The notes under the pieces: generated by a model | Told to the model about the DNA's origin: nothing | Seen by the model: only the letters and a program-made list of their open reading frames with translations | Database searches by the model: none | Translations under genes and position numbers: made by a program | Assembly: GCF_014930455.1 (NCBI RefSeq) | Contig: NZ_JAAIYO010000001.1 | Location: 1,116,001-1,180,000 of the forward strand | Reading direction: 5' to 3' | Length of the DNA stretch: 64,000 bases | Origin: Corallococcus soli | GTDB taxonomy: Bacteria; Myxococcota; Myxococcia; Myxococcales; Myxococcaceae | In this document: positions 1 to 64,000 of the stretch, piece by piece | How the letters are laid out: each line of letters starts with the position of its first letter | Position numbering within the stretch: position 1 is the first letter of the stretch

Positions 1-824
1 CCCGCCACCGGCGCCTGCACGTGCGCGTCCGGCAACCAGGTGTGCACCGGCCACATGGGGACCTTGATGGCGAACGCCAGCGCGAACGCGGCGAACATCC
101 AGGGCCCGTAGGTGTGCAGCGTGGCGGCCAGCCCCGTCAGCGACGCGCACGCGCCCTCCGGGCCGTTGGCGCACGCGGCGAGCTGCTGATTGGCGGCCAG
201 CAGGTTGTTGTAGAGCGTGGCGTAGTCGAACGAGCGCGTGCCCGGGGCACCGCTCACGAAGTACACCGCCACGATGGCCACCAGCATCAGCAGCGAGCCG
301 ACCAGCGTGTAGAGGAAGAACTTCACCGCCGCCATGCGGCGGTCCTCGGCGCCCCACACGCCCACCAGCAGGTACATGGGGATGAGCATGGCCTCGAAGA
401 AGATGTAGAAGAGCAGGACGTCCATCGACGCCAGCGCGCCCAGCATCGTCGTCTGGAGCACCAGCAGCGCCAGGTGGAACTCCTTGATGCGGTGCGAGAT
501 GTACGTGGTGGAGGCCAGCACCACCAGCGGGCCCAGGAACACCGTCAGCAGCAGCAGGCTCACCGCCAGGCCGTCCACGCCCAGGTGGTAGCTCATCCCG
601 AACTGCTCGAACCACGGGACGCGGTACTCCATCTGGAACTCCGCTCCGGAGGGCTCGAAGCGGAAGTAGGCCCAGACGCCGAACACCAGGTCCAGCAGCA
701 TGCCCACGAACGTGATGGTGCGGACCTGCCCATGCTCCGTGGCGGGCAGCATCAGCACCAGCGCCGCGAACACGAGCGGCAGGTAGATGACGACGTTCAA
801 CAGGTGGGTGTCGAAGAAGCTCAT
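1..824 (-). CDS. nuoM: NADH-quinone oxidoreductase subunit M (partial)
   Basis: Antiporter-like, proton-pumping membrane subunit of respiratory complex I. About 274 N-terminal residues are present and the C-terminal part lies beyond the left edge. The protein begins MSFFDTHLLN and is rich in hydrophobic helices. The family's conserved glutamate (FFEAMLIPMYLLVG) is visible, as is the lysine-bearing helix leading into VHTWLPDAHVQAP at the window edge. The start codon overlaps the nuoL stop (ATGA), so the two are translationally coupled. It is the last visible gene of the nuoE-F-J-K-L-M run; nuoN would be expected beyond the edge. Confidence 0.95.
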   Translation of the reverse strand, partial: MSFFDTHLLNVVIYLPLVFAALVLMLPATEHGQVRTITFVGMLLDLVFGVWAYFRFEPSGAEFQMEYRVPWFEQFGMSYHLGVDGLAVSLLLLTVFLGPLVVLASTTYISHRIKEFHLALLVLQTTMLGALASMDVLLFYIFFEAMLIPMYLLVGVWGAEDRRMAAVKFFLYTLVGSLLMLVAIVAVYFVSGAPGTRSFDYATLYNNLLAANQQLAACANGPEGACASLTGLAATLHTYGPWMFAAFALAFAIKVPMWPVHTWLPDAHVQAPVA

Positions 825-3043
825 GAAAGCACCTGCAGGAGGGCGTAGACCGCGCCGCCCAGGATGGCGAGCGCCATGATGGCGGCGTAGGCCTGCGCGT
901 CACCCGTCTGGAGCCGGCGCAGCCCGAGGCCCACCTTCTCCGTCACGTAGGCGGTGCCGCGCACCAGCACCGTGTCGATGACCAGCGCGTCCACCACGCG
1001 GAAGAGGATGAAGGCCACGAACTTCACCGGCCGGATGAGGATGAACTCGTACAGCTCATCCACGTAGAACTTGTTCTGCGCCGTGCGGCGCACCGCGCGG
1101 GCGAACGCCGGCACCGGCTTGCCCACCTGGGCGGGGAAGAACTTCAGGTAGAGGAACGCCGCCGCCAGACCGCCGGACGCGGCCACCAGCCACGCGATGA
1201 GGTAGTCCATGAAGGCCGGCGCGCTGTTGTCCAGCGCCACCGTCTTGGCCACGCGGGCGACCGTCTCCGCCGGGCGGAGTACCGGGCTCAGGAAGTTCTC
1301 GAACAGCGGCTGGAAGCCGCCACCCGAGCGGGGCATCAGCGGCAGCGCGTACACCAGCGTCACGACGCTGAGGAACGCCAGCACCACCAGGGGCAGCGTC
1401 ATGAACCAGGAGCTCTCATGGGCGTGCGCCAGCTTGGCCTCGGGGGAGCGCTTGCCCGTGAAGGTCAGCAGGTACACGCGCGACATGTAGAACGCGGTGC
1501 ACGCGGTGATGAGCAGGCCCATCGCATAGACGAAGCCGGACACCCAGTGCAGGTCCTGCAGGTGGTTGTGGTGCACGCCGTGGAAGACGGCGTCCTTGGA
1601 GAAGAAGCCGGACAGCGGAATGATGCCGGTGATGGCCAGCGTGGAGACGAGGAACGTGGCGTGCGTCCACTTCATCTCCTTCCACAGGCCGCCCAGCTTC
1701 TTGATGTCCGTCTCGTCCCCGTTGCCGTGCATCACGCTGCCGGCACCCAGGAAGAGGCAGGCCTTGAAGCACGCGTGCGTCACCAGGTGCAGCGCGGCCG
1801 CCCAGAAGACGCCCATGCCCACGCCCATGAACATGATGCCCAGCTGCGACACCGTGGAGTAGGCGAGCACCTTCTTGATGTCGTCCTGCGCGAACGCGAT
1901 GAGCGCCGCCAGGAGCGACGTCAGCGCGCCCACGATGGCGATGGTCGCCATGGCGGTGGGGCTGAGCACCAGCAGCGAACTCATGCGGCAGAACAGGTAC
2001 ACGCCCGCCGTGACCATCGTGGCGGCGTGGATGAGGGCGGACACCGGCGTCGGGCCGGCCATCGCGTCCGGCAGCCAGACGTACAGCGGCAGCTGCGCGC
2101 TCTTGCCCGCCGCGCCCAGCAGGAACAGCAGCATGGTGGCGGTCATCACGCCACCGAAGGTGTAGCCCGCCAGCGGGCCCTCCTTGATGGGCGTGGACAG
2201 GGCCACCGCGCCGCCGACGCCCTCGGGCATGGCGAGGGCCATCTTCTCCAGGCCCTTGAAGGTGACGGGGCCCTTCGCCGACAGGCCCTGCTCGTAGCGG
2301 GACCGGGTGCTGCCCGCGGCGGAGTAGTCGCGCGCGTCCGCCTGGCGGTTGAAGGCGCCCACCGTGAGCACGAGCAGGAACGTGGCGATGAGGAACGCGA
2401 AGTCACCGATGCGGTTGGTGACGAACGCCTTGCGGCCCGCCCACGCCTTCGCGCTGTCCGTGTACCAGAAGCCGATGAGCAGGTAGCTGGCCATGCCGAC
2501 GCCCTCCCAGCCCACGAAGAGCAGGACCAGGTTGTCGGCCATCACCAGCGTCAGCATCGCGGCGACGAAGAGGTTCAGGTACGCGAAGAAGCGCCAGTAC
2601 CCGTCGTCGTGCTCCATGTAGCTGGTGGAGTACAGGTGGATGAGGAAGCCCACGCCGGTGATGACCAGCAGCAGGATGCCCGACAGGTGGTCCACCATCA
2701 GCCCGAAGTTCACGCGGAAGTCGCCCGCCGCGAACCAGGTGCCGTAGTCATGCGCGATGGCGTAGCGCACCACGTCCCGGTCGATGCCGAACGGGTTGGG
2801 CATGCTCACCACGCGCCCGCCCGCCGCGTCGCTGGTGGCCCAGAAGGCCATCAGGCTCAGCACGAAGGCGCCGGCGATGGCGGAGCACGCCACCAGGTGC
2901 ACGTTCGCCCGGCCCAGCCACTTGCCGAACACGCCGCACACGAACGCGCCCAGGAGCGGCAGCAGGATGATCAATCCCAGCGAGGGTGCGAAGACCTCGG
3001 GGGGGATGGGTGCCGTTCTGAAGAATTCGACGATTCCGTCCAT
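821..3043 (-). CDS. nuoL: NADH-quinone oxidoreductase subunit L
   Basis: Largest antiporter-like subunit of complex I, embedded in the inner membrane, with the lateral helix at its C-terminus. The 740 residues are longer than the roughly 610-660 typical of the family. Conserved elements include the glutamate motif LFVGWEGVGMASYLLIGFW, the TNRIGD lysine region neighbourhood and LPDAMAGPTPVSALIHAATM. An extra soluble-looking stretch around residues 230-290 accounts for part of the added length. The gene lies 25 bp downstream of nuoK and overlaps nuoM by 4 bp. Confidence 0.97.
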   Translation of the reverse strand: MDGIVEFFRTAPIPPEVFAPSLGLIILLPLLGAFVCGVFGKWLGRANVHLVACSAIAGAFVLSLMAFWATSDAAGGRVVSMPNPFGIDRDVVRYAIAHDYGTWFAAGDFRVNFGLMVDHLSGILLLVITGVGFLIHLYSTSYMEHDDGYWRFFAYLNLFVAAMLTLVMADNLVLLFVGWEGVGMASYLLIGFWYTDSAKAWAGRKAFVTNRIGDFAFLIATFLLVLTVGAFNRQADARDYSAAGSTRSRYEQGLSAKGPVTFKGLEKMALAMPEGVGGAVALSTPIKEGPLAGYTFGGVMTATMLLFLLGAAGKSAQLPLYVWLPDAMAGPTPVSALIHAATMVTAGVYLFCRMSSLLVLSPTAMATIAIVGALTSLLAALIAFAQDDIKKVLAYSTVSQLGIMFMGVGMGVFWAAALHLVTHACFKACLFLGAGSVMHGNGDETDIKKLGGLWKEMKWTHATFLVSTLAITGIIPLSGFFSKDAVFHGVHHNHLQDLHWVSGFVYAMGLLITACTAFYMSRVYLLTFTGKRSPEAKLAHAHESSWFMTLPLVVLAFLSVVTLVYALPLMPRSGGGFQPLFENFLSPVLRPAETVARVAKTVALDNSAPAFMDYLIAWLVAASGGLAAAFLYLKFFPAQVGKPVPAFARAVRRTAQNKFYVDELYEFILIRPVKFVAFILFRVVDALVIDTVLVRGTAYVTEKVGLGLRRLQTGDAQAYAAIMALAILGGAVYALLQVLS

Positions 3044-3068
3044 GGATGGGCTCAGGGAGTGACGGGAT

Positions 3069-3371
3069 TCAGTGCTTCATCGTCCGGATGTCGTCCACGT
3101 TCACGGAGCCGCGACTGCGGAAGACCGCGATGACGATGGCCAGACCGATGGCCGCTTCCGCGGCCGCCACGGCGATGACGAAGAAGGCGGACACATGCCC
3201 GATGCCGTCGCCGTGCATCCGCGCGAAGGCCAGGAACGTGAGATTGACCGCGTTGAGCATCAGCTCCACGCACATGAAGACGACCAGCGCGTTGGTGCGC
3301 ACCAGCACGCCGAACATGCCCATGCAGAAGAGCGCGGCGGCCAGCAGGAGGTAGTAGGTGATGGGAACCAT
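3069..3371 (-). CDS. nuoK: NADH-quinone oxidoreductase subunit K
   Basis: Small three-helix membrane subunit of complex I that forms part of the proton path next to NuoJ. I chose the ATG giving [10 protein letters not shown] (100 aa), which matches the usual NuoK length and start. An in-frame upstream extension of 18 codons is polar, Pro/Ser-rich and not NuoK-like. The conserved membrane glutamate in [12 protein letters not shown] is present. The gene sits between nuoJ (81 bp gap) and nuoL (25 bp gap) in the same operon. Confidence 0.96.
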
Positions 3372-3452
3372 GTGCGGAAGCTCTTGGCTTTCAGGCGGAC
3401 GGCTGCAAGAGCCCGCCCGCGCCATCTAGCAGAAGTTGTCCGAAGGCGGGGA

Positions 3453-3955
3453 TCAGATCCGGGACTTGGCCACCACCACCGCGCCCACCATCGCCACCAG
3501 GAGCAGCAGGCTGACGGCTTCGAACGGGAGCAGCCAGGCGGTGAAGATGGACTGGCCGACGGCCGCGATGGTGCCGAACGTCGCCTGTTCCGGGAGGCTC
3601 AGGTCGGCGGGCATGGCGTTCGTGCGGCCGAGCGTCACGGCGAGCACGGCCAGCAGGCCGAACGCGGAGGCGCCGCCCAGGATGCGCGTCACCGTGGGGC
3701 GACCGCGGTGGGGCGCGTCCCCCAGGTTCAGCAGCATGATGACGAACAGGAAGAGCACCATGATGGCGCCCGCGTAGACGAGCACCTGGATGATGGCCAC
3801 CGTGTGCGCCCACAGGAGCACGTAGATGCCGGCCAGGAAGAAGAACGTCGACACCAGGGACATGGCGGAGTTGATGGGGCTCCGCGCGGTGATGACGAGC
3901 CCCGCCGACACCAGCGTCATGACGGCGAAAACGCCGAAGAGAACCAACTCAGTGT

Positions 3956-3959
<4 letters not shown>
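3453..3959 (-). CDS. nuoJ: NADH-quinone oxidoreductase subunit J
   Basis: Membrane subunit of complex I with about five predicted helices in 168 residues. The family signature around AIIQVLVYAGAIMVLFLFVIMLLN is clear and carries the pi-bulge helix region. The start codon overlaps the nuoF stop by 4 bp (ATGA). In many genomes nuoG, nuoH and nuoI lie between nuoF and nuoJ; here there is no room for them. Confidence 0.96.
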
Positions 3960-5296
<1,337 letters not shown>

Positions 5297-5336
5297 GGAT
5301 GGGTGTCCTAGGAAAGCGAGGGGGAGGCGGGGCGAC

Positions 5337-5867
5337 TCACGACAGCCGGGCCAGGATGGCGTCCAGCTTGGCCTGGGTCAGGCGCTCGTGGTGGTCCTCG
5401 TTGATCTGCAGGCAGGGCGCCGTTCCGCAGGACGCCAGGCACTCGGTCTCGCGCAGGGTGAACTTCTCGTTCGTCTCCCCCGCGGTCATGCCCAGCTTCT
5501 GCTCCAGGTAGGCGAGCATCTTCTCCGCCCCCCACAGCGAACAGGACAGGTTCGTGCACACGTCGATGACGTATTTGCCCGGTTTCTTGAGGTGGTACAT
5601 CACGTAGAAGCTGGCGACCTCGTAGGCGCGCTCCGGCGTGACTTCCAGATTCTTCGCCACCAACCGCAGGCCTTCGGGCGGCAGCCAGCCCTTGAGGTCC
5701 TGAAGCAGGCGAAGCGCGGGCAACATCCCGGCGCTTTTGCGATCAGGGGGGTAGTGCGAGAGGATTTCCGCGATCCCCGCGTCGAACTTCTTCTGCTCTT
5801 CAGGAGTGAACAGGGGCTCCGCCATGGCGGGCCGTACGTATTGCCGCAATGGCTTCGTTGTCAACAT
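5337..5867 (-). CDS. nuoE: NADH-quinone oxidoreductase subunit E
   Basis: Thioredoxin-fold [2Fe-2S] subunit of the complex I dehydrogenase module. The four cluster cysteines are in VCTNLSC and ETECLASCGTAPC. Two starts are possible. The upstream ATG at 5867 gives 176 aa and has GAGGG close by. The second ATG at 5825 (MAEPLFTPEE, 162 aa) fits the family start better. It is the first gene of the minus-strand nuo run and is divergent from the PilZ-receiver gene. Confidence 0.94.
   Translation of the reverse strand: MLTTKPLRQYVRPAMAEPLFTPEEQKKFDAGIAEILSHYPPDRKSAGMLPALRLLQDLKGWLPPEGLRLVAKNLEVTPERAYEVASFYVMYHLKKPGKYVIDVCTNLSCSLWGAEKMLAYLEQKLGMTAGETNEKFTLRETECLASCGTAPCLQINEDHHERLTQAKLDAILARLS
5837..5864 (-). 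promoter_or_regulatory. Possible -35/-10 element upstream of nuoE
   Basis: A perfect TTGACA hexamer (5864-5859) is followed after 16 bp by AATACG, a poor -10 match. If real, transcription would begin only a few bases before the second nuoE ATG and would exclude the first. The evidence is weak and rests on the hexamer alone. Confidence 0.22.
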
Positions 5868-5929
5868 AAACCCTCGGCGGTAGACTGGACCGCCATCAGC
5901 AAATTTCCGAGCGATTTCAACCCCTTGTT

Positions 5930-6682
5930 ATGAGCCCGGACCCTGCGGACCAGCGGCAGCACCCCCGTATCCCCACCATCCTCAGGGTGGACTACCCACA
6001 TGGGCGTCCGCTCCGGGACGTGACGGAGAACCTGTCCGCCGGGGGGTTCTTCGTCCAGACGGAGCAGCTCTTCGTCGTCGGGGATGAGCTTCGGCTCGCA
6101 CTTTCTTTCCCGGGACTGCTGGATCCGGTAGAAGTCGGCGGCACCGTGGCCTGGGTGCGGCTGGCGGCTCCGGATCAGCCCGGGGGCGTCGGCATCCGTG
6201 TGGAGAGCGAGCAGGATCGGCGGCGACTGGGTGACATCTTGAGTGCGGCGGGACCAGACGACAGCGCGGCGAACCCCTCCGAGCAGGACGGGTACCGTGT
6301 GCTCATCGTCGAGGACAACCCCCACATCATCGAGATGTACAGCTACGTGCTGAAGAAGCTCGCGAGCAACGACCTGCACGGCAAGGTCCCCCTGGAGGTC
6401 CACTTCGCGCCGGACGGGCACCACGCCCTGCTGCGGCTGCGCGAGGACCGCTTCAGCCTGGTGATGCTGGACCTGTACATGCCGGTGATGGACGGGTTCG
6501 CCCTGGTGGAGCGCATCCGCGAGGAGGAGGCGCTCAAGTCGATTCCGGTCATCGCCATCTCCGCGGGCGGCAAGGAGGCCCAGGACCGGGCCATGCAACT
6601 GGGCGTGGACATCTACCTGCGCAAGCCGGTGCGGTTCGTGGAAGTGCTGGAGACGGTGAAGCAGCTGCTGCGCATCCAGTAG
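5930..6682 (+). CDS. PilZ domain-receiver domain protein
   Basis: Predicted signalling protein that joins c-di-GMP sensing to phosphorelay input. Residues about 7-105 form a PilZ domain with the RxxxR motif (RQHPR) and the NxSxGG motif (NLSAGG), both needed for c-di-GMP binding. Residues about 122-250 form a CheY-like receiver with the acidic pair VEDN, the phospho-acceptor Asp in LVMLDLYMPVMDG and the lysine in LRKPV. There is no output domain, so it probably acts by protein-protein contact. No clear Shine-Dalgarno sequence precedes the ATG. It is divergent from nuoE. Confidence 0.93.
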   Translation: MSPDPADQRQHPRIPTILRVDYPHGRPLRDVTENLSAGGFFVQTEQLFVVGDELRLALSFPGLLDPVEVGGTVAWVRLAAPDQPGGVGIRVESEQDRRRLGDILSAAGPDDSAANPSEQDGYRVLIVEDNPHIIEMYSYVLKKLASNDLHGKVPLEVHFAPDGHHALLRLREDRFSLVMLDLYMPVMDGFALVERIREEEALKSIPVIAISAGGKEAQDRAMQLGVDIYLRKPVRFVEVLETVKQLLRIQ

Positions 6683-6774
6683 GCGGGCCCCTGGTGCCCG
6701 GAGCCCCCTTCGGGCGGGTTCCTCTCACCAGAGATTGAAGCCCCGGGGTGGGGGCGCGTAGAGTCCGCGCACCC

Positions 6775-8382
6775 ATGACGAAGCCCGCAATCCATCGTGA
6801 CACCGTCAGTGGCGAGGCGCTGCTCATCCTGCAGAATCTGCGGGAGAACGGCCGCCTGGGACGCTCGAACAAGCTGGCCGACGTGAAGGCCGCCCTCGAA
6901 CCGTCCGTCTCGCTGGAGTTCGACAACTACTTCTTCTTCCTGCGCAAGTTCCACTACATCGCCATGGACCGCGAGGCCCAGCTCAAGCTCACCGAGCAGG
7001 GCGAGAAGGTGGTGGGCGGGGACCTGCAGGACCGCTTCGCCCTGGAGGTGGACGAGTTCTTCGCCGACCAGCTGTCGGCGGAGGAGCCGACGCACATCGG
7101 GCGGCTGGAGGAGGACGAGCCCCTGAGCGTCCCGCCGCCGCCGCCAGAGCTGCTGCTGGACGAGGCGGAGGTGGACGGGGGCGCCCAGGCCTCGCAGGTG
7201 GGGCCGCCGCCGATGCCCGCGTCGCGCACCCACCGGGTGGCGATGCCGGCGCTGGAGCTGGGCATGGCCGCGCCCCAGGTCGCCTCGCCGCCCATCCCCA
7301 CGCCGCAGCCGTCGCCCTGGCAGGACGTGCCGGAGCCGCGCCGGGAGACCCTCATCGGGCTGCCGCCGTCCGCGCCCCCGCCCGTCCCCGCGCCGCCTCC
7401 CAGCGCTCCCCAACCCCTGGTCATCACCTCTCCGCTCGCCGCCGCGCCCGCTCCGATGCCCCCTCCCTCCACGACTCCCGCCCCCGCGGCCCCGGTCCCC
7501 AACGCCGCCGCGGTGGCGAAGGGCTCCACCGACCTGGACCTGCGCTACCAGAAGTTCGACCCCATTGGCACGGGCCCGCTGGGCACCGTCTTCAAGGGTC
7601 GCTACAACGCCCTGGGCCTGGACATCTGCATCAAGGAGCTGAAGGACATCTTCGGCTACTTCTCCTTCCTCCAGCGCGGTGAGGTCCTCAAGCGGCTGAA
7701 GAAGGAGCTGTGCGCGCAGGCGCAGGTGCGCCACCCGGGCGTGGTGCAGATCATCGACCAGAACGTGGAGTCCACCCGGCCGTACTTCGTGGTGGAGCTG
7801 ATGCGCGGCAGCCTGAAGGAGAAGCTGGAGTCCAGCGGCGGCAAGGGCATCGACGTGCCGCACGCGCTGCGCACGTTCCTGCAGCTGGCGTACGGCCTCA
7901 GGGCCGCGCACGCCGCGGGCCTCACCCACCACAACCTCAAGCCGGAGAACGTCCTCTTCGACGCGTACGGCAACGCGAAGCTCGCCGACTTCGGCATGAG
8001 CCGCGTGGTGGAGGTGGACGCCACCAAGGGCATGCCCCAGGTGTTCATGGGCATGGGCGGCATGGTGTACATGGCGCCCGAGCTGATGAACCGGGGCGCC
8101 AAGGAGCCGGGCCCGTCCGCGGACGTGTACGGCCTGGGCATCCTGCTCTACGAGATGTTCACCGGGCAGATCCCCGGTCGCCGCTCGCCCCTGCCCTCGG
8201 AGGTGAACCCGGAGGCGCCCAGCGGCCTGGATCAGCTCTTCGACAAGGCCACCCAGGACAAGCGCGAGCAGCGCTACCCGGACGTGGACGCGATGCTGGA
8301 GGACTTCTACAAGGCCTTCCCGGAGCGCGAGTACCTGGAGCGCGGCTCTCTCATCGTGTCCTCCGACCCGCAGCAGGACTGA
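6775..8382 (+). CDS. Protein kinase-fold protein with degenerate HRD motif
   Basis: A 535-residue soluble protein. Residues 1-90 look like a winged-helix-type domain ending in LTEQGEKVV. Residues 110-250 are a Pro/Ala-rich linker. Residues about 255-525 have a Ser/Thr kinase fold: glycine loop GTGPLG at 265-270, ATP-binding Lys287 (CIKEL), DFG at 405-407 and APE in MAPELM. The catalytic loop reads HHNLKPEN at 385-392 instead of HRDLKPEN, so the general-base aspartate is Asn387. I infer a pseudokinase or a very weak kinase. An upstream ATG at 6748 is possible but less likely. serB follows 71 bp downstream on the same strand. Confidence 0.9.
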   Translation: MTKPAIHRDTVSGEALLILQNLRENGRLGRSNKLADVKAALEPSVSLEFDNYFFFLRKFHYIAMDREAQLKLTEQGEKVVGGDLQDRFALEVDEFFADQLSAEEPTHIGRLEEDEPLSVPPPPPELLLDEAEVDGGAQASQVGPPPMPASRTHRVAMPALELGMAAPQVASPPIPTPQPSPWQDVPEPRRETLIGLPPSAPPPVPAPPPSAPQPLVITSPLAAAPAPMPPPSTTPAPAAPVPNAAAVAKGSTDLDLRYQKFDPIGTGPLGTVFKGRYNALGLDICIKELKDIFGYFSFLQRGEVLKRLKKELCAQAQVRHPGVVQIIDQNVESTRPYFVVELMRGSLKEKLESSGGKGIDVPHALRTFLQLAYGLRAAHAAGLTHHNLKPENVLFDAYGNAKLADFGMSRVVEVDATKGMPQVFMGMGGMVYMAPELMNRGAKEPGPSADVYGLGILLYEMFTGQIPGRRSPLPSEVNPEAPSGLDQLFDKATQDKREQRYPDVDAMLEDFYKAFPEREYLERGSLIVSSDPQQD

Positions 8383-8453
8383 CCCGGCGGGCAGGCGGGC
8401 CTCCACGCGAGGCTCGCCCGTCCCCGGCGGGACTGTCAGACTGCGGCGCGCCC

Positions 8454-9659
8454 ATGACCGCGCGCCCCTCCGACACCGTCCTCCTCACCGTCACCGGAAG
8501 GGACGGCCCCGACACCACCTCCCGCCTCACCGGCATCCTCGCGGACGCGGGCGCGGAGCTGCTCGACGTGGAGCAGGTGGTGGTGCAGGGCCTGCTCACC
8601 CTGGCCCTCCTGGTGCGCCCCGCTGCCCATGTCCCCGAGGGTGGAGACCCGTGGCAGGCGCTGCTCGTCGCGGCGCGCGAGCTGGGCGTCACGGTGGACG
8701 TCCGCGCGGTGGCGCCCGTCGCCGCGCCCGCCGGGCCCGAGCCGCTGCGCTATGTCGTCACCGCCGTGGGCAGGACGCTGGGCGCGCGGGAGGTGCACGC
8801 GCTGACGGCGCGGCTGGCCGGGCAGGGCGCGCGCTTGGAGCGCATCACCCGCCTGAGCGAGACGCCGCTGGCGTCCGTGGAGCTGCACGTCACGCTGGCG
8901 CCGGACGCGGACCCCTCCGCGCTCAAGCGCGCGCTCCTGGCGCTGTCCATGGAGAGCCCCACGTTCGACGTGGCCCTCCAGCGCGAGAGCCTCTACCGGC
9001 GCGGCAAGCGGATGGTGGTGATGGACATGGACTCCACGCTCATCCGCATCGAGGTCATCGACGAGCTGGCGCGGGCGCACGGCGTCCACGCGAAGGTGGC
9101 CGCCATCACCGAGCGCGCGATGCACGGGGAGATGGACTACGACGAGTCCCTGCGCCAGCGCGTGGCGCTGCTGGCCGGGCTGGACGTCCAGGTGCTGCGC
9201 GAGCTGGCCGCGAACCTGCCGCTCACCGAAGGCGCGGAGACGCTGGTGCGCGTGCTCAGGCGCCTGGGCTACCGCACCGCCGTCATCAGCGGGGGCTTCT
9301 CCGTGGCGGCCGAGGCGCTCCAGGCGCGCCTGGGCATCGACTTCGCGTACTCCAACACGCTGGAGGCCCGGGACGGGAAGCTCACCGGACGCACCGTGGG
9401 CACCATCGTCAACGCGCGCCGCAAGGCGGAGCTGCTGGAGACGCTCGCGCGGCAGGAGGGCATCCTGCTGGAGCAGGTCATCGCCGTGGGGGACGGGGCC
9501 AACGACCTGCTGATGCTGGAGAAGGCAGGGCTGGGCATCGCCTTCCGCGCGAAGCCCAAGCTGCGTGAAGCCGCCGACACGTCCATCTCCGCCGGCGGGC
9601 TGGACACCATCCTGTACCTGCTGGGCCTCACCGCGCGCGAGCTGCGCGAGGTGACGTAG
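8454..9659 (+). CDS. serB: Phosphoserine phosphatase with two N-terminal ACT-like domains
   Basis: Catalyses the last step of serine biosynthesis, phosphoserine to serine. It has 401 residues. An ACT-like domain starts at LLTVTGRDGPDTTSRLTGIL and a second at RYVVTAVGRTLGAREVHAL. A HAD phosphatase domain follows, with DxDST at residues 191-195 (MDMDSTLI), an SGG-containing loop (VISGGFS) and the GDGANDLLML metal motif. The two ACT-like domains suggest amino-acid feedback control. The ATG at 8454 is chosen because the ACT domain begins nine residues later; the longer open frame upstream lies inside the kinase-like gene. Confidence 0.95.
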   Translation: MTARPSDTVLLTVTGRDGPDTTSRLTGILADAGAELLDVEQVVVQGLLTLALLVRPAAHVPEGGDPWQALLVAARELGVTVDVRAVAPVAAPAGPEPLRYVVTAVGRTLGAREVHALTARLAGQGARLERITRLSETPLASVELHVTLAPDADPSALKRALLALSMESPTFDVALQRESLYRRGKRMVVMDMDSTLIRIEVIDELARAHGVHAKVAAITERAMHGEMDYDESLRQRVALLAGLDVQVLRELAANLPLTEGAETLVRVLRRLGYRTAVISGGFSVAAEALQARLGIDFAYSNTLEARDGKLTGRTVGTIVNARRKAELLETLARQEGILLEQVIAVGDGANDLLMLEKAGLGIAFRAKPKLREAADTSISAGGLDTILYLLGLTARELREVT

Positions 9660-9676
9660 CGCCTCTCGCTCCAGGG

Positions 9677-10510
9677 CTACAGGCGCATGCGCGCGGCCAG
9701 CTCGCGCTGCTGCACCTGGCCCTTCTCGAAGACGAGCTCCAGCAGCGCGCGGAGGATCTTCGAGCTCTTCTCCTGGTTCTGCTGCACCGTCTGCAGCCGC
9801 TGCAGGTCCGCCTCCGTCCACTCGGAGGTGGGCGAGCCGCCCGCGAGGATCTCATCCAGGATGTCGGAGGCGCTGGAGCCGGCGGCGGCGGGGGGCGCGG
9901 CCGGCGCGGCGGCGGGGGGCGCGGCCTTCGGGTCGACGATGTCGCTGATGCGTTTGACGACCGTCTTGCCGCTCATGTCCACGACCTTGAACTCCTCCTC
10001 CTCCGGGAGCTCACCCGCGTCCTGCTGCTTCGCGTCCGACTTGAAGCGCTTCTTCTCCACCGGCTCCTGGTTGCGGTAGTGGCGCAGGATGGCGTGCTCG
10101 ATTTCGCGGTCGCCCGCCACCATGGGCACCACGCGAGCGCGGCTGCGCGCCGCCACCTGGTCCAGCGTCGCCAGGTCCGTGGGGTCCGACATCGCCAGCA
10201 CCAGCGTCTTGCCGTTGTCCTTGAGCTGGACGGGGAAGATGCCCTTCTGCTCGGCGAGGATGACGTCCACGCGCGACAGCGCGGCCATATCCTTGGTCAG
10301 GTTTCCCAACTGCACGCGGGGCATTCCCAGCCCCTGGCAGATGGCCTGGGTGATGGTCTCCTCGGACGCCAGGCCCAGGTCCGCGACGACGCGCGACACG
10401 CGCCCGCCCCACTGGTCCAGCGACGCGAGCGCGCTGCGAAGCTGCAGCTCGTCGATGACGCGCGCCTTGATGAGGATGTCCGCGATGCGATTCCGGGAAG
10501 GGGGAGCCAT
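9677..10510 (-). CDS. MshEN (GspE/PilB N-terminal) domain protein without ATPase
   Basis: A 277-residue protein that resembles only the N-terminal region of type II secretion and type IV pilus ATPases. Residues about 5-150 form the MshEN-like module (IADILIKARVIDELQLRSAL followed by VADLGLASEETITQAI). Residues 150-215 are charged and Ala/Pro-rich. The C-terminal 60 residues are helical (EADLQRLQTVQQNQEKSSKI). No Walker A or B is present. MshEN domains are known c-di-GMP binders in some families; ligand binding here is inference. It converges on serB with 17 bp between them. Confidence 0.85.
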   Translation of the reverse strand: MAPPSRNRIADILIKARVIDELQLRSALASLDQWGGRVSRVVADLGLASEETITQAICQGLGMPRVQLGNLTKDMAALSRVDVILAEQKGIFPVQLKDNGKTLVLAMSDPTDLATLDQVAARSRARVVPMVAGDREIEHAILRHYRNQEPVEKKRFKSDAKQQDAGELPEEEEFKVVDMSGKTVVKRISDIVDPKAAPPAAAPAAPPAAAGSSASDILDEILAGGSPTSEWTEADLQRLQTVQQNQEKSSKILRALLELVFEKGQVQQRELAARMRL

Positions 10511-10594
10511 GGGGTGGGGATTCTAGCGTCTGATGGCGCGGACGCTCAGTCCACGTCACCGAACTGCCTCGGGAAGAGGCAAGGAGGCTCGGAG

Positions 10595-10789
10595 ATGCAG
10601 CCCTTCGCGGATGCCGCCACCCAGACGTGCCCGTACTGCGGTGAAGAGGTGGAAGTCGACGTGGACTCGCTGGGCGCCTCCTCCGAGGCCTACGTGGAGG
10701 ACTGCCCCGTCTGCTGCCGTCCCTGGGAGGTGAAGGTCACCCGGGACGAGGACGGCCCCTCCGTCACCCTGGGCCGGGACGACGACTGA
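10595..10789 (+). CDS. CPXCG-type small zinc-ribbon protein
   Basis: A 64-residue acidic protein with two knuckles, CPYCGEEVEV and CPVCCRPWEV, typical of the CPXCG-motif cysteine-rich family of unknown function. Four cysteines (CxxC plus CxxC/CC) could hold one zinc ion. AGGAGG lies just upstream of the chosen ATG. The gene is divergent from the MshEN gene and is followed by a GC-rich hairpin. Confidence 0.88.
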   Translation: MQPFADAATQTCPYCGEEVEVDVDSLGASSEAYVEDCPVCCRPWEVKVTRDEDGPSVTLGRDDD

Positions 10790-10806
10790 CGCCCCGCCCA
10801 AGGCTC

Positions 10807-10831
10807 CCCGGCCGGAGGGCAGGCGGCCGGG
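10807..10831 (+). terminator. Hairpin after CPXCG gene
   Basis: A perfect 8-bp stem CCCGGCCG/CGGCCGGG with a 9-nt loop lies 18 bp after the stop codon. There is no T-run, so any terminator activity is uncertain. Confidence 0.4.
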
Positions 10832-11028
10832 CAGGGTGCCTCCGGAACGCGCTTTGGGACGGCCGGGGCCGTTGCTTGACACGTTTCAAAGCATGGTTCT
10901 CTTGAGTCTTGTGAGGCGCTGACGGGCCCTCCTGGAACACCGAAGCCTGGGCCCGCCCGCCGCACTCAACAACGACCGTGAACCCGCACGACGTGCGTCC
11001 CAAGGGACGACACGCACAGGAGAAGACC

Positions 11029-11481
11029 ATGCTGAGCAACCGCAATGCCTACAACGCCGCCGTCACGCTGCCCCTGCTGCGCGACTTCGACCTGCTGTTC
11101 CGCGAGCTGTCCTCGGCGTCCGCCGGCACCCGTCCGGACATGGAGCACACCCTGACGCCCGCGGCCGACATCCTCGAGGCCGAGGCCGGCATCACGCTGC
11201 GCATCGACCTGCCCGGCCATGACGCCAAGGCCATCCAGGTGAAGGTGGAGAACAACGTCCTGACCGTGCGCTCCGAGCGCAAGGCGGAGGCCGTCGCGGA
11301 GGGCACCACGCTGCGGCGCCAGGAGCGGTCCACCGGCGTCTACGCGCGCCAGTTCCGCCTGCCCGACACGGTGGATGCCACCCGGGTGGAGGCCCGCTAC
11401 GACAACGGCGTGCTGTCCCTCACCCTGCCGCGTCGCGAGGAGACCAAGCCCCGCGTCGTCGAGGTGAAGGTCCAGGGTTGA
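11029..11481 (+). CDS. Small heat shock protein, Hsp20/alpha-crystallin family
   Basis: ATP-independent holdase chaperone of 150 residues. The alpha-crystallin domain spans about residues 40-135, starting at PAADILEAEAGITLRIDLPG and ending with the conserved A-x-x-x-n-G-V-L motif (ARYDNGVLSLTLP). AGGAG precedes the chosen ATG; an upstream in-frame ATG at 10978 lacks such a site. The 240-bp gap before it contains a TTGACA hexamer (10876-10881) without a convincing -10. I saw no CIRCE-type repeat. Confidence 0.95.
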   Translation: MLSNRNAYNAAVTLPLLRDFDLLFRELSSASAGTRPDMEHTLTPAADILEAEAGITLRIDLPGHDAKAIQVKVENNVLTVRSERKAEAVAEGTTLRRQERSTGVYARQFRLPDTVDATRVEARYDNGVLSLTLPRREETKPRVVEVKVQG

Positions 11482-11571
11482 TGCGCATGCATCACCCGAA
11501 GCCCCTGAGGGAGGCCGCTGCCCTCGCGACCGCCGAGGCGCGGCGACTCCCGCCAGCATCAACCGACCCGA

Positions 11572-11601
11572 GGGCTTCCGCTGTGGGCCAGGCGGAAGCC
11601 C
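11572..11601. terminator. Bidirectional hairpin between hsp20 and the HTH-receiver gene
   Basis: A perfect 10-bp inverted repeat GGGCTTCCGC/GCGGAAGCCC with a 10-nt loop lies between two convergent genes. There is no long T-run on either strand, but its position and stem strength fit a shared terminator. Confidence 0.6.
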
Positions 11602-11608
11602 CCGTCCC

Positions 11609-12199
11609 CTACTTGCGGTTGGCGCTGGCGCCCAGTGCCATGGGCACCCGGAACAGCTCCAGCACCGCGTTCACGTCCAGCGGCTTCGCAAGGCACGCCA
11701 CCGCGCCGGCCTGCTTGGACTGCTCCACGACGTCCGGCGTGTGATTGCTCGTCATGGTGATGAGCCGCACGCCCTCCATCTGCTTGCGCGCGCGGATGCG
11801 CTTGCAGACTTCGATGCCGTCGATGTCCGGCATGTTGATGTCCATGAGCATCCCGTGCGGCTTCTGCTCCGACACCAGCAGGAGCGCCTCCACGCCGCTC
11901 GTCGTCGTCTGGATCTCCACCTGGTTCGCGTAAGGCTTGAACGCGCGCTTGATGGCATCCAGCGTCTGCCGCTCGTCGTCCACAATCAGCAGGCGCACCG
12001 TGCTGCTGCCCAGCTCCTCGGGCACGGGCATCTGGTGGGTGACCAGGAAGGTGCGCAGGTCGGTCGAGCGCACCCGGCGGTGACCGCCCGGCGTGCGGAA
12101 GGCCATCAGGATGCCCCGGTCGATCCACTTGCTCACCGTCGACGGATCCACCTGAAGCAACCGACTGATGTCGTGCGTCGTGTAGAGCTGGTCCGTCAT
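11609..12199 (-). CDS. BldC-like HTH DNA-binding domain fused to a receiver domain
   Basis: A 196-residue regulator with reversed domain order. Residues about 3-55 are a MerR/BldC/excisionase-type winged helix (YTTHDISRLLQVDPSTVSKW, then RTPGGHRRVR). Residues about 67-185 are a CheY-like receiver with VDDE, the phospho-acceptor Asp in MLMDINMPDIDG and the lysine in AKPLD. I chose MTDQLYTT because GAGGGGAG lies 8 bp upstream; the 17-codon extension to 12250 is unlikely. It is probably a DNA-binding response regulator. Direct repeats upstream may be its operator. Confidence 0.9.
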   Translation of the reverse strand: MTDQLYTTHDISRLLQVDPSTVSKWIDRGILMAFRTPGGHRRVRSTDLRTFLVTHQMPVPEELGSSTVRLLIVDDERQTLDAIKRAFKPYANQVEIQTTTSGVEALLLVSEQKPHGMLMDINMPDIDGIEVCKRIRARKQMEGVRLITMTSNHTPDVVEQSKQAGAVACLAKPLDVNAVLELFRVPMALGASANRK

Positions 12200-12247
12200 C
12201 GCCGTACTCCCCTCGGACTGCATCGTTCCACTAGCCATGGAAATAAA

Positions 12248-12287
12248 CACCTACCTTGGATGCGGGGTTTGATCAACCCACCTACCT
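12248..12287. promoter_or_regulatory. Direct repeats flanking a TTGATCAA palindrome
   Basis: Two identical 9-mers CACCTACCT lie at 12248-12256 and 12279-12287, 31 bp apart (about three helical turns). TTGATCAA lies between them at 12269-12276 in the near-palindrome GGGTTTGATCAACCC. The element sits 49-88 bp upstream of the HTH-receiver start and its right repeat overlaps the kdsC stop. BldC-type domains bind direct repeats, so autoregulation is plausible but unproven. Confidence 0.45.
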
Positions 12288-12877
12288 GCTGCGTTTATCA
12301 GCCCTTCTCATCAGACCCACGGCGTCGTCCCAAAGGCCACTGGCACGGAGGCACAACTCCACCAATTCGCGGGCGGCTCCGTGACCGCCAACGTTCTGGG
12401 TAACGAAGTGCGCTTCCTGGCGCACCTCTGGAACCGCATCCGCCGGACAGGCGGAAAGCCCTGCGAGCGACATGGGGTCCAGGTCATTGAGGTCATCGCC
12501 CATGTAGGCACACGCTTCCGGGGGCACCTGGAGCTGGGCGAGCAGCTCTTCCAGCGCCGGGCCCTTCTCCTTGCGGCCCTGGAACACGGCGGCCAGGCCC
12601 AGCTCGCGCCCGCGCGCCTCCACGATGCGGGAGGTGCGCGCGGTGAGGATGGCGGCGGGCAGGCCCACCAGGCGGGCCATCACCAGCGCATGGCCATCCT
12701 TCACGTTGAAGCGCTTCATCACTTCGCCGCCGTCGCCGTAGTACAGGCCGCCGTCGGTGAGGACGCCATCCACGTCGAACACGAGCAGCCGCACGCGTGA
12801 CGCACGGGACGTCAGCTCTTCCCTGCCCGGCTTGGAAGGCGCTTCCGTCTGCATGGCCTCCTCACCTTTCGCGTCCA

Positions 12878-12878
<1 letters not shown>
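12282..12878 (-). CDS. kdsC: 3-deoxy-D-manno-octulosonate 8-phosphate phosphatase
   Basis: HAD phosphatase that converts KDO-8-phosphate to KDO in lipopolysaccharide core synthesis. It has 198 residues from the ATG that overlaps the kdsA stop (TGATG); an alternative ATG at 12854 gives 190. Visible motifs are FDVDGVLTDGGLYYGDGGE near the N-terminus, the ILTARTS motif and AYMGDDLNDLDPM at the metal site. The overlap with kdsA indicates an operon and coupled translation. Confidence 0.94.
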
Positions 12879-15390
<2,512 letters not shown>

Positions 15391-15446
15391 TCAAATAATC
15401 TCTGCCGGGTGTCAGGCTGGCAGGCCCCGGGAGGCCGGCCGGCGTT

Positions 15447-15680
15447 TCACTGCGCGTCCCAACCGCCCGGCCGGGCGACCGCGAACTGCTGGGCGGACGG
15501 CTGCCCCACCCGGAAGCGGCGCAGGTCGCAACCTCGGCAACTCCAGCCTTCCCAGCCTTTCTTCACGACCTGGTGGAGGCAGGCGTCGTAGTTGGGGCAG
15601 AAGAGGTTGCGCTGGTCGTCCACGGTCTCCTCGTCACGGAGGGCGGAAGGCAGGGGGATGGGACACGGCGTGATGGACAC
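15447..15680 (-). CDS. Small CxxxxxC/CxxC zinc-ribbon-like protein
   Basis: A 77-residue protein of unknown function. The core FCPNYDACLHQVVKKGWEGW followed by SCRGCDLRRF has four cysteines in CxxxxC and CxxC pairs, a likely zinc knuckle. I chose the GTG at 15680 because GGAGAG lies 6 bp upstream; an in-frame TTG at 15782 falls in the upstream terminator and is unlikely. It is transcribed on the minus strand between the micro-gene and pyrG, 86 bp before the pyrG start. Confidence 0.6.
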   Translation of the reverse strand: MSITPCPIPLPSALRDEETVDDQRNLFCPNYDACLHQVVKKGWEGWSCRGCDLRRFRVGQPSAQQFAVARPGGWDAQ

Positions 15681-15780
15681 GGAGCTCTCCGATGGGCGAC
15701 CACGGCAGTCGTGGATGGCGCTTCTCCCCCCGCGGCTCGAACCGGCAGGCCGAGCGGACATTCCCAGGGGGTAGGGGGAC

Positions 15781-15815
15781 AAAAAAAGTCGCCCCCGTCG
15801 GGAGACGAGGGCGAC
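15781..15815 (-). terminator. Strong intrinsic terminator of the micro-gene
   Basis: On the minus strand a 12-bp stem with one mismatch (GTCGCCCTCGTC pairing with GACGGGGGCGAC, loop TCCC) is followed at once by seven T residues. This is the best intrinsic terminator in the window. It ends the short transcript carrying the 16-codon frame. Confidence 0.88.
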
Positions 15816-15856
15816 CGGTACCGCGGGACGTCAACCACCGCCGGGGAACCCCTGGG

Positions 15857-15907
15857 CTAGCAGGCCACCGCGACGGAGGTAGACGCCTGACTCTTGCTGT
15901 CGTTCAA
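15857..15907 (-). CDS. Putative 16-codon micro-gene with extended Shine-Dalgarno
   Basis: The frame TTG...TAG encodes MNDSKSQASTSVAVAC if TTG initiates. It is preceded by AGAAAGGAGGTGAT (15911-15924 region), complementary over 14 nt to the 3' end of bacterial 16S rRNA, with 7 nt between GGAGG and TTG. TTG is also the likely start of katE in this window. Stop and terminator follow within 80 bp. The peptide is polar and Ser-rich, with a hydrophobic end and a terminal Cys. It resembles no family I know and could be a secreted signal, a RiPP-like precursor or a regulatory leader. It lies 98 bp downstream of the ABC exporter gene on the same strand. Confidence 0.5.
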   Translation of the reverse strand: MNDSKSQASTSVAVAC

Positions 15908-15937
15908 GGCATCACCTCCTTTCTTGAGGCGCTAGAG

Positions 15938-15943
15938 ATAATG
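15938..15943 (-). promoter_or_regulatory. -10-like hexamer for the micro-gene
   Basis: The minus strand reads CATTAT (4 of 6 matches to TATAAT) about 30 bp before the TTG start. No good -35 is seen 16-18 bp upstream. If used, the transcript would be about 150 nt to the terminator. Confidence 0.25.
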
Positions 15944-16005
15944 CGCCCCCGCTTTTCGCGCCACGCGGACTGCGTGAAGGAAGGCGCCGGCTGGGGAACG
16001 ACCGT

Positions 16006-17778
16006 TCAGGCGGCGACCACCTGGTGCTCCACCAGGCGCCGGTAGAGGCCCTCCTGCGACATGAGGGAGGCGTGCGTGCCGCTCTGCACCACGCGGCCGG
16101 CCTCCAGCACCAGCACGCGGTGGGCGTTGGCCACGGTGGACAGGCGGTGGGCGATGATGAGGGTGGTGCGCCCCTGCATCAGCTTCTCCAGGGCGTCCTT
16201 CACCAGGTGTTCGCTCTCCGAGTCCAGGGCGGACGTCGCCTCATCCAGCACGAGGATGCGCGGGTCCTTGAGCACGGCCCGGGCGATGGCGACGCGCTGC
16301 TTCTGGCCGCCGGACAGCTGCACGCCGCGCTCGCCCACCGCGGTCTGGTAGCCCTCCGGGAAGCGGCTGATGAAGTCGTGCGCGTGCGCGGCCTTCGCGG
16401 CGGCCTCCACCTGGGCGTCGGTGGCGTCCGGGCGGCCGTAGCGGATGTTGTCCCCGATGGAGCAGGAGAACAGCAGGGGCTCCTGGGCGACCATGCCCAC
16501 GTGCCGGCGCAGCCAGCTGGGGTCGAGCGTGTCCAGGGCGCGTCCGTCCAGGAGCAGGCGGCCCTGCTGCGGGTCGTAGAAGCGCGACAGGAGGGCGGCG
16601 AGGGTGGACTTGCCGGCGCCGGAGGAGCCCACCACGGCGACGACCTCCCCCGCGTGGAGGGTGAGGTCGATGCCCTGGAGCACCTGCACGTCCGGGCGCG
16701 AGGGGTAGGAGAACCTCACGTCCTGGAAGTCCACCCGGCCCTCGACGGTGGCGGGGCGCTCGCCCTGGGCGATGGGGATGACGGGCGTGCGGTCCATGAG
16801 CTCGAAGACGCGCTCGGCGGCGCCCGAGGCCCGCATGAAGTCCGCCCACAGGTCCGCCAGGGCGCCCAGGGACATGGCCACGAGCATCGTGTAGATGAGG
16901 AACGAGGTGAGGGCGCCCACGGTGAGCTGCTGCTCCACCACCAGCCGGCCGCCGTACCAGAACACCGCCACTGCGGCGATGTAGCCCGCGCTGGTGACCC
17001 CGCCGATGAAGATGGACGTCTGGAGCGAGCGGCGCCGGGCGACCACGAAGGCGTGGTGCACCGTGTCGCCGTAGCGCGTCACCTCCGCCGGCTCCGCCGC
17101 GAAGGAGCGCACGGTGCGCAGGCTGGACAGGCTCTCCTCGGCGACCTCACCGGCCTTGGCCAGCGCGTCCTGCACCTCGCGTGACATCAGGCGCACGCGG
17201 CGCCCGTAGAACACGCTGCCCACCGCCACGAGGGGGACGACGGCGAGCATCAGGAACGTGAGCGAGGCCGACGTGTAGAAGAGCAGCGCGATGCCGCCCA
17301 TGGCCTGCACGGCGTTGCGCAGCACCATGGAGATGTTCGTGCTCACGGTGTTCTGGAGGACGGTGGTGTCGGACGAGAGCCGGCTGGTGAGCTCCCCGGT
17401 GCGGTGGTTGTCGAAGAAGGCCACCTCCTGGCTCATGAGGCTGCTGAAGAAGTCGCGGCGCAGCCGCATCACCACGCGCTCGCCGGAGACGTTGAAGAGG
17501 TAGGCGCGCAGCGCGATGGCGACGCCCTGCACCAGGAAGACGGCCAGCATGACGAGCGCGGCCTTGTCGATGAGCGAGTGGTCCTTGCCGTTGAGGGCCT
17601 CGTCGATGAGGACGCGGATGCCCTGGGGGTAGGCCAGGCTGGCGGCGCTGCCGAGCAACAGGAAGACGGTGGCCAGGGCCAGCGTCGGCAGTTCGGGGCG
17701 CGCCAGGGACAGCAGGCGGCGCGCGGTCACGCCCGAGGCGGGCCGTTTGGAGGGCGGAGGGGGTTCAGGAGGAGGCAC
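16006..17778 (-). CDS. ABC exporter, MsbA/BmrA-like half-transporter
   Basis: A 590-residue inner-membrane exporter that works as a dimer. An N-terminal Pro-rich tail is followed by a six-helix ABC transmembrane domain (about 25-325). The nucleotide-binding domain has Walker A GSSGAGKST, signature LSGGQKQR, Walker B ILVLDEATSALD and H-loop IIAHRLS. The surrounding kds genes make a lipid A/LPS flippase role attractive, but the substrate cannot be read from sequence. No C39 peptidase domain is present. It is divergent from the aldo/keto reductase. Confidence 0.93.
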   Translation of the reverse strand: MPPPEPPPPSKRPASGVTARRLLSLARPELPTLALATVFLLLGSAASLAYPQGIRVLIDEALNGKDHSLIDKAALVMLAVFLVQGVAIALRAYLFNVSGERVVMRLRRDFFSSLMSQEVAFFDNHRTGELTSRLSSDTTVLQNTVSTNISMVLRNAVQAMGGIALLFYTSASLTFLMLAVVPLVAVGSVFYGRRVRLMSREVQDALAKAGEVAEESLSSLRTVRSFAAEPAEVTRYGDTVHHAFVVARRRSLQTSIFIGGVTSAGYIAAVAVFWYGGRLVVEQQLTVGALTSFLIYTMLVAMSLGALADLWADFMRASGAAERVFELMDRTPVIPIAQGERPATVEGRVDFQDVRFSYPSRPDVQVLQGIDLTLHAGEVVAVVGSSGAGKSTLAALLSRFYDPQQGRLLLDGRALDTLDPSWLRRHVGMVAQEPLLFSCSIGDNIRYGRPDATDAQVEAAAKAAHAHDFISRFPEGYQTAVGERGVQLSGGQKQRVAIARAVLKDPRILVLDEATSALDSESEHLVKDALEKLMQGRTTLIIAHRLSTVANAHRVLVLEAGRVVQSGTHASLMSQEGLYRRLVEHQVVAA

Positions 17779-17898
17779 CGGCGAATCCTACTGGAGTGTC
17801 GACGGGCACGCAGCCCGGGCCGCGCGCGCCGGGTCGGGATGCAGCCGGGGCGGCCGGGGTGGTATTCCGGAGAGGAGTCCCATCGCGAGGGAGCGGCC

Positions 17899-18747
17899 AT
17901 GGAAAAGCGCGTCTTTGGCAACACCGGGGTGTCGGTGCCGGTCATCGGTCAGGGCACCTGGCAGATGGAGGACGATGACGCGGAGGGCGCCGTCCGGACC
18001 CTGCGCGCGGGCCTGGACCTGGGCCTCACCCACCTGGACACCGCGGAGCTGTACGGCCAGGGCCGGGTGGAGGAGGCGCTGGTGTCCAGGGCCATTGAAG
18101 GGCGGCGTGACGAGGTGTTCCTCGTCTCCAAGGTGATGCCGTCCAACGCGACGCGGAAGGGCACGGTGACGGCCTGCGAGCGCAGCCTCCGGCGGCTTCG
18201 CACGGACCGGCTGGACTGCTACCTGCTGCACTGGCCCGGCTCCCACCCGCTGGCGGACACGGTGGCGGCCTTCGAGCAGCTGGTGAAGGACGGGAAGATC
18301 CGCTCCTGGGGCGTGAGCAACTTCGCGGTGGATGAACTGGAGGAGGTGCTGTCCCTGGCGGGGCCGGGGCGCATCGCGTGCAACCAGGTGCTGTACCACC
18401 TGGAGGAGCGCGCCATCGAACACACCGTCGTCCCGTGGTGTGAGGCGGAGGGCGTGGCGGTGGTGGCCTACAGCCCGTTCGGCAACGGCCACTTCCCGGC
18501 GCCCTCCAGCGCGGGGGGCAAGGTGCTGGCGTCCATCGCCCAGGCGCACGGCGTGACGCCGTACCAGGTGGCGCTCCAGTTCCTCGTGCGCCGGCCGTCG
18601 ACGTTCGCCATCCCCAAGGCCAGCGACGCGCGCCACATGCGCGACAACGCGAGCGCGGCGTCCCTGACGCTGACGCCGGAGGACCTGCGGCGCATCGACG
18701 CGGCGTTCCCCCGGGGCGACGAGCCGGACTCGCTGCCGGTCATCTGA
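17899..18747 (+). CDS. Aldo/keto reductase
   Basis: An NADPH-dependent oxidoreductase of 282 residues with a TIM-barrel fold. The catalytic tetrad is visible as Asp and Tyr in HLDTAELYGQG, Lys in LVSKVMP and His in YLLHWPGSHP. The C-terminal cofactor motif AIPKASDARHMRDN is present. I start at the ATG giving MEKRVFGNTG; the long open frame upstream overlaps the ABC transporter on the other strand. The substrate is unknown. It converges on kdsB. Confidence 0.94.
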   Translation: MEKRVFGNTGVSVPVIGQGTWQMEDDDAEGAVRTLRAGLDLGLTHLDTAELYGQGRVEEALVSRAIEGRRDEVFLVSKVMPSNATRKGTVTACERSLRRLRTDRLDCYLLHWPGSHPLADTVAAFEQLVKDGKIRSWGVSNFAVDELEEVLSLAGPGRIACNQVLYHLEERAIEHTVVPWCEAEGVAVVAYSPFGNGHFPAPSSAGGKVLASIAQAHGVTPYQVALQFLVRRPSTFAIPKASDARHMRDNASAASLTLTPEDLRRIDAAFPRGDEPDSLPVI

Positions 18748-18768
18748 CCCGGGGTGCGCGCGGGCGCT

Positions 18769-19515
18769 TCAGCCGCGCTCGCGCAGGAGCGCCTCCACGC
18801 GGGCCACGTCCTCCGGCACGTCCACCGCCACCGTGCGCCAGGACACCTGGGCGCAGCGGATGCGCAGGCCGTGCTCCAGCGCGCGAAGCTGCTCCAGCTT
18901 CTCCGCCTCCTCCAGCGGGGTGGGGCTGAGCGTGGCGAGCTTCAGCAGGGTGTCACGCCGGTAGCCGTAGAGGCCCAGGTGGGCGTGGCGGCGCACGGAC
19001 GGGCCGGGTTCGCGGACGTGGGGCACCGGGGCGCGGCTGAAGTAGAGCGCGTCGCCGTTGAGCGCGAGCACGGCCTTCACCACGTTCGGGTTCTCCAGCT
19101 CGTCCGCCTCCAGGGGACGCACCAGCGTGCCCATGTGCACGGTGTCGTCCTGGAAGAGGCCCGCGAGCACCTTGAGCGCGGCGGGGTCCACCAGGGGCTC
19201 GTCCCCCTGCACGTTCACCCAGACGTCCACGTCCGGACGGGCGCGGGCCACCTCCGCGATGCGGTCCGTGCCGGTGGGGCAGGCGGGGCTGGTCATCACC
19301 GCGCGGCCGCCGAAGCCCTCCACCACGTCGCGGATCCTCGCGTCGTCGGTGGCCACCCACACCTCGTCGAAGGCGTGGGCTTCCTGACAGCGGCGCCAGA
19401 CGTGTTCGACCATGGGGCGGCCGGCGATGGGGGCGAGCGGCTTGCCAGGGAAGCGGGTGCTGGCATGGCGGGCGGGGATGACGGCCACGGTCCGGGAGGC
19501 GGGCATGGGCGTCAT
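18769..19515 (-). CDS. kdsB: 3-deoxy-manno-octulosonate cytidylyltransferase
   Basis: Activates KDO with CTP to CMP-KDO before transfer to lipid A. It has 248 residues. The N-terminal nucleotide motif VIPARHASTRFPGKPL is complete, and VNVQGDEPLVDP and the C-terminal region (GIYGYRRDTLL-like LYGYRRDTLLKL) fit the family. The alternative start at MPASRT is three codons inside. Together with kdsA, kdsC and pyrG it completes the KDO activation steps seen in this window. Confidence 0.96.
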   Translation of the reverse strand: MTPMPASRTVAVIPARHASTRFPGKPLAPIAGRPMVEHVWRRCQEAHAFDEVWVATDDARIRDVVEGFGGRAVMTSPACPTGTDRIAEVARARPDVDVWVNVQGDEPLVDPAALKVLAGLFQDDTVHMGTLVRPLEADELENPNVVKAVLALNGDALYFSRAPVPHVREPGPSVRRHAHLGLYGYRRDTLLKLATLSPTPLEEAEKLEQLRALEHGLRIRCAQVSWRTVAVDVPEDVARVEALLRERG

Positions 19516-19610
19516 CTATCAGATTCAGGACGTCCCGCCCCCGGGGGGAAACGGCCGCGTGCCGGCCACCACTAGGCAGGAACGGGGGCGTGCCTAGCTT
19601 GCGCAGCGAC

Positions 19611-20732
19611 ATGAAGAAGGTCATCCACATCGTTGGCGCGCGTCCGAATTTCATGAAGGTGGCCCCCATCCACAAGGCCATCGCCGCGCGTACCTCCCTC
19701 CAGCAGTTGGTCATGCACACCGGCCAGCACTACGACGCGAAGATGAGCGACGTGTTCTTCGCCGACCTGGGCATGGCCGCCCCGGACATCCACCTGGGCA
19801 TCGGCTCCGGCAGCCACGCCGAGCAGACCGCCAAGATGATGGTGGAGATGGAGAAGATCTTCCTCAAGGAGAAGCCGGACCTGGTGTCCGTGGTGGGCGA
19901 CGTCAACAGCACCATCGCCGCCGCGCTCGTCACGTCCAAGATGGGCATCCCGCTGTCCCACGTGGAGGCGGGCCTGCGCAGCTTCGAGCGCCTCATGCCG
20001 GAGGAGATCAACCGCGTCGTCACCGACCGGCTCTCCGACATGCTGCTCACGCCTTCGCGCGACGCGGACGCGAACCTCCTGAAGGAGGGCATCGACCCGA
20101 AGCGCATCCACCTGGTGGGCAACGTGATGATCGACTCGCTCCTGGCGTCCAAGGAGAAGGCCGACCAGCTGCCCACGCTCAAGCAGCTGGGCCTCACGCC
20201 CCGGGCCTACGTCGTGGCCACGCTGCACCGGCCGTCCAACGTGGACAACCCGAAGCTGCTGGCGGGCCTGCTGTCCACGCTCATCCATGTGGCCAGGAAG
20301 GTCCCCGTGGTGTTCCCGGTGCACCCGCGCACGCGCAAGATGATCTCCGAGCAGGGCCATGGCCCCGAGCTGGAGAAGACGCCGGCCCTCAAGCTGGTGG
20401 ACCCCATGGGCTACCTGGAGTTCCTGTCGCTGACGTCCCAGGCGCAGCTGGTGATGACGGACTCGGGCGGCCTCCAGGAGGAGACCACCGCGCTGGGCGT
20501 GCCGTGCCTCACCCTGCGCGAGGAGACCGAGCGCCCCGTCACCGTGGAGGTGGGCACCAACGAGGTGGTGGGCACCGACCCCGCGCGCATCCGCGAGGCG
20601 GCCGACCGCGTCCTGTCCGGCGACGTGAAGAAGGGCCGCGTGCCGGAGCTGTGGGACGGCCGCACCGGCGAGCGCATCGCGGACCTGTACGCGCGCGTGC
20701 TGGGCGTGGAGCAGAAGCGCGCCTTCGGGTGA
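19611..20732 (+). CDS. wecB: UDP-N-acetylglucosamine 2-epimerase (non-hydrolysing)
   Basis: Interconverts UDP-GlcNAc and UDP-ManNAc for surface polysaccharide synthesis. It has 373 residues from MKKVIHIVGARPNF. Conserved blocks include GARPNFMKVAPI, TGQHYD, GDVNSTIAAAL, HVEAGLRSFERLMPEEINR and TDSGGLQEETTALG. The ATG at 19611 is chosen over one seven codons upstream because the protein begins at the Rossmann strand. A hairpin separates it from the next gene. Confidence 0.95.
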   Translation: MKKVIHIVGARPNFMKVAPIHKAIAARTSLQQLVMHTGQHYDAKMSDVFFADLGMAAPDIHLGIGSGSHAEQTAKMMVEMEKIFLKEKPDLVSVVGDVNSTIAAALVTSKMGIPLSHVEAGLRSFERLMPEEINRVVTDRLSDMLLTPSRDADANLLKEGIDPKRIHLVGNVMIDSLLASKEKADQLPTLKQLGLTPRAYVVATLHRPSNVDNPKLLAGLLSTLIHVARKVPVVFPVHPRTRKMISEQGHGPELEKTPALKLVDPMGYLEFLSLTSQAQLVMTDSGGLQEETTALGVPCLTLREETERPVTVEVGTNEVVGTDPARIREAADRVLSGDVKKGRVPELWDGRTGERIADLYARVLGVEQKRAFG

Positions 20733-20762
20733 GTGAGCTGCCGCGTCCCGTGTGAAGCACTC

Positions 20763-20808
20763 AGGCCGCCGGGTGCTCGCGTCTTCGTGCGCGAGGGCCG
20801 GGCGGCCT
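20763..20808 (+). terminator. Interrupted hairpin after wecB
   Basis: AGGCCGCC pairs with GGCGGCCT over 8 bp and encloses an inner CTCGCG/CGCGAG stem. It lies 30 bp after the wecB stop. No T-run follows. Confidence 0.35.
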
Positions 20809-20844
20809 TCGCGTTCCAAAGCGTGCTAAGCGGCGCGCAACGTC

Positions 20845-21852
20845 ATGCGTGAAGACGAAGACACCGCTCCGGCCGACGACACGGACGTGCCCGACGGCTA
20901 CGTGGACATCCCGTTCGTCGTCGAGCCGAACTACGCCGGCTGGCGGTTGGACCGCTACCTCTGCGAGAAGATCCGCCGCATGGACCTGGAGCGCGTGCGG
21001 GGCATCATCCTGCGCGGCGTCCTGTGCGACGCGTACCGGCTCAAGCCCTCCACGCCGGTGTACCCGGGGCTGACGTTCCGCATCCGCCGCCCCTCGAGCC
21101 AGGAGCCCGCGACGCCCACGGAGCTGCCCGTCGTCTTCTCCGATGACTGGCTGCTGGTGCTCGACAAGCCGGCGGGGCTGCCCATCCACCCCACCGCGCG
21201 CTACCACAAGGGCACGCTCGTCACGCTGTTGCGGGAGCGCTTCGGGGAGCGCTTCGCGGAGCCCGCGCACCGGCTGGATCGCGAGACGAGCGGGCTGGTG
21301 GTGTGTGGCCGCACCACGGAGTCGTGCCGTGTCCTGGGCGGGCTGTTCCTGTCGCGCGACGTGCACAAGGAATACCTGGCGCTGTGCGAGGGCCACCCTC
21401 CCGAGGACGCCTTCGTCGTGGACGCGCCCATCGCGGAGGGCACGGACCTCATCCGCATCGCGGTGCGCATCGACCCGGTGCTGGGCAAGCCCAGCCGCAC
21501 GCGCTTCCAGGTGCTCCAGCGCTTCGTGCATGACGGCGCGCCGTTCGCGCTCCTGCGCTGCTTTCCGGAGACGGGGCGGCAGCATCAGATCCGCATCCAC
21601 CTGCACGTCGCGGGCTTCCCGCTGGTGGGGGACAAGATGTACGGCCCGGACCCGGGCTACTTCGACCGCTTCAGCAAGCACACCCTGGAGCCGGAGGCGT
21701 GGGCGCGCTTGCGGCTGCCCCGGCACGCGCTGCACGCGGAGCGCATCACGTTCCCGCACCCGGGCACCGGCGAGCCCGTCACCTTCGCCTCGCCGCTGCC
21801 CCAGGACCTGGCGGACTTCATCGCCGGGAAGGCCCCGGCCCCTTCGCACTGA
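20845..21852 (+). CDS. RluA-family rRNA/tRNA pseudouridine synthase
   Basis: A 335-residue enzyme that isomerises uridine in structured RNA. Residues about 25-75 look like an S4 RNA-binding domain (WRLDRYLCEKI, ILRGVLCDAYRLKPSTPVYPG). The catalytic domain holds the signature HRLDRETSGLVV with the catalytic aspartate, and later RQHQIRIHLHVAGFPLVGDKMYG. The target site cannot be named from sequence. It converges on purF with a hairpin over its stop codon. Confidence 0.94.
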   Translation: MREDEDTAPADDTDVPDGYVDIPFVVEPNYAGWRLDRYLCEKIRRMDLERVRGIILRGVLCDAYRLKPSTPVYPGLTFRIRRPSSQEPATPTELPVVFSDDWLLVLDKPAGLPIHPTARYHKGTLVTLLRERFGERFAEPAHRLDRETSGLVVCGRTTESCRVLGGLFLSRDVHKEYLALCEGHPPEDAFVVDAPIAEGTDLIRIAVRIDPVLGKPSRTRFQVLQRFVHDGAPFALLRCFPETGRQHQIRIHLHVAGFPLVGDKMYGPDPGYFDRFSKHTLEPEAWARLRLPRHALHAERITFPHPGTGEPVTFASPLPQDLADFIAGKAPAPSH

Positions 21853-21858
21853 AGGGGC
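21838..21858. terminator. Hairpin spanning the pseudouridine synthase stop codon
   Basis: A perfect 8-bp stem GCCCCTTC/GAAGGGGC with a 5-nt loop lies at the junction of two convergent genes. There is no T-run. Confidence 0.45.
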
Positions 21859-21876
21859 GCGAGGGGGCGCCCGGAC

Positions 21877-23259
<1,383 letters not shown>

Positions 23260-23427
23260 GGCGCGCTCCCTTACCCCTTTCGACCTTGAAGCGGAACAGG
23301 AACGCACGTCTCGAAGGCAGGTATTCCATCTGTCGCAAGACGTCGGCTCCTGTAGGCCAGGCAGGGTGGCGCTGGCCGGAAAGGTAGGAGCCGCCCCAGC
23401 ATCGGGAGCGATTAGGCTGCCTCTGGC

Positions 23428-24744
23428 ATGTCCTCTTCCCGTCGCTCCGTCCTCCGCGCCCTGCTGCCCTTCGCCCTGCTGACCGCGGGGGCCGCGTACG
23501 CGATCGCTTCCTGGAACTGGTGTGGACGCTGGGAGGAGCGCACGCCCTTGGTGCTGTCCCAGGTCCGGGGCGAGGGCTCCCTCCGAGCAGGCGCCGCGAA
23601 GGTGGCCCTGACGCCGCCCTTCCCGGTGGTGGTGGCCGGCTACGCACCGCCCAGGCCCGAAGCGAGCCAGGCCGCGATGCCCCTCCACGCGAGGGCGGTG
23701 GTGCTGGAGGCCGGGAGCGCCCGCGTGGGGGTGGTGTCGCTGGAGCTGCTCTTCGTTACCCCGGAAATCGTGGCGCAGGTGCGCGAGCGCGCCGCCAGGG
23801 TGGGGGTGAGGGAGGTGCTTGTGCTGGCCACGCACACGCACTCCTCCTTTGGCGGCTACGACACGCGGTGGGTGGCCCAGCTCTCCGGCACGGGCCGCTA
23901 CATGCCCTCGGCGGTGGGCGCGGCGGTGGCGGGCGCGAGCGAGGCGCTGGAGAAGGCCGTCGCTTCCCTGGCGGACGTGACGCTGGAGGTGGGGGGGGCG
24001 GCGGACGCGGGGCTCGTGTCCTCGCGCAGCGGGGGGCTGGCTCCTGACGGACAGCTCACGCGCGTGGTGCTGAAGGGCGCGACCGCGCCGGTGGCGGAGG
24101 TGCTGATGTTCGCCGCGCACGCCACGCTCATTCCCCGCAAGGAGGCGCTGGTGGATCCGGACTACCCGGGCCGGCTGAGCGCGCTGCGCGAGGCCGCGGG
24201 CAGCGGCGTGTCCTTGTTCGTGCAGGGCAGCCAGGGCAACGCGTCCGTGGCCTTCTCCGAAGGTCAGGGCGCGGAGCGGGCCGCGGGCTTCGCGAGCCGG
24301 TTGTCCGCGCTGGCGGACGGGGCGACGCCGGCGGCGGTGGCGGGGCCGGTGCGGCTGGCCTTCGCGCGGGTGCAGGCGTCCCTGCCCCGGCCGGACTCCT
24401 CGCGGCTGGTGCCGGCGTTCACCCGCGCGGCGGGGGACAACTTCCTGTGCGCGTCCTCGCCCCGGGAGACGGAGGTGGATGCGCTGGCGCTGGGGCCGCT
24501 GGAGCTGCTGTCGATTCCGGGCGAGCCCACCGCGGGCGCGGGACGGGCGCTGGAGGCGCTCACGGGGGCGACCCACGTGCTGGGGCTGGCCAACGGCTAT
24601 GTGGGCTACCTGGACACGTCCGAGGTGGTGCTCACGGGGCAGGGCGAGTCCCGGCGCCAGTACTTCGGCCCGGCCCTGATGGAGCGCCTGGGCGCCGCCG
24701 CGCGCGTGGCCGCCGGGACGGTGGGCTTCTCCGCGCCGGAGTGA
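23428..24744 (+). CDS. Neutral/alkaline ceramidase-like membrane-anchored protein
   Basis: A 438-residue protein with an N-terminal signal or anchor (residues about 8-27). The rest resembles the N-terminal domain of neutral ceramidases: [20 protein letters not shown], a zinc-type HTHSS motif ([14 protein letters not shown]) and [18 protein letters not shown] could hold the active-site serine. Substrate specificity is not proven; relatives are often annotated only as ceramidase-domain proteins. No clear ribosome-binding site is seen. Confidence 0.75.
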
Positions 24745-24876
24745 CGCGGAGCGCCTGGTTGCCCGCCTGCCCTGTTGACCTCCTGGCGAACGGTCGCCGT
24801 GGGAATTCCCGTCGCTGCCCCAGGGAGCGCTGCCTACCTTGGTCCGCAGGGTGGCTCGACAGCAGAGGGGGTCTGG

Positions 24877-25734
24877 ATGCGGTGGCAAGGTGGACGTCGC
24901 AGCTCGAACATCGAGGACCGACGGGGCTCCGGCTTCGGGCGCCCGCTCGCGGTGGGCGGTGGCGCGGCGTCGTTGGTGGTGGCGCTGCTGGTGATGCTGC
25001 TGGGCGGTGACCCCTCCGACGTGCAGGTGGATTCGCGGTCCCCCTATTCGGATCCCGCGACCGGGGGTTCGGGGCGCGCGGTGGATCCGGCGCAGGAGGA
25101 GCTGAAGGACTTCGTCTCCGTCGTCCTCGCGGACACCGAGGACACCTGGCCCGGACTGCTGGAGCCCCTGGGCGTGCGCTACGTGCAGCCCCGGCTGGTG
25201 CTCTTCTCGGACGCGGTGCAGTCCGCGTGCGGCGCGCAGGAGAGCGCGGTGGGGCCCTTCTATTGCCCGGGCGACCAGCGCGTGTACCTGGACCTGACCT
25301 TCTTCGACGAGCTGGAGCGCCGCTTCGGCGCGCCCGGTGACTTCGGCCGCGCGTACGTCGTCGCGCACGAGGTGGGGCACCACGTGCAGAACCTGCTGGG
25401 CGTCTCCCAGAAGGTGCAGTCGCTGCGCCGCCGCACCAGCGAGGAGCAGGCCAACCAGCTCTCCGTGCTGACGGAGCTGCAGGCGGACTGCTTCGCCGGC
25501 ATCTGGGCCCGCCACGCGCAGCAGGAGCGCGACATGCTGGAGCCGGGCGACATCGAGGAAGGCCTGGGCGCGGCCAGCGCCGTGGGCGACGACACGCTCC
25601 AGAAGCGCGCCCGGGGGCACGTTGTCCCGGAGTCCTTCACCCACGGCTCCTCCGCGCAGCGCATGACCTGGTTCAAGCGGGGCCTGGAGCAGGGCACGCT
25701 GGAGGCCTGCGACACCTTCAACGCGCGCCGCTGA
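24877..25734 (+). CDS. YpfJ/KPN_02809-family neutral zinc metallopeptidase
   Basis: A 285-residue membrane-anchored protein. The start [17 protein letters not shown] is typical of the family and AGAGGGG precedes it. One membrane segment spans residues about 23-42 ([19 protein letters not shown]). The periplasmic part contains [15 protein letters not shown] and the zinc site HEVGHHVQN, with the downstream [12 protein letters not shown] glutamate ligand motif. The physiological substrate of this family is unknown. A hairpin separates it from the convergent repeat-protein gene. Confidence 0.9.
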
Positions 25735-25746
25735 CCCCGACCAGGA

Positions 25747-25774
25747 CGTCCCCCGGAAGGTGCGCCGGGGGACG
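25747..25774. terminator. Hairpin between metallopeptidase and repeat-protein genes
   Basis: A perfect 10-bp stem CGTCCCCCGG/CCGGGGGACG with an 8-nt loop lies between two convergent stop codons. It probably serves both genes; there is no T-run. Confidence 0.55.
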
Positions 25775-25783
25775 CGTCCCTCG

Positions 25784-26212
25784 CTAGCGAGCGCGACGCT
25801 GGGTGCCGTTCAACGGCTGCTGGAGCTGGTACGTCCCGTTCAGCGGTTGCTGGAGCTGGTACGTCCCATTCAGCGGTTGCTGGAGCTGATAGGTGCCGTT
25901 GAGGGGCTGCTGGAGTTCATAGGTCCCGTTGAGGGGTTGCTGGAGCTGGTACGTCCCGTTCAGCGGCTGCTGGAGTTCGTAGGACCCGTCGAGGGGCCGC
26001 TGGAAGCCGGTGCCAGGGGCGGAGGGCTGATACCAGTAATTGTCCCAGAAGGTGCCGTCGTCGGTGGTGCTTGTCAGTGATTGCTGGGTCTCCGGGTACT
26101 GCGAGTCATTGCCCCCGGAGGCCGCCAACGCCTCATCCTCCTGCGCCAGGGACGTCGTGGCCGCGCCGGATGCGAACGCCACCAGCAGGGTCGTCAAGGT
26201 GCTTGCACGCAT
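25784..26212 (-). CDS. Secreted decapeptide-repeat protein
   Basis: A 142-residue protein of unknown function with a signal peptide (about residues 1-23, ending SLAQ). A Ser/Thr/Asn-rich segment with [12 protein letters not shown] follows. Residues 71-137 are tandem 10-residue units of consensus [10 protein letters not shown]: six full copies and one partial. The unit alternates QL and EL, and the last copy ends in a basic tail QRRAR. AGGAGG lies 6 bp before the ATG. Candidate roles are matrix, adhesion or a scaffold surface; none is shown by sequence. Confidence 0.82.
25802..26002 (-). repeat. 30-bp tandem repeat encoding [10 protein letters not shown]
   Basis: About 6.7 in-frame copies of a 30-bp unit. 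Copies differ at synonymous sites and at Q/E, so the array is old enough to have diverged yet keeps its protein period. Confidence 0.9.
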
Positions 26213-26539
26213 GGGAGTCCTCCTTGTCCGTCGCGGGGAGAGGAAGGATGGTGCCGCGACACCCCGGAAAGGTGACCGCGCGGGTGGGGGACGGGGACCC
26301 CACGAAGGGGCCAGGGGCGCCCGGCCGGTCGTCCCCCCTGGGAGTACATTCGAGACGAAAGGCTTACCGCGTGCGCGTGCTTTTTCCACGTGAGCAAAGG
26401 GGCGCTGCGTCAAAACACAAACGTGAAACTTGTGCTTGTCGCCCGTGTGTCTTTGCTCCGAGCATGCCGCCTTCCCGCTGCTTCGCGGGCCCGGGTCCTT
26501 CCCCAGGGTCCATGCGGAGCGGCTTCGCGGAGGAAAGAC
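26213..26539. other. Divergent intergenic region with nested inverted repeats
   Basis: A 327-bp stretch without a gene, between the decapeptide-repeat gene and the beta-helix lipoprotein gene. The part from about 26375 to 26460 is AT-richer than its surroundings and contains the concentric inverted repeats listed separately. I saw no small frame with a ribosome-binding site. Confidence 0.6.
26392..26458. promoter_or_regulatory. Concentric inverted repeats centred on 26425
   Basis: An outer perfect 8-mer pair GAGCAAAG (26392-26399) and CTTTGCTC (26451-26458) and an inner pair CACAA (26416-26420) and TTGTG (26430-26434) share the same centre. The inner arm extends to AAACACAA/TTGTGCTT with one mismatch. 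It could be a regulator site or a 67-nt RNA hairpin in the leader of the lipoprotein gene. Confidence 0.4.
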
Positions 26540-28072
26540 ATGCCCCGTTTGCAGTGGACCCGCGCTTCGAGCGCCACCCTTCTGGCCCTGGTGGGGGCCC
26601 TTTCCCTGACCGCCTGCTCCGACGACGCGGACGTGCCGGACGCCGGCCCGAGGCCGGACGCGGGCACCCAGACGGACGCGGACGCTGGCACGGACGCCGG
26701 CCCGCCGGTGGACACGGGCATCCCCTGGACCGGTGGCGCCGCGGGGGACTTCTCCTGCGAGGGCAAGGAGCAGAAGACGCTGACGTTCGCGCCGGGCCAG
26801 GAGGAGGAGCTCCAGGACCAGGTGAACACGCTGGCGGAGTGCACCACCATCCAACTGGCCGCGGGCACGTTCACGTTCGACAACGCCATCACCGTCCGCC
26901 AGAACGGCATCACGATCGCGGGCGCGGGCAAGGGCGTGAAGGGCGAGGGCACGGGCACGGCGACCAGCACGGTGCTCGTCTTCTCCGCCGCCGCCCCGAA
27001 CTCCAACGGCCTGGACGTGGTGGGCAAGCGCTTCGAGGTGCGTGACGTCGCGGTGTGGGACGCGAAGAAGGACGCGGTGCGCATCGAGTCCTCCACCGAC
27101 GTCATCATGCGCCGCGTGCGCACCGAGTGGGCCAAGGTCAACGACGAGAACAACGGCAAGTACGGCCTGTACCCGGTGAAGTCCAAGTACGTCGTCATCG
27201 AGGACTGCGAGGCCTACAACGCCGCGGACGCGGGCATCTACGTGGGGCAGACGGAGTACGCCGTCGTGCGCAACAACATCGCGAAGCAGAACGTGGCCGG
27301 CATCGAAATCGAGAACACGAAGTACGCCTACGTGACGGGCAACCTCGCCGAGGACAACACCACGGGCCTGGTGGTGTTCGACCTGCCGGGCAACCCCATC
27401 AAGGGCACCGACGTCCGCGTGAAGAACAACACCATCATCAACAACAACCGGACCAACTTCGCGTCGGTGGCCGCCAGCAGCAGCACGGTGTCCCAGGTGC
27501 CGGCCGGCACGGGCACGTTCATCCTGGCGTCGCGCCGGGTGGAGCTGACGGGGAACACCTGGGAGAACAACAACTCCCTGGACGTGGCGGTGCTGAGCGG
27601 TCTGTCCATCGAGCCGGACCCCACGCTGTGGGCGGCGGGTGGCGGGAACTTCAACAGCGAGGACATCAGCATCCACGGCAACACGTTCAAGGGTGGCAGC
27701 GGAGACCTGGTGGACAACGGCAGCCTGAGCGCGCAGCGCCGTCCGCTGGGCGCGCTCGTGGCGGCGCTCTACGCCTACGGTGAGACGCAGGGCGAGCTGC
27801 GGGTGCCGCACCTGCTGTGGGACGGCGTGGATCCGGCCGGCCACGACCGCAGCAAGGTGAACCCCATCAACATCTGCTTCACGAACAACACGCTGCCTGA
27901 GGGCACCAAGAACGTCATCGTGGACATGGACCTGGCCGGGGCGACCGCTGCCGCGACCGGCGGTGACCTGGTCGGGGCGTGGGGCAAGACGCGGCACTAC
28001 GCCGCGACGGGTACCGCATTCGACTGCGCGGGCTTCTCCCCCGCGCTGACGATTGGCGACTTCATCAAGTAA
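26540..28072 (+). CDS. Parallel beta-helix lipoprotein
   Basis: A 510-residue predicted lipoprotein with lipobox LSLTAC and a short Asp-Ala-Gly-rich linker (residues 25-60). A right-handed beta-helix domain follows, with many repeats of the type VIIEDCEAYNAADAGIYVG and VVRNNIAKQNVAGIEIENT. It belongs to a conserved beta-helix family found next to cytochromes like the one encoded 24 bp downstream; the pair's function is unknown to me. AGGAAAG precedes the ATG. It lies on the outside of the inner or outer membrane. Confidence 0.88.
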   Translation: MPRLQWTRASSATLLALVGALSLTACSDDADVPDAGPRPDAGTQTDADAGTDAGPPVDTGIPWTGGAAGDFSCEGKEQKTLTFAPGQEEELQDQVNTLAECTTIQLAAGTFTFDNAITVRQNGITIAGAGKGVKGEGTGTATSTVLVFSAAAPNSNGLDVVGKRFEVRDVAVWDAKKDAVRIESSTDVIMRRVRTEWAKVNDENNGKYGLYPVKSKYVVIEDCEAYNAADAGIYVGQTEYAVVRNNIAKQNVAGIEIENTKYAYVTGNLAEDNTTGLVVFDLPGNPIKGTDVRVKNNTIINNNRTNFASVAASSSTVSQVPAGTGTFILASRRVELTGNTWENNNSLDVAVLSGLSIEPDPTLWAAGGGNFNSEDISIHGNTFKGGSGDLVDNGSLSAQRRPLGALVAALYAYGETQGELRVPHLLWDGVDPAGHDRSKVNPINICFTNNTLPEGTKNVIVDMDLAGATAAATGGDLVGAWGKTRHYAATGTAFDCAGFSPALTIGDFIK

Positions 28073-28096
28073 TCGCAGTCAGGGAGCGTGACACCC

Positions 28097-29332
28097 ATGC
28101 GGACGTCGTTCGTGAAGCCCCGTCTCTCCGTGGCGCTGCTGGCCCTCGTGCTGGCCGCCTGCGGTTCCTCCGACCCCGAGGCCCCAGGGCCTGACGCGGG
28201 CACCTCCGTTCCGGACGCAGGGACGGCGGACGCAGGCGTCCCAGATTCGGGTGTTCCCGATGCGGGGCCGGAGGATGCCGGGGTGCCCGACGCGGGCGCT
28301 CCGGACGCGGGGCCTGAAGACGCCGGTCCGCTGGTCATTCCCAACGTGCTGTCGGGCTTCGGGCTGTTCACCGGAAGCCCGGCGGACGGGGGGCTGGTGC
28401 CGGTGGAGGGCAACGTGCCCTACACGTTGTCCACCCCGCTGTTCTCCGACTACTCGGTCAAGCTGCGCACGCTCTCCATCCCCGCCGGCAAGGTGGGGCA
28501 CTACGAGCCCAACGAGGCGTTGGACCTGCCGGTGGGGACGCTCATCTCCAAGACGTTCGCCTTCCCGGCGGACCTGCGGAAGCCGGACCAGGACGTGCGC
28601 TACGTCGAGACGCGCATCCTGGTCCGTCAGCCGTCGGGCTGGGAGGCGTGGCCGTACGTGTGGAACGCGGACCAGACGGAGGCCACGCTGGCCACCGGTG
28701 GACGCTCTCGCGACGTGACGTTCATCGACGTGGAGGGCAACACCCGGGCGTTCAAGTACTCGGTGCCCTCCAAGAACCAGTGCCAGCAGTGCCACCACCT
28801 CCAGGACGAGGCGGGGGAGCAGGTGATGCACCCCATTGGGGTGAAGGCGCGCTACCTGAACCACACGAACACCTACGGCGGCGCGGAGCGCAACCAGTTG
28901 GAGTACCTGGCGTCGCTGGGCAAGCTGGACGGACTGCCTGCATTGGCGGAGCGGCCGAAGGCGCCGGACGCGTTCAACCCGGCGGCGGCGGACCTGGCCA
29001 CGCGGGCGCGCACGTACCTGGACATCAACTGCGCGCATTGCCACAACCCGAAGGGGACGGCGGGCATCACCAGCCAGTTGTTCCTCAACATCGACAACAC
29101 GAACCTGTTCACGCTGGGCGAGTGCAAGCGCCCCGGTTCGGCGGGCAGTGGCGTGGGCGGCGAGTTCGACATCGTCCCGGGCAACCACGCGGAGTCCATC
29201 CTCTGGTACCGGATGCACACGGAGGAGTCCGGCAAGATGATGCCGCAGATTGGCCGCGTCGTTCACCACGCGGAGGGCTCCAAGCTCGTCGCGGACTGGA
29301 TTGATTCGCTGCCGGCGAAGACCTGCAAGTAG
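28097..29332 (+). CDS. SO_2930/HNE_0200-type diheme c-type cytochrome lipoprotein
   Basis: A 411-residue predicted lipoprotein (lipobox VLAAC) with a PDAG-rich linker. Two heme c motifs are visible: CQQCH near residue 230 and CAHCH near residue 310. The intervening sequence MHPIGVKARYLNHT and the end HAEGSKLVADWIDSLP match the family. An upstream in-frame GTG at 28088 lies too close to the AGGGAG site. The gene is co-directional with the beta-helix lipoprotein; extracytoplasmic electron transfer is likely but the partner is unknown. Confidence 0.88.
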   Translation: MRTSFVKPRLSVALLALVLAACGSSDPEAPGPDAGTSVPDAGTADAGVPDSGVPDAGPEDAGVPDAGAPDAGPEDAGPLVIPNVLSGFGLFTGSPADGGLVPVEGNVPYTLSTPLFSDYSVKLRTLSIPAGKVGHYEPNEALDLPVGTLISKTFAFPADLRKPDQDVRYVETRILVRQPSGWEAWPYVWNADQTEATLATGGRSRDVTFIDVEGNTRAFKYSVPSKNQCQQCHHLQDEAGEQVMHPIGVKARYLNHTNTYGGAERNQLEYLASLGKLDGLPALAERPKAPDAFNPAAADLATRARTYLDINCAHCHNPKGTAGITSQLFLNIDNTNLFTLGECKRPGSAGSGVGGEFDIVPGNHAESILWYRMHTEESGKMMPQIGRVVHHAEGSKLVADWIDSLPAKTCK

Positions 29333-29333
29333 C

Positions 29334-30611
29334 TCAGGTCGTGGGCGCTGGAGGTTCCTCCAGCCCCACGTTGGTGGACGCGCGGTTGTAGACGTCCAGG
29401 TCCAGCAGGCCCTCCTCGCGCGCCACGAGCACCGGCACCAGCATCTGTCCGGTGACGTTGGTGAGGGTGCGCATCATGTCCAGCACCCGGTCGATGGCGA
29501 GCAGGTAGCCCAGGCCCTCCAGCGGCAGCCCCGCGGCGCTCAGCACCACGGTGGTCATCACCACCGCGGTGCCCGGGACGCCCGCGGTGCCGAAGCTGCC
29601 CAGCACCGACGCCAGCAGGATGATGAAGAGCTGGGGCGCGGACAGCGACAGGCCGAAGTACTGCGCGATGAAGAGCGACGTCATGGCCGGGTAGATGGCC
29701 CCGCAGCCGTCCATCTTGATGGTGGCGCCCAGGGGCACCGCGAACGCCGCGTAGTCGCGGTTGACGCCCAGGTTGTGGGTGACGCTGCGCAGGGCCACCG
29801 GCATGGACGCGAAGCTGGAGGAGCTGACGAACGCCACCTGCATGCCGGGCGCGGCGCCCCGGAAGAAGCGCAGCGGGTTGAGCCCGTGAGCGAGCAGCAG
29901 GCCCCCGTACACGAAGACGACGTGCAGCGCGCACGCCAGGTACAGCGTGAGCACGAAGGTGCCCAGGGGCAGCAGCCGTTCGAAGCCGTAGGTGCCCACC
30001 AGCGCGGCGATGAGGCCGAAGGTGCCCAGCGGCGTCAACTCCAGCACGAAGCGGGTGACTTGAATCATCGCCTCGCTGGCCTGGCCCACCAGCTCGCGCA
30101 GGCGCGCGGTGCGCTCGCCCAGCTTCACCAGCGCGAAGCCCACGAGCCCCGCGAAGAAGATGACCTGGAGCATCTTGCCCTCCGCCAGCGCGGCGAAGGG
30201 GTTGGTGGGCACCACGTCCAGCAGCACCTGCACCGGGCCGGGCACCTGGCGGGGCTTGAAGTCGGTGGCCGCCTGGAGCTGGCCCACGCCCACGCCCGGC
30301 TGGGTGAGGGCGGCGGTGCCCAGGCCCACGCCCACGGCCATGGCGGCGGTGAGGGCGAACCAGAGGAAGGTGCGGCCCCCCAGCTTCGCCATGCTCTTCT
30401 GGCCGCGCAGCGCGGACACCGCGTGGATGACGGCGAAGAAGACCAGCGGCGTGGCGATCATCCGGATGAGCTGGACGTAGAGCGTGCCCAGCGGCTGGAG
30501 CCACACGCCCGCCCTGTCGCCCAGCGCCCAGCCGGCCAGGGCGCCCAGGACGAAGGCGCCCAGGACGCGCTGCCAGAAGGGGATGCGGAACCAGCGGGCC
30601 CAGGGATTCAT
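29334..30611 (-). CDS. Dicarboxylate/amino acid:cation symporter (DAACS)
   Basis: A secondary transporter of 425 residues related to GltP and DctA. It has multiple membrane helices, the serine-rich reentrant loop VSSSSFASMPVAL, and GATIKMDGCGAIYPAM and GTAGVPGTAVVM motifs of the substrate and cation site. The start at MNPWARW is chosen over one seven codons upstream. Glutamate, aspartate or C4-dicarboxylates are likely substrates. The stop lies one base from the upstream cytochrome's stop, so the two genes are convergent. Confidence 0.94.
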   Translation of the reverse strand: MNPWARWFRIPFWQRVLGAFVLGALAGWALGDRAGVWLQPLGTLYVQLIRMIATPLVFFAVIHAVSALRGQKSMAKLGGRTFLWFALTAAMAVGVGLGTAALTQPGVGVGQLQAATDFKPRQVPGPVQVLLDVVPTNPFAALAEGKMLQVIFFAGLVGFALVKLGERTARLRELVGQASEAMIQVTRFVLELTPLGTFGLIAALVGTYGFERLLPLGTFVLTLYLACALHVVFVYGGLLLAHGLNPLRFFRGAAPGMQVAFVSSSSFASMPVALRSVTHNLGVNRDYAAFAVPLGATIKMDGCGAIYPAMTSLFIAQYFGLSLSAPQLFIILLASVLGSFGTAGVPGTAVVMTTVVLSAAGLPLEGLGYLLAIDRVLDMMRTLTNVTGQMLVPVLVAREEGLLDLDVYNRASTNVGLEEPPAPTT

Positions 30612-30697
30612 CGCGCGACACCTCTCACACACGGTGGGACCGCGAGACCCTAACCGGCTCGCGTCCCGTGTGCCGTGCCTGCGTGCTGCCCCCCGGC

Positions 30698-32812
30698 TCA
30701 GGCCGGGACGCGGTCGTGGTCCTTGCGGTCCCAGTGCCGGTGCTTCGCGATGGCCTGGGCGAACGCCGTGGCCAGCGCGGCCCCATTGCCCGCGATGCTG
30801 CCGGAGACGACACCAGGCGCGGTGGGTGTGATTTCGCAGGCCTTGAGCACGTCGTCGGCGTCCTTGGACGCGCCCACCGTCTTGCAGTGCAGGTAGGCCT
30901 CCTGCACGAAGTGGCGCGACTCGCCGTCCTTCTTGAGCGTCGCGACGCTGGCGGCGCCGCCGGGGATGAAGACGGCGTCGTACTCCACGGAGGTGGTGGT
31001 CATGGCGCTCTTGTCCACCGCCACGTCCTTGCCGTTGGAGGCCTTCACCGTGCCCAGGCGCTTGGCGATGACCTTGAGCTGGGCGCCCTGGGCCTCCAGC
31101 TCCTTGCGCACCGCCATGAGCTCGTCCGCGTCCACGCCGTCCGCGACCAGCGCGGCGACCTTGCGGGTCTTGATGGACGGGGGCGTCATGAGCTTCATGG
31201 CCTCCATGCTCAGGGCCTTGGACGCGGGCGGGCCCTTGGGGGTGACGGGCGTGGCCTTGGGGGCGGGCAGGCCCAGCCCTTCCGCCACGGCGGACACCAG
31301 CAGGGCGTCAATCTTCGCGAAGTGCTCCAGCACGCGCTCCTGGATGGCCCGGGTCTCCACCTTGCCCAGCTCGAAGCGGCAGGCGTCGATGAGGTGCTCC
31401 TGCTCCGGCGCGGAGAGGCTGCGGAAGAAGAGCGCGGCCTGGCTGTAGTGGTCCTTGAAGGACTCCGGGCGCGCGCGCAGCTTCTGCCCGCTCACCTGCT
31501 CCGGCGTGTGCACGAAGCCGCCCTGCTGCTGGGACGCGAGGAAGGGGCAGCCGCCGCCCAGCGAGTTCGGGAAGTAGTTGGCCCGGCCCACGTTGCTCGT
31601 GTGCCGGCTGAAGCCGTCCTGCTGGTGGTTGTGCACCGGCGCCAGCGGACGGTTGATGGGAATCTCCGCGAAGTTCGGCCCGCCCAGGCGCGTCAGCTGC
31701 GTGTCCAGGTAGGAGAAGAGCCGCGCCTGCATCAGCGGGTCATCCGTGAAGTCGATGCCCGGCACGATGTTCGCGACGCAGAAGGCAACCTGCTCCGTCT
31801 CCGCGAAGAAGTTCGTCGGGTTGCGGTCCAGCGTGAGCTTGCCCACGGGAATCACCGGGGCGACCTCCTCCGGGATGATCTTCGTCGCGTCCAGCAGGTC
31901 CACGCCCAGCTTCTGCGCGTCCGCTTCCTCCACGATCTGGAAGCCCAGCTCGTACTCGGGGAAGTCCCCCTGTTCGATGGCCTCGAACAGGTCCCGCCGG
32001 TGGAAGTCCGGGTCCTTGCCCGCCAGCTTCTGGGCCTCGTCCCAGACGAGCGAGTGCGTGCCCAGGAGCGGCTTCCAGTGGAACTTCACGAACCGCGCGA
32101 CGTTCTTGTCGTCCACGAGGCGGAAGGTGTGGACGCCGAAGCCCTGCATCATCCGGTAGCTGCGCGGGATGGCGCGGTCGGACATGGTCCACATGATCAT
32201 GTGCAGGGTTTCCGGGACGAGCGACACGAAGTCCCAGAAGGAGTCGTGGGCCGTCGCCGCCTGGGGCATCTCGTGGTGGGGCTCCGGCTTGGCGGCGTGG
32301 ACGACGTCCGGGAACTTGATGCCGTCCTGGATGAAGAAGACGGGGATGTTGTTGCCCACGAGGTCGAAGTTGCCTTCCTCCGTGTAGAACTTCACCGCGA
32401 AGCCGCGCACGTCGCGCACGGTGTCCGCGGAGCCGCGCGAGCCCGCGACGGTGGAGAAGCGCACGAACACCGGCGTCTTCTTCTTGGGGTCCTGGAGGAA
32501 CTTCGCCCGGGTGTACTTCGCCTGGGACTCATAGGGCTGGAAGTAGCCGTGCGCCGCCGAGCCGCGCGCGTGGACGACGCGCTCGGGGATCCGCTCGTGG
32601 TCGAAGCGGGTCATCTTCTCACGGAAGTGGAAGTCCTCCAGCAGCGTGGGGCCGCGCGCGCCGACCTTGAGCGAGTCGTCCGTGTGCTCGACGCGGATGC
32701 CTTGATCCGTGGTGAGGAAGTTGCCCGTGGGCTCCGAGCGATCCTTCGCGAGCTGCGCGTCCTTGCTCTTCTCGTCGATGTGCACCGCGTCCGGCTGCTT
32801 CTGTGAGCTCAA
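30698..32812 (-). CDS. katE: Large-subunit catalase (HPII type) with C-terminal DJ-1/PfpI domain
   Basis: Decomposes hydrogen peroxide. The 704 residues match the clade of large monofunctional catalases. Catalytic His in RVVHARGSAAHG, Asn in DLVGNNIPVFF and the heme-ligand Tyr in RLFSYLDTQLTR are present. The C-terminal 150 residues (VAALVADGVDADEL, then VEYDAVFIPGG) form the flavodoxin/DJ-1-like domain. Translation most likely starts at TTG (MSSQKQPDAV), preceded by AAGGAGG at 7 bp. It is 86 bp upstream of the symporter gene on the same strand. Confidence 0.96.
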   Translation of the reverse strand: MSSQKQPDAVHIDEKSKDAQLAKDRSEPTGNFLTTDQGIRVEHTDDSLKVGARGPTLLEDFHFREKMTRFDHERIPERVVHARGSAAHGYFQPYESQAKYTRAKFLQDPKKKTPVFVRFSTVAGSRGSADTVRDVRGFAVKFYTEEGNFDLVGNNIPVFFIQDGIKFPDVVHAAKPEPHHEMPQAATAHDSFWDFVSLVPETLHMIMWTMSDRAIPRSYRMMQGFGVHTFRLVDDKNVARFVKFHWKPLLGTHSLVWDEAQKLAGKDPDFHRRDLFEAIEQGDFPEYELGFQIVEEADAQKLGVDLLDATKIIPEEVAPVIPVGKLTLDRNPTNFFAETEQVAFCVANIVPGIDFTDDPLMQARLFSYLDTQLTRLGGPNFAEIPINRPLAPVHNHQQDGFSRHTSNVGRANYFPNSLGGGCPFLASQQQGGFVHTPEQVSGQKLRARPESFKDHYSQAALFFRSLSAPEQEHLIDACRFELGKVETRAIQERVLEHFAKIDALLVSAVAEGLGLPAPKATPVTPKGPPASKALSMEAMKLMTPPSIKTRKVAALVADGVDADELMAVRKELEAQGAQLKVIAKRLGTVKASNGKDVAVDKSAMTTTSVEYDAVFIPGGAASVATLKKDGESRHFVQEAYLHCKTVGASKDADDVLKACEITPTAPGVVSGSIAGNGAALATAFAQAIAKHRHWDRKDHDRVPA

Positions 32813-32976
32813 CGTGCTGCCTCCTTCAAGGGGAGGTGCACCCTGCCCGACGCCGCGAGCGCCGCGCGTTCCCCGCGCTCCGTCTGCGAGGTGCAGGACG
32901 AAGCGCGGCGGACATGTTCGCTGGCGTTCGTTCCGGACGTTGGCCAGCGAGCGTCAGGCGGCCTTCGGCAGCCCCC

Positions 32977-33999
32977 TCAAGCGTCCTTGACCAGGCGCAC
33001 GAGCATCTTCCCGGTGTTGTCCCCGCGCAGCATGCCGATGAAGGCGTCGGGCGCCTTGTCCAGGCCGTCCACGACGGTGGACACGTCGGACACCTTGCCC
33101 TCGCGCAGCCAGCCGCCCATGTCGCGCAGGAAGTCCGCGCGGCGGTTGCCGTGGTCGGAGACGATGAAGCCCTGGAGCTTGAGGCGCTTGCCCACGGCGA
33201 GCGCCAGGTTGCGCGGACCGGGCGTGGGGGCGGTGGCGTTGTACTGGGAGATGGCGCCGCACAGGACGATGCGGCCGTGGTTCTTCATCAGGCCCAGCGC
33301 GGCCTCCAGGTGTTCGCCGCCCACGTTGTCGAAGAAGACGTCGATGCCGTCCGGGCACGCCTTCGCGAGGGACTCGGCCACCGGGCCGGACTTGTAGTTG
33401 ATGGCGTCGTCGAACTTCAGCTTCTCGCGCAGGTGCTTCACCTTCGCGTCCGAGCCGACGCTGCCCACCACGCGGCAGCCCTTGATGCGGGCCAGCTCCC
33501 CCACGACGCCGCCCACCGCGCCGGCCGCCCCGGACACGAAGACCGTCTCACCGGGGACCGGCTGGCCGATGTCGAGCAGGCCCACGTAGGCCGTCATGCC
33601 CGGCATCCCGAGCACGCCCAGGTACGCGGGCAGCGGGCCCACGGACGGGTCCACCTTCTGGTAGTGCTTCGCGGGGGCCACGGCGTACTCGCGCCAGCCG
33701 CCCGTGCCGCCGACGACGAAGTCGCCCTCCTTCAGGTCGGGGGAGCGCGAGCGGACGACCTGTCCCACGCTGCCGCCGTCCAGCACCTCGCCCAGCTTGA
33801 AGGGGGGCACGTAGGACTTCGCGTCGTTCATGCGGCCGCGCATGTACGGGTCCACCGACATGAAGTGGTTGCGCACCAGCACCTGGCCGTCGGTGGGCTC
33901 GGGGACGGCGGCCTCCACGAGCTCGAAGTTCTCCTGCGTGGGCTCTCCCTTCGGGCGGGACTTCAGGTGGACTTCACGTCCCTTGAGGGGCTGCGCCAT
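32977..33999 (-). CDS. Zinc-independent MDR-family NADP-dependent oxidoreductase
   Basis: A 340-residue medium-chain reductase of the leukotriene B4 dehydrogenase/CurA group. It has MSVDPYMRGRM near residue 47, the NADP-binding loop SGAAGAVGGVVGELARIKGC and DVFFDNVGGEHLEAAL. No zinc-ligand cysteines are at the usual places. Likely substrates are alpha,beta-unsaturated ketones or aldehydes. It is co-directional with katE, 164 bp upstream of it, which fits a shared redox-stress theme but not a proven operon. Confidence 0.93.
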   Translation of the reverse strand: MAQPLKGREVHLKSRPKGEPTQENFELVEAAVPEPTDGQVLVRNHFMSVDPYMRGRMNDAKSYVPPFKLGEVLDGGSVGQVVRSRSPDLKEGDFVVGGTGGWREYAVAPAKHYQKVDPSVGPLPAYLGVLGMPGMTAYVGLLDIGQPVPGETVFVSGAAGAVGGVVGELARIKGCRVVGSVGSDAKVKHLREKLKFDDAINYKSGPVAESLAKACPDGIDVFFDNVGGEHLEAALGLMKNHGRIVLCGAISQYNATAPTPGPRNLALAVGKRLKLQGFIVSDHGNRRADFLRDMGGWLREGKVSDVSTVVDGLDKAPDAFIGMLRGDNTGKMLVRLVKDA

Positions 34000-34230
34000 G
34001 GGGTGTCTCCTTGGAGATGGGCCGGCGTGCGGTGCCGGGAGGCGGGCTCTTAACCGCGGTGGAGGACCCGGGCAGGGAATTGGGAGGGGATGTCGGCTGC
34101 CGGAAAGGGATTGCTTCCCGGAAAGACGTGCAGGGTAGGGAATGCTGCGGACGCCCTGGCACGTCAGACGGGCGTGCTACCCCTGGCGTTCATGGATAGA
34201 GTGATGGGCGGCGAAGGCAGGGGAGAGTCC

Positions 34231-34788
34231 ATGGCGAAGAAGCCCGCGACCTATGCGGACCTGGAGGCGCTCCCCGCGCATGTCGTGGGGGAGCTTGTCG
34301 CGGGGGCGCTGTATGCAAGCCCACGGCCTGCGCTGCGGCACTCCTCGGTGTCCTCCCGACTTGGAGGGGAGTTGATGAACCCCTTCGAGCGGGGACGAGG
34401 CGGACCCGGGGGCTGGTTGTTCCTGGATGAGCCGGAGCTGCACCTGGGCGAGGACGTGCTGGTTCCGGACCTGTCGGGCTGGCGGAGCGAACGGATGCCT
34501 CACGTCCCCAATACGGCCGCCACGTCGCTTGCGCCCGATTGGGTCTGCGAGGTGCTGTCTCCCTCCACGCGGAAGCTGGATCGGGAGGCGAAGCTCCCGG
34601 TGTACGCGCGGGAGGGCGTGCGGCACGTGTGGCTGATGGAGCCGCGGACGCTCACGCTGGAGGTGTTCGGACTGGTCGCGGGACGCTACACCTTGCTGCT
34701 CACGCACACGGGCGCGGCCCCGGTGCGCGCGGAGCCCTTCGACGCGGTGCCGTTGGACCTGCCCTTCATCTGGGGCGAACCCCACTGA
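34231..34788 (+). CDS. Uma2-family putative endonuclease (DUF820)
   Basis: A 185-residue protein with the PD-(D/E)XK-like Uma2 fold. Typical blocks are the GELVAGALY start, the DVLVPDLSGWR catalytic region and the WVCEVLSPSTRKLDREAKLPVYAREGVRHVWLM block split over two strands. AGGGGAGAG precedes the chosen ATG; the frame stays open further upstream. The cellular role of the family is unclear, and many members occur as standalone genes. Confidence 0.9.
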   Translation: MAKKPATYADLEALPAHVVGELVAGALYASPRPALRHSSVSSRLGGELMNPFERGRGGPGGWLFLDEPELHLGEDVLVPDLSGWRSERMPHVPNTAATSLAPDWVCEVLSPSTRKLDREAKLPVYAREGVRHVWLMEPRTLTLEVFGLVAGRYTLLLTHTGAAPVRAEPFDAVPLDLPFIWGEPH

Positions 34789-34873
34789 GTGGGGCGTTCG
34801 TCGTGGACAGCAGGCGACCGGGCGCGGACGGATTCAGGTGCGCGGAGGCCCGTGGCGCGCAAGGCTTGGCGCC

Positions 34874-36064
34874 ATGTCGTTGTCTCCGTTCTCACTGCTC
34901 ATCGCCCTGGGTGCGCTCCTGGGGCACCTGTATCTGTTCTGGCGGCTCGTGTGGAACCTCACCCCGCGCCGCCTGCCCCGGCTCTTCGCCGCGCTGGTGC
35001 TGGGCGTGATGACGCTGGTGCTGGTGGCCCGCCGCTACCTGCACCGCACGCTTCCGGAGGCCCCGGGCGACGTCGTGGAGCTGGTGTCCTATTCGTGGAT
35101 GGGCATCGCGCTGTGTCTGGTGCTGGCGTTGGGCGGGCTCGATGTGGGTCGGGCCCTGCTGGCGCTGGGCCGGCGGCTTCGTCCGGAGGCGGCCCGCGCG
35201 TCCGTGCCTCCGCCCACGCCCGACGTGGACGTGGAGCGGCGGCGCTTCCTCTCCCAGGCCACGGCGGGGGGCGCGCTCGTGCTGGGTGGGGGCCTTGCCG
35301 GCTACGGGAGCTGGCGCGCGTTCACCGCGCCGGAGGTGACGGAGCTGGTGGTGCGCATCCCCCGGCTGCCCCGCGCGCTGGAGGGGCTGAGCATCGTGCA
35401 GCTCACCGACCTGCACGTCGGGCCCTTCATCCAGCGCCGCTTCATGGATGAGCTGGTGCGGCGGGCCAACGCGCTGAAGCCGGACCTGGTGGCCATCACC
35501 GGGGACCTGGTGGACGGCAGCGTGCCCCGGCTGGGCGGCCACGTCGCGGCGCTCGGCAACCTCCAGGCCCGCTATGGGCGCTTCTTCGTCACCGGCAACC
35601 ATGACTATTCCTCCGGTGCCGACGCGTGGGTGGCGTACCTGCGCTCGCTGGACATCACGTCGCTGCGCAACCAGCGCGTGAGCATCGGGGACGCGGGCGG
35701 CACGTTCGACCTGGTGGGCGTGGACGACTGGCACGGCGGACGGCGCCTGCGCCAGAAGGGCTATGACCTGGACATGGCGCTCGCCGGGAGGGATCCGGAG
35801 CGCGCCGCGGTGCTGCTCGCGCACCAGCCCGCCAACTTCAAGGTCGCCGCGAAGCAGGGCGTGGACCTCCAGATTTCAGGCCACACCCACGGCGGACAGC
35901 TGTTCCCCATGACGGCCCTCATCGGGTTGAGCTGGGAGCACTCCGCCGGCCACTACCAGCACGACGATTCCCACATCTACGTCAGCCGGGGCTGCGGCTT
36001 CTGGGGGCCACCGATGCGGCTGGGCAGCCCCCCGGAGCTGGTCAAGCTGGTGCTGACTTCGTGA
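34874..36064 (+). CDS. Membrane-anchored calcineurin-like metallophosphoesterase
   Basis: A 396-residue protein. The first 130 residues hold about four membrane helices. A RRRFLSQATAGG segment (twin-arginine-like) and another hydrophobic helix come next, then a metallophosphoesterase domain with TDLHVG, TGDLVDGS, GNHDYSS and GHTHGGQLFP metal ligands. It resembles YaeI-like phosphodiesterases. The catalytic domain probably faces the periplasm. Its 3' end overlaps the convergent hydrolase gene by 23 bp. Confidence 0.92.
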   Translation: MSLSPFSLLIALGALLGHLYLFWRLVWNLTPRRLPRLFAALVLGVMTLVLVARRYLHRTLPEAPGDVVELVSYSWMGIALCLVLALGGLDVGRALLALGRRLRPEAARASVPPPTPDVDVERRRFLSQATAGGALVLGGGLAGYGSWRAFTAPEVTELVVRIPRLPRALEGLSIVQLTDLHVGPFIQRRFMDELVRRANALKPDLVAITGDLVDGSVPRLGGHVAALGNLQARYGRFFVTGNHDYSSGADAWVAYLRSLDITSLRNQRVSIGDAGGTFDLVGVDDWHGGRRLRQKGYDLDMALAGRDPERAAVLLAHQPANFKVAAKQGVDLQISGHTHGGQLFPMTALIGLSWEHSAGHYQHDDSHIYVSRGCGFWGPPMRLGSPPELVKLVLTS

Positions 36065-37160
36065 GGAACGCGTCCAGCGCCGCGTTGACCGCGTCCGGAT
36101 GGTCCAGTTGGATCCAATGTCCGGCGCCCTCCACCACCTGGTGCGGGATGCCCTCGGCCAGCCGGTGGAGGCTTCGCGGCGTGTCGTTGTCCGGCGCGAC
36201 GAGCGAGAACTTCGGGCCCGGATAGCGCCCGAGCGCGGCCGTCAGGTCGAAGTCCGCCCAGGCGCGCCGGGTCGCCACCACCGCGGGCAGCGGGGTGGCC
36301 TCCAGGTCCGCGAGGAGCTGCTCGCGCACGTCCGCCCGGGGGCCGGCCGACTCCGCCCAGTCCTGCCGCAGGGCCTGCGCCACGTCCGGCGCGTCGCACG
36401 AGGCGAGGAAGGCCTCGCGCTGGGGGTCGGGAATCCTCCGGGCGTCCGTCATCGGATCCACCAGGAACAGGCCCGCCACCTGACGGGGATTCTCCCCCGC
36501 GTACGCCAGGGCCACCCCGGCGCTGATGCTGTGTCCCACGAGCACGAAGCGGCGCAGGCCCAGCGCGCGCACGACGCCGGAGATGTCTCCCGCCAGCGAC
36601 TCCAGCGTGTAGTCCTCCGGCTCCGGGAACGTGGAGCCGCCGTGCCCGCGCAGCTCCAGCGCGATGCCCCGCCGTCCCGCGGCGGCCAGGTGCTCCAGCT
36701 GCGCCTGCCAGTGGGAGGCGTTGCCCGCGAGCCCGTGCACGAAGAGGACGGGCAGCGTCTTCCCGCCGCCGCCGGTGTCCACCAGCCGCAGGTCCCCCGT
36801 GGGCCCCGCGACGCGGAAGTCGTCGAAGCGGACGCGGTGGCCCACGAAGGCCTGGCCTTCCGCGAAGGGGACCTCGTAGTGGGTGACGTGCTCGTCGCGG
36901 TCGATGAGGTAGCGGTCATCCTCCGGGAAGAAGATGGCGCGCTCGGGCGTGTCGCCCGCGAAGCGCTTCACCGCGTCCATGGACTCCCAGAGGGTGACGA
37001 GCAGGAACTCCGCGCGGCCGTCCTCCACCTTGCGCAGGCAGTACGCGGCCAGGTTGCCCGGCGTGCGCCGGTAGTGCGTGAGGCCCGTCTGATGGAGATA
37101 GGTGAGGTAGGCGTCGGCGTCTTCCGCCTTCGTCACCCCGCGCCAGGTGCGTGCGAGCAT
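36042..37160 (-). CDS. Fusion of ABM-like domain and alpha/beta hydrolase
   Basis: A 372-residue protein. Residues 1-95 look like an antibiotic-biosynthesis-monooxygenase-type ferredoxin-like domain (RVEDGRAEFLLVTLWESMDAVKRF-like block). Residues 105-370 are an alpha/beta hydrolase with oxyanion motif FVHGLAGNASHW, nucleophile Ser211 in GHSIS (fifth position Ser, not Gly) and the catalytic His in EGAGHWIQLDHP. The start is the ATG giving MLARTWRG. Substrates are unknown. The reading-frame ends of this gene and the metallophosphoesterase gene overlap. Confidence 0.85.
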   Translation of the reverse strand: MLARTWRGVTKAEDADAYLTYLHQTGLTHYRRTPGNLAAYCLRKVEDGRAEFLLVTLWESMDAVKRFAGDTPERAIFFPEDDRYLIDRDEHVTHYEVPFAEGQAFVGHRVRFDDFRVAGPTGDLRLVDTGGGGKTLPVLFVHGLAGNASHWQAQLEHLAAAGRRGIALELRGHGGSTFPEPEDYTLESLAGDISGVVRALGLRRFVLVGHSISAGVALAYAGENPRQVAGLFLVDPMTDARRIPDPQREAFLASCDAPDVAQALRQDWAESAGPRADVREQLLADLEATPLPAVVATRRAWADFDLTAALGRYPGPKFSLVAPDNDTPRSLHRLAEGIPHQVVEGAGHWIQLDHPDAVNAALDAFLTKSAPA

Positions 37161-37262
37161 GGTGGGCCCTCGTCCTCCGAAAATGGAGCGCGACGTGTAG
37201 CGCGGTGCGGGCGCCCGCGCCCACTCCGGAAGGGCGTGGGGGCGGGCAGACGACACTTGGCG

Positions 37263-38162
37263 CTAACGCGGCGCGGGCGTCGCGGTGCTGGCGCCGAGCG
37301 CGGGCGGTGAGGCGCTCAGCGCCCCCACGGAGTAGCTGCCGTCGTAGCGGTCCGGGGCGTCAGCGCTCTTCTGGAGGGAGATGCCCGGGGGCTGCGCCGC
37401 GCCCCGGCTGCGCAGGGACTGCTGGCCGCAGGTGTCCGCCGTCATGCCCCGGCAGATCCAAGCGGAGCCTCCCTCCGGGGCGATGTCGAGCGCCACCAGC
37501 CCGGGCTCCGCCTGGAGCAGCCGGTGCGTCATGAACTCCAGCGACGGGTTCCAGGGCGCGCCCACGTCGCGGCGCGCGTGCAGGTTGCCCACCAGCACGA
37601 TGAAGGTGTCCGCGCGCGCCTCGCTGCGCGCCTTGAGGAGCTGGTCGGCCATGGTGGTGTCCCGCTCCTTGCCGCCCGGGTCGAACGCCAGCACCTGGAG
37701 CGGCAGCCCCGCGTGACGCCAGTCCCGCACGCGCACCAGCAGCTGCTTCATGGCCTCGCTGCTGCGGCCGTCCTGCACCTCGCGGCGCCAGAAGGCGCTG
37801 TCGGTCAGCTCGCGGGCGTCGCCGTCCTGCTTCGCGAGCCAGGCGTCCAGGCGCGGCTGCTCCTCCACGGGCAGCTCCAGGGCCAGGCGCACCGGCTGCC
37901 CCGTGGACGCCGCATGACACGCCAGCCGCGTGGCGAAGGCGGGGGCCTCCTGCGTGCCGTGGATCTCCCCCAGCACGACGAAGGCCGAGGGCTTGAGCAC
38001 CGCCTCCATGCCGGGGATGGCGGGACCACAGTCCACGCGAGGCTTCGTCGTCGGCGCTTCGGACGTCGCCGGTGCTTCGGGCGTCGTCGGTGCCTCGGGC
38101 GTCGTCCTGCAACCACCGAGCGCGACGGTGGCCGCGAGCAGGTACCGCAGGGGAAGTCGCAT
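37263..38162 (-). CDS. ChaN-like putative lipoprotein
   Basis: A 299-residue predicted lipoprotein with lipobox VALGGC and a low-complexity PEAPTT linker. The folded part begins with VVLGEIHGTQEAPAFATRL and later has LVGNLHARRDVG, the Glu/His and His motifs of the ChaN/TIKI/erythromycin-esterase-like superfamily. ChaN proteins have been linked to heme or metal binding; hydrolase activity is also possible. The C-terminus carries an Ala/Pro-rich tail. No operon partner is evident. Confidence 0.72.
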   Translation of the reverse strand: MRLPLRYLLAATVALGGCRTTPEAPTTPEAPATSEAPTTKPRVDCGPAIPGMEAVLKPSAFVVLGEIHGTQEAPAFATRLACHAASTGQPVRLALELPVEEQPRLDAWLAKQDGDARELTDSAFWRREVQDGRSSEAMKQLLVRVRDWRHAGLPLQVLAFDPGGKERDTTMADQLLKARSEARADTFIVLVGNLHARRDVGAPWNPSLEFMTHRLLQAEPGLVALDIAPEGGSAWICRGMTADTCGQQSLRSRGAAQPPGISLQKSADAPDRYDGSYSVGALSASPPALGASTATPAPR

Positions 38163-38266
38163 GGGGCGGGCCTCGTTGGGGATGCGTGGGGAGGCCCCAG
38201 TCTCCCCTCATGCCCTGGGATGCGCGAATTCCCAGGACAGGACGGCCCGCATCACTCCGGGAAGTG

Positions 38267-39154
38267 TCAGCTCGGGGAGACGGCGGTCGCAGCGCGCGCA
38301 TCACGCTGGGACGCGGCGAGGGCGGAGCGCTGCAACCACCCGGCGAGCCCCAGCATCGCGAGCCCCGAGGTGCGCAGCGTGCGCAGCAGCTCCACCGTTT
38401 CGGCCGGGTTGCCGGGCAGCACCATCCCCAGCCATTCGCGCGCGTCGTAGAAGAGCCACACCGCGCCGGACGCGCCCATGGCCCACCACACCCAGGCCAG
38501 CCGTCCTCCGCGCAGCATGTACGCGACGCGCAGGATGGGCGCGACGAGCAGGATGGTCGTCATGTCCGCCAGCGTGGACGCGAGCGCGATGATGGCCGTG
38601 CACGTGGACGCGAAGTCCTTGCCCAGGTGGCCCATCGCCGTGACGAGCGCCGGCCCGCCCACGACGAGCGCGGACATCGCCGCCACGGCCCACAGGAGGG
38701 TCGCGCGGGAGCTGGACGGGGGTTGCAGGCCCGACTGCTGGTAGGTGCGCGCCAGCATCACCAGCGCGAAAGTGGTGCTCACGTTGGCCAGCACCACGAC
38801 GACCATGCGCACGGGCAGCAGCGGCGAGTCCACGAACGGCACGTCCGGCACCGCGTGCATCCAGTAGCTGCGCAGCGCCGTGCTGATCAACGACAGCCCC
38901 GCGCCCACCGTCAGCAGGCCCCACACGCGGCGCAGGTAGTCGCCGGGCGCGAACGACAGCGCCGCCGCCAGCGTGCCCAGCACCGCGAGCAGGCCCACGG
39001 TCCAGCCGGCCGCGTCGCCCACGAGCGACAGGCGGTGCGGATCCTGGAGCGACGTGGCCACCGCGGTGAGGTGGACCAGTTGCAGCACCGCGACGGCGCC
39101 CAGCCAGGGCGCCACCGACCCGGACGGACGGCCCGGGGAGGAGGAGGGGCTCAT
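38267..39154 (-). CDS. Polytopic membrane protein of unknown function
   Basis: A 295-residue protein with about seven hydrophobic segments (for example GWTVGLLAVLGTLAAALSFA and LPVRMVVVVLANVSTTFALV). I recognise no family motif. Its ATG overlaps the stop of the preceding small gene (ATGA), so the two are probably cotranslated. The C-terminus ends in a short basic, Ala-rich cytoplasmic tail. Confidence 0.8.
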   Translation of the reverse strand: MSPSSSPGRPSGSVAPWLGAVAVLQLVHLTAVATSLQDPHRLSLVGDAAGWTVGLLAVLGTLAAALSFAPGDYLRRVWGLLTVGAGLSLISTALRSYWMHAVPDVPFVDSPLLPVRMVVVVLANVSTTFALVMLARTYQQSGLQPPSSSRATLLWAVAAMSALVVGGPALVTAMGHLGKDFASTCTAIIALASTLADMTTILLVAPILRVAYMLRGGRLAWVWWAMGASGAVWLFYDAREWLGMVLPGNPAETVELLRTLRTSGLAMLGLAGWLQRSALAASQRDARAATAVSPS

Positions 39155-39423
39155 CGCAGCTTCTCCATGGCCGTGGCGAACTCCGTGAGGATGACCTTCG
39201 TGTGCAGGGCTCCGATGAAGGTGTTCAGCATGGGCTTGAGGCCCTCCAGCAGCTGCGGCAGCTCCTGCACGCCCACCTGTTCGGGGGGACGCTTCAGGGC
39301 CCGCAGCGAGGCGGTCTGGATGGCCATCTTCGCGGTGAACCCGCCCAGCAGGGGCTCCAGGTGGCGCATCAGCACGTCTTGCCAACCTGAAGCGGTGGGG
39401 GGGACGGACGAGGGGGTCTGCAA
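39151..39423 (-). CDS. Small protein of unknown function coupled to membrane protein
   Basis: About 90 residues if the TTG at 39423 starts it; CGGAGGTGACG immediately before that TTG is an excellent ribosome-binding site. A start up to 39504 (117 aa) is open but less supported. The sequence is helical and amphipathic (QDVLMRHLEPLLGGFTAKMA, EQVGVQELPQLLEGL) with no known motif. It overlaps the following membrane-protein gene by 4 bp. Confidence 0.65.
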   Translation of the reverse strand: MQTPSSVPPTASGWQDVLMRHLEPLLGGFTAKMAIQTASLRALKRPPEQVGVQELPQLLEGLKPMLNTFIGALHTKVILTEFATAMEKLR

Positions 39424-39493
39424 CGTCACCTCCGGGGGGAGACCCACAGCGTAGGGACTGTTGCAGACCGGCGCGAGGGGCCGGCGGTGCTCA

Positions 39494-39516
39494 AGCCCGC
39501 ACAAAATGCTCGGGCT
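39494..39516 (-). terminator. Hairpin downstream of yhbY
   Basis: AGCCCG/CGGGCT stem with an 11-nt AT-rich loop, 38 bp past the yhbY stop. There is no T-run. Confidence 0.35.
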
Positions 39517-39553
39517 GGGCTGTATTCCCCGCGACCTCTGGAAAACGGTGCGA

Positions 39554-39910
39554 CTAACGGCGGCGCGGCTTCTTCTCTTCGGCCGGCTTGGCGACGGCCT
39601 TGGGCTCGTGGGGGCCCTTGAGGATGTCCTCGAAGCGGGACTTCAGCTTGCGCCGCTTGAAGAAGAGGGCGGTGCGGCCGAGCAGCTGCGCGAGATCCGA
39701 GCCGGTGTCCGCGGCGATGCGGTCAGCGACTTCGTGACGCCCTTCCGGGCCTTCGTTGATCTTCACCTTGATGAGCTCGTGGTCGTTCAGCGCCTGCTCG
39801 ACGGCGGCGATGACGCCCTCGGTGACGCCGGACTGGCCGACGAGGACCACCGGCTCCAGGTGGTGGCCGAGGGCCCGCAGGTGGCGGCGTTCTTTCCCGG
39901 TGAGGGGCAT
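39554..39910 (-). CDS. yhbY: CRS1/YhbY-type RNA-binding protein
   Basis: A 118-residue protein with a CRM domain that associates with pre-50S ribosomal particles in relatives. The start MPLTGKERRHLRALGHHLEPVVLVGQSGVT and the RNA-binding GxxG-like loop region around LLGRTALFFKRR are split family hallmarks. A Lys/Arg-rich tail KPAEEKKPRRR extends beyond the usual ~100 residues. It lies 72 bp downstream of the J-domain scaffold gene. Confidence 0.94.
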   Translation of the reverse strand: MPLTGKERRHLRALGHHLEPVVLVGQSGVTEGVIAAVEQALNDHELIKVKINEGPEGRHEVADRIAADTGSDLAQLLGRTALFFKRRKLKSRFEDILKGPHEPKAVAKPAEEKKPRRR

Positions 39911-39982
39911 GGGGTGTCTCCTTGAGAAGGGCGCGGGGTCCGGGGCCTGGAAGGGACCCGGACCGGCGAAAAGGGGCGCACC

Positions 39983-42538
39983 CTACTTCTTTTGGGCCGC
40001 CATGCGGACTTCCCGCATCGCGTCGATGTGGTCGGGTTGCAGCTCGACCGTGCGTTTGAAGTGCTTGAGGGCCCCGCCGGCGTCGCCGCACAGCTTGGCG
40101 ATGACGCCCAGGAAGTAGTGGGCGGGGGCCATGCGCTCGTTCTTCTTGATGGCAGCCTGGATTTCCCGGAACGCCTCCGGCTGGGCGGCCTTCTTGTCCG
40201 GGGAGGCGAGGAAGCGGGCGTAGCCTCGCCACGCGAAGAACTCCGGCTCCTCCGCGTTGAGGGCGATGGCGTCGTTGAGCATCTTCACCGCTTCGGGGTA
40301 CTTGCGGGCCTTCACCAGGATGCAGGACTTCTGGAAGAGCTCCTCGGCCTGGAGGATGGCCTGGATGTCCACGCCGTCGCCGCCGCCGCTCTTGAGATCC
40401 TCCAGGTAGGCCGCGCGGCTCTTGTCGTCCGTGAGCGTCCGGTAGGCGTCGCCGATGTACGCGAACACCTCCGCCTTGAGCTTCTCCAGCTCCGGCGGCG
40501 CGCCCTGGGGCAGGGTGTCCGGGTGGTAGAGCTTGGCCATGCGGAAGTAGGCCACCTTCACCGCGCCGCCGTCGGTCTGTTCGGTGAGGCCGAGCCGCTG
40601 GAAGTGGTTCTGCCCCTTCAGGGTCACGGCGAGCGCGCGCAGCGCGGGCAGCTCCTCGGCGCCGGGCGTGTTGGCCGACGCGGCCGGGGCCGCCTGGGCC
40701 GGAGCGCCGACGACGGGCGGAGCGGGGCGGGCACCCGGGCCCGCGACGGGCGGACGTGCAGCGCCCGGGCCCGCCGTGGGGGCGGCTCCGGTGGGGGCCC
40801 CTGGAGGACGGGGGGCGGCACCCGGGCCCGCCATGGGCGCGGCGCCTGCGGGAGCCCCTGGAGGACGGGGGGCGGCACCCGGGCCCGCCATGGGGGCGGC
40901 GCCGGCGGGAGCACCTGGAGGACGGGGGGCGGCACCAGGGCCCGCGACAGGCGCACCCGGGCCGGCGACGGGAACCCCTGGGCCCGCGACAGGCGCACCC
41001 GGCCGCGCGGGCTGCGCGGCGGCGGGCGGTCCACCGGGCACCGCACCCGGCGGCGGAGCGGCACCGGCGGGCCTGGTGGCGGCGGGGGGGCCACCGGGCA
41101 CCGCACCCGGCGGCGGCGCGGCACCGGGCACCGCACCCGGCGGCGCGGCCCCGGCCGGCCTGGCGGCGGCGGGCGCTCCACCGGGGGCAGCACCCTGCGG
41201 CGGAACGGGGCCGGCGGGCCTCGCGGCGGCGGGCGTGGGGCCGGTGGCGGCCGGTGGCGGGGGGGCCGTCTGCGTGCGCGTGACCGCCGCGAACGACACC
41301 CCGTTCAGCTCCTTGAGCAGGAAGGCGATGCGCAGCAGGTGCTCCGCGTCCTGCGGGACGTCCTGGAGGAGCTGCCCCAGCGAACGCACCCCGTCGATGA
41401 ACGCGAGCGCGCGCACCTCATGCGGCGTCAGGCGCAGCTCGCTGGCCGCCACCCGTCCCCCGGACTTCATGATGGGCATCGGGAGGACGTGCGCGAGCCG
41501 GCGCTTGAGGTCCGCCGTCGGGATGCGGCGCACCTGGTCGCTGAGCACGGCCCAGCGGTTGCCCAGCGGCATCGCCTTCTGCGAGGGCAGGTCGCGCGCC
41601 TCGAACGTGAACGTGCCGGACTCCGCGCGCAGCGCCTTGCCCAGCAACCCCAGGCCCCGCTGCGCCAGCTGGGTGAAGGCCGTGGCCGGCTGGAGGATGC
41701 CCAGCCCGAAGAGCGCGGAGAGCAGCTCCCCGCCAAAGCGCTCGCGAGAGCCCTCCGCCTGCTGGAGCTGGTCGGCCGTCAGCAGCCGCGCGGCCAGCAG
41801 CGACACGCCCAGCCCGTCCTCCGCGTGCGACGAGTCCACGAACTCCGGGTTGCCCTTGCGGAAGTGGATCCACAGCGTGCGGTCCACGAGTCCCAGCGTC
41901 AGCAGGCCCGTGTGTTCCCCCGCCGCGATGCGGCCGTAGAGCTGCACCGGCGAGCACTGCTGGAGCTGGCCCTGGGGCGGCACCGTGTTGGAGCCGTCAT
42001 CCTGGGTGGGCGCGGGCTGCGGAGGCGCGGCGGGACGGGCCGCCGCGGAGGGCACTCCGGCCGGCGCTCCCGGACGGGGCGGCGCGCCGGGGCCGGCGGC
42101 GTGCGTGGCGATGGGTCGCCCCGCCGCGTCGACGCCCGCGCGAACCGACGGCGCCGGGCCTCGCATCGCGCCGGGACCGGCCGTGGGGGGCGGTCCCGCT
42201 CGCGGCGCGTTCATGGCCCCCGGGCCCGCCATGGGGGCGGCCACCGGACCCGCCACGGGCGGCTGCGCGACCGGGCCGGGCGGAGGCGGCGGGGCGATGG
42301 GCGCGGACTGCACCAGCGACGCGGGCGCGCCGTCCCCCCACAGCTCCCGGGGGAAGACGTCCCGCACCTCCGGAAACCGCCAGGGGAAGGCGAACTGCAG
42401 GCCGTCGTTGGAGACCTGGATCCTGCCCTGGATGGCGCCACTGTCGATGAGCAGCTCGATGGTGGGCGCGGTCAGCGGCCCCCACGTGGTGCCTCGATCG
42501 TTGCGGACCCAGTACTGCCGGACCTCACCCTCCGCCAT
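39983..42538 (-). CDS. GYF-like/DUF4388/J-domain/TPR scaffold protein
   Basis: An 851-residue cytoplasmic protein. Residues 6-65 form a GYF_2-like module ([20 protein letters not shown]). A Pro/Ala linker follows, then a DUF4388/PATAN-like domain (about 190-420, [20 protein letters not shown]). A second long Pro/Ala/Gly linker has 19-residue repeats. A J-domain-like module (about 655-735) has the HPD motif in LYHPDTLP, and TPR repeats occupy the last 110 residues. The J domain suggests DnaK recruitment; myxobacteria have many such scaffolds. AGGA lies close to the chosen ATG. Confidence 0.85.
40801..40971 (-). repeat. 57-bp tandem repeats in the Pro/Ala linker
   Basis: Three near-identical 57-bp units begin at 40801, 40858 and 40915 and encode [19 protein letters not shown]. 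Flanking partial copies and shorter VAGPG and PPGAVPGG motifs show that the whole linker grew by slippage or unequal exchange. Confidence 0.88.
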
Positions 42539-42646
42539 GTGCCGTCCTGCTCCCATTCCCGACGCTGCCGGGATGGCGCAATTTTACCGCCGCCGCCACG
42601 AAGGTCCAAGCGCGCGCCCATCTGGCGCGAGCCGGCGGGTGTCGAA

Positions 42647-43459
42647 TCAAGGCGTGGCGCCATCCATGGCGGCCAGTCCCACGCTCGCCAGACACGCCGC
42701 GTCGGCCTGCTGCTCGGCGGGCGGGTCGAAGCAGTGCACCTCGCTGTCGAACACCTTGCACATGCCCGCCGGGGTGCCCGAGCACGCCACCTTGCCGTAG
42801 GCCGCGGTGCAGTTGAAGCCGCACACCGGGCCCGTCTCGCCCTGCTTGCACTGGGGCGTCGGCAGGTCCCGGCCCCACGCGCACATCGCCGCGGGCGTCG
42901 GGTCGAAGCAGGTGAGGCCGCCGTTCTGGGCCTTGCACACGCCCACGGGCGTCTTCGCGCAGCGCACGCCTTCGCCGGCGTTCACGCAGTTGAAGCCGCA
43001 CGCCATCTGCACGCCGTTGCTGATGCACTGCGCGCGCGGCACCTGCTTGCCGTACACCGCGAACACCGCGGCGGGCGGGTCGAAGCACGTCACGTTGCCG
43101 CTCTGGCTCTTGCACACGCCAGCGGGCGTCCGGGCGCACTTCACCTTGCCGAAGTCGGTGACGCACCCGTAGCCGCAGCCCACCACCCCGTCGATGGTCT
43201 TGCACTCCGGCTCCGGCAGCGCGTCGCCGTAGGCCTTCACCACGTAGGCGGGCGGGTCGAAGCAGGACGCCTGCCCGTCGATGACCGTACAGCGGCCCTG
43301 GAGCGTCTTCGCGCACCGCACCCGCTGTCCATCCGACTTGCACGCATAGCCACAGGACACGTGGCCGTCGACAGCGCGGCACGCGGCGGTGGACGCGTCA
43401 GGCGGGGAGGGCGGCGCGGCCAGCGTCAGCGCCAGCACGGTCATCAGGGTCACGAGCAT
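42647..43459 (-). CDS. Secreted six-cysteine repeat protein
   Basis: A 270-residue protein with a signal peptide (MLVTLMTVLALTLAAPP). Four repeat units start at Cys27, Cys86, Cys145 and Cys204, a period of exactly 59 residues. Every unit keeps C-x8-C-x3-C-x8-C-x7-C-x8-C and ends in CFDPP/CFDPT. The conserved inner motif is CGYxC...CAxTPxGxCK. This implies three disulfides per unit in an exported protein. I recognise no family. An in-frame upstream region is open, but the signal peptide fixes the start. It is divergent from the TSUP gene. Confidence 0.85.
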   Translation of the reverse strand: MLVTLMTVLALTLAAPPSPPDASTAACRAVDGHVSCGYACKSDGQRVRCAKTLQGRCTVIDGQASCFDPPAYVVKAYGDALPEPECKTIDGVVGCGYGCVTDFGKVKCARTPAGVCKSQSGNVTCFDPPAAVFAVYGKQVPRAQCISNGVQMACGFNCVNAGEGVRCAKTPVGVCKAQNGGLTCFDPTPAAMCAWGRDLPTPQCKQGETGPVCGFNCTAAYGKVACSGTPAGMCKVFDSEVHCFDPPAEQQADAACLASVGLAAMDGATP

Positions 43460-43543
43460 GGTCGCATTGACCCCCAAGCTTCGACCGCGCGCAAGTAAGG
43501 GTGATAAGCGGGCGCCACCCGCGTCGAGGAGGCGGGCCCTTCC

Positions 43544-44332
43544 GTGGACCTGGACGTCGGCGCGTTGAAGCTGGGGCTGCTGTGTCTTGCCGCGTTGAGC
43601 GCGGGCTTCGTGGACGCCATCGCCGGAGGCGGCGGGCTCATCACGCTGCCGGCGCTGCTGACGGCGGGCTTTCCCGCGCACCTCGCGCTGGGCACCAACA
43701 AGGGCCAGTCCGTGTTCGGCTCGGGCGCGGCGCTGGCGCGCTTCGCGCGCGCGGGGCTCGTGGACAAGAGGCTGGCGCGCGTGGCGTTCCCCTTCGGCCT
43801 CCTGGGCGCGTTCGGCGGCGCGGCGCTGGTGCTGCTGGTGCGCCCGGAGGTGCTCAAGCCGCTGGTGCTGGTGCTGCTCATCGCGGTGGCGGTGTTCCTC
43901 GCCTTCCGCCGCACGCCGCCGAAGCGCGACGGCGTGGAGCCCTCACCCCGGCCCCGCGCGCAGGCCATTGGCGCGCTCATCGCGCTGGTCATCGGGACCT
44001 ATGACGGCTTCTTCGGCCCGGGCACCGGCACCTTCCTCATCGTGGCCTTCTCGTCGCTGCTAGGGCACGGGCTGGCGCGGGCGTCCGCGGACGCGAAGGT
44101 GGTGAACTTCGCCTCCAACCTGGCGTCCGTGGCGCTCTTCGCGCTCAAGGGCGTGGTGCTGTGGAAGGTGGCGCTGCCCATGGCCGCCGCGCAGTTCACC
44201 GGCGCGTGGCTGGGCGCGCACGTGGCGGTGAAGGGCGGCGACAAGCTGGTGCGCGTCGTCGTTCTGGGCGTGGTGGCCGCGCTGGTGGTGAAGCTGGGGC
44301 ACGACGTGTGGGGGACCTGGACGGCCACCTGA
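43544..44332 (+). CDS. TSUP-family (TauE/SafE) membrane exporter
   Basis: A 262-residue inner-membrane protein with about eight helices. The internal duplication characteristic of the family is visible in AGFVDAIAGGGGLITLPALL and its counterpart IGTYDGFFGPGTGTFLIVAF. Relatives move sulfite, sulfoacetate or other small organosulfur anions; the substrate here is unknown. The start codon is GTG, with GGAGG about 11 bp upstream. It converges on the DUF1877 gene. Confidence 0.93.
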   Translation: MDLDVGALKLGLLCLAALSAGFVDAIAGGGGLITLPALLTAGFPAHLALGTNKGQSVFGSGAALARFARAGLVDKRLARVAFPFGLLGAFGGAALVLLVRPEVLKPLVLVLLIAVAVFLAFRRTPPKRDGVEPSPRPRAQAIGALIALVIGTYDGFFGPGTGTFLIVAFSSLLGHGLARASADAKVVNFASNLASVALFALKGVVLWKVALPMAAAQFTGAWLGAHVAVKGGDKLVRVVVLGVVAALVVKLGHDVWGTWTAT

Positions 44333-44345
44333 CGGGCGGCAGCCT

Positions 44346-44867
44346 TCAGCCGATGTGCACGAGCAGCCCGTGGCCGCGCATCGCCACGGCGGCGGTGAAC
44401 TTCCGCAGCTCCACGAAGTAGGAGAGCAACTCCTCCAGGGGATCCACGTCCTCCGTGGGCTCCTCCTCCTCCCAGGTGCCGGGGTAGATGTCCTCCGCCT
44501 GGAGCCGCGCCGGATCGAAGCGCTGGCGCAGCGTGTCCTCGGACACCTTCTTGAGGGCCTCCGCCAGGGCCTTCACCCCGGCCGGGTCGAACACGCGCGC
44601 GGTGCCTTCGTCGGACGGGATGTCGCCCACGTCCTCGCCGCCGCGCACCAGGAAGTCCAGGGGCGGGGTGCCCTCCCACGCGGTGCCGGTGAGCAGGAAC
44701 TGGAGGCCGTGCCACGCCTCGCCGATGTCCAGCTCCAGGAACGCCGCGCCCTTCGCGTCGCCGAAGTCCTCCTCGTCCTCCAGGAAGGCCTCCAGCTGCT
44801 TGGGGGCCTTTCGCAGGGCCTGGAGCTGCGTCTCGGTGGCGCTGCGCAGCGTGCAGAGCATGTCCAT
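44346..44867 (-). CDS. YfbM/DUF1877-family protein
   Basis: A 173-residue acidic protein. Typical family blocks are AAFLELDIGEAWHGLQFLLTG followed by PLDFLVRGGEDVG, split across the middle of the protein. Function unknown. It lies 47 bp downstream of the biotin-carrier gene and could be cotranscribed with the carboxylase genes. Confidence 0.9.
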   Translation of the reverse strand: MDMLCTLRSATETQLQALRKAPKQLEAFLEDEEDFGDAKGAAFLELDIGEAWHGLQFLLTGTAWEGTPPLDFLVRGGEDVGDIPSDEGTARVFDPAGVKALAEALKKVSEDTLRQRFDPARLQAEDIYPGTWEEEEPTEDVDPLEELLSYFVELRKFTAAVAMRGHGLLVHIG

Positions 44868-44914
44868 GGGGCGTCGACCTCGGGGCTGCGCGGTGCGAAG
44901 GGAAACGGGCGGGG

Positions 44915-45424
44915 CTACTCCACCACGACGAGCTTCGCGTTGTTCTCCACGGCGGTGCCTTCCTTCGCGAAGACCTCCGTCACCTTGCCGGCCTTGGGGC
45001 TCTTGAGCTCGTTCTCCATCTTCATGGCCTCCACGACCACGAGCCCCTGACCTTCGGTGACTTCATCACCGACCTTGACCAGCACCTTCACGACCTTGCC
45101 GGGCATGGGCGCCAGGATGGTCTGCCTGCCTTCGACGGAGAAGCTGCCGGCCGCCGCGCGCATCCGCAGCTTGCGCTCGTCCGCCACGTCCACGCGGTTG
45201 ACCTGACCGCGCACCAGGGTGCCGATCTCGTCGCCGTTCTCCTCGAACTCGACGTTGTACGACTGGCCGTCCACCAGCAGCGACAGCGTGCCCTGCTCCA
45301 CGGACAGCGCGTCCACCTGGTACGTCCTGCCATTCAACGTGAGCCGGTAGCGGTCCTGGCCCAGGGACTCCAGGTCCACCGCCACCGCTTCCTTCTGGCC
45401 CTGCTGCTTCGTGAAGTAACGCAT
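44915..45424 (-). CDS. Biotin carboxyl carrier protein of acyl-CoA carboxylase
   Basis: A 169-residue protein. The first 90 residues form the BT-like linking domain seen in propionyl/acetyl-CoA carboxylases. The C-terminal biotinyl domain has PMPGKVVKVLVKVGDEV and the biotinylation site EAMKMEN. The start MRYFTKQQGQ is chosen because the upstream in-frame region is antisense to the biotin carboxylase gene. It carries CO2 between the biotin carboxylase and the carboxyltransferase encoded upstream. Confidence 0.95.
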   Translation of the reverse strand: MRYFTKQQGQKEAVAVDLESLGQDRYRLTLNGRTYQVDALSVEQGTLSLLVDGQSYNVEFEENGDEIGTLVRGQVNRVDVADERKLRMRAAAGSFSVEGRQTILAPMPGKVVKVLVKVGDEVTEGQGLVVVEAMKMENELKSPKAGKVTEVFAKEGTAVENNAKLVVVE

Positions 45425-45468
45425 GGGGAAAGGGTCCTTCCGAAAGGCTTGCGCTAGGAAAGAGGGCT

Positions 45469-46983
45469 TCAGCGGCGGCGGCTCTTCAGCGCCAGACGCC
45501 ACGGGCTGACGCGGCCGTTGCCCGCGCCGCCCGCGCCCGACGGCAGCGTCTTCGCGCGCTTCTGGTCGCGCTGGAACGCGTGCAGCGTGCTCGCCAGCAG
45601 CGCCACCTCGCTCAGGCCGGTGTCCTCCGTGCCCAGCAGCGCCGTGTGCTCGCGCGTGAGGAAGCTGGTGTCGTAGTCGCCGCCCACGAACTCCGGGTGC
45701 GACAGGATGCCGTGCAGGTAGCGGATGTTGGTGGTGATGCCCTTCACCACGTACTCGGACAACGCCCGCTTCGCCCGCGCGATGGCCTCCGCGCGCGTGG
45801 GCGCCCACACGGACAGCTTGGAGATCATCGGGTCGTAGACGTTGGGCACCGTGAAGCCCGCGAACACGCCCGAGTCATCCCGCACGTTGGGGCCGCCCGG
45901 CACGCGCAGGGACGTGATCTTCCCGGGGCTGGGCATGAAGTTGCGCGCGGGGTCTTCCGCGTACACGCGCACTTCAATGGCGTGGCCGCGCGGCTCCGGG
46001 GCCTCGAAGAGGGGCAGCTTCGCTCCTTCGGCGGCGCGGATCTGCATGGCGACCAGGTCCAGGCCCGTGACCCACTCCGTCACCGGGTGCTCCACCTGGA
46101 GCCGGGTGTTCATCTCCAGGAAGTAGAAGTTGCGGTGCACGTCGACGAGGAACTCCACCGTCCCGGCGCCCACGTAGTTGACGGCCTTGGCCGCCTTCAC
46201 CGCGACCTCGCCCATCTTCGCGCGCAGCTCCGGCGTGAGGATGGGGCTGGGCGTCTCCTCCACCACCTTCTGATGACGGCGCTGCGCGGAGCACTCGCGC
46301 TCGTTCAGGTGGATGGTGTTGCCGTACTGGTCGGCGAAGATCTGGATTTCGACGTGGTGGGGCTTCTCCAGGTACTTCTCGATGTAGACCGAGTCGTTGC
46401 CGAAGGAGCTCATCGCCTCGCTCTTGGCGGAGCGCCACGCGGAGTCGAAGTCGTGCAGGCCCTCCACCCGGCGCATGCCCTTGCCACCGCCGCCGCCGGC
46501 GGCCTTGAGCATGATGGGGAAGCCGATCTTCTGCGCGTACTCGCGCGCTTCCTCGGGCGTCTTGATGGGTTCGGTGGACCCGGGGACGACGGGCACGCCC
46601 GCCTGGATCATGTTGGCGCGCGCGCGGGTCTTCTCGCCCATGGCGTCCATGGCGGCGGCGGGCGGACCGATGAAGGTGATGCCCGCCTTCTCGCAGGCGC
46701 GCACGAAGGACGCGTTCTCGGAGAGGAAGCCGTAGCCGGGGTGGATGGCGTCCGCGCCGGACTGCTTCGCGACCTCCAGGATGCGCTCCTGGACCAGGTA
46801 GCTCTCCCGGGAGGGCGGGGGCCCGACGAGGAAGGCCTGGTCGGCGGTGCGGACATGGAGCGCGGAGCGATCCGCTTCGGAATACACGGCCACCGTGGCG
46901 ATGCCGAGTTCCTTGCAGGTGCGCATTACCCGGATGGCGATCTCGCCGCGATTGGCGACGAGCACTTTGCGGATTTTGGGCAT
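45469..46983 (-). CDS. accC: Biotin carboxylase subunit
   Basis: An ATP-grasp enzyme of 504 residues that carboxylates biotin. It starts KVLVANRGEIAIRVMRTCKE. Visible motifs are the glycine-rich loop AAGGGGGKGMR, the active-site block LQVEHPVTEWVTGLDLV and HAIEVRVYAEDP. The gene is 44 bp upstream of the biotin-carrier gene. Together with the carboxyltransferase at 47755 it is likely a propionyl-CoA or related acyl-CoA carboxylase. Confidence 0.96.
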   Translation of the reverse strand: MPKIRKVLVANRGEIAIRVMRTCKELGIATVAVYSEADRSALHVRTADQAFLVGPPPSRESYLVQERILEVAKQSGADAIHPGYGFLSENASFVRACEKAGITFIGPPAAAMDAMGEKTRARANMIQAGVPVVPGSTEPIKTPEEAREYAQKIGFPIMLKAAGGGGGKGMRRVEGLHDFDSAWRSAKSEAMSSFGNDSVYIEKYLEKPHHVEIQIFADQYGNTIHLNERECSAQRRHQKVVEETPSPILTPELRAKMGEVAVKAAKAVNYVGAGTVEFLVDVHRNFYFLEMNTRLQVEHPVTEWVTGLDLVAMQIRAAEGAKLPLFEAPEPRGHAIEVRVYAEDPARNFMPSPGKITSLRVPGGPNVRDDSGVFAGFTVPNVYDPMISKLSVWAPTRAEAIARAKRALSEYVVKGITTNIRYLHGILSHPEFVGGDYDTSFLTREHTALLGTEDTGLSEVALLASTLHAFQRDQKRAKTLPSGAGGAGNGRVSPWRLALKSRRR

Positions 46984-47023
46984 GGGGGCCCCTGTACCAT
47001 GGGGCGCCCCTGTTTGCCCGCCC

Positions 47024-47638
47024 CTACTTGCGCAGGTTGAGGTACTGGTCCATCAGCAGCTTCGCCTGGGCGAGCTTGGCCTCCACGAAGCGGTCGTCCT
47101 CGTCCGGCTCCGGGGGCTGGGGCGGGTGGGCGGGGGCCTCCACCGGCTTGCCGTCCGGGCCGAAGTCCACCGCAGCGGCCAGCAGGTTGCGCGCCGCGTT
47201 CCCGCTGAAGAGCCGGGCCAGGGTCGTGGTCTCCACGTCCAGCCAGCGCGCGGCCTGCCGCAACACGTCCAGGTACTCGCCCTCCATGGCCTTGGGCGGC
47301 CGGCTGGGGGCGGCCATGCAGACGCGGGCGTAGCTGTGCTCGCGGTCCACGTACATGCCCATGGAGCGGTCGCGGAAGTCCTTGGACAGGGCCTGCGTCA
47401 TCGCGTCCAGGTGCTCCTCGGGGGAGGACACCTTGCCGGACGTCTTGCCGGACACGAGCGGGATCTCCGCCACGTGCCAGCCGCCGTCGGCGAGCGCGTC
47501 CGGGCGGGCCTCCACCCACTTCACCTCCGGGGTGGGCAGGTCCAGGCCCTCGCACACGCCCTTGAGCGTCTGACGCAGGGCGGTGAGGTTACCTTCGACG
47601 TCGGAGAGGAAGAGGACAAGGCGTCGCTGCTGGGACAC
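47024..47638 (-). CDS. Unknown protein inside carboxylase operon
   Basis: A 204-residue soluble protein with no motif I recognise. It begins MSQQRRLVLFLSDVEGNLTA and its last third is Pro/Glu-rich followed by an amphipathic helix (FVEAKLAQAKLLMDQYLNL). It is placed between the carboxyltransferase and biotin carboxylase genes, 40 bp from the latter. A role in assembly or regulation of the carboxylase is only a guess from position. Confidence 0.8.
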   Translation of the reverse strand: MSQQRRLVLFLSDVEGNLTALRQTLKGVCEGLDLPTPEVKWVEARPDALADGGWHVAEIPLVSGKTSGKVSSPEEHLDAMTQALSKDFRDRSMGMYVDREHSYARVCMAAPSRPPKAMEGEYLDVLRQAARWLDVETTTLARLFSGNAARNLLAAAVDFGPDGKPVEAPAHPPQPPEPDEDDRFVEAKLAQAKLLMDQYLNLRK

Positions 47639-47704
47639 GCGGGGGGCTCCTTGGGTGGCCCCGTGAAAGCCCCGGCGTTACCCGAGAATTTCCAGAAGTG
47701 TCCA

Positions 47705-47739
47705 CGCCCGCCTGCCCTCCGGCCGGAGGAGGGCGGGCG
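47705..47739 (-). terminator. Hairpin after carboxyltransferase gene
   Basis: CGCCCGCC pairs with GGCGGGCG (8 bp) and an inner CCTCC/GGAGG stem lies above it. The hairpin starts 16 bp past the stop codon. It may attenuate read-through into the downstream carboxylase genes. Confidence 0.5.
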
Positions 47740-47754
47740 AGCGCCTCCCGGGAC

Positions 47755-49317
<1,563 letters not shown>

Positions 49318-49484
49318 GGGACGCGGCTCTAACATGATTGGAGGGGCGGTCGCAGCGCTTCCCTTGCCCCCGGAGGGACGGGCGGACGGGCGGGCTTTTC
49401 GTGCACCGGCAGGGGGTGGGATGGAAGTTCAGGATTTCCGACACGTGTCCGCCGGGCGGGGCGCGGGGGAGCGGGGAGGCGACG

Positions 49485-50639
49485 ATGCAAGCGAGGCCGG
49501 GAGCACTCCAGGTGGGCTCGTTCCGGGGCGTGCCCATCCGCGTCCACTTCACGCTGTTGCTGGTCCTGCCGCTCCTGGCCTTCTCCTTCGGCGCGGCGTT
49601 CCAGCAGGCCGCGAGCGCTGCGGAGGTGCCGCCGGAGACCCTGGGCGGACACCCCCTGCTCTGGGGGCTGGGCGTGGCCGTGGGGCTCTTCGTGTCGGTG
49701 CTCCTCCATGAGATGGCGCATACGCTTTATGCGCTGCGTCATGGCGGGGAGGTGCACGGCATCACGCTGATGATCGTCGGGGGGGTGTCGGAGCTGGCGG
49801 AGACGCCGAAGCGGCCGCGGGACGAGGCGCTGATGGCGCTGGTGGGGCCGCTGACGAGCCTGGGGCTGGCGGTGGTGTTGGGCCTGATGACGTGGCTCAT
49901 GCACGGCCTGGGCGCGTTCCAGTGGCAGTTCGCGTGCTTCACGCTGGCGATGCTCAACCTGGTGCTGGGGCTGTTCAACCTGCTGCCGGCGTTCCCGATG
50001 GATGGGGGGCGCATCGTGCGCGCGGCGCTGACGCCCCGGCTGGGGGTGGTGAAGGCGACGCGGGTGGCGGCGGGGCTGGGCCGGGTGTTCGCGGTGCTGT
50101 TCGGCGTGTGGGGCGTGGTGTCGTTCAACCCGTTCACGCTGGTGATTGCCTTCTTCGTGTTGATGGGCGCGGAGGCCGAGTCGAAGCAGGTGCGGATGCG
50201 CGTGGCGCTGGAGCGCGTGAAGGTGGAGGCGATGATGACGCCCCGGGTGGTGGGCGTGGACCTGGACCTGTCCATGCTGGACGCGCAGTGGGCGCTGCGG
50301 CGCGAGCGCGTGGCGGCGCTGCCGGTGACGAACGCGGGGCGTCCGGTGGGGCGCGTGACGTGGGCGGCGGTGCAGGCGCTGCCGGAGCCGGAGCGGGGCG
50401 GGCGCATGGTGCGCGACGCGATGGAGGACGGGGTGGTGGTGGCGCTGCACGAGGACGGCTGGACGGCGCTGCGGCGGATGGCGGAGGCGCGCGTGCCGCT
50501 GGTGGCCGTGGTGGACGAGGAGGGGCTGCTCGCGGGCACGCTGGATTGGAATGATCTCCAACGAGGGATGAACCGGGCTGAGCAGGAGGCGGAGCGGGAC
50601 GGGACGCGGGCGGGCTGGCAGCGCGAGCGTCCGGCGTGA
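49485..50639 (+). CDS. Site-2 protease family metalloprotease with CBS-like domain
   Basis: A 384-residue membrane protease (M50). It has about six helices, the zinc site HEMAH in LLHEMAHTLYALR and the third-ligand motif NLLPAFPMDGGRI. Residues about 245-365 form a CBS-pair-like regulatory domain (VEAMMTPRVVGVDLDLSM). Such rhomboid-like SpoIVFB/Rv-type enzymes cleave membrane-bound factors. I chose the ATG giving MQARPGALQ, preceded by GGGGAGG; the open frame upstream is Arg/Gly-rich non-coding-like sequence. Confidence 0.92.
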   Translation: MQARPGALQVGSFRGVPIRVHFTLLLVLPLLAFSFGAAFQQAASAAEVPPETLGGHPLLWGLGVAVGLFVSVLLHEMAHTLYALRHGGEVHGITLMIVGGVSELAETPKRPRDEALMALVGPLTSLGLAVVLGLMTWLMHGLGAFQWQFACFTLAMLNLVLGLFNLLPAFPMDGGRIVRAALTPRLGVVKATRVAAGLGRVFAVLFGVWGVVSFNPFTLVIAFFVLMGAEAESKQVRMRVALERVKVEAMMTPRVVGVDLDLSMLDAQWALRRERVAALPVTNAGRPVGRVTWAAVQALPEPERGGRMVRDAMEDGVVVALHEDGWTALRRMAEARVPLVAVVDEEGLLAGTLDWNDLQRGMNRAEQEAERDGTRAGWQRERPA

Positions 50640-50695
50640 GCGTGGGGGCAGCAACGGTCGCCAGGGTCGCGCGCGGCGCGTAGGTTGTGGACGAC

Positions 50696-53068
50696 ATGAG
50701 GCCCTTGGAGGATCCGCGTGGCGTGGCTGTTCGCTGGAAGTCGGGGCTGGGCGTGAGTGAGCTCGCGGCGCTGATTGAAGCCGAGCTGGAGCCGCTGGTG
50801 CGGCGGTGGACCGTCCAGATCCAGGAGCACCTGTCCCCGGAGAAGCGCTCCGCGTCCGTGCTGCGCGACCACATCCCGGACGTGCTGCGCGAACTCACCT
50901 CCTGCCTGCGACAGGGCGCCGTCCCGGCGACGAACCCGAACGCGCGGGAGCACGGGCGCCAGCGCCACCGCATGGGCTTCAACCTGGAGGTGCTCGTCCA
51001 CGAGTACGACCTGCTGCGCGGACTCATCCTGGACCTGGCGGAGGCGCGGCGGCTGCCGGTGACGCTGCGCGAAGTGCGTGTCCTCTCCGACTTCTTCTCC
51101 TCGGTCATCACCGAGGCGGTGTTGGAGCACCAGCAGCGCGGCGCGGCGCTGGTGGAGAGCGAGGCGCGCCTGCGCGGCGTCGTGGAGGGCCTGGCCGCGG
51201 GCAGCTTCCGCCTGGACCTGGGCACCGGGGAAGGGGAGGCGGATCCCCGCTGCCGCGCCATCATCGGTCTGCCTGGGGATGCACCCTTCACCTTCGAGCA
51301 GGCCACCCGGACCTGTCACCCGGAGGACCTGCCGCGGTTCCTCCAGGCGTTCGAGGACGCCAGGGCGGGGCGCAGCGGCGGCCAGTTCCAGGTGGAGCAC
51401 CGGGTCCTGCCCTCGCTCCCGTCCAGGGACATCCGGTGGGTGGAGGTCCGGGGGCAGGTCCTCCCGGGCCTGGATGGAGGCCCCGCGCGCGTCACTGGGA
51501 CCGTCACCGACATCACCGTGCGGAAGCAGGCGGACGTGGAGCGGGAGAAGCTGCTGGCGGAGGTGGAGGCGGCGCGCAACCGGCTGCTCAGCCTCTTCGA
51601 GAACGCGCCCGCCTTCCTCGCCCTGTTGATGGGCCCCGACCACGTCTACGAGGCCATCAACCCGCCCTACCAGTTGCACGTCGGATCCGAGCGCAAGCTG
51701 CTGGGCCTGCCCGTCGCCCAGGCGCTGCCGGAGCTGGTGCCCCAGGGGTTCTTGAAGCTGCTGGACGACGTCTACCAGACGGGCACGCCGTACATCGGGC
51801 GCGAAACCCACGTGCGCTTCGCCCGGAAGGGCCATGGCGAACTGGAGGACGCGTACGTCGACTTCGTCTACCAGCCGTTGCGTGACGCCCAGGGGAAGGT
51901 GGACGGCATCGTCGTCTTCGGCTTCGACATCACGGAGCCGGTGCAGGCGCGCCGCCGCGCGGAGGCCCTGGCGGAGAAGGTCCGTGCGGGAGAGGCGCAG
52001 CTGCGCCAGGTGACGGACGCGATCCCGGTGCTCGTCTCGCTGGTGACGGCGGACGAGCGCTACGGCTTCGCCAACAAGGCCTACGAGGACTGGTTCGGCC
52101 ACACGCGCGAGGAGCTGCTCGGGCAGCCCGTGCGGGAGATCATCGGGGAGGCGGCCTACGCGGTGCTGGGGCCCTACGTGCGGCGGGGGCTCGCCGGAGA
52201 GGCGCTGTCCTTCGAGCAGCACGGCGTGCCCTATCGCTTCGGGGGCACCCGGGACGTGCGGGTGACGTTCAATCCCTACCGGAACGCGGAGGGCCAGGCG
52301 GATGGCTACGTGGCGCTCCTCCAGGACATCACGGTGCAGCGGCGGCTGGAGGGCGCGGTCAAGCAACAGGCGGAGTTCGAGCAGCACCTCATCGGCATCG
52401 TGAGCCATGACCTGCGCAACCCGCTGTCGGCCATCCAACTGGGGGTGTCCGCCATGGCCCGGCGCGAGGACCTGGACGAGCGCAGCCGCAAGAGCGTCAC
52501 GCGCATCCAGAACGCGGCGGAGCGGGCCACGCGCATGGTGAAGGACCTGCTGGACTTCACCCAGGCGCGCCTGGGGGGCGGCATCCGCATCGAGCGGCGG
52601 CCGACGGACCTGCATGAGCTGGCGCGCGGCGTGTTGGACGAGGTGGAGGCCGCCTACCCGCACCGGGAACTCCAGGTGCGCCGCTCCGGCGACGGCCGGG
52701 GGACGTGGGATCCGGACCGGCTGTCCCAGGTGGTGCAGAACCTGGTCACCAACGCGCTCAAGTACAGCCCGGAGGACACGCCGGTCCAGGTGGAGACGCG
52801 GGGGGAGGGCGGCGCGGTGGTGCTGGCCGTGCACAACCAGGGCGCGCCCATTCCGGCCGAGCGGCTCAGGGCCCTCTTCCAGCCGCTGCAGCGGGGCACG
52901 GAGGACGTGGACAAGGCGGGCCGCAGCGTGGGGCTGGGGCTCTACATCGTGCGCTCCATCGTGGGCGCGCACGGGGGCGACATCTCGGTCGAGTCCACCG
53001 CGGACGCGGGCACCACGTTCACGGTGCGCCTGTCGCGGAGCGCGGAGCCCGGAACAGGCTCTGCCTGA
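50696..53068 (+). CDS. RsbRD-N/PAS sensor histidine kinase
   Basis: A 790-residue soluble kinase. Residues about 15-145 match the RsbRD N-terminal non-heme globin-like domain (ELEPLVRRWTVQIQ, MGFNLEVLVHEYDLLRGL). Three PAS-type sensors follow (about 155-285, 290-410 and 420-545). HisKA has the phospho-His in IVSHDLRNPLSAIQL, and the HATPase has NLVTNALKYS and VGLGLYIVRSIV. No receiver gene is adjacent, so it is an orphan kinase. It follows the site-2 protease after 56 bp. Confidence 0.92.
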   Translation: MRPLEDPRGVAVRWKSGLGVSELAALIEAELEPLVRRWTVQIQEHLSPEKRSASVLRDHIPDVLRELTSCLRQGAVPATNPNAREHGRQRHRMGFNLEVLVHEYDLLRGLILDLAEARRLPVTLREVRVLSDFFSSVITEAVLEHQQRGAALVESEARLRGVVEGLAAGSFRLDLGTGEGEADPRCRAIIGLPGDAPFTFEQATRTCHPEDLPRFLQAFEDARAGRSGGQFQVEHRVLPSLPSRDIRWVEVRGQVLPGLDGGPARVTGTVTDITVRKQADVEREKLLAEVEAARNRLLSLFENAPAFLALLMGPDHVYEAINPPYQLHVGSERKLLGLPVAQALPELVPQGFLKLLDDVYQTGTPYIGRETHVRFARKGHGELEDAYVDFVYQPLRDAQGKVDGIVVFGFDITEPVQARRRAEALAEKVRAGEAQLRQVTDAIPVLVSLVTADERYGFANKAYEDWFGHTREELLGQPVREIIGEAAYAVLGPYVRRGLAGEALSFEQHGVPYRFGGTRDVRVTFNPYRNAEGQADGYVALLQDITVQRRLEGAVKQQAEFEQHLIGIVSHDLRNPLSAIQLGVSAMARREDLDERSRKSVTRIQNAAERATRMVKDLLDFTQARLGGGIRIERRPTDLHELARGVLDEVEAAYPHRELQVRRSGDGRGTWDPDRLSQVVQNLVTNALKYSPEDTPVQVETRGEGGAVVLAVHNQGAPIPAERLRALFQPLQRGTEDVDKAGRSVGLGLYIVRSIVGAHGGDISVESTADAGTTFTVRLSRSAEPGTGSA

Positions 53069-53095
53069 AGGGCTGGGCCCCTTGCTCCGGGCCGC

Positions 53096-54472
53096 TCAGG
53101 GCTTCTGCGGCAGCGTCCAGTTCAGCAGGAAGCGGTGGGCGCCATTGGGCGCGCTGTCCAGCCACCCCGTGATGCGCTCGCTCTTGGAGAGTAGCGGGCC
53201 CAGCTCCGTGCTCGCGCCGAAGAAGGCCGCCAGGGTCTCATCCCCCATGACGTCCATCAGCGACACCTGGGACAGGGCTCGCGCCACCTTCTTCGGATCC
53301 AACGTGAAGTCCACCGCGCGGGCGAGCGGCGCGCCCTTCTCCGGCAGGGACGTCATCACCGCCTGCGTCACCGTGGAGTCGTTGCCCACCACCAGGTGCT
53401 TGCCCTTGAGCCGCACGTAGATGCGGCCTGCCTTCGCCTCCAGCATGTAGCCGTCCTCCAGCACCTTCGCGCCCGGGAGCTGCGTCAGCGGCGCCAGCGC
53501 GGCCTTCACCGCCGCCGCGTCCAGCACCTCCGCCGCCAGCGCCTGCTTCGCGGCGAAGAAGCGCACCTCCGGCTTGCGCAGCGAGCCCTTCACCTGCACC
53601 GAGTCCACCGCGAACAACATGTGCCCGGTGAGCTGCTTCGCCAGCGCGTCCGTCACGCCCTTCACCTGGTCCTCGTCGCAGTCGGGGCACACCGTGCGCG
53701 CCGCGCTCCGCATGGACCCGGTCGCCTGCGCCACACCCGTGGGCGCCACCTGCGCGCGGGAGAAGAGCAGGCCCGTGGGCGCCATGGCGCCGTAGGGGCT
53801 GGTGCCCTGGGACTGGAAGGGCGGCAGGGGCAGCTTCGTCGCCGTGCCCTCCACCTTCAGCCCGTTGGCCGTGCCGTCCAGCCCGAAGACGCCCTGCTGC
53901 GTGGCCACGTACAGCACCCCGGGCACCGCGGCCATCCGCGCGTCCGCGGCCGGCGCCTTCGTGACGAGCTTCGTCGCTTCCTTGCGCAGGGCCGTGTCCT
54001 CGTCCGCGCTCAGGAAGGCGCAGGCCTCCTGGCCCTTGATGACGTAGCCCGCGTAGCCGCCCAGGCCGGTGGGCGCACGCAGCGTCGTCACGCCCTTCAC
54101 CGTGCCCGCCTTCACGTCGCCGTTGCGCGCGAGCACGTTCGCGGACGCTTCCTGGAACACCTTCGCGTCCTTCACCCGCGTGCACGCCAGGCGCCCGTCC
54201 TGAAGGATGGACACGGACAGCGGCCCCGTCGCGTCGATGCCCAGCGCCTCCAGCGACTCCGGCCGCGTCGGGTCCAGCGGGAGGAACGGGTGCAGCTCCC
54301 CCCGCCACGACGCGGGGTTGAGCATCTGCGAGGACGCCCCCGCGCGCGTCATGAACGCGGTCAGCCCCTGGAGCTGGTCGAACTGGGGGACGTGGAGGAC
54401 CGTCACCGTGGAGGCGGCGACGCGGGGCGCGGGTGCGGCCGCCAGGGTGGCGGCAAGGGCGAGGGCGAGCAT
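53096..54472 (-). CDS. Secreted protein of unknown function
   Basis: A 458-residue protein with a clear signal peptide (MLALALAATLAAAPAP). The mature part has alternating strands and conserved-looking blocks such as GALGGYAGYVIKGQEACAFL-like and LKGKHLVVGNDSTVTQAV. A lone CPDC motif (TVCPDCDED) could form a disulfide. It is reminiscent of proteins that carry DUF3352-like domains, but I cannot assign it. It converges on the histidine kinase. Confidence 0.78.
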   Translation of the reverse strand: MLALALAATLAAAPAPRVAASTVTVLHVPQFDQLQGLTAFMTRAGASSQMLNPASWRGELHPFLPLDPTRPESLEALGIDATGPLSVSILQDGRLACTRVKDAKVFQEASANVLARNGDVKAGTVKGVTTLRAPTGLGGYAGYVIKGQEACAFLSADEDTALRKEATKLVTKAPAADARMAAVPGVLYVATQQGVFGLDGTANGLKVEGTATKLPLPPFQSQGTSPYGAMAPTGLLFSRAQVAPTGVAQATGSMRSAARTVCPDCDEDQVKGVTDALAKQLTGHMLFAVDSVQVKGSLRKPEVRFFAAKQALAAEVLDAAAVKAALAPLTQLPGAKVLEDGYMLEAKAGRIYVRLKGKHLVVGNDSTVTQAVMTSLPEKGAPLARAVDFTLDPKKVARALSQVSLMDVMGDETLAAFFGASTELGPLLSKSERITGWLDSAPNGAHRFLLNWTLPQKP

Positions 54473-54563
54473 CCCCCCAAGTGAGAGCACCCCACCGCCC
54501 CTGTCAAGGCACTCCGGCCCCGGACGCCCTCCACCAACGCCCGCCACCTGGCTCCGGTGACGA

Positions 54564-54971
54564 CTAGAGGCGCCCCGCGTTGGCCCAGTCGATCATCCGC
54601 TCCGCCAGCTCCTCCGCGTTGCGGCGCAGGTAGGCGAGCTGCAACACCTCGTCGTCCGTGGTCGCCTGCGCCATCCGGACCCGCAGCCCGTCCGCGAAGC
54701 GCACCACTTGGCCGATGCTCAGGGCGCCCCGGTCCTCCAGCGCCCCGGCGAAGCGCGCCACGTCCGCCTCCACCCCGAAGCCCTCCGCCAGCAGCGCCTC
54801 CACCAGCGCCGCGCGGGCCACCCGGTGCTCATGGCCCCGAGGGTCCTGCAACTGCCGTCGCCAGGGCTGCGCCTCCCACCCCGTTCGGGCGGCGTCCCCC
54901 GGGGACTCCCGCACCCCGGCCGGGTCCGAACGCCGCTCCTGCACCCGCTGCGACTCAATGGCTCGGATCAT
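54564..54971 (-). CDS. Small helical protein of unknown function
   Basis: A 135-residue charged, helical protein beginning MIRAIESQRVQERRSD. The C-terminal half (ALVEALLAEGFGVEADVARF, then AEELAERMIDWANAG) resembles a helical bundle. GGAGAGGGGG precedes the chosen ATG at a 5-bp spacing. An alternative ATG at 55019 with GGAGG upstream gives 151 residues. No family is recognised. Confidence 0.65.
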   Translation of the reverse strand: MIRAIESQRVQERRSDPAGVRESPGDAARTGWEAQPWRRQLQDPRGHEHRVARAALVEALLAEGFGVEADVARFAGALEDRGALSIGQVVRFADGLRVRMAQATTDDEVLQLAYLRRNAEELAERMIDWANAGRL

Positions 54972-55019
54972 CAGTGCCCCCTCTCCACCACGGGCTCCGT
55001 CTCCAGGCATGACCGACAT

Positions 55020-55428
55020 CGAGCCTCCGGTCCGCGAGCCGTCCTCGCGGCCTGGGGGCCTCTGGTTCCCCATGGAAAACGCTTGAGCCCCGATTTCTTG
55101 ACCGCCCCGGAGGCGTGTCGGACGCGCCAGTCTTCGACACCCCCGCCGGTGGGAAGACCCTTCTCGCTCGCTGGGATTCCGAGAGGTTGCGTCGGTCCTG
55201 TCAGGTCTTTCCAGGGTCATCCCTTTATCTTGTCGGGCCCGGTATTTCGTGGATCGCCCGGCGTGCGTCACGGCGGGGCAGGCGCGTGTTCAGGGTGGGA
55301 CAGAGGGCTGCCCCGAGGACGGATGGGCCAGGTCCGGGAACTCCAGCATCGTGCGGAGTCCGGGTCTTGAGGGTGGGGCGTCCGGCCCATGCCTTCGGGA
55401 CCTTCACAGGCCTTCCGGGGGGATTGCC
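55020..55428. other. Intergenic region without recognisable gene
   Basis: About 410 bp between two divergent genes. The frame of the downstream methyltransferase stays open back to 55249, but no start with a ribosome-binding site precedes the one chosen. I saw no convincing promoter, hairpin or RNA gene. Confidence 0.5.
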
Positions 55429-56424
55429 ATGTTGAACCTGCTCGACCTGCCTCGTCAGGCGTTGATGGACCTGCGCTCGCGTATCAGCCACCTGCCGCTG
55501 GTGTCCCAGCTCCAGCGCCGGCATTCGCCCAACAGCCTCACCTTGTCGAGCCCCGCGCCACAGGACTTGATGCTGGCCGATTCGCAGCGCGTGGAGACCT
55601 GGCGCCGGGCGGTGGAGCGCTACGTGCGTCCGAACCAGGTGGTGGTGGACGTGGAGGCTGGCACGGGCCTGCGGACCTTCCTCGCCGCGCACCAGCACCC
55701 GCGCAAGCTGTACGCGGTGGACGATTCGCGCCTGCTGGACACCGCGCAGTGGGTGGCCCGCCGCAACGGGCTGGAGCACATCGACTTCGTGCGCGAGCCC
55801 TCGAGGCACTTCCAGCCCGCGGAGAAGGCGGACGTGCTGCTGCACGAGCTGCTGGGCGACGCGCTCTTCGACGCGGGGCTCGTGCCCCGGATGCTGGACC
55901 TGCGCTCGCGCGTGCTCAAGCCCGGCGGCCGCATCCTCCCCAACCGCTTCGAGGTCTTCGTGGAGCCGGTGCAGCTTCGCGAGGAGGCGTGCGTCCCCTT
56001 CATCTGGACGCAGCAGTTGCCCCACGTGGACTTCCGCTGCCTCCAGTCGCTGCGCGAGGCGATGAGCCCGTCGTACTTCACGCGGCTGGTGCGCTCGTAC
56101 GAAGTGGACCACCTGCTGTGTGAGCCGGAGGTCGCGTTCAGCTTCGACCTGGAGACGATGCGCGCGGACGGCCTGCCTTCGCGCGTGCGCGTCCGGCGGC
56201 CGGTGGAGGAGGACGGCCGGGTGGATGGCTTCTGCCTGTTCTACAAGGTCGCCTTCGACTCCGAGCTGGACTTCACCGTGTCCCCGCTGCGCGAGCGCAA
56301 CGCCTCGGCGATGACGCTGCTGCGCGTGGAGCCGCGCGAGTTCAGCCGCTACGAGACGCTGGAGTTCGAGCTGGAGCTGCCCAACCCGTCGGATCCGCGC
56401 ACCTGGCGGTGGCAGTTCACCTGA
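55429..56424 (+). CDS. PRMT-like SAM-dependent methyltransferase
   Basis: A 331-residue protein. SAM motif I is VVVDVEAGTG (71-80), followed by the acidic motif LYAVDDS (94-100). VLLHELLGDALFDAGL at 137-152 resembles the double-glutamate loop of protein arginine methyltransferases, though the second Glu is Asp-like. LKPGGRILPNRFEVFVEPV and a beta-rich C-terminal half complete the PRMT-like layout. The target is unknown. GGGGGGA precedes the ATG by 7 bp. Confidence 0.8.
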   Translation: MLNLLDLPRQALMDLRSRISHLPLVSQLQRRHSPNSLTLSSPAPQDLMLADSQRVETWRRAVERYVRPNQVVVDVEAGTGLRTFLAAHQHPRKLYAVDDSRLLDTAQWVARRNGLEHIDFVREPSRHFQPAEKADVLLHELLGDALFDAGLVPRMLDLRSRVLKPGGRILPNRFEVFVEPVQLREEACVPFIWTQQLPHVDFRCLQSLREAMSPSYFTRLVRSYEVDHLLCEPEVAFSFDLETMRADGLPSRVRVRRPVEEDGRVDGFCLFYKVAFDSELDFTVSPLRERNASAMTLLRVEPREFSRYETLEFELELPNPSDPRTWRWQFT

Positions 56425-56515
56425 CGGCAGTGCGGCGGGCCGGAGTGATGGCCGGTGGACAGGCGTCCTGCCTCCGGGTGTCGCTGGATGTGGGACTGCC
56501 TAGCTTGCAGTACGC

Positions 56516-57319
56516 ATGCGACCGTCCCGCCTCCTCGTCCTGCTCCTCGTCTTAAGCGTCGCGCTGCCCGCCGCTGCCCAGGCCCCGCGCACGGTGGCCG
56601 GGGTGTGTGGCCGGACCAACTGGGTCTGTGTGTCGGAGTGCATTGACGCGGAGTGTGTCGACAAGTGCCTGCGGGAGGGCTGTGAGGCATCGCTCGACCG
56701 GCTGAAGTCCTGCACCAGCAAGGCCGCGTGCGCGCCGGACGACACGAAGTGCGCGGCCTCGTCCTGCGGGCTGACGTGTGAGCGGGCCTTCGAGCCCGCG
56801 CCGAAGAGTCCGGAGAAGCCGGTGGAGGACCCCTGCGAGGGGCCGAAGGCGGTCCAGGGCACGGCGGTGCCGGCGGAGCTGGTGGGCACGTGGGTGCTGT
56901 CCGCGGCGAGCCTCCCGGACGTGGAGCAGGGCAGGGAGGACCGCCTGGAGGTGCAGCCGCGTTCGGACTACGCGCGGTCGCTGCGGCTGACGCCGAAGGG
57001 GTGCTTCGTGCTGCGCACCAAGCTGGATGACGCGACGCTCGGACGGGGCAGCACGTTGGAGGTGCGCGCCTGGGGACGGGTGGAGCTGAAGGGCAAGGAC
57101 CGGCTGGTGCTGCGCACGCAGGACGGACAGGCGCTGGGGCCGGTGTGCGGCAAGGAGCGCGTGGTGCCGCTGGCCAAGGGGAAGTTCAAGGGCGGCGACT
57201 ACACGTACGCCATCGAGGAGGAGGACTCGCTCATCCTGACGGTGCCGGGCGCCACGCGGCAGACCTTCCAGTTCGAGCGTGAGAAGCCCCAGGCCCCAGA
57301 GCCGCCGCCCAAGCCGTAG
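56516..57319 (+). CDS. Secreted cysteine-rich/beta-barrel-like protein of unknown function
   Basis: A 267-residue protein with a signal peptide (RLLVLLLVLSVALPAAAQA). Residues 31-88 hold eleven cysteines (CVSECIDAECVDKCLREGC and following). A Pro-rich linker leads to a C-terminal domain with lipocalin-like or META-like beta strands (ELVGTWVLSAASLPD, TYAIEEEDSLILTVPG). Probably periplasmic or extracellular. No operon partner is clear. Confidence 0.78.
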   Translation: MRPSRLLVLLLVLSVALPAAAQAPRTVAGVCGRTNWVCVSECIDAECVDKCLREGCEASLDRLKSCTSKAACAPDDTKCAASSCGLTCERAFEPAPKSPEKPVEDPCEGPKAVQGTAVPAELVGTWVLSAASLPDVEQGREDRLEVQPRSDYARSLRLTPKGCFVLRTKLDDATLGRGSTLEVRAWGRVELKGKDRLVLRTQDGQALGPVCGKERVVPLAKGKFKGGDYTYAIEEEDSLILTVPGATRQTFQFEREKPQAPEPPPKP

Positions 57320-57373
57320 CGGGGCGGGGCCTTGGGCCTTGCTCGGAGGGGGCGCGCGGGTGAGAAGGACGCC

Positions 57374-58993
57374 ATGGCAGGCCGCGAGCGGATGGGAAGC
57401 ATGGACGCGGCGTGGCTCCAGATGGAGGAGCCCGCGAACCTGATGATGATCACCGCGGTGCTGTGGTTCGACGGTCCCCTGGACCGCGAGCGGCTGCGCG
57501 CGGTGGTCCGCGAGCGCCTGGTGGAGCGCTACCCGCGCTTCCGTCAGCGCGCGGTGCCGGGAGCTCTGGGCGCGCCGCACTGGGAGGACGTGGCGGACTT
57601 CGACCTGGACGCGCACCTGTCCACGCTGCGCGTGCCGGCCACGGGAGGACGCGCGGCGCTGGAGGCGGTGGTGGGGGACTGGCTGGGCGTGCCGCTGGAG
57701 CGCTCCCGGCCGCTGTGGCACCTGCACGTCGTGAAGGGCGCGGCGCGCGGTGACGTGCTGCTGGCGCGGCTGCACCACTGCATGGCGGACGGCATCGCGC
57801 TCGCGCGGGTGCTGCTGTCGCTCACGGAGCCGGTGGAGGGGGCGGTTCGTGAGCGGAGCGCGCCTGGCGGGGAGGCACGGGAGGTGTCGGCGCGTGAGGA
57901 TGGCGCGGGCACTCCGGCGGGCCCGGATCCGGCGGGCGTGCGGCCTCTCGCGCGGGATGACGAGGCTCGCGCGGATTCGCGGACTGGGGACCGGGACGCG
58001 CCCGTGCAAACGGTCGCGGAGCTCTCCGCGCTCCGGGATGAGGAGGCTCGCGCCTCGGAACCCTCTGTGCTCCAGGATGACGAGCCCCGTAGTCCTTCGC
58101 GGACGCGTGAGCGCGAAGCGCCCGTGCGCTCGGGTGCGGAGTCGCTGCGCGCGCCGGGATGGCTGCGGCTGGCCCGGGGGGCGCGGGCTGCCCTGCGCAA
58201 GGGCGCGGAGCTGGTGCAGGAGCCCATCCTCGCGGGTGACCTGGTGCGCGATGGCGCGCGGGGCGTGGCGGCGCTGGGGAAGCTGCTCGGATTGCCTCCC
58301 GACCCCCGCTCTCCCCTGCGGGGGCCGCTGGGGACGCGGAAGGTCGCCGCCTGGTCGGAGCCGGTGTCCCTGGCGCGGGTGAAGGCCGTGGGCCAGACGC
58401 TCGGGGGCACGGTGAACGACGTGCTGCTCACGGCGGTGACGGGCGCGCTGCGGCGCTACCTCGCGGCGGTGGACGCCCCACTGCGGGACGTGCACGCGCT
58501 GGTGCCGGTGAACCTGCGGCCCCTGGATGAGCCCGTGCCCAGGGAGCTGGGCAACCGCTTCGGCGTCGTGTTCCTTCGGCTGCCCGTCCACCTGGAGGAC
58601 CCTCGCCGCCGGCTTCGTGAAGTGGCGAAGCGGATGGAAGCCCTCAAGCGCTCACCCGAGGCCGTGGTGACGTCCGGCGTGCTGGAGTTGCTCGGGCGCA
58701 CCCCGGCCGCGCTGGAGCGCGCCGTCGTGGACGTGATGGGCACCAAGGCGTCGCTCGTCGCCACCAACGTGCCGGGACCGCGCCAGCCGGTGTCGCTGGC
58801 GGGAGCGCGGCTCGACGGGCTCACGTTCTGGGTGCCCCAGGCCGGCCACGTAGGGCTGGGCGTGAGCCTCTTCAGCTACGCCGGACAGGTGACCGTGGGC
58901 GTGGCCTCGGATGCGGCGCGCGTGCCCGACCCGGGGGCCCTCGTCGCCGCGTTCATCGAGGAGGTGGAGGCGCTGGCCGCGGTGGCCCCCTGA
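57374..58993 (+). CDS. Wax ester synthase/diacylglycerol acyltransferase (WS/DGAT)
   Basis: Makes wax esters or triacylglycerol from acyl-CoA. It has 539 residues. The active-site motif HHxxxDG is intact as HHCMADG at 134-140, and the conserved region GTVNDVLLTAVTGALRRYL and LVATNVPGP are present. Residues about 155-250 are a hydrophilic insert with an internal duplication, not part of the canonical fold. GAGAAGGA precedes the ATG. The lipid-storage role fits myxobacterial lipid bodies. Confidence 0.92.
   Translation: MAGRERMGSMDAAWLQMEEPANLMMITAVLWFDGPLDRERLRAVVRERLVERYPRFRQRAVPGALGAPHWEDVADFDLDAHLSTLRVPATGGRAALEAVVGDWLGVPLERSRPLWHLHVVKGAARGDVLLARLHHCMADGIALARVLLSLTEPVEGAVRERSAPGGEAREVSAREDGAGTPAGPDPAGVRPLARDDEARADSRTGDRDAPVQTVAELSALRDEEARASEPSVLQDDEPRSPSRTREREAPVRSGAESLRAPGWLRLARGARAALRKGAELVQEPILAGDLVRDGARGVAALGKLLGLPPDPRSPLRGPLGTRKVAAWSEPVSLARVKAVGQTLGGTVNDVLLTAVTGALRRYLAAVDAPLRDVHALVPVNLRPLDEPVPRELGNRFGVVFLRLPVHLEDPRRRLREVAKRMEALKRSPEAVVTSGVLELLGRTPAALERAVVDVMGTKASLVATNVPGPRQPVSLAGARLDGLTFWVPQAGHVGLGVSLFSYAGQVTVGVASDAARVPDPGALVAAFIEEVEALAAVAP
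57946..58160 (+). repeat. Imperfect duplication in WS/DGAT insert
   Basis: A segment at 57946-58040 recurs imperfectly at 58066-58160 (offset 120 bp). The protein copies read DDEARADSRTGDRDAPVQ and DDEPRSPSRTREREAPVR. A third partial copy lies between them. Confidence 0.6.
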
Positions 58994-59004
58994 GCCCTGC
59001 TCCC

Positions 59005-60377
<1,373 letters not shown>

Positions 60378-60381
<4 letters not shown>

Positions 60382-61910
60382 GCGGCTTCTCCCTCGGACA
60401 CCGCGGACGGCAGGGCAGGGGCCGTCGGCAGGCGCAGGCGCAGGATGGTGCCACGGCCCTCCGCGCTCGTCAGGGTCGCCGTGCCGCCGTGGGCCTCCGC
60501 CACGCGCCGCACGAAGGCCAGCCCCAGGCCGCTGCCCGTCGCCTTCGTGGTGAAGAAGTCGTCGAAGGCGCGCTCGCGCGTGCGGGCGTCCATGCCCGCG
60601 CCGGTGTCCTCCACGCTCAGCGCCACCGCGCCGGAGTCCGCGCCGGTGCGCACGGTGAGGGTGCCGCCCGTGGGCATCGCCTCGAAGGCGTTGCGCACCA
60701 GGTTCTCCAGCGCGTTGGCGAGCAGGTCCTCGTCGCCCTCGCACGGGGGCAGGTCAGGGGCGAGCACCTTCGTCAGCGCCACCGCGCCGGGGTTCGCGAA
60801 CGCCTGGAGCGACAGCACGCCCTCCACCAGCCGGTTCAGGTCCAGCGGCCGCCGCAGCGGCTCCACGCGCGCCAGGCGCTGGTAGGTGCCCGCCACCCGG
60901 TCCAGCCGCTCCACCTGCTCCAGCAGCAGGTCCAGGAACTCGCCGTGCGCTTCCCACGAGTGGCCGCGCGCATGCTCCTCCTTGAGGTACTGCGCGGCGC
61001 CCTTGAGCGCGGCGATGGGGTTGCGCAGGTCGTGGGACATCTGCGCGGAGAAGCGCCCCAGCGTGGCCAGCTGCTCCAGCCGCTCGCGCCGGGTGACGAA
61101 GCCGGTGACGACGCGCCGGGCCGCCGCCAGCAGCGCGAAGGTGATGGCGGTGGTGCCCACGACGAGCGCGCCCGACTCGGCGGCGAAGGCGCGGAAGAGG
61201 GCCAGGTACGCGAGCACGCCCACCAGTGCCAGGACGACGGCGTGCACCGCCGCGCTCGTGGCCCGCGCGTCCCGGCCGAAGAGCTGGAAGCGCAGCGACG
61301 CGGTGGCCATCACCGGCAATCCCAGCAGCGTGCCCAGGTTGCCCAGCTTCATCACGGGCAGCCCCATGTCCGCCGCCAGGTCCGTGAGCAGCATCGCGAC
61401 CAGCAGCGCCAGCCCCAGCAGCACCAGCCCCGCGCGGGCCCGCTCGTCCGGCGGTCCAGAGCGGCGCAGGTGCCGCGCCAGCAGCACGAAGCCGGTGACG
61501 AGGGTGGGCACCACCAGCACGCTCACCGCGACGCCGAAGTCCACGGTGTTGATCCGCTGCGCCAGCGCGGGCACGCCGATGGCCAGGAGCATCGTGAACG
61601 CCAGCGCGCTCATCAGGCCGTAGGTGCCGTACATGGCCCAGGCGGAGCGGCGCCTGCGGCCCACGAACGCGAGGATGAAGTGCACCGCGCACGGCAGCGT
61701 CATCAGCGCCGCGGCGAAGCCCACCAGCCGCCAGCCCGCGTCGCCCGAGCGCGCCAGCCCGAAGGCGGAGAAGTTCCAGGTGGACAGCGCGATGGACAGC
61801 AGCGACAGCGGCAGCGCGAGGGGACTCCTGCCCACGCGGGCCAGCGCGATGCCGGCGAGCGCGAGCTGCCCCGCGCACGCCAGCAGGCTGACCCACATGG
61901 CGCCGGTCAT
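60378..61910 (-). CDS. 7TM-type membrane sensor histidine kinase
   Basis: A 510-residue sensor. The N-terminal half has eight or so hydrophobic helices in two groups. HisKA has the phospho-His in SAQMSHDLRNPIAALKG. The HATPase has NLVRNAFEAMPTGG, DTGAGM and GSGLGLAFVRRV. The signal is unknown. It is 22 bp downstream of the GAF/HEAT gene and overlaps the NtrC regulator, so all three form one operon. Confidence 0.93.
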
Positions 61911-61932
61911 CGCGCGCTCCCGGGCGGGAACC

Positions 61933-64000
61933 TCAGAGCATGCCCAGCCGGCGGGCGTTGGCGGGGTCCACCGCCGCGGCCTCCCAGCGTCGCACCGCGG
62001 CCTCGCGCTCCGCGTCGGGTGCGTCCGCGTAGTAGCCGAGCGTGTCGTGCAGGGCCCGGCTCAGCTCCTCGATGGAGGCCAGCCGCACGTCCAGCTCGCG
62101 GTGGCGCAGCGCGGCCACCAGCCAGTCCGCGCGGCGGCGGCTGCGGTTCTCCGCCCACCAGGACGTCCACTGGCGCGGCTGCAGGCCCAGCGTGGCGCGG
62201 GTGACCTCGCGCAGCGCCTCGGCGGCGGCCTGCGCGCACATCGCGTCGTCGCTGCCGGTGAGGTTGATGAGGCCCTCGATGGCGTCGCGGTCGTGCAGCG
62301 TGCCCAGGGCCCGGGCCGCCAGGGAGCGGCGCAGCGCGTCCCGGCTGGTCAGCTCCTGGCGCAGGTCGCGCAGGGACGCATCCAGGCGCGGCAGGTGCTT
62401 GAGCGCGGCGGCGGCCACGCGCGCGGCGCTGGAGATGTCCGGCTCCATGTCGAAGAGGCCGCGCAGCACCCCGTCCACCAGCTCCGCGTAGGGCAGGTTG
62501 CCCGCGGTGAGCAGCGCCAGGTAGCGCGTGTCCGCGTCGTTCGAGTCCAGCAGCGGCGCCAGCGCGACGGCCGCGGGACGGCCCAGGCGCGACAGGGCGG
62601 CGGGGATGGGGCCCAGCTCGTCCGCCTCCGGCAGCTCCACCACCGGCAGGCGGCTCCAGGCCGTGGGGCCGGGGAAGTGCTGCGCGAGCACGCGGGCGCT
62701 GGCCTCGGGCGAGCGCGCCAGCTCCGCCATCGCGCTGGAGCGCTGCGCGGCGTCCGGACCCGTGAGCCGGCGCAGCAGGGGCGCGAAGTCCGGGGGCGGC
62801 CGCTCCTCCGGGGACAGCACGCGCGGCGGCATGGCGGCGGCGCGGCCCAGGTTGGCCACGCCCCCCCGACCGAAGAACGGGCTCCAGCCGAGGCCCGCGA
62901 CCACGGCGGGCGCGGGGGCGGGCAGGGACGCGGCCGGGAAGCCGGGCACGTCCACGTCGATGCTGATGTCCTCCTCCTCCGGCGCGCGCAGCTCGGCCAC
63001 GCGCTGCTTGCGGAAGAGGATGAGCTCTTGGAAGGCGGCCGGCAGGTCCTGGCAGAACAGGATGTAGTCGCTCAGCCGGCGCTGGCTCATCGGCTTCTGG
63101 CCGCAGTCGCCGTAGAGGATGGCCACCAGCCGGCCCTTCACCTCCACCGGGTACAGGAAGACGGTGCGCGGCGCCTGACGGCCGAACAGCTCCAGGTAGT
63201 GCCGCGTGAGCGCGTCCGGAGGCAGCGGGCCCGCGTAGCTGCCCCGCGTGACGGCCACGGTGCGGAAGACGCTGCTCGCGTCCAGCGGGATGGACACCTG
63301 CGACAGGGCGCTCGCGTCCAGGCCTTCGCCCCGCGCGTCCCAACCGCCGGCCGCGCCGCGCACCACCGCGAAGGCGGCCACGTAGTCGAACGTGCGGCGG
63401 CCGAAGCGCAGCGCCACGTCCACCAGCCGGTCGCGATCCCGCGTCGCCTCGCGCAGCGCGGAGCGAGCCTGGGGCAGCGTCCAGTCCGGCACCGGCGCTC
63501 CCGGCGCGCTCGAAGCGCCCGGCACCGGGGCGGCACCCTCGGGCGCGCCGCGCGGACGGGCCGCGCCCGGGTTCGACGCCGGGTTGCTGAAGATGATGAA
63601 CGACGGCTCGCCCCGGGGCGGCGTCGGTGGAACGGGCGGCGGGGTCGGCGTCGCGGCGCGCGCGGCTTCACGGGCCTGCTGCGCGGGCGCCGGAGGCCAT
63701 ACCGTCGTCGTCGCGGGAGCACGCGCGCCCGGGGCCTGCGGCGGCGCGGCGGGACCCTGCCGTGCGCCCTGCGCGGAGGGCTGCGGCGCCGTGGCGGGCG
63801 GCTGCGTTGCGGAGGGGCCCTGTGCGGGCGCCGTGGGCGCCGAGGCGCCCGGCCTGGCGTTCTGGGCCTGGGCAGTCGCGCTTGGTGGTGGGGTCGCCTG
63901 AGCGGAAGCGCCCGGTCGAGCCCCCTGCGCGGAAGCCGGTGGCGCGGAGACGGACGTGCCCTGCGGACCCGTCACTCCCGAGACACCGTCCGTGTTGATT
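61933..64000 (-). CDS. Pro-rich/GAF-like/HEAT-repeat protein (5' partial)
   Basis: At least 689 residues; the frame is open to the window edge, so the true start is probably outside (a GTG at 63975 is possible). The first 150 visible residues are Pro/Ala/Gln-rich and disordered. A GAF-like domain follows (about 170-330, DRLVDVALRFGRRTFDYVAAF and VKGRLVAILYGDCG), then HEAT-like helical repeats to the end (ALRRSLAARALGTLHDRDAIEGLINL). It may sense a ligand or act as scaffold for the kinase-regulator pair downstream. Confidence 0.82.
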   Translation of the reverse strand, partial: INTDGVSGVTGPQGTSVSAPPASAQGARPGASAQATPPPSATAQAQNARPGASAPTAPAQGPSATQPPATAPQPSAQGARQGPAAPPQAPGARAPATTTVWPPAPAQQAREAARAATPTPPPVPPTPPRGEPSFIIFSNPASNPGAARPRGAPEGAAPVPGASSAPGAPVPDWTLPQARSALREATRDRDRLVDVALRFGRRTFDYVAAFAVVRGAAGGWDARGEGLDASALSQVSIPLDASSVFRTVAVTRGSYAGPLPPDALTRHYLELFGRQAPRTVFLYPVEVKGRLVAILYGDCGQKPMSQRRLSDYILFCQDLPAAFQELILFRKQRVAELRAPEEEDISIDVDVPGFPAASLPAPAPAVVAGLGWSPFFGRGGVANLGRAAAMPPRVLSPEERPPPDFAPLLRRLTGPDAAQRSSAMAELARSPEASARVLAQHFPGPTAWSRLPVVELPEADELGPIPAALSRLGRPAAVALAPLLDSNDADTRYLALLTAGNLPYAELVDGVLRGLFDMEPDISSAARVAAAALKHLPRLDASLRDLRQELTSRDALRRSLAARALGTLHDRDAIEGLINLTGSDDAMCAQAAAEALREVTRATLGLQPRQWTSWWAENRSRRRADWLVAALRHRELDVRLASIEELSRALHDTLGYYADAPDAEREAAVRRWEAAAVDPANARRLGML

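Follow-up and report, generated by a model that had tools for sequence, protein, structure and literature searches.

On the minus strand of the window (the whole stretch of Corallococcus soli DNA that was analyzed, 64,000 nucleotides long), a compact element lies between a gene for an ABC exporter (ABC_membrane + ABC_tran; 16006-17778) and a 77-amino-acid Cys-containing ORF (15447-15680), both on the same strand and both outside the unit. The element carries an extended Shine-Dalgarno (SD) sequence, AGAAAGGAGGTGAT (15924-15911), which is a 14-nt complement of the 3' tail of 16S rRNA, followed by a micro-ORF, MNDSKSQASTSVAVAC (15907-15857), of 16 codons with a TTG start (15907-15905) and a TAG stop (15859-15857). 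It is closed by an intrinsic terminator (15781-15816), whose stem (15816-15787) has 13 pairs, nine of them G-C, and a loop of four, followed by seven T. A first-pass annotation of this DNA had proposed this SD, TTG frame, stop and terminator, and all were found exactly where it had placed them. Three further segments are predicted to govern folding: the 5' arm of an SD hairpin, GGAGGTGATGCCTTG (15905-15919), which covers the SD core and the start codon; an anti-SD arm inside the ORF, AGGCGTCTACCTCC (15875-15888); and an alternative (anti-anti-SD) arm, CGGCGGTGGTTGACGTC (15827-15843), which would pair with the anti-SD arm and release the SD. The RNA of the window folds better than its shuffles (z -3.6). 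The whole gene would comprise about 150 letters and encode a peptide of 13-19 amino acids across members.

Upstream of the SD we identified a promoter-like pair (15935-15963), TGGCGC (15963-15958) and TATCTC (15940-15935) separated by a 17-nt spacer, with a predicted transcription start site (TSS) at about 15930-15926. TGGCGC-N17-TA recurs across clade-1 sequences, the clade to which the window belongs, and is near invariant in their alignment, while distant members show, by eye, TTGC-type -35-like sequences at similar spacing. We infer the promoter from this conservation only. A sigma-70 consensus scan returned no promoter at the element, and a sigma-54 promoter (TGGC-CG element) was ruled out, there being no -12 GC. 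Literature searches on myxobacteria turned up neither RNA-seq, Ribo-seq nor peptide data, nor any usable TSS map. Right after the terminator, a GGGAAT-N17-GTT motif (15765-15740, minus strand), conserved in clade-1 loci, looks like a promoter of the ECF/SigR type, from which the small Cys-containing ORF (15680-15447) would be transcribed. This ORF (MSITPCPIPLPSALRDEE...CPNYDACLHQVV..GWSCRGCDLRRF) is conserved and Zn-ribbon-like, lies between the micro-gene and the CTP synthase gene and has no Pfam match.

The family was assembled by a DNA search, then with a covariance model built on the 55-nt core (R1) and two rebuilt models (R2 and R3). The DNA search located the element in Corallococcus, Myxococcus, Archangium, Hyalangium and other genera, and R1 recovered distant members. 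Strong matches occur in 83 (R2) and 85 (R3) Myxococcaceae genomes out of about 96, with essentially one copy per genome; the element was not detected in about 12 genomes of this family, several of which are incomplete or small. Weaker copies with ATG starts (L116, L139, L140 and L141) occur in a sister family. A terminator comparable to that of the window is present in nearly all members. Matches of the covariance model in other families of the phylum (L142-L145) have no hairpin-coupled ORF and were rejected as false positives.

16S complementarity and reading frame

The 16S rRNA of four complete relatives ends in GGATCACCTCCTTTCTA(A/C)GG, so the 14-nt match of AGAAAGGAGGTGAT is exact for Myxococcaceae, as the first-pass annotation had claimed for the 16S tail. 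In the species' own 9.4-Mb assembly, which holds no 16S, the 12-mer AAAGGAGGTGAT occurs once, at the element; across 59 genomes of the family, the 13-mer GAAAGGAGGTGRT is found mainly at the element and antisense to 16S. The sites inspected elsewhere are without such an ORF and mostly within coding sequence. The exceptions are L119, which was found through the 13-mer survey and turned out to be a missed member, and L117 (minus strand, about 977), which has an extended SD, an ATG and an 18-codon frame with a weaker hairpin and no obvious terminator, and is possibly a diverged or decaying member. A lone 13-mer per genome is not improbable in itself, and its significance rests on conservation. 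Among 73 unique members, the sole variants at positions 2-13 are A-to-G, which turn A-U into G.U pairs with 16S, and pairing at position 1 is broken twice; members were partly gathered with patterns favoring the 13-mer, and its invariance is somewhat overstated. The first four SD bases, GAAA, lie outside the hairpin and stay conserved, which suggests that selection acts on the 16S pairing as such.

Each of the 48 first-round loci and every distant true member has an open frame of 13-19 codons, and these span 18 or more genera. Frameshifts and stops in close relatives, which would have spoken against a gene, were sought and none was found. The start codon stands at a constant offset from the SD (+16) and is always TTG, GTG or ATG (TTG in most members, GTG in L099 and L119, ATG in the sister family), while the stop may be TAG, TAA or TGA, its identity turning over in place. 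Core lengths of 52, 55, 58, 61 and 64 nt are all steps of three, loop indels come in threes, and the in-ORF anti-SD occurs at four different distances in one phase throughout. With at least 12 contiguous pairs to the 16S 3' tail upstream of the start and a short ORF preserved as a frame, the element can be called an extended-SD micro-mRNA, a functional description and not an established family.

These features bear on a reading in which the RNA is non-coding, its 5' arm only pairing with the 16S 3' tail as a 30S decoy or 16S guide, and the ORF is incidental. Such an RNA would explain why the 13-nt complementarity is kept beyond the needs of the hairpin, and it agrees with codons that show no third-position bias and with the finding of no other conserved seed region. 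It does not predict a valid start at a constant offset, an anti-SD kept in phase, loop indels in threes and stops swapped in place. On Ms_IGR-5, an RNA alike in architecture, ribosome footprints have moreover been recorded in both M. abscessus and M. smegmatis (PMC4974804). We consider an incidental ORF unlikely.

The frame is kept and the peptide sequence is not. Substitutions by codon position 1/2/3 number 12/24/19 and 13/13/16 (loop and tail); the codons lack third-base bias, so the peptide is under weak constraint only, and this speaks against a RiPP or a secreted peptide. The peptides are hydrophilic, are conserved only where RNA pairing fixes the codons and are unrelated between clades (QASTS, QGTIS, GVASL, AFAA), with an M[NTI][DE]S start recurring in clade 1. 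That recurrent start, together with the breadth of genera in which the frame is open, could be taken to indicate a functional peptide (a signal, membrane or enzyme-binding micropeptide, or a RiPP precursor) whose dose alone is set by the folds. The lack of relation between clades, the substitution counts and the scarcity of exporter or modification genes, absent from most contexts, make this quite improbable. The RiPP-like or secreted product suggested by the first-pass annotation is likewise not supported: the peptide varies freely outside the RNA-pairing codons, has no leader/core split, does not occur as a conserved leader/core peptide beside modification genes, and does not have the ABC exporter next to it in other clades. 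Of the options given there, a translated small RNA fits best, and the proposed micro-gene with its own terminator proves to be real, conserved and, as far as the alignments indicate, under selection for very strong 16S pairing.

Two predicted folds

We predict a bistable RNA, with the SD and start codon paired to the in-ORF anti-SD, or the anti-SD paired to the downstream block. The arm AGGCGTCTACCTCC would form the 3' side of the SD hairpin in one fold and the 5' side of the alternative hairpin in the other, and it takes part in compensatory changes in both helices. For the SD hairpin, 93.5% of cells pair across 31 diverse members and three pairs show two-sided changes, in seven cells (0/500 shuffles), in an alignment that was fitted to the model and so leans towards the structure; the first close set alone contained no two-sided change. 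If the energy model is made to keep the SD unpaired, the anti-SD arm pairs with the conserved downstream block in nearly all members. Alignments made per clade with MAFFT, with the structure named by the analyst, give two-sided changes in the alternative hairpin in 20 cells for clade 1 and 10 cells for clade 2 (0/500 shuffles in each), the latter including an apical stem that holds the stop codon; slid controls are far lower.

The costs of the two folds are likewise predictions. Over 72 members, the energy model gives an SD opening cost of about 26 kcal/mol if the anti-SD is barred from other pairing, which is an upper bound, and about 7 kcal/mol with the alternative hairpin; the SD:16S duplex is put at about -22 kcal/mol for 13 nt and -9 kcal/mol for 6 nt. 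In 26 members the opening cost averages 7.7 as observed vs 14.4 with the downstream part alone shuffled, and for most of them the value is no higher than the lowest 4% of their own shuffles. The alternative hairpin is no better than shuffles in L094, L095, L113, L141 and, partly, L139, and the sequence of the window itself has an opening cost below that of its shuffles but no lower G(open).

The first-pass annotation had regarded the element as selected for very strong translation. The strong 16S pairing holds, but a reading as very strong translation is too simple, as the SD and start would be locked by the ORF itself in a hairpin of 14-15 bp, and freeing them needs the alternative hairpin. 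A hairpin this strong may, as a counterpoint, simply shut translation off. Energetics alone leave the 13-nt match unexplained, because an ordinary SD would suffice with the alternative hairpin formed.

Gene neighborhoods and proposed mechanism

The element occurs in at least six gene neighborhoods. The order in clade 1 is ABC exporter, element, Cys-containing small ORF and CTP synthase, and in clade 2 it is SpoIID-like gene, element and YheT-like hydrolase. In a third clade the element is near a thioesterase-like gene, ahead of an opposite-strand MATE gene, and among the other contexts are ones with a small heat-shock-like protein and with a peptide transporter (names taken from translations); several contexts have no sense gene downstream. 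The exporter reported directly upstream is a true neighbor in the window and is not found there beyond clade 1. Because the neighborhoods vary, we view the element as a transcription unit in its own right instead of a leader, one that most likely carries its own promoter besides the terminator.

Leader-peptide switches with mutually exclusive hairpins are known from the ermC and trp attenuators, with which the element shares a short ORF, alternative helices and a terminator; it differs from them in that no regulated downstream gene is consistently attached. An attenuator or leader peptide acting through the terminator on the next gene would suit clade 2, where the ATG of the YheT-like hydrolase is close behind the T-run, and clade 1, where the next ORF is conserved. 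Different clades, however, have different downstream genes, several have a convergent gene or none there, the next gene in clade 1 has its own conserved promoter-like motif, and the terminator stem overlaps neither switch helix, which together render this explanation very improbable. For the Zn-ribbon-like ORF, pyrG or YheT as the regulated gene, it was rejected on account of the changing neighborhoods. A type I toxin-like mRNA, silenced by metastable SD-sequestering folds and accompanied by an antisense antitoxin, is hardly credible. In its favor, the hiding of the SD in metastable folds is reported to be a hallmark of such mRNAs (eLife 2019, PMC6733600); against it, the peptides are short, hydrophilic and not membrane-spanning, no conserved antisense promoter was noticed by eye, and each genome has a single chromosomal copy.

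We favor, with moderate confidence, an autonomous micro-mRNA or dual-function small RNA that combines conserved 30S capture with a ribosome-dependent switch. RNA polymerase would produce a transcript of about 150 nt ending at the terminator, its 5' end bearing the extended SD able to pair 13-14 nt with the 16S 3' tail. During synthesis, the in-ORF anti-SD would fold back and cover the start codon together with the SD (OFF fold). Should a 30S subunit capture the SD, or the downstream block win the anti-SD, the second hairpin would form and the start site would open (ON fold), allowing the 13-19-codon ORF to be translated. Conservation extends to 16S complementarity, helices, start, stop and phase but not to the peptide, so selection most likely acts on ribosome engagement itself, through a 30S-responsive, possibly 30S-titrating switch. 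This proposal builds on the conservation, autonomy, open frame and covariation seen in the compared sequences; ribosome binding would be the trigger and, we infer, ribosome availability the signal.

Similar architectures in other phyla

No Rfam 15 family matched over the window. Two Rfam families share the architecture of the element. CC2171 (RF01867), from Alphaproteobacteria, is likewise a stand-alone sRNA with a 5' GAAAGGAGGUGAUC(C/U), a terminator and a long hairpin; unlike the element, it is predicted to fold with its SD essentially unpaired (opening cost 2-4 kcal/mol), and it has a longer ORF and a much larger hairpin. Ms_IGR-5 (RF02471), from Actinomycetota, has a 5' AGGAAGGAGGUGGU, a short ORF, an SD-proximal helix, a second hairpin and a strong terminator, and its sequence is otherwise unrelated. 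The window gave no match at the gathering cut-off of either model (75 and 45 bits, respectively). The best CC2171 match in the window's own genome scores 17.8 bits and lies elsewhere than the element, and the divergent member L119 reaches 21.1 bits over the full length; Ms_IGR-5 yields 0 matches over cut-off in 145 genomes of the class, its full-length match to the outlier L116 scoring 32 bits. L139-L141 match neither model. Homology to either family was considered and is not established, as shared 16S complementarity and terminators inflate the scores.

All five plasmid-borne CC2171 members analyzed (L133-L137, about 1500-1680) have a GTG start at +16 and an ORF of 24-26 codons (MSHC...) that is unannotated in the records. 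Although Rfam files CC2171 as non-coding, this ORF is conserved and follows a near-perfect complement of 16S. A genome-wide study in Caulobacter states that its ncRNA regions were not translated (PMC4117421), which speaks against translation of CC2171 unless it was reclassified. In Nocardia farcinica (L138, 1411-1470), Ms_IGR-5 has an ATG-started ORF of 12 codons, MDSSRTREVAVR*, behind an extended SD, and its Rfam consensus can be read likewise, with a UUG start. Ms_IGR-5 is transcribed in Streptomyces (PMC8079986, PMC8780764).

In Flavobacterium, the extended SD of rpsU is reported to sense ribosomes that lack bS21 (PMC9976891). On that account both systems would use an extended SD to make one mRNA report the state of the 16S 3' tail, but rpsU is a ribosomal-protein gene, whereas in the element the micro-ORF stands alone and would supply its own anti-SD switch. 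The text of the Breaker-lab 50-genome survey gave no match to myxobacteria.

Tentatively, and as a possibility that we hold to be less than even, stand-alone RNAs in several phyla (Myxococcota, Alphaproteobacteria and Actinomycetota) may have been selected for 30S capture through a near-complete anti-SD match that flips their fold, acting as a sensor of ribosome availability or as a ribosome sink, with a largely irrelevant peptide. If so, Rfam lists two such RNAs as non-coding sRNAs whose function is unknown, and some annotated non-coding sRNAs (CC2171, Ms_IGR-5) would be micro-mRNAs. The element would be a natural example of the strongest possible SD serving as the input of a switch instead of setting the volume of translation, and would help to study how cells could measure free 30S subunits.

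Two further observations concern the CC2171 plasmids. On a Methylobacterium radiotolerans plasmid, a 16S rRNA gene starts about 0.9 kb downstream of the CC2171 copy (L134, 2557-3037). On the Azospirillum lipoferum plasmid AZO_p3, a strong inverted repeat lies just past the CC2171 terminator (L135, 1680-1841) and attracts spurious miRNA matches.
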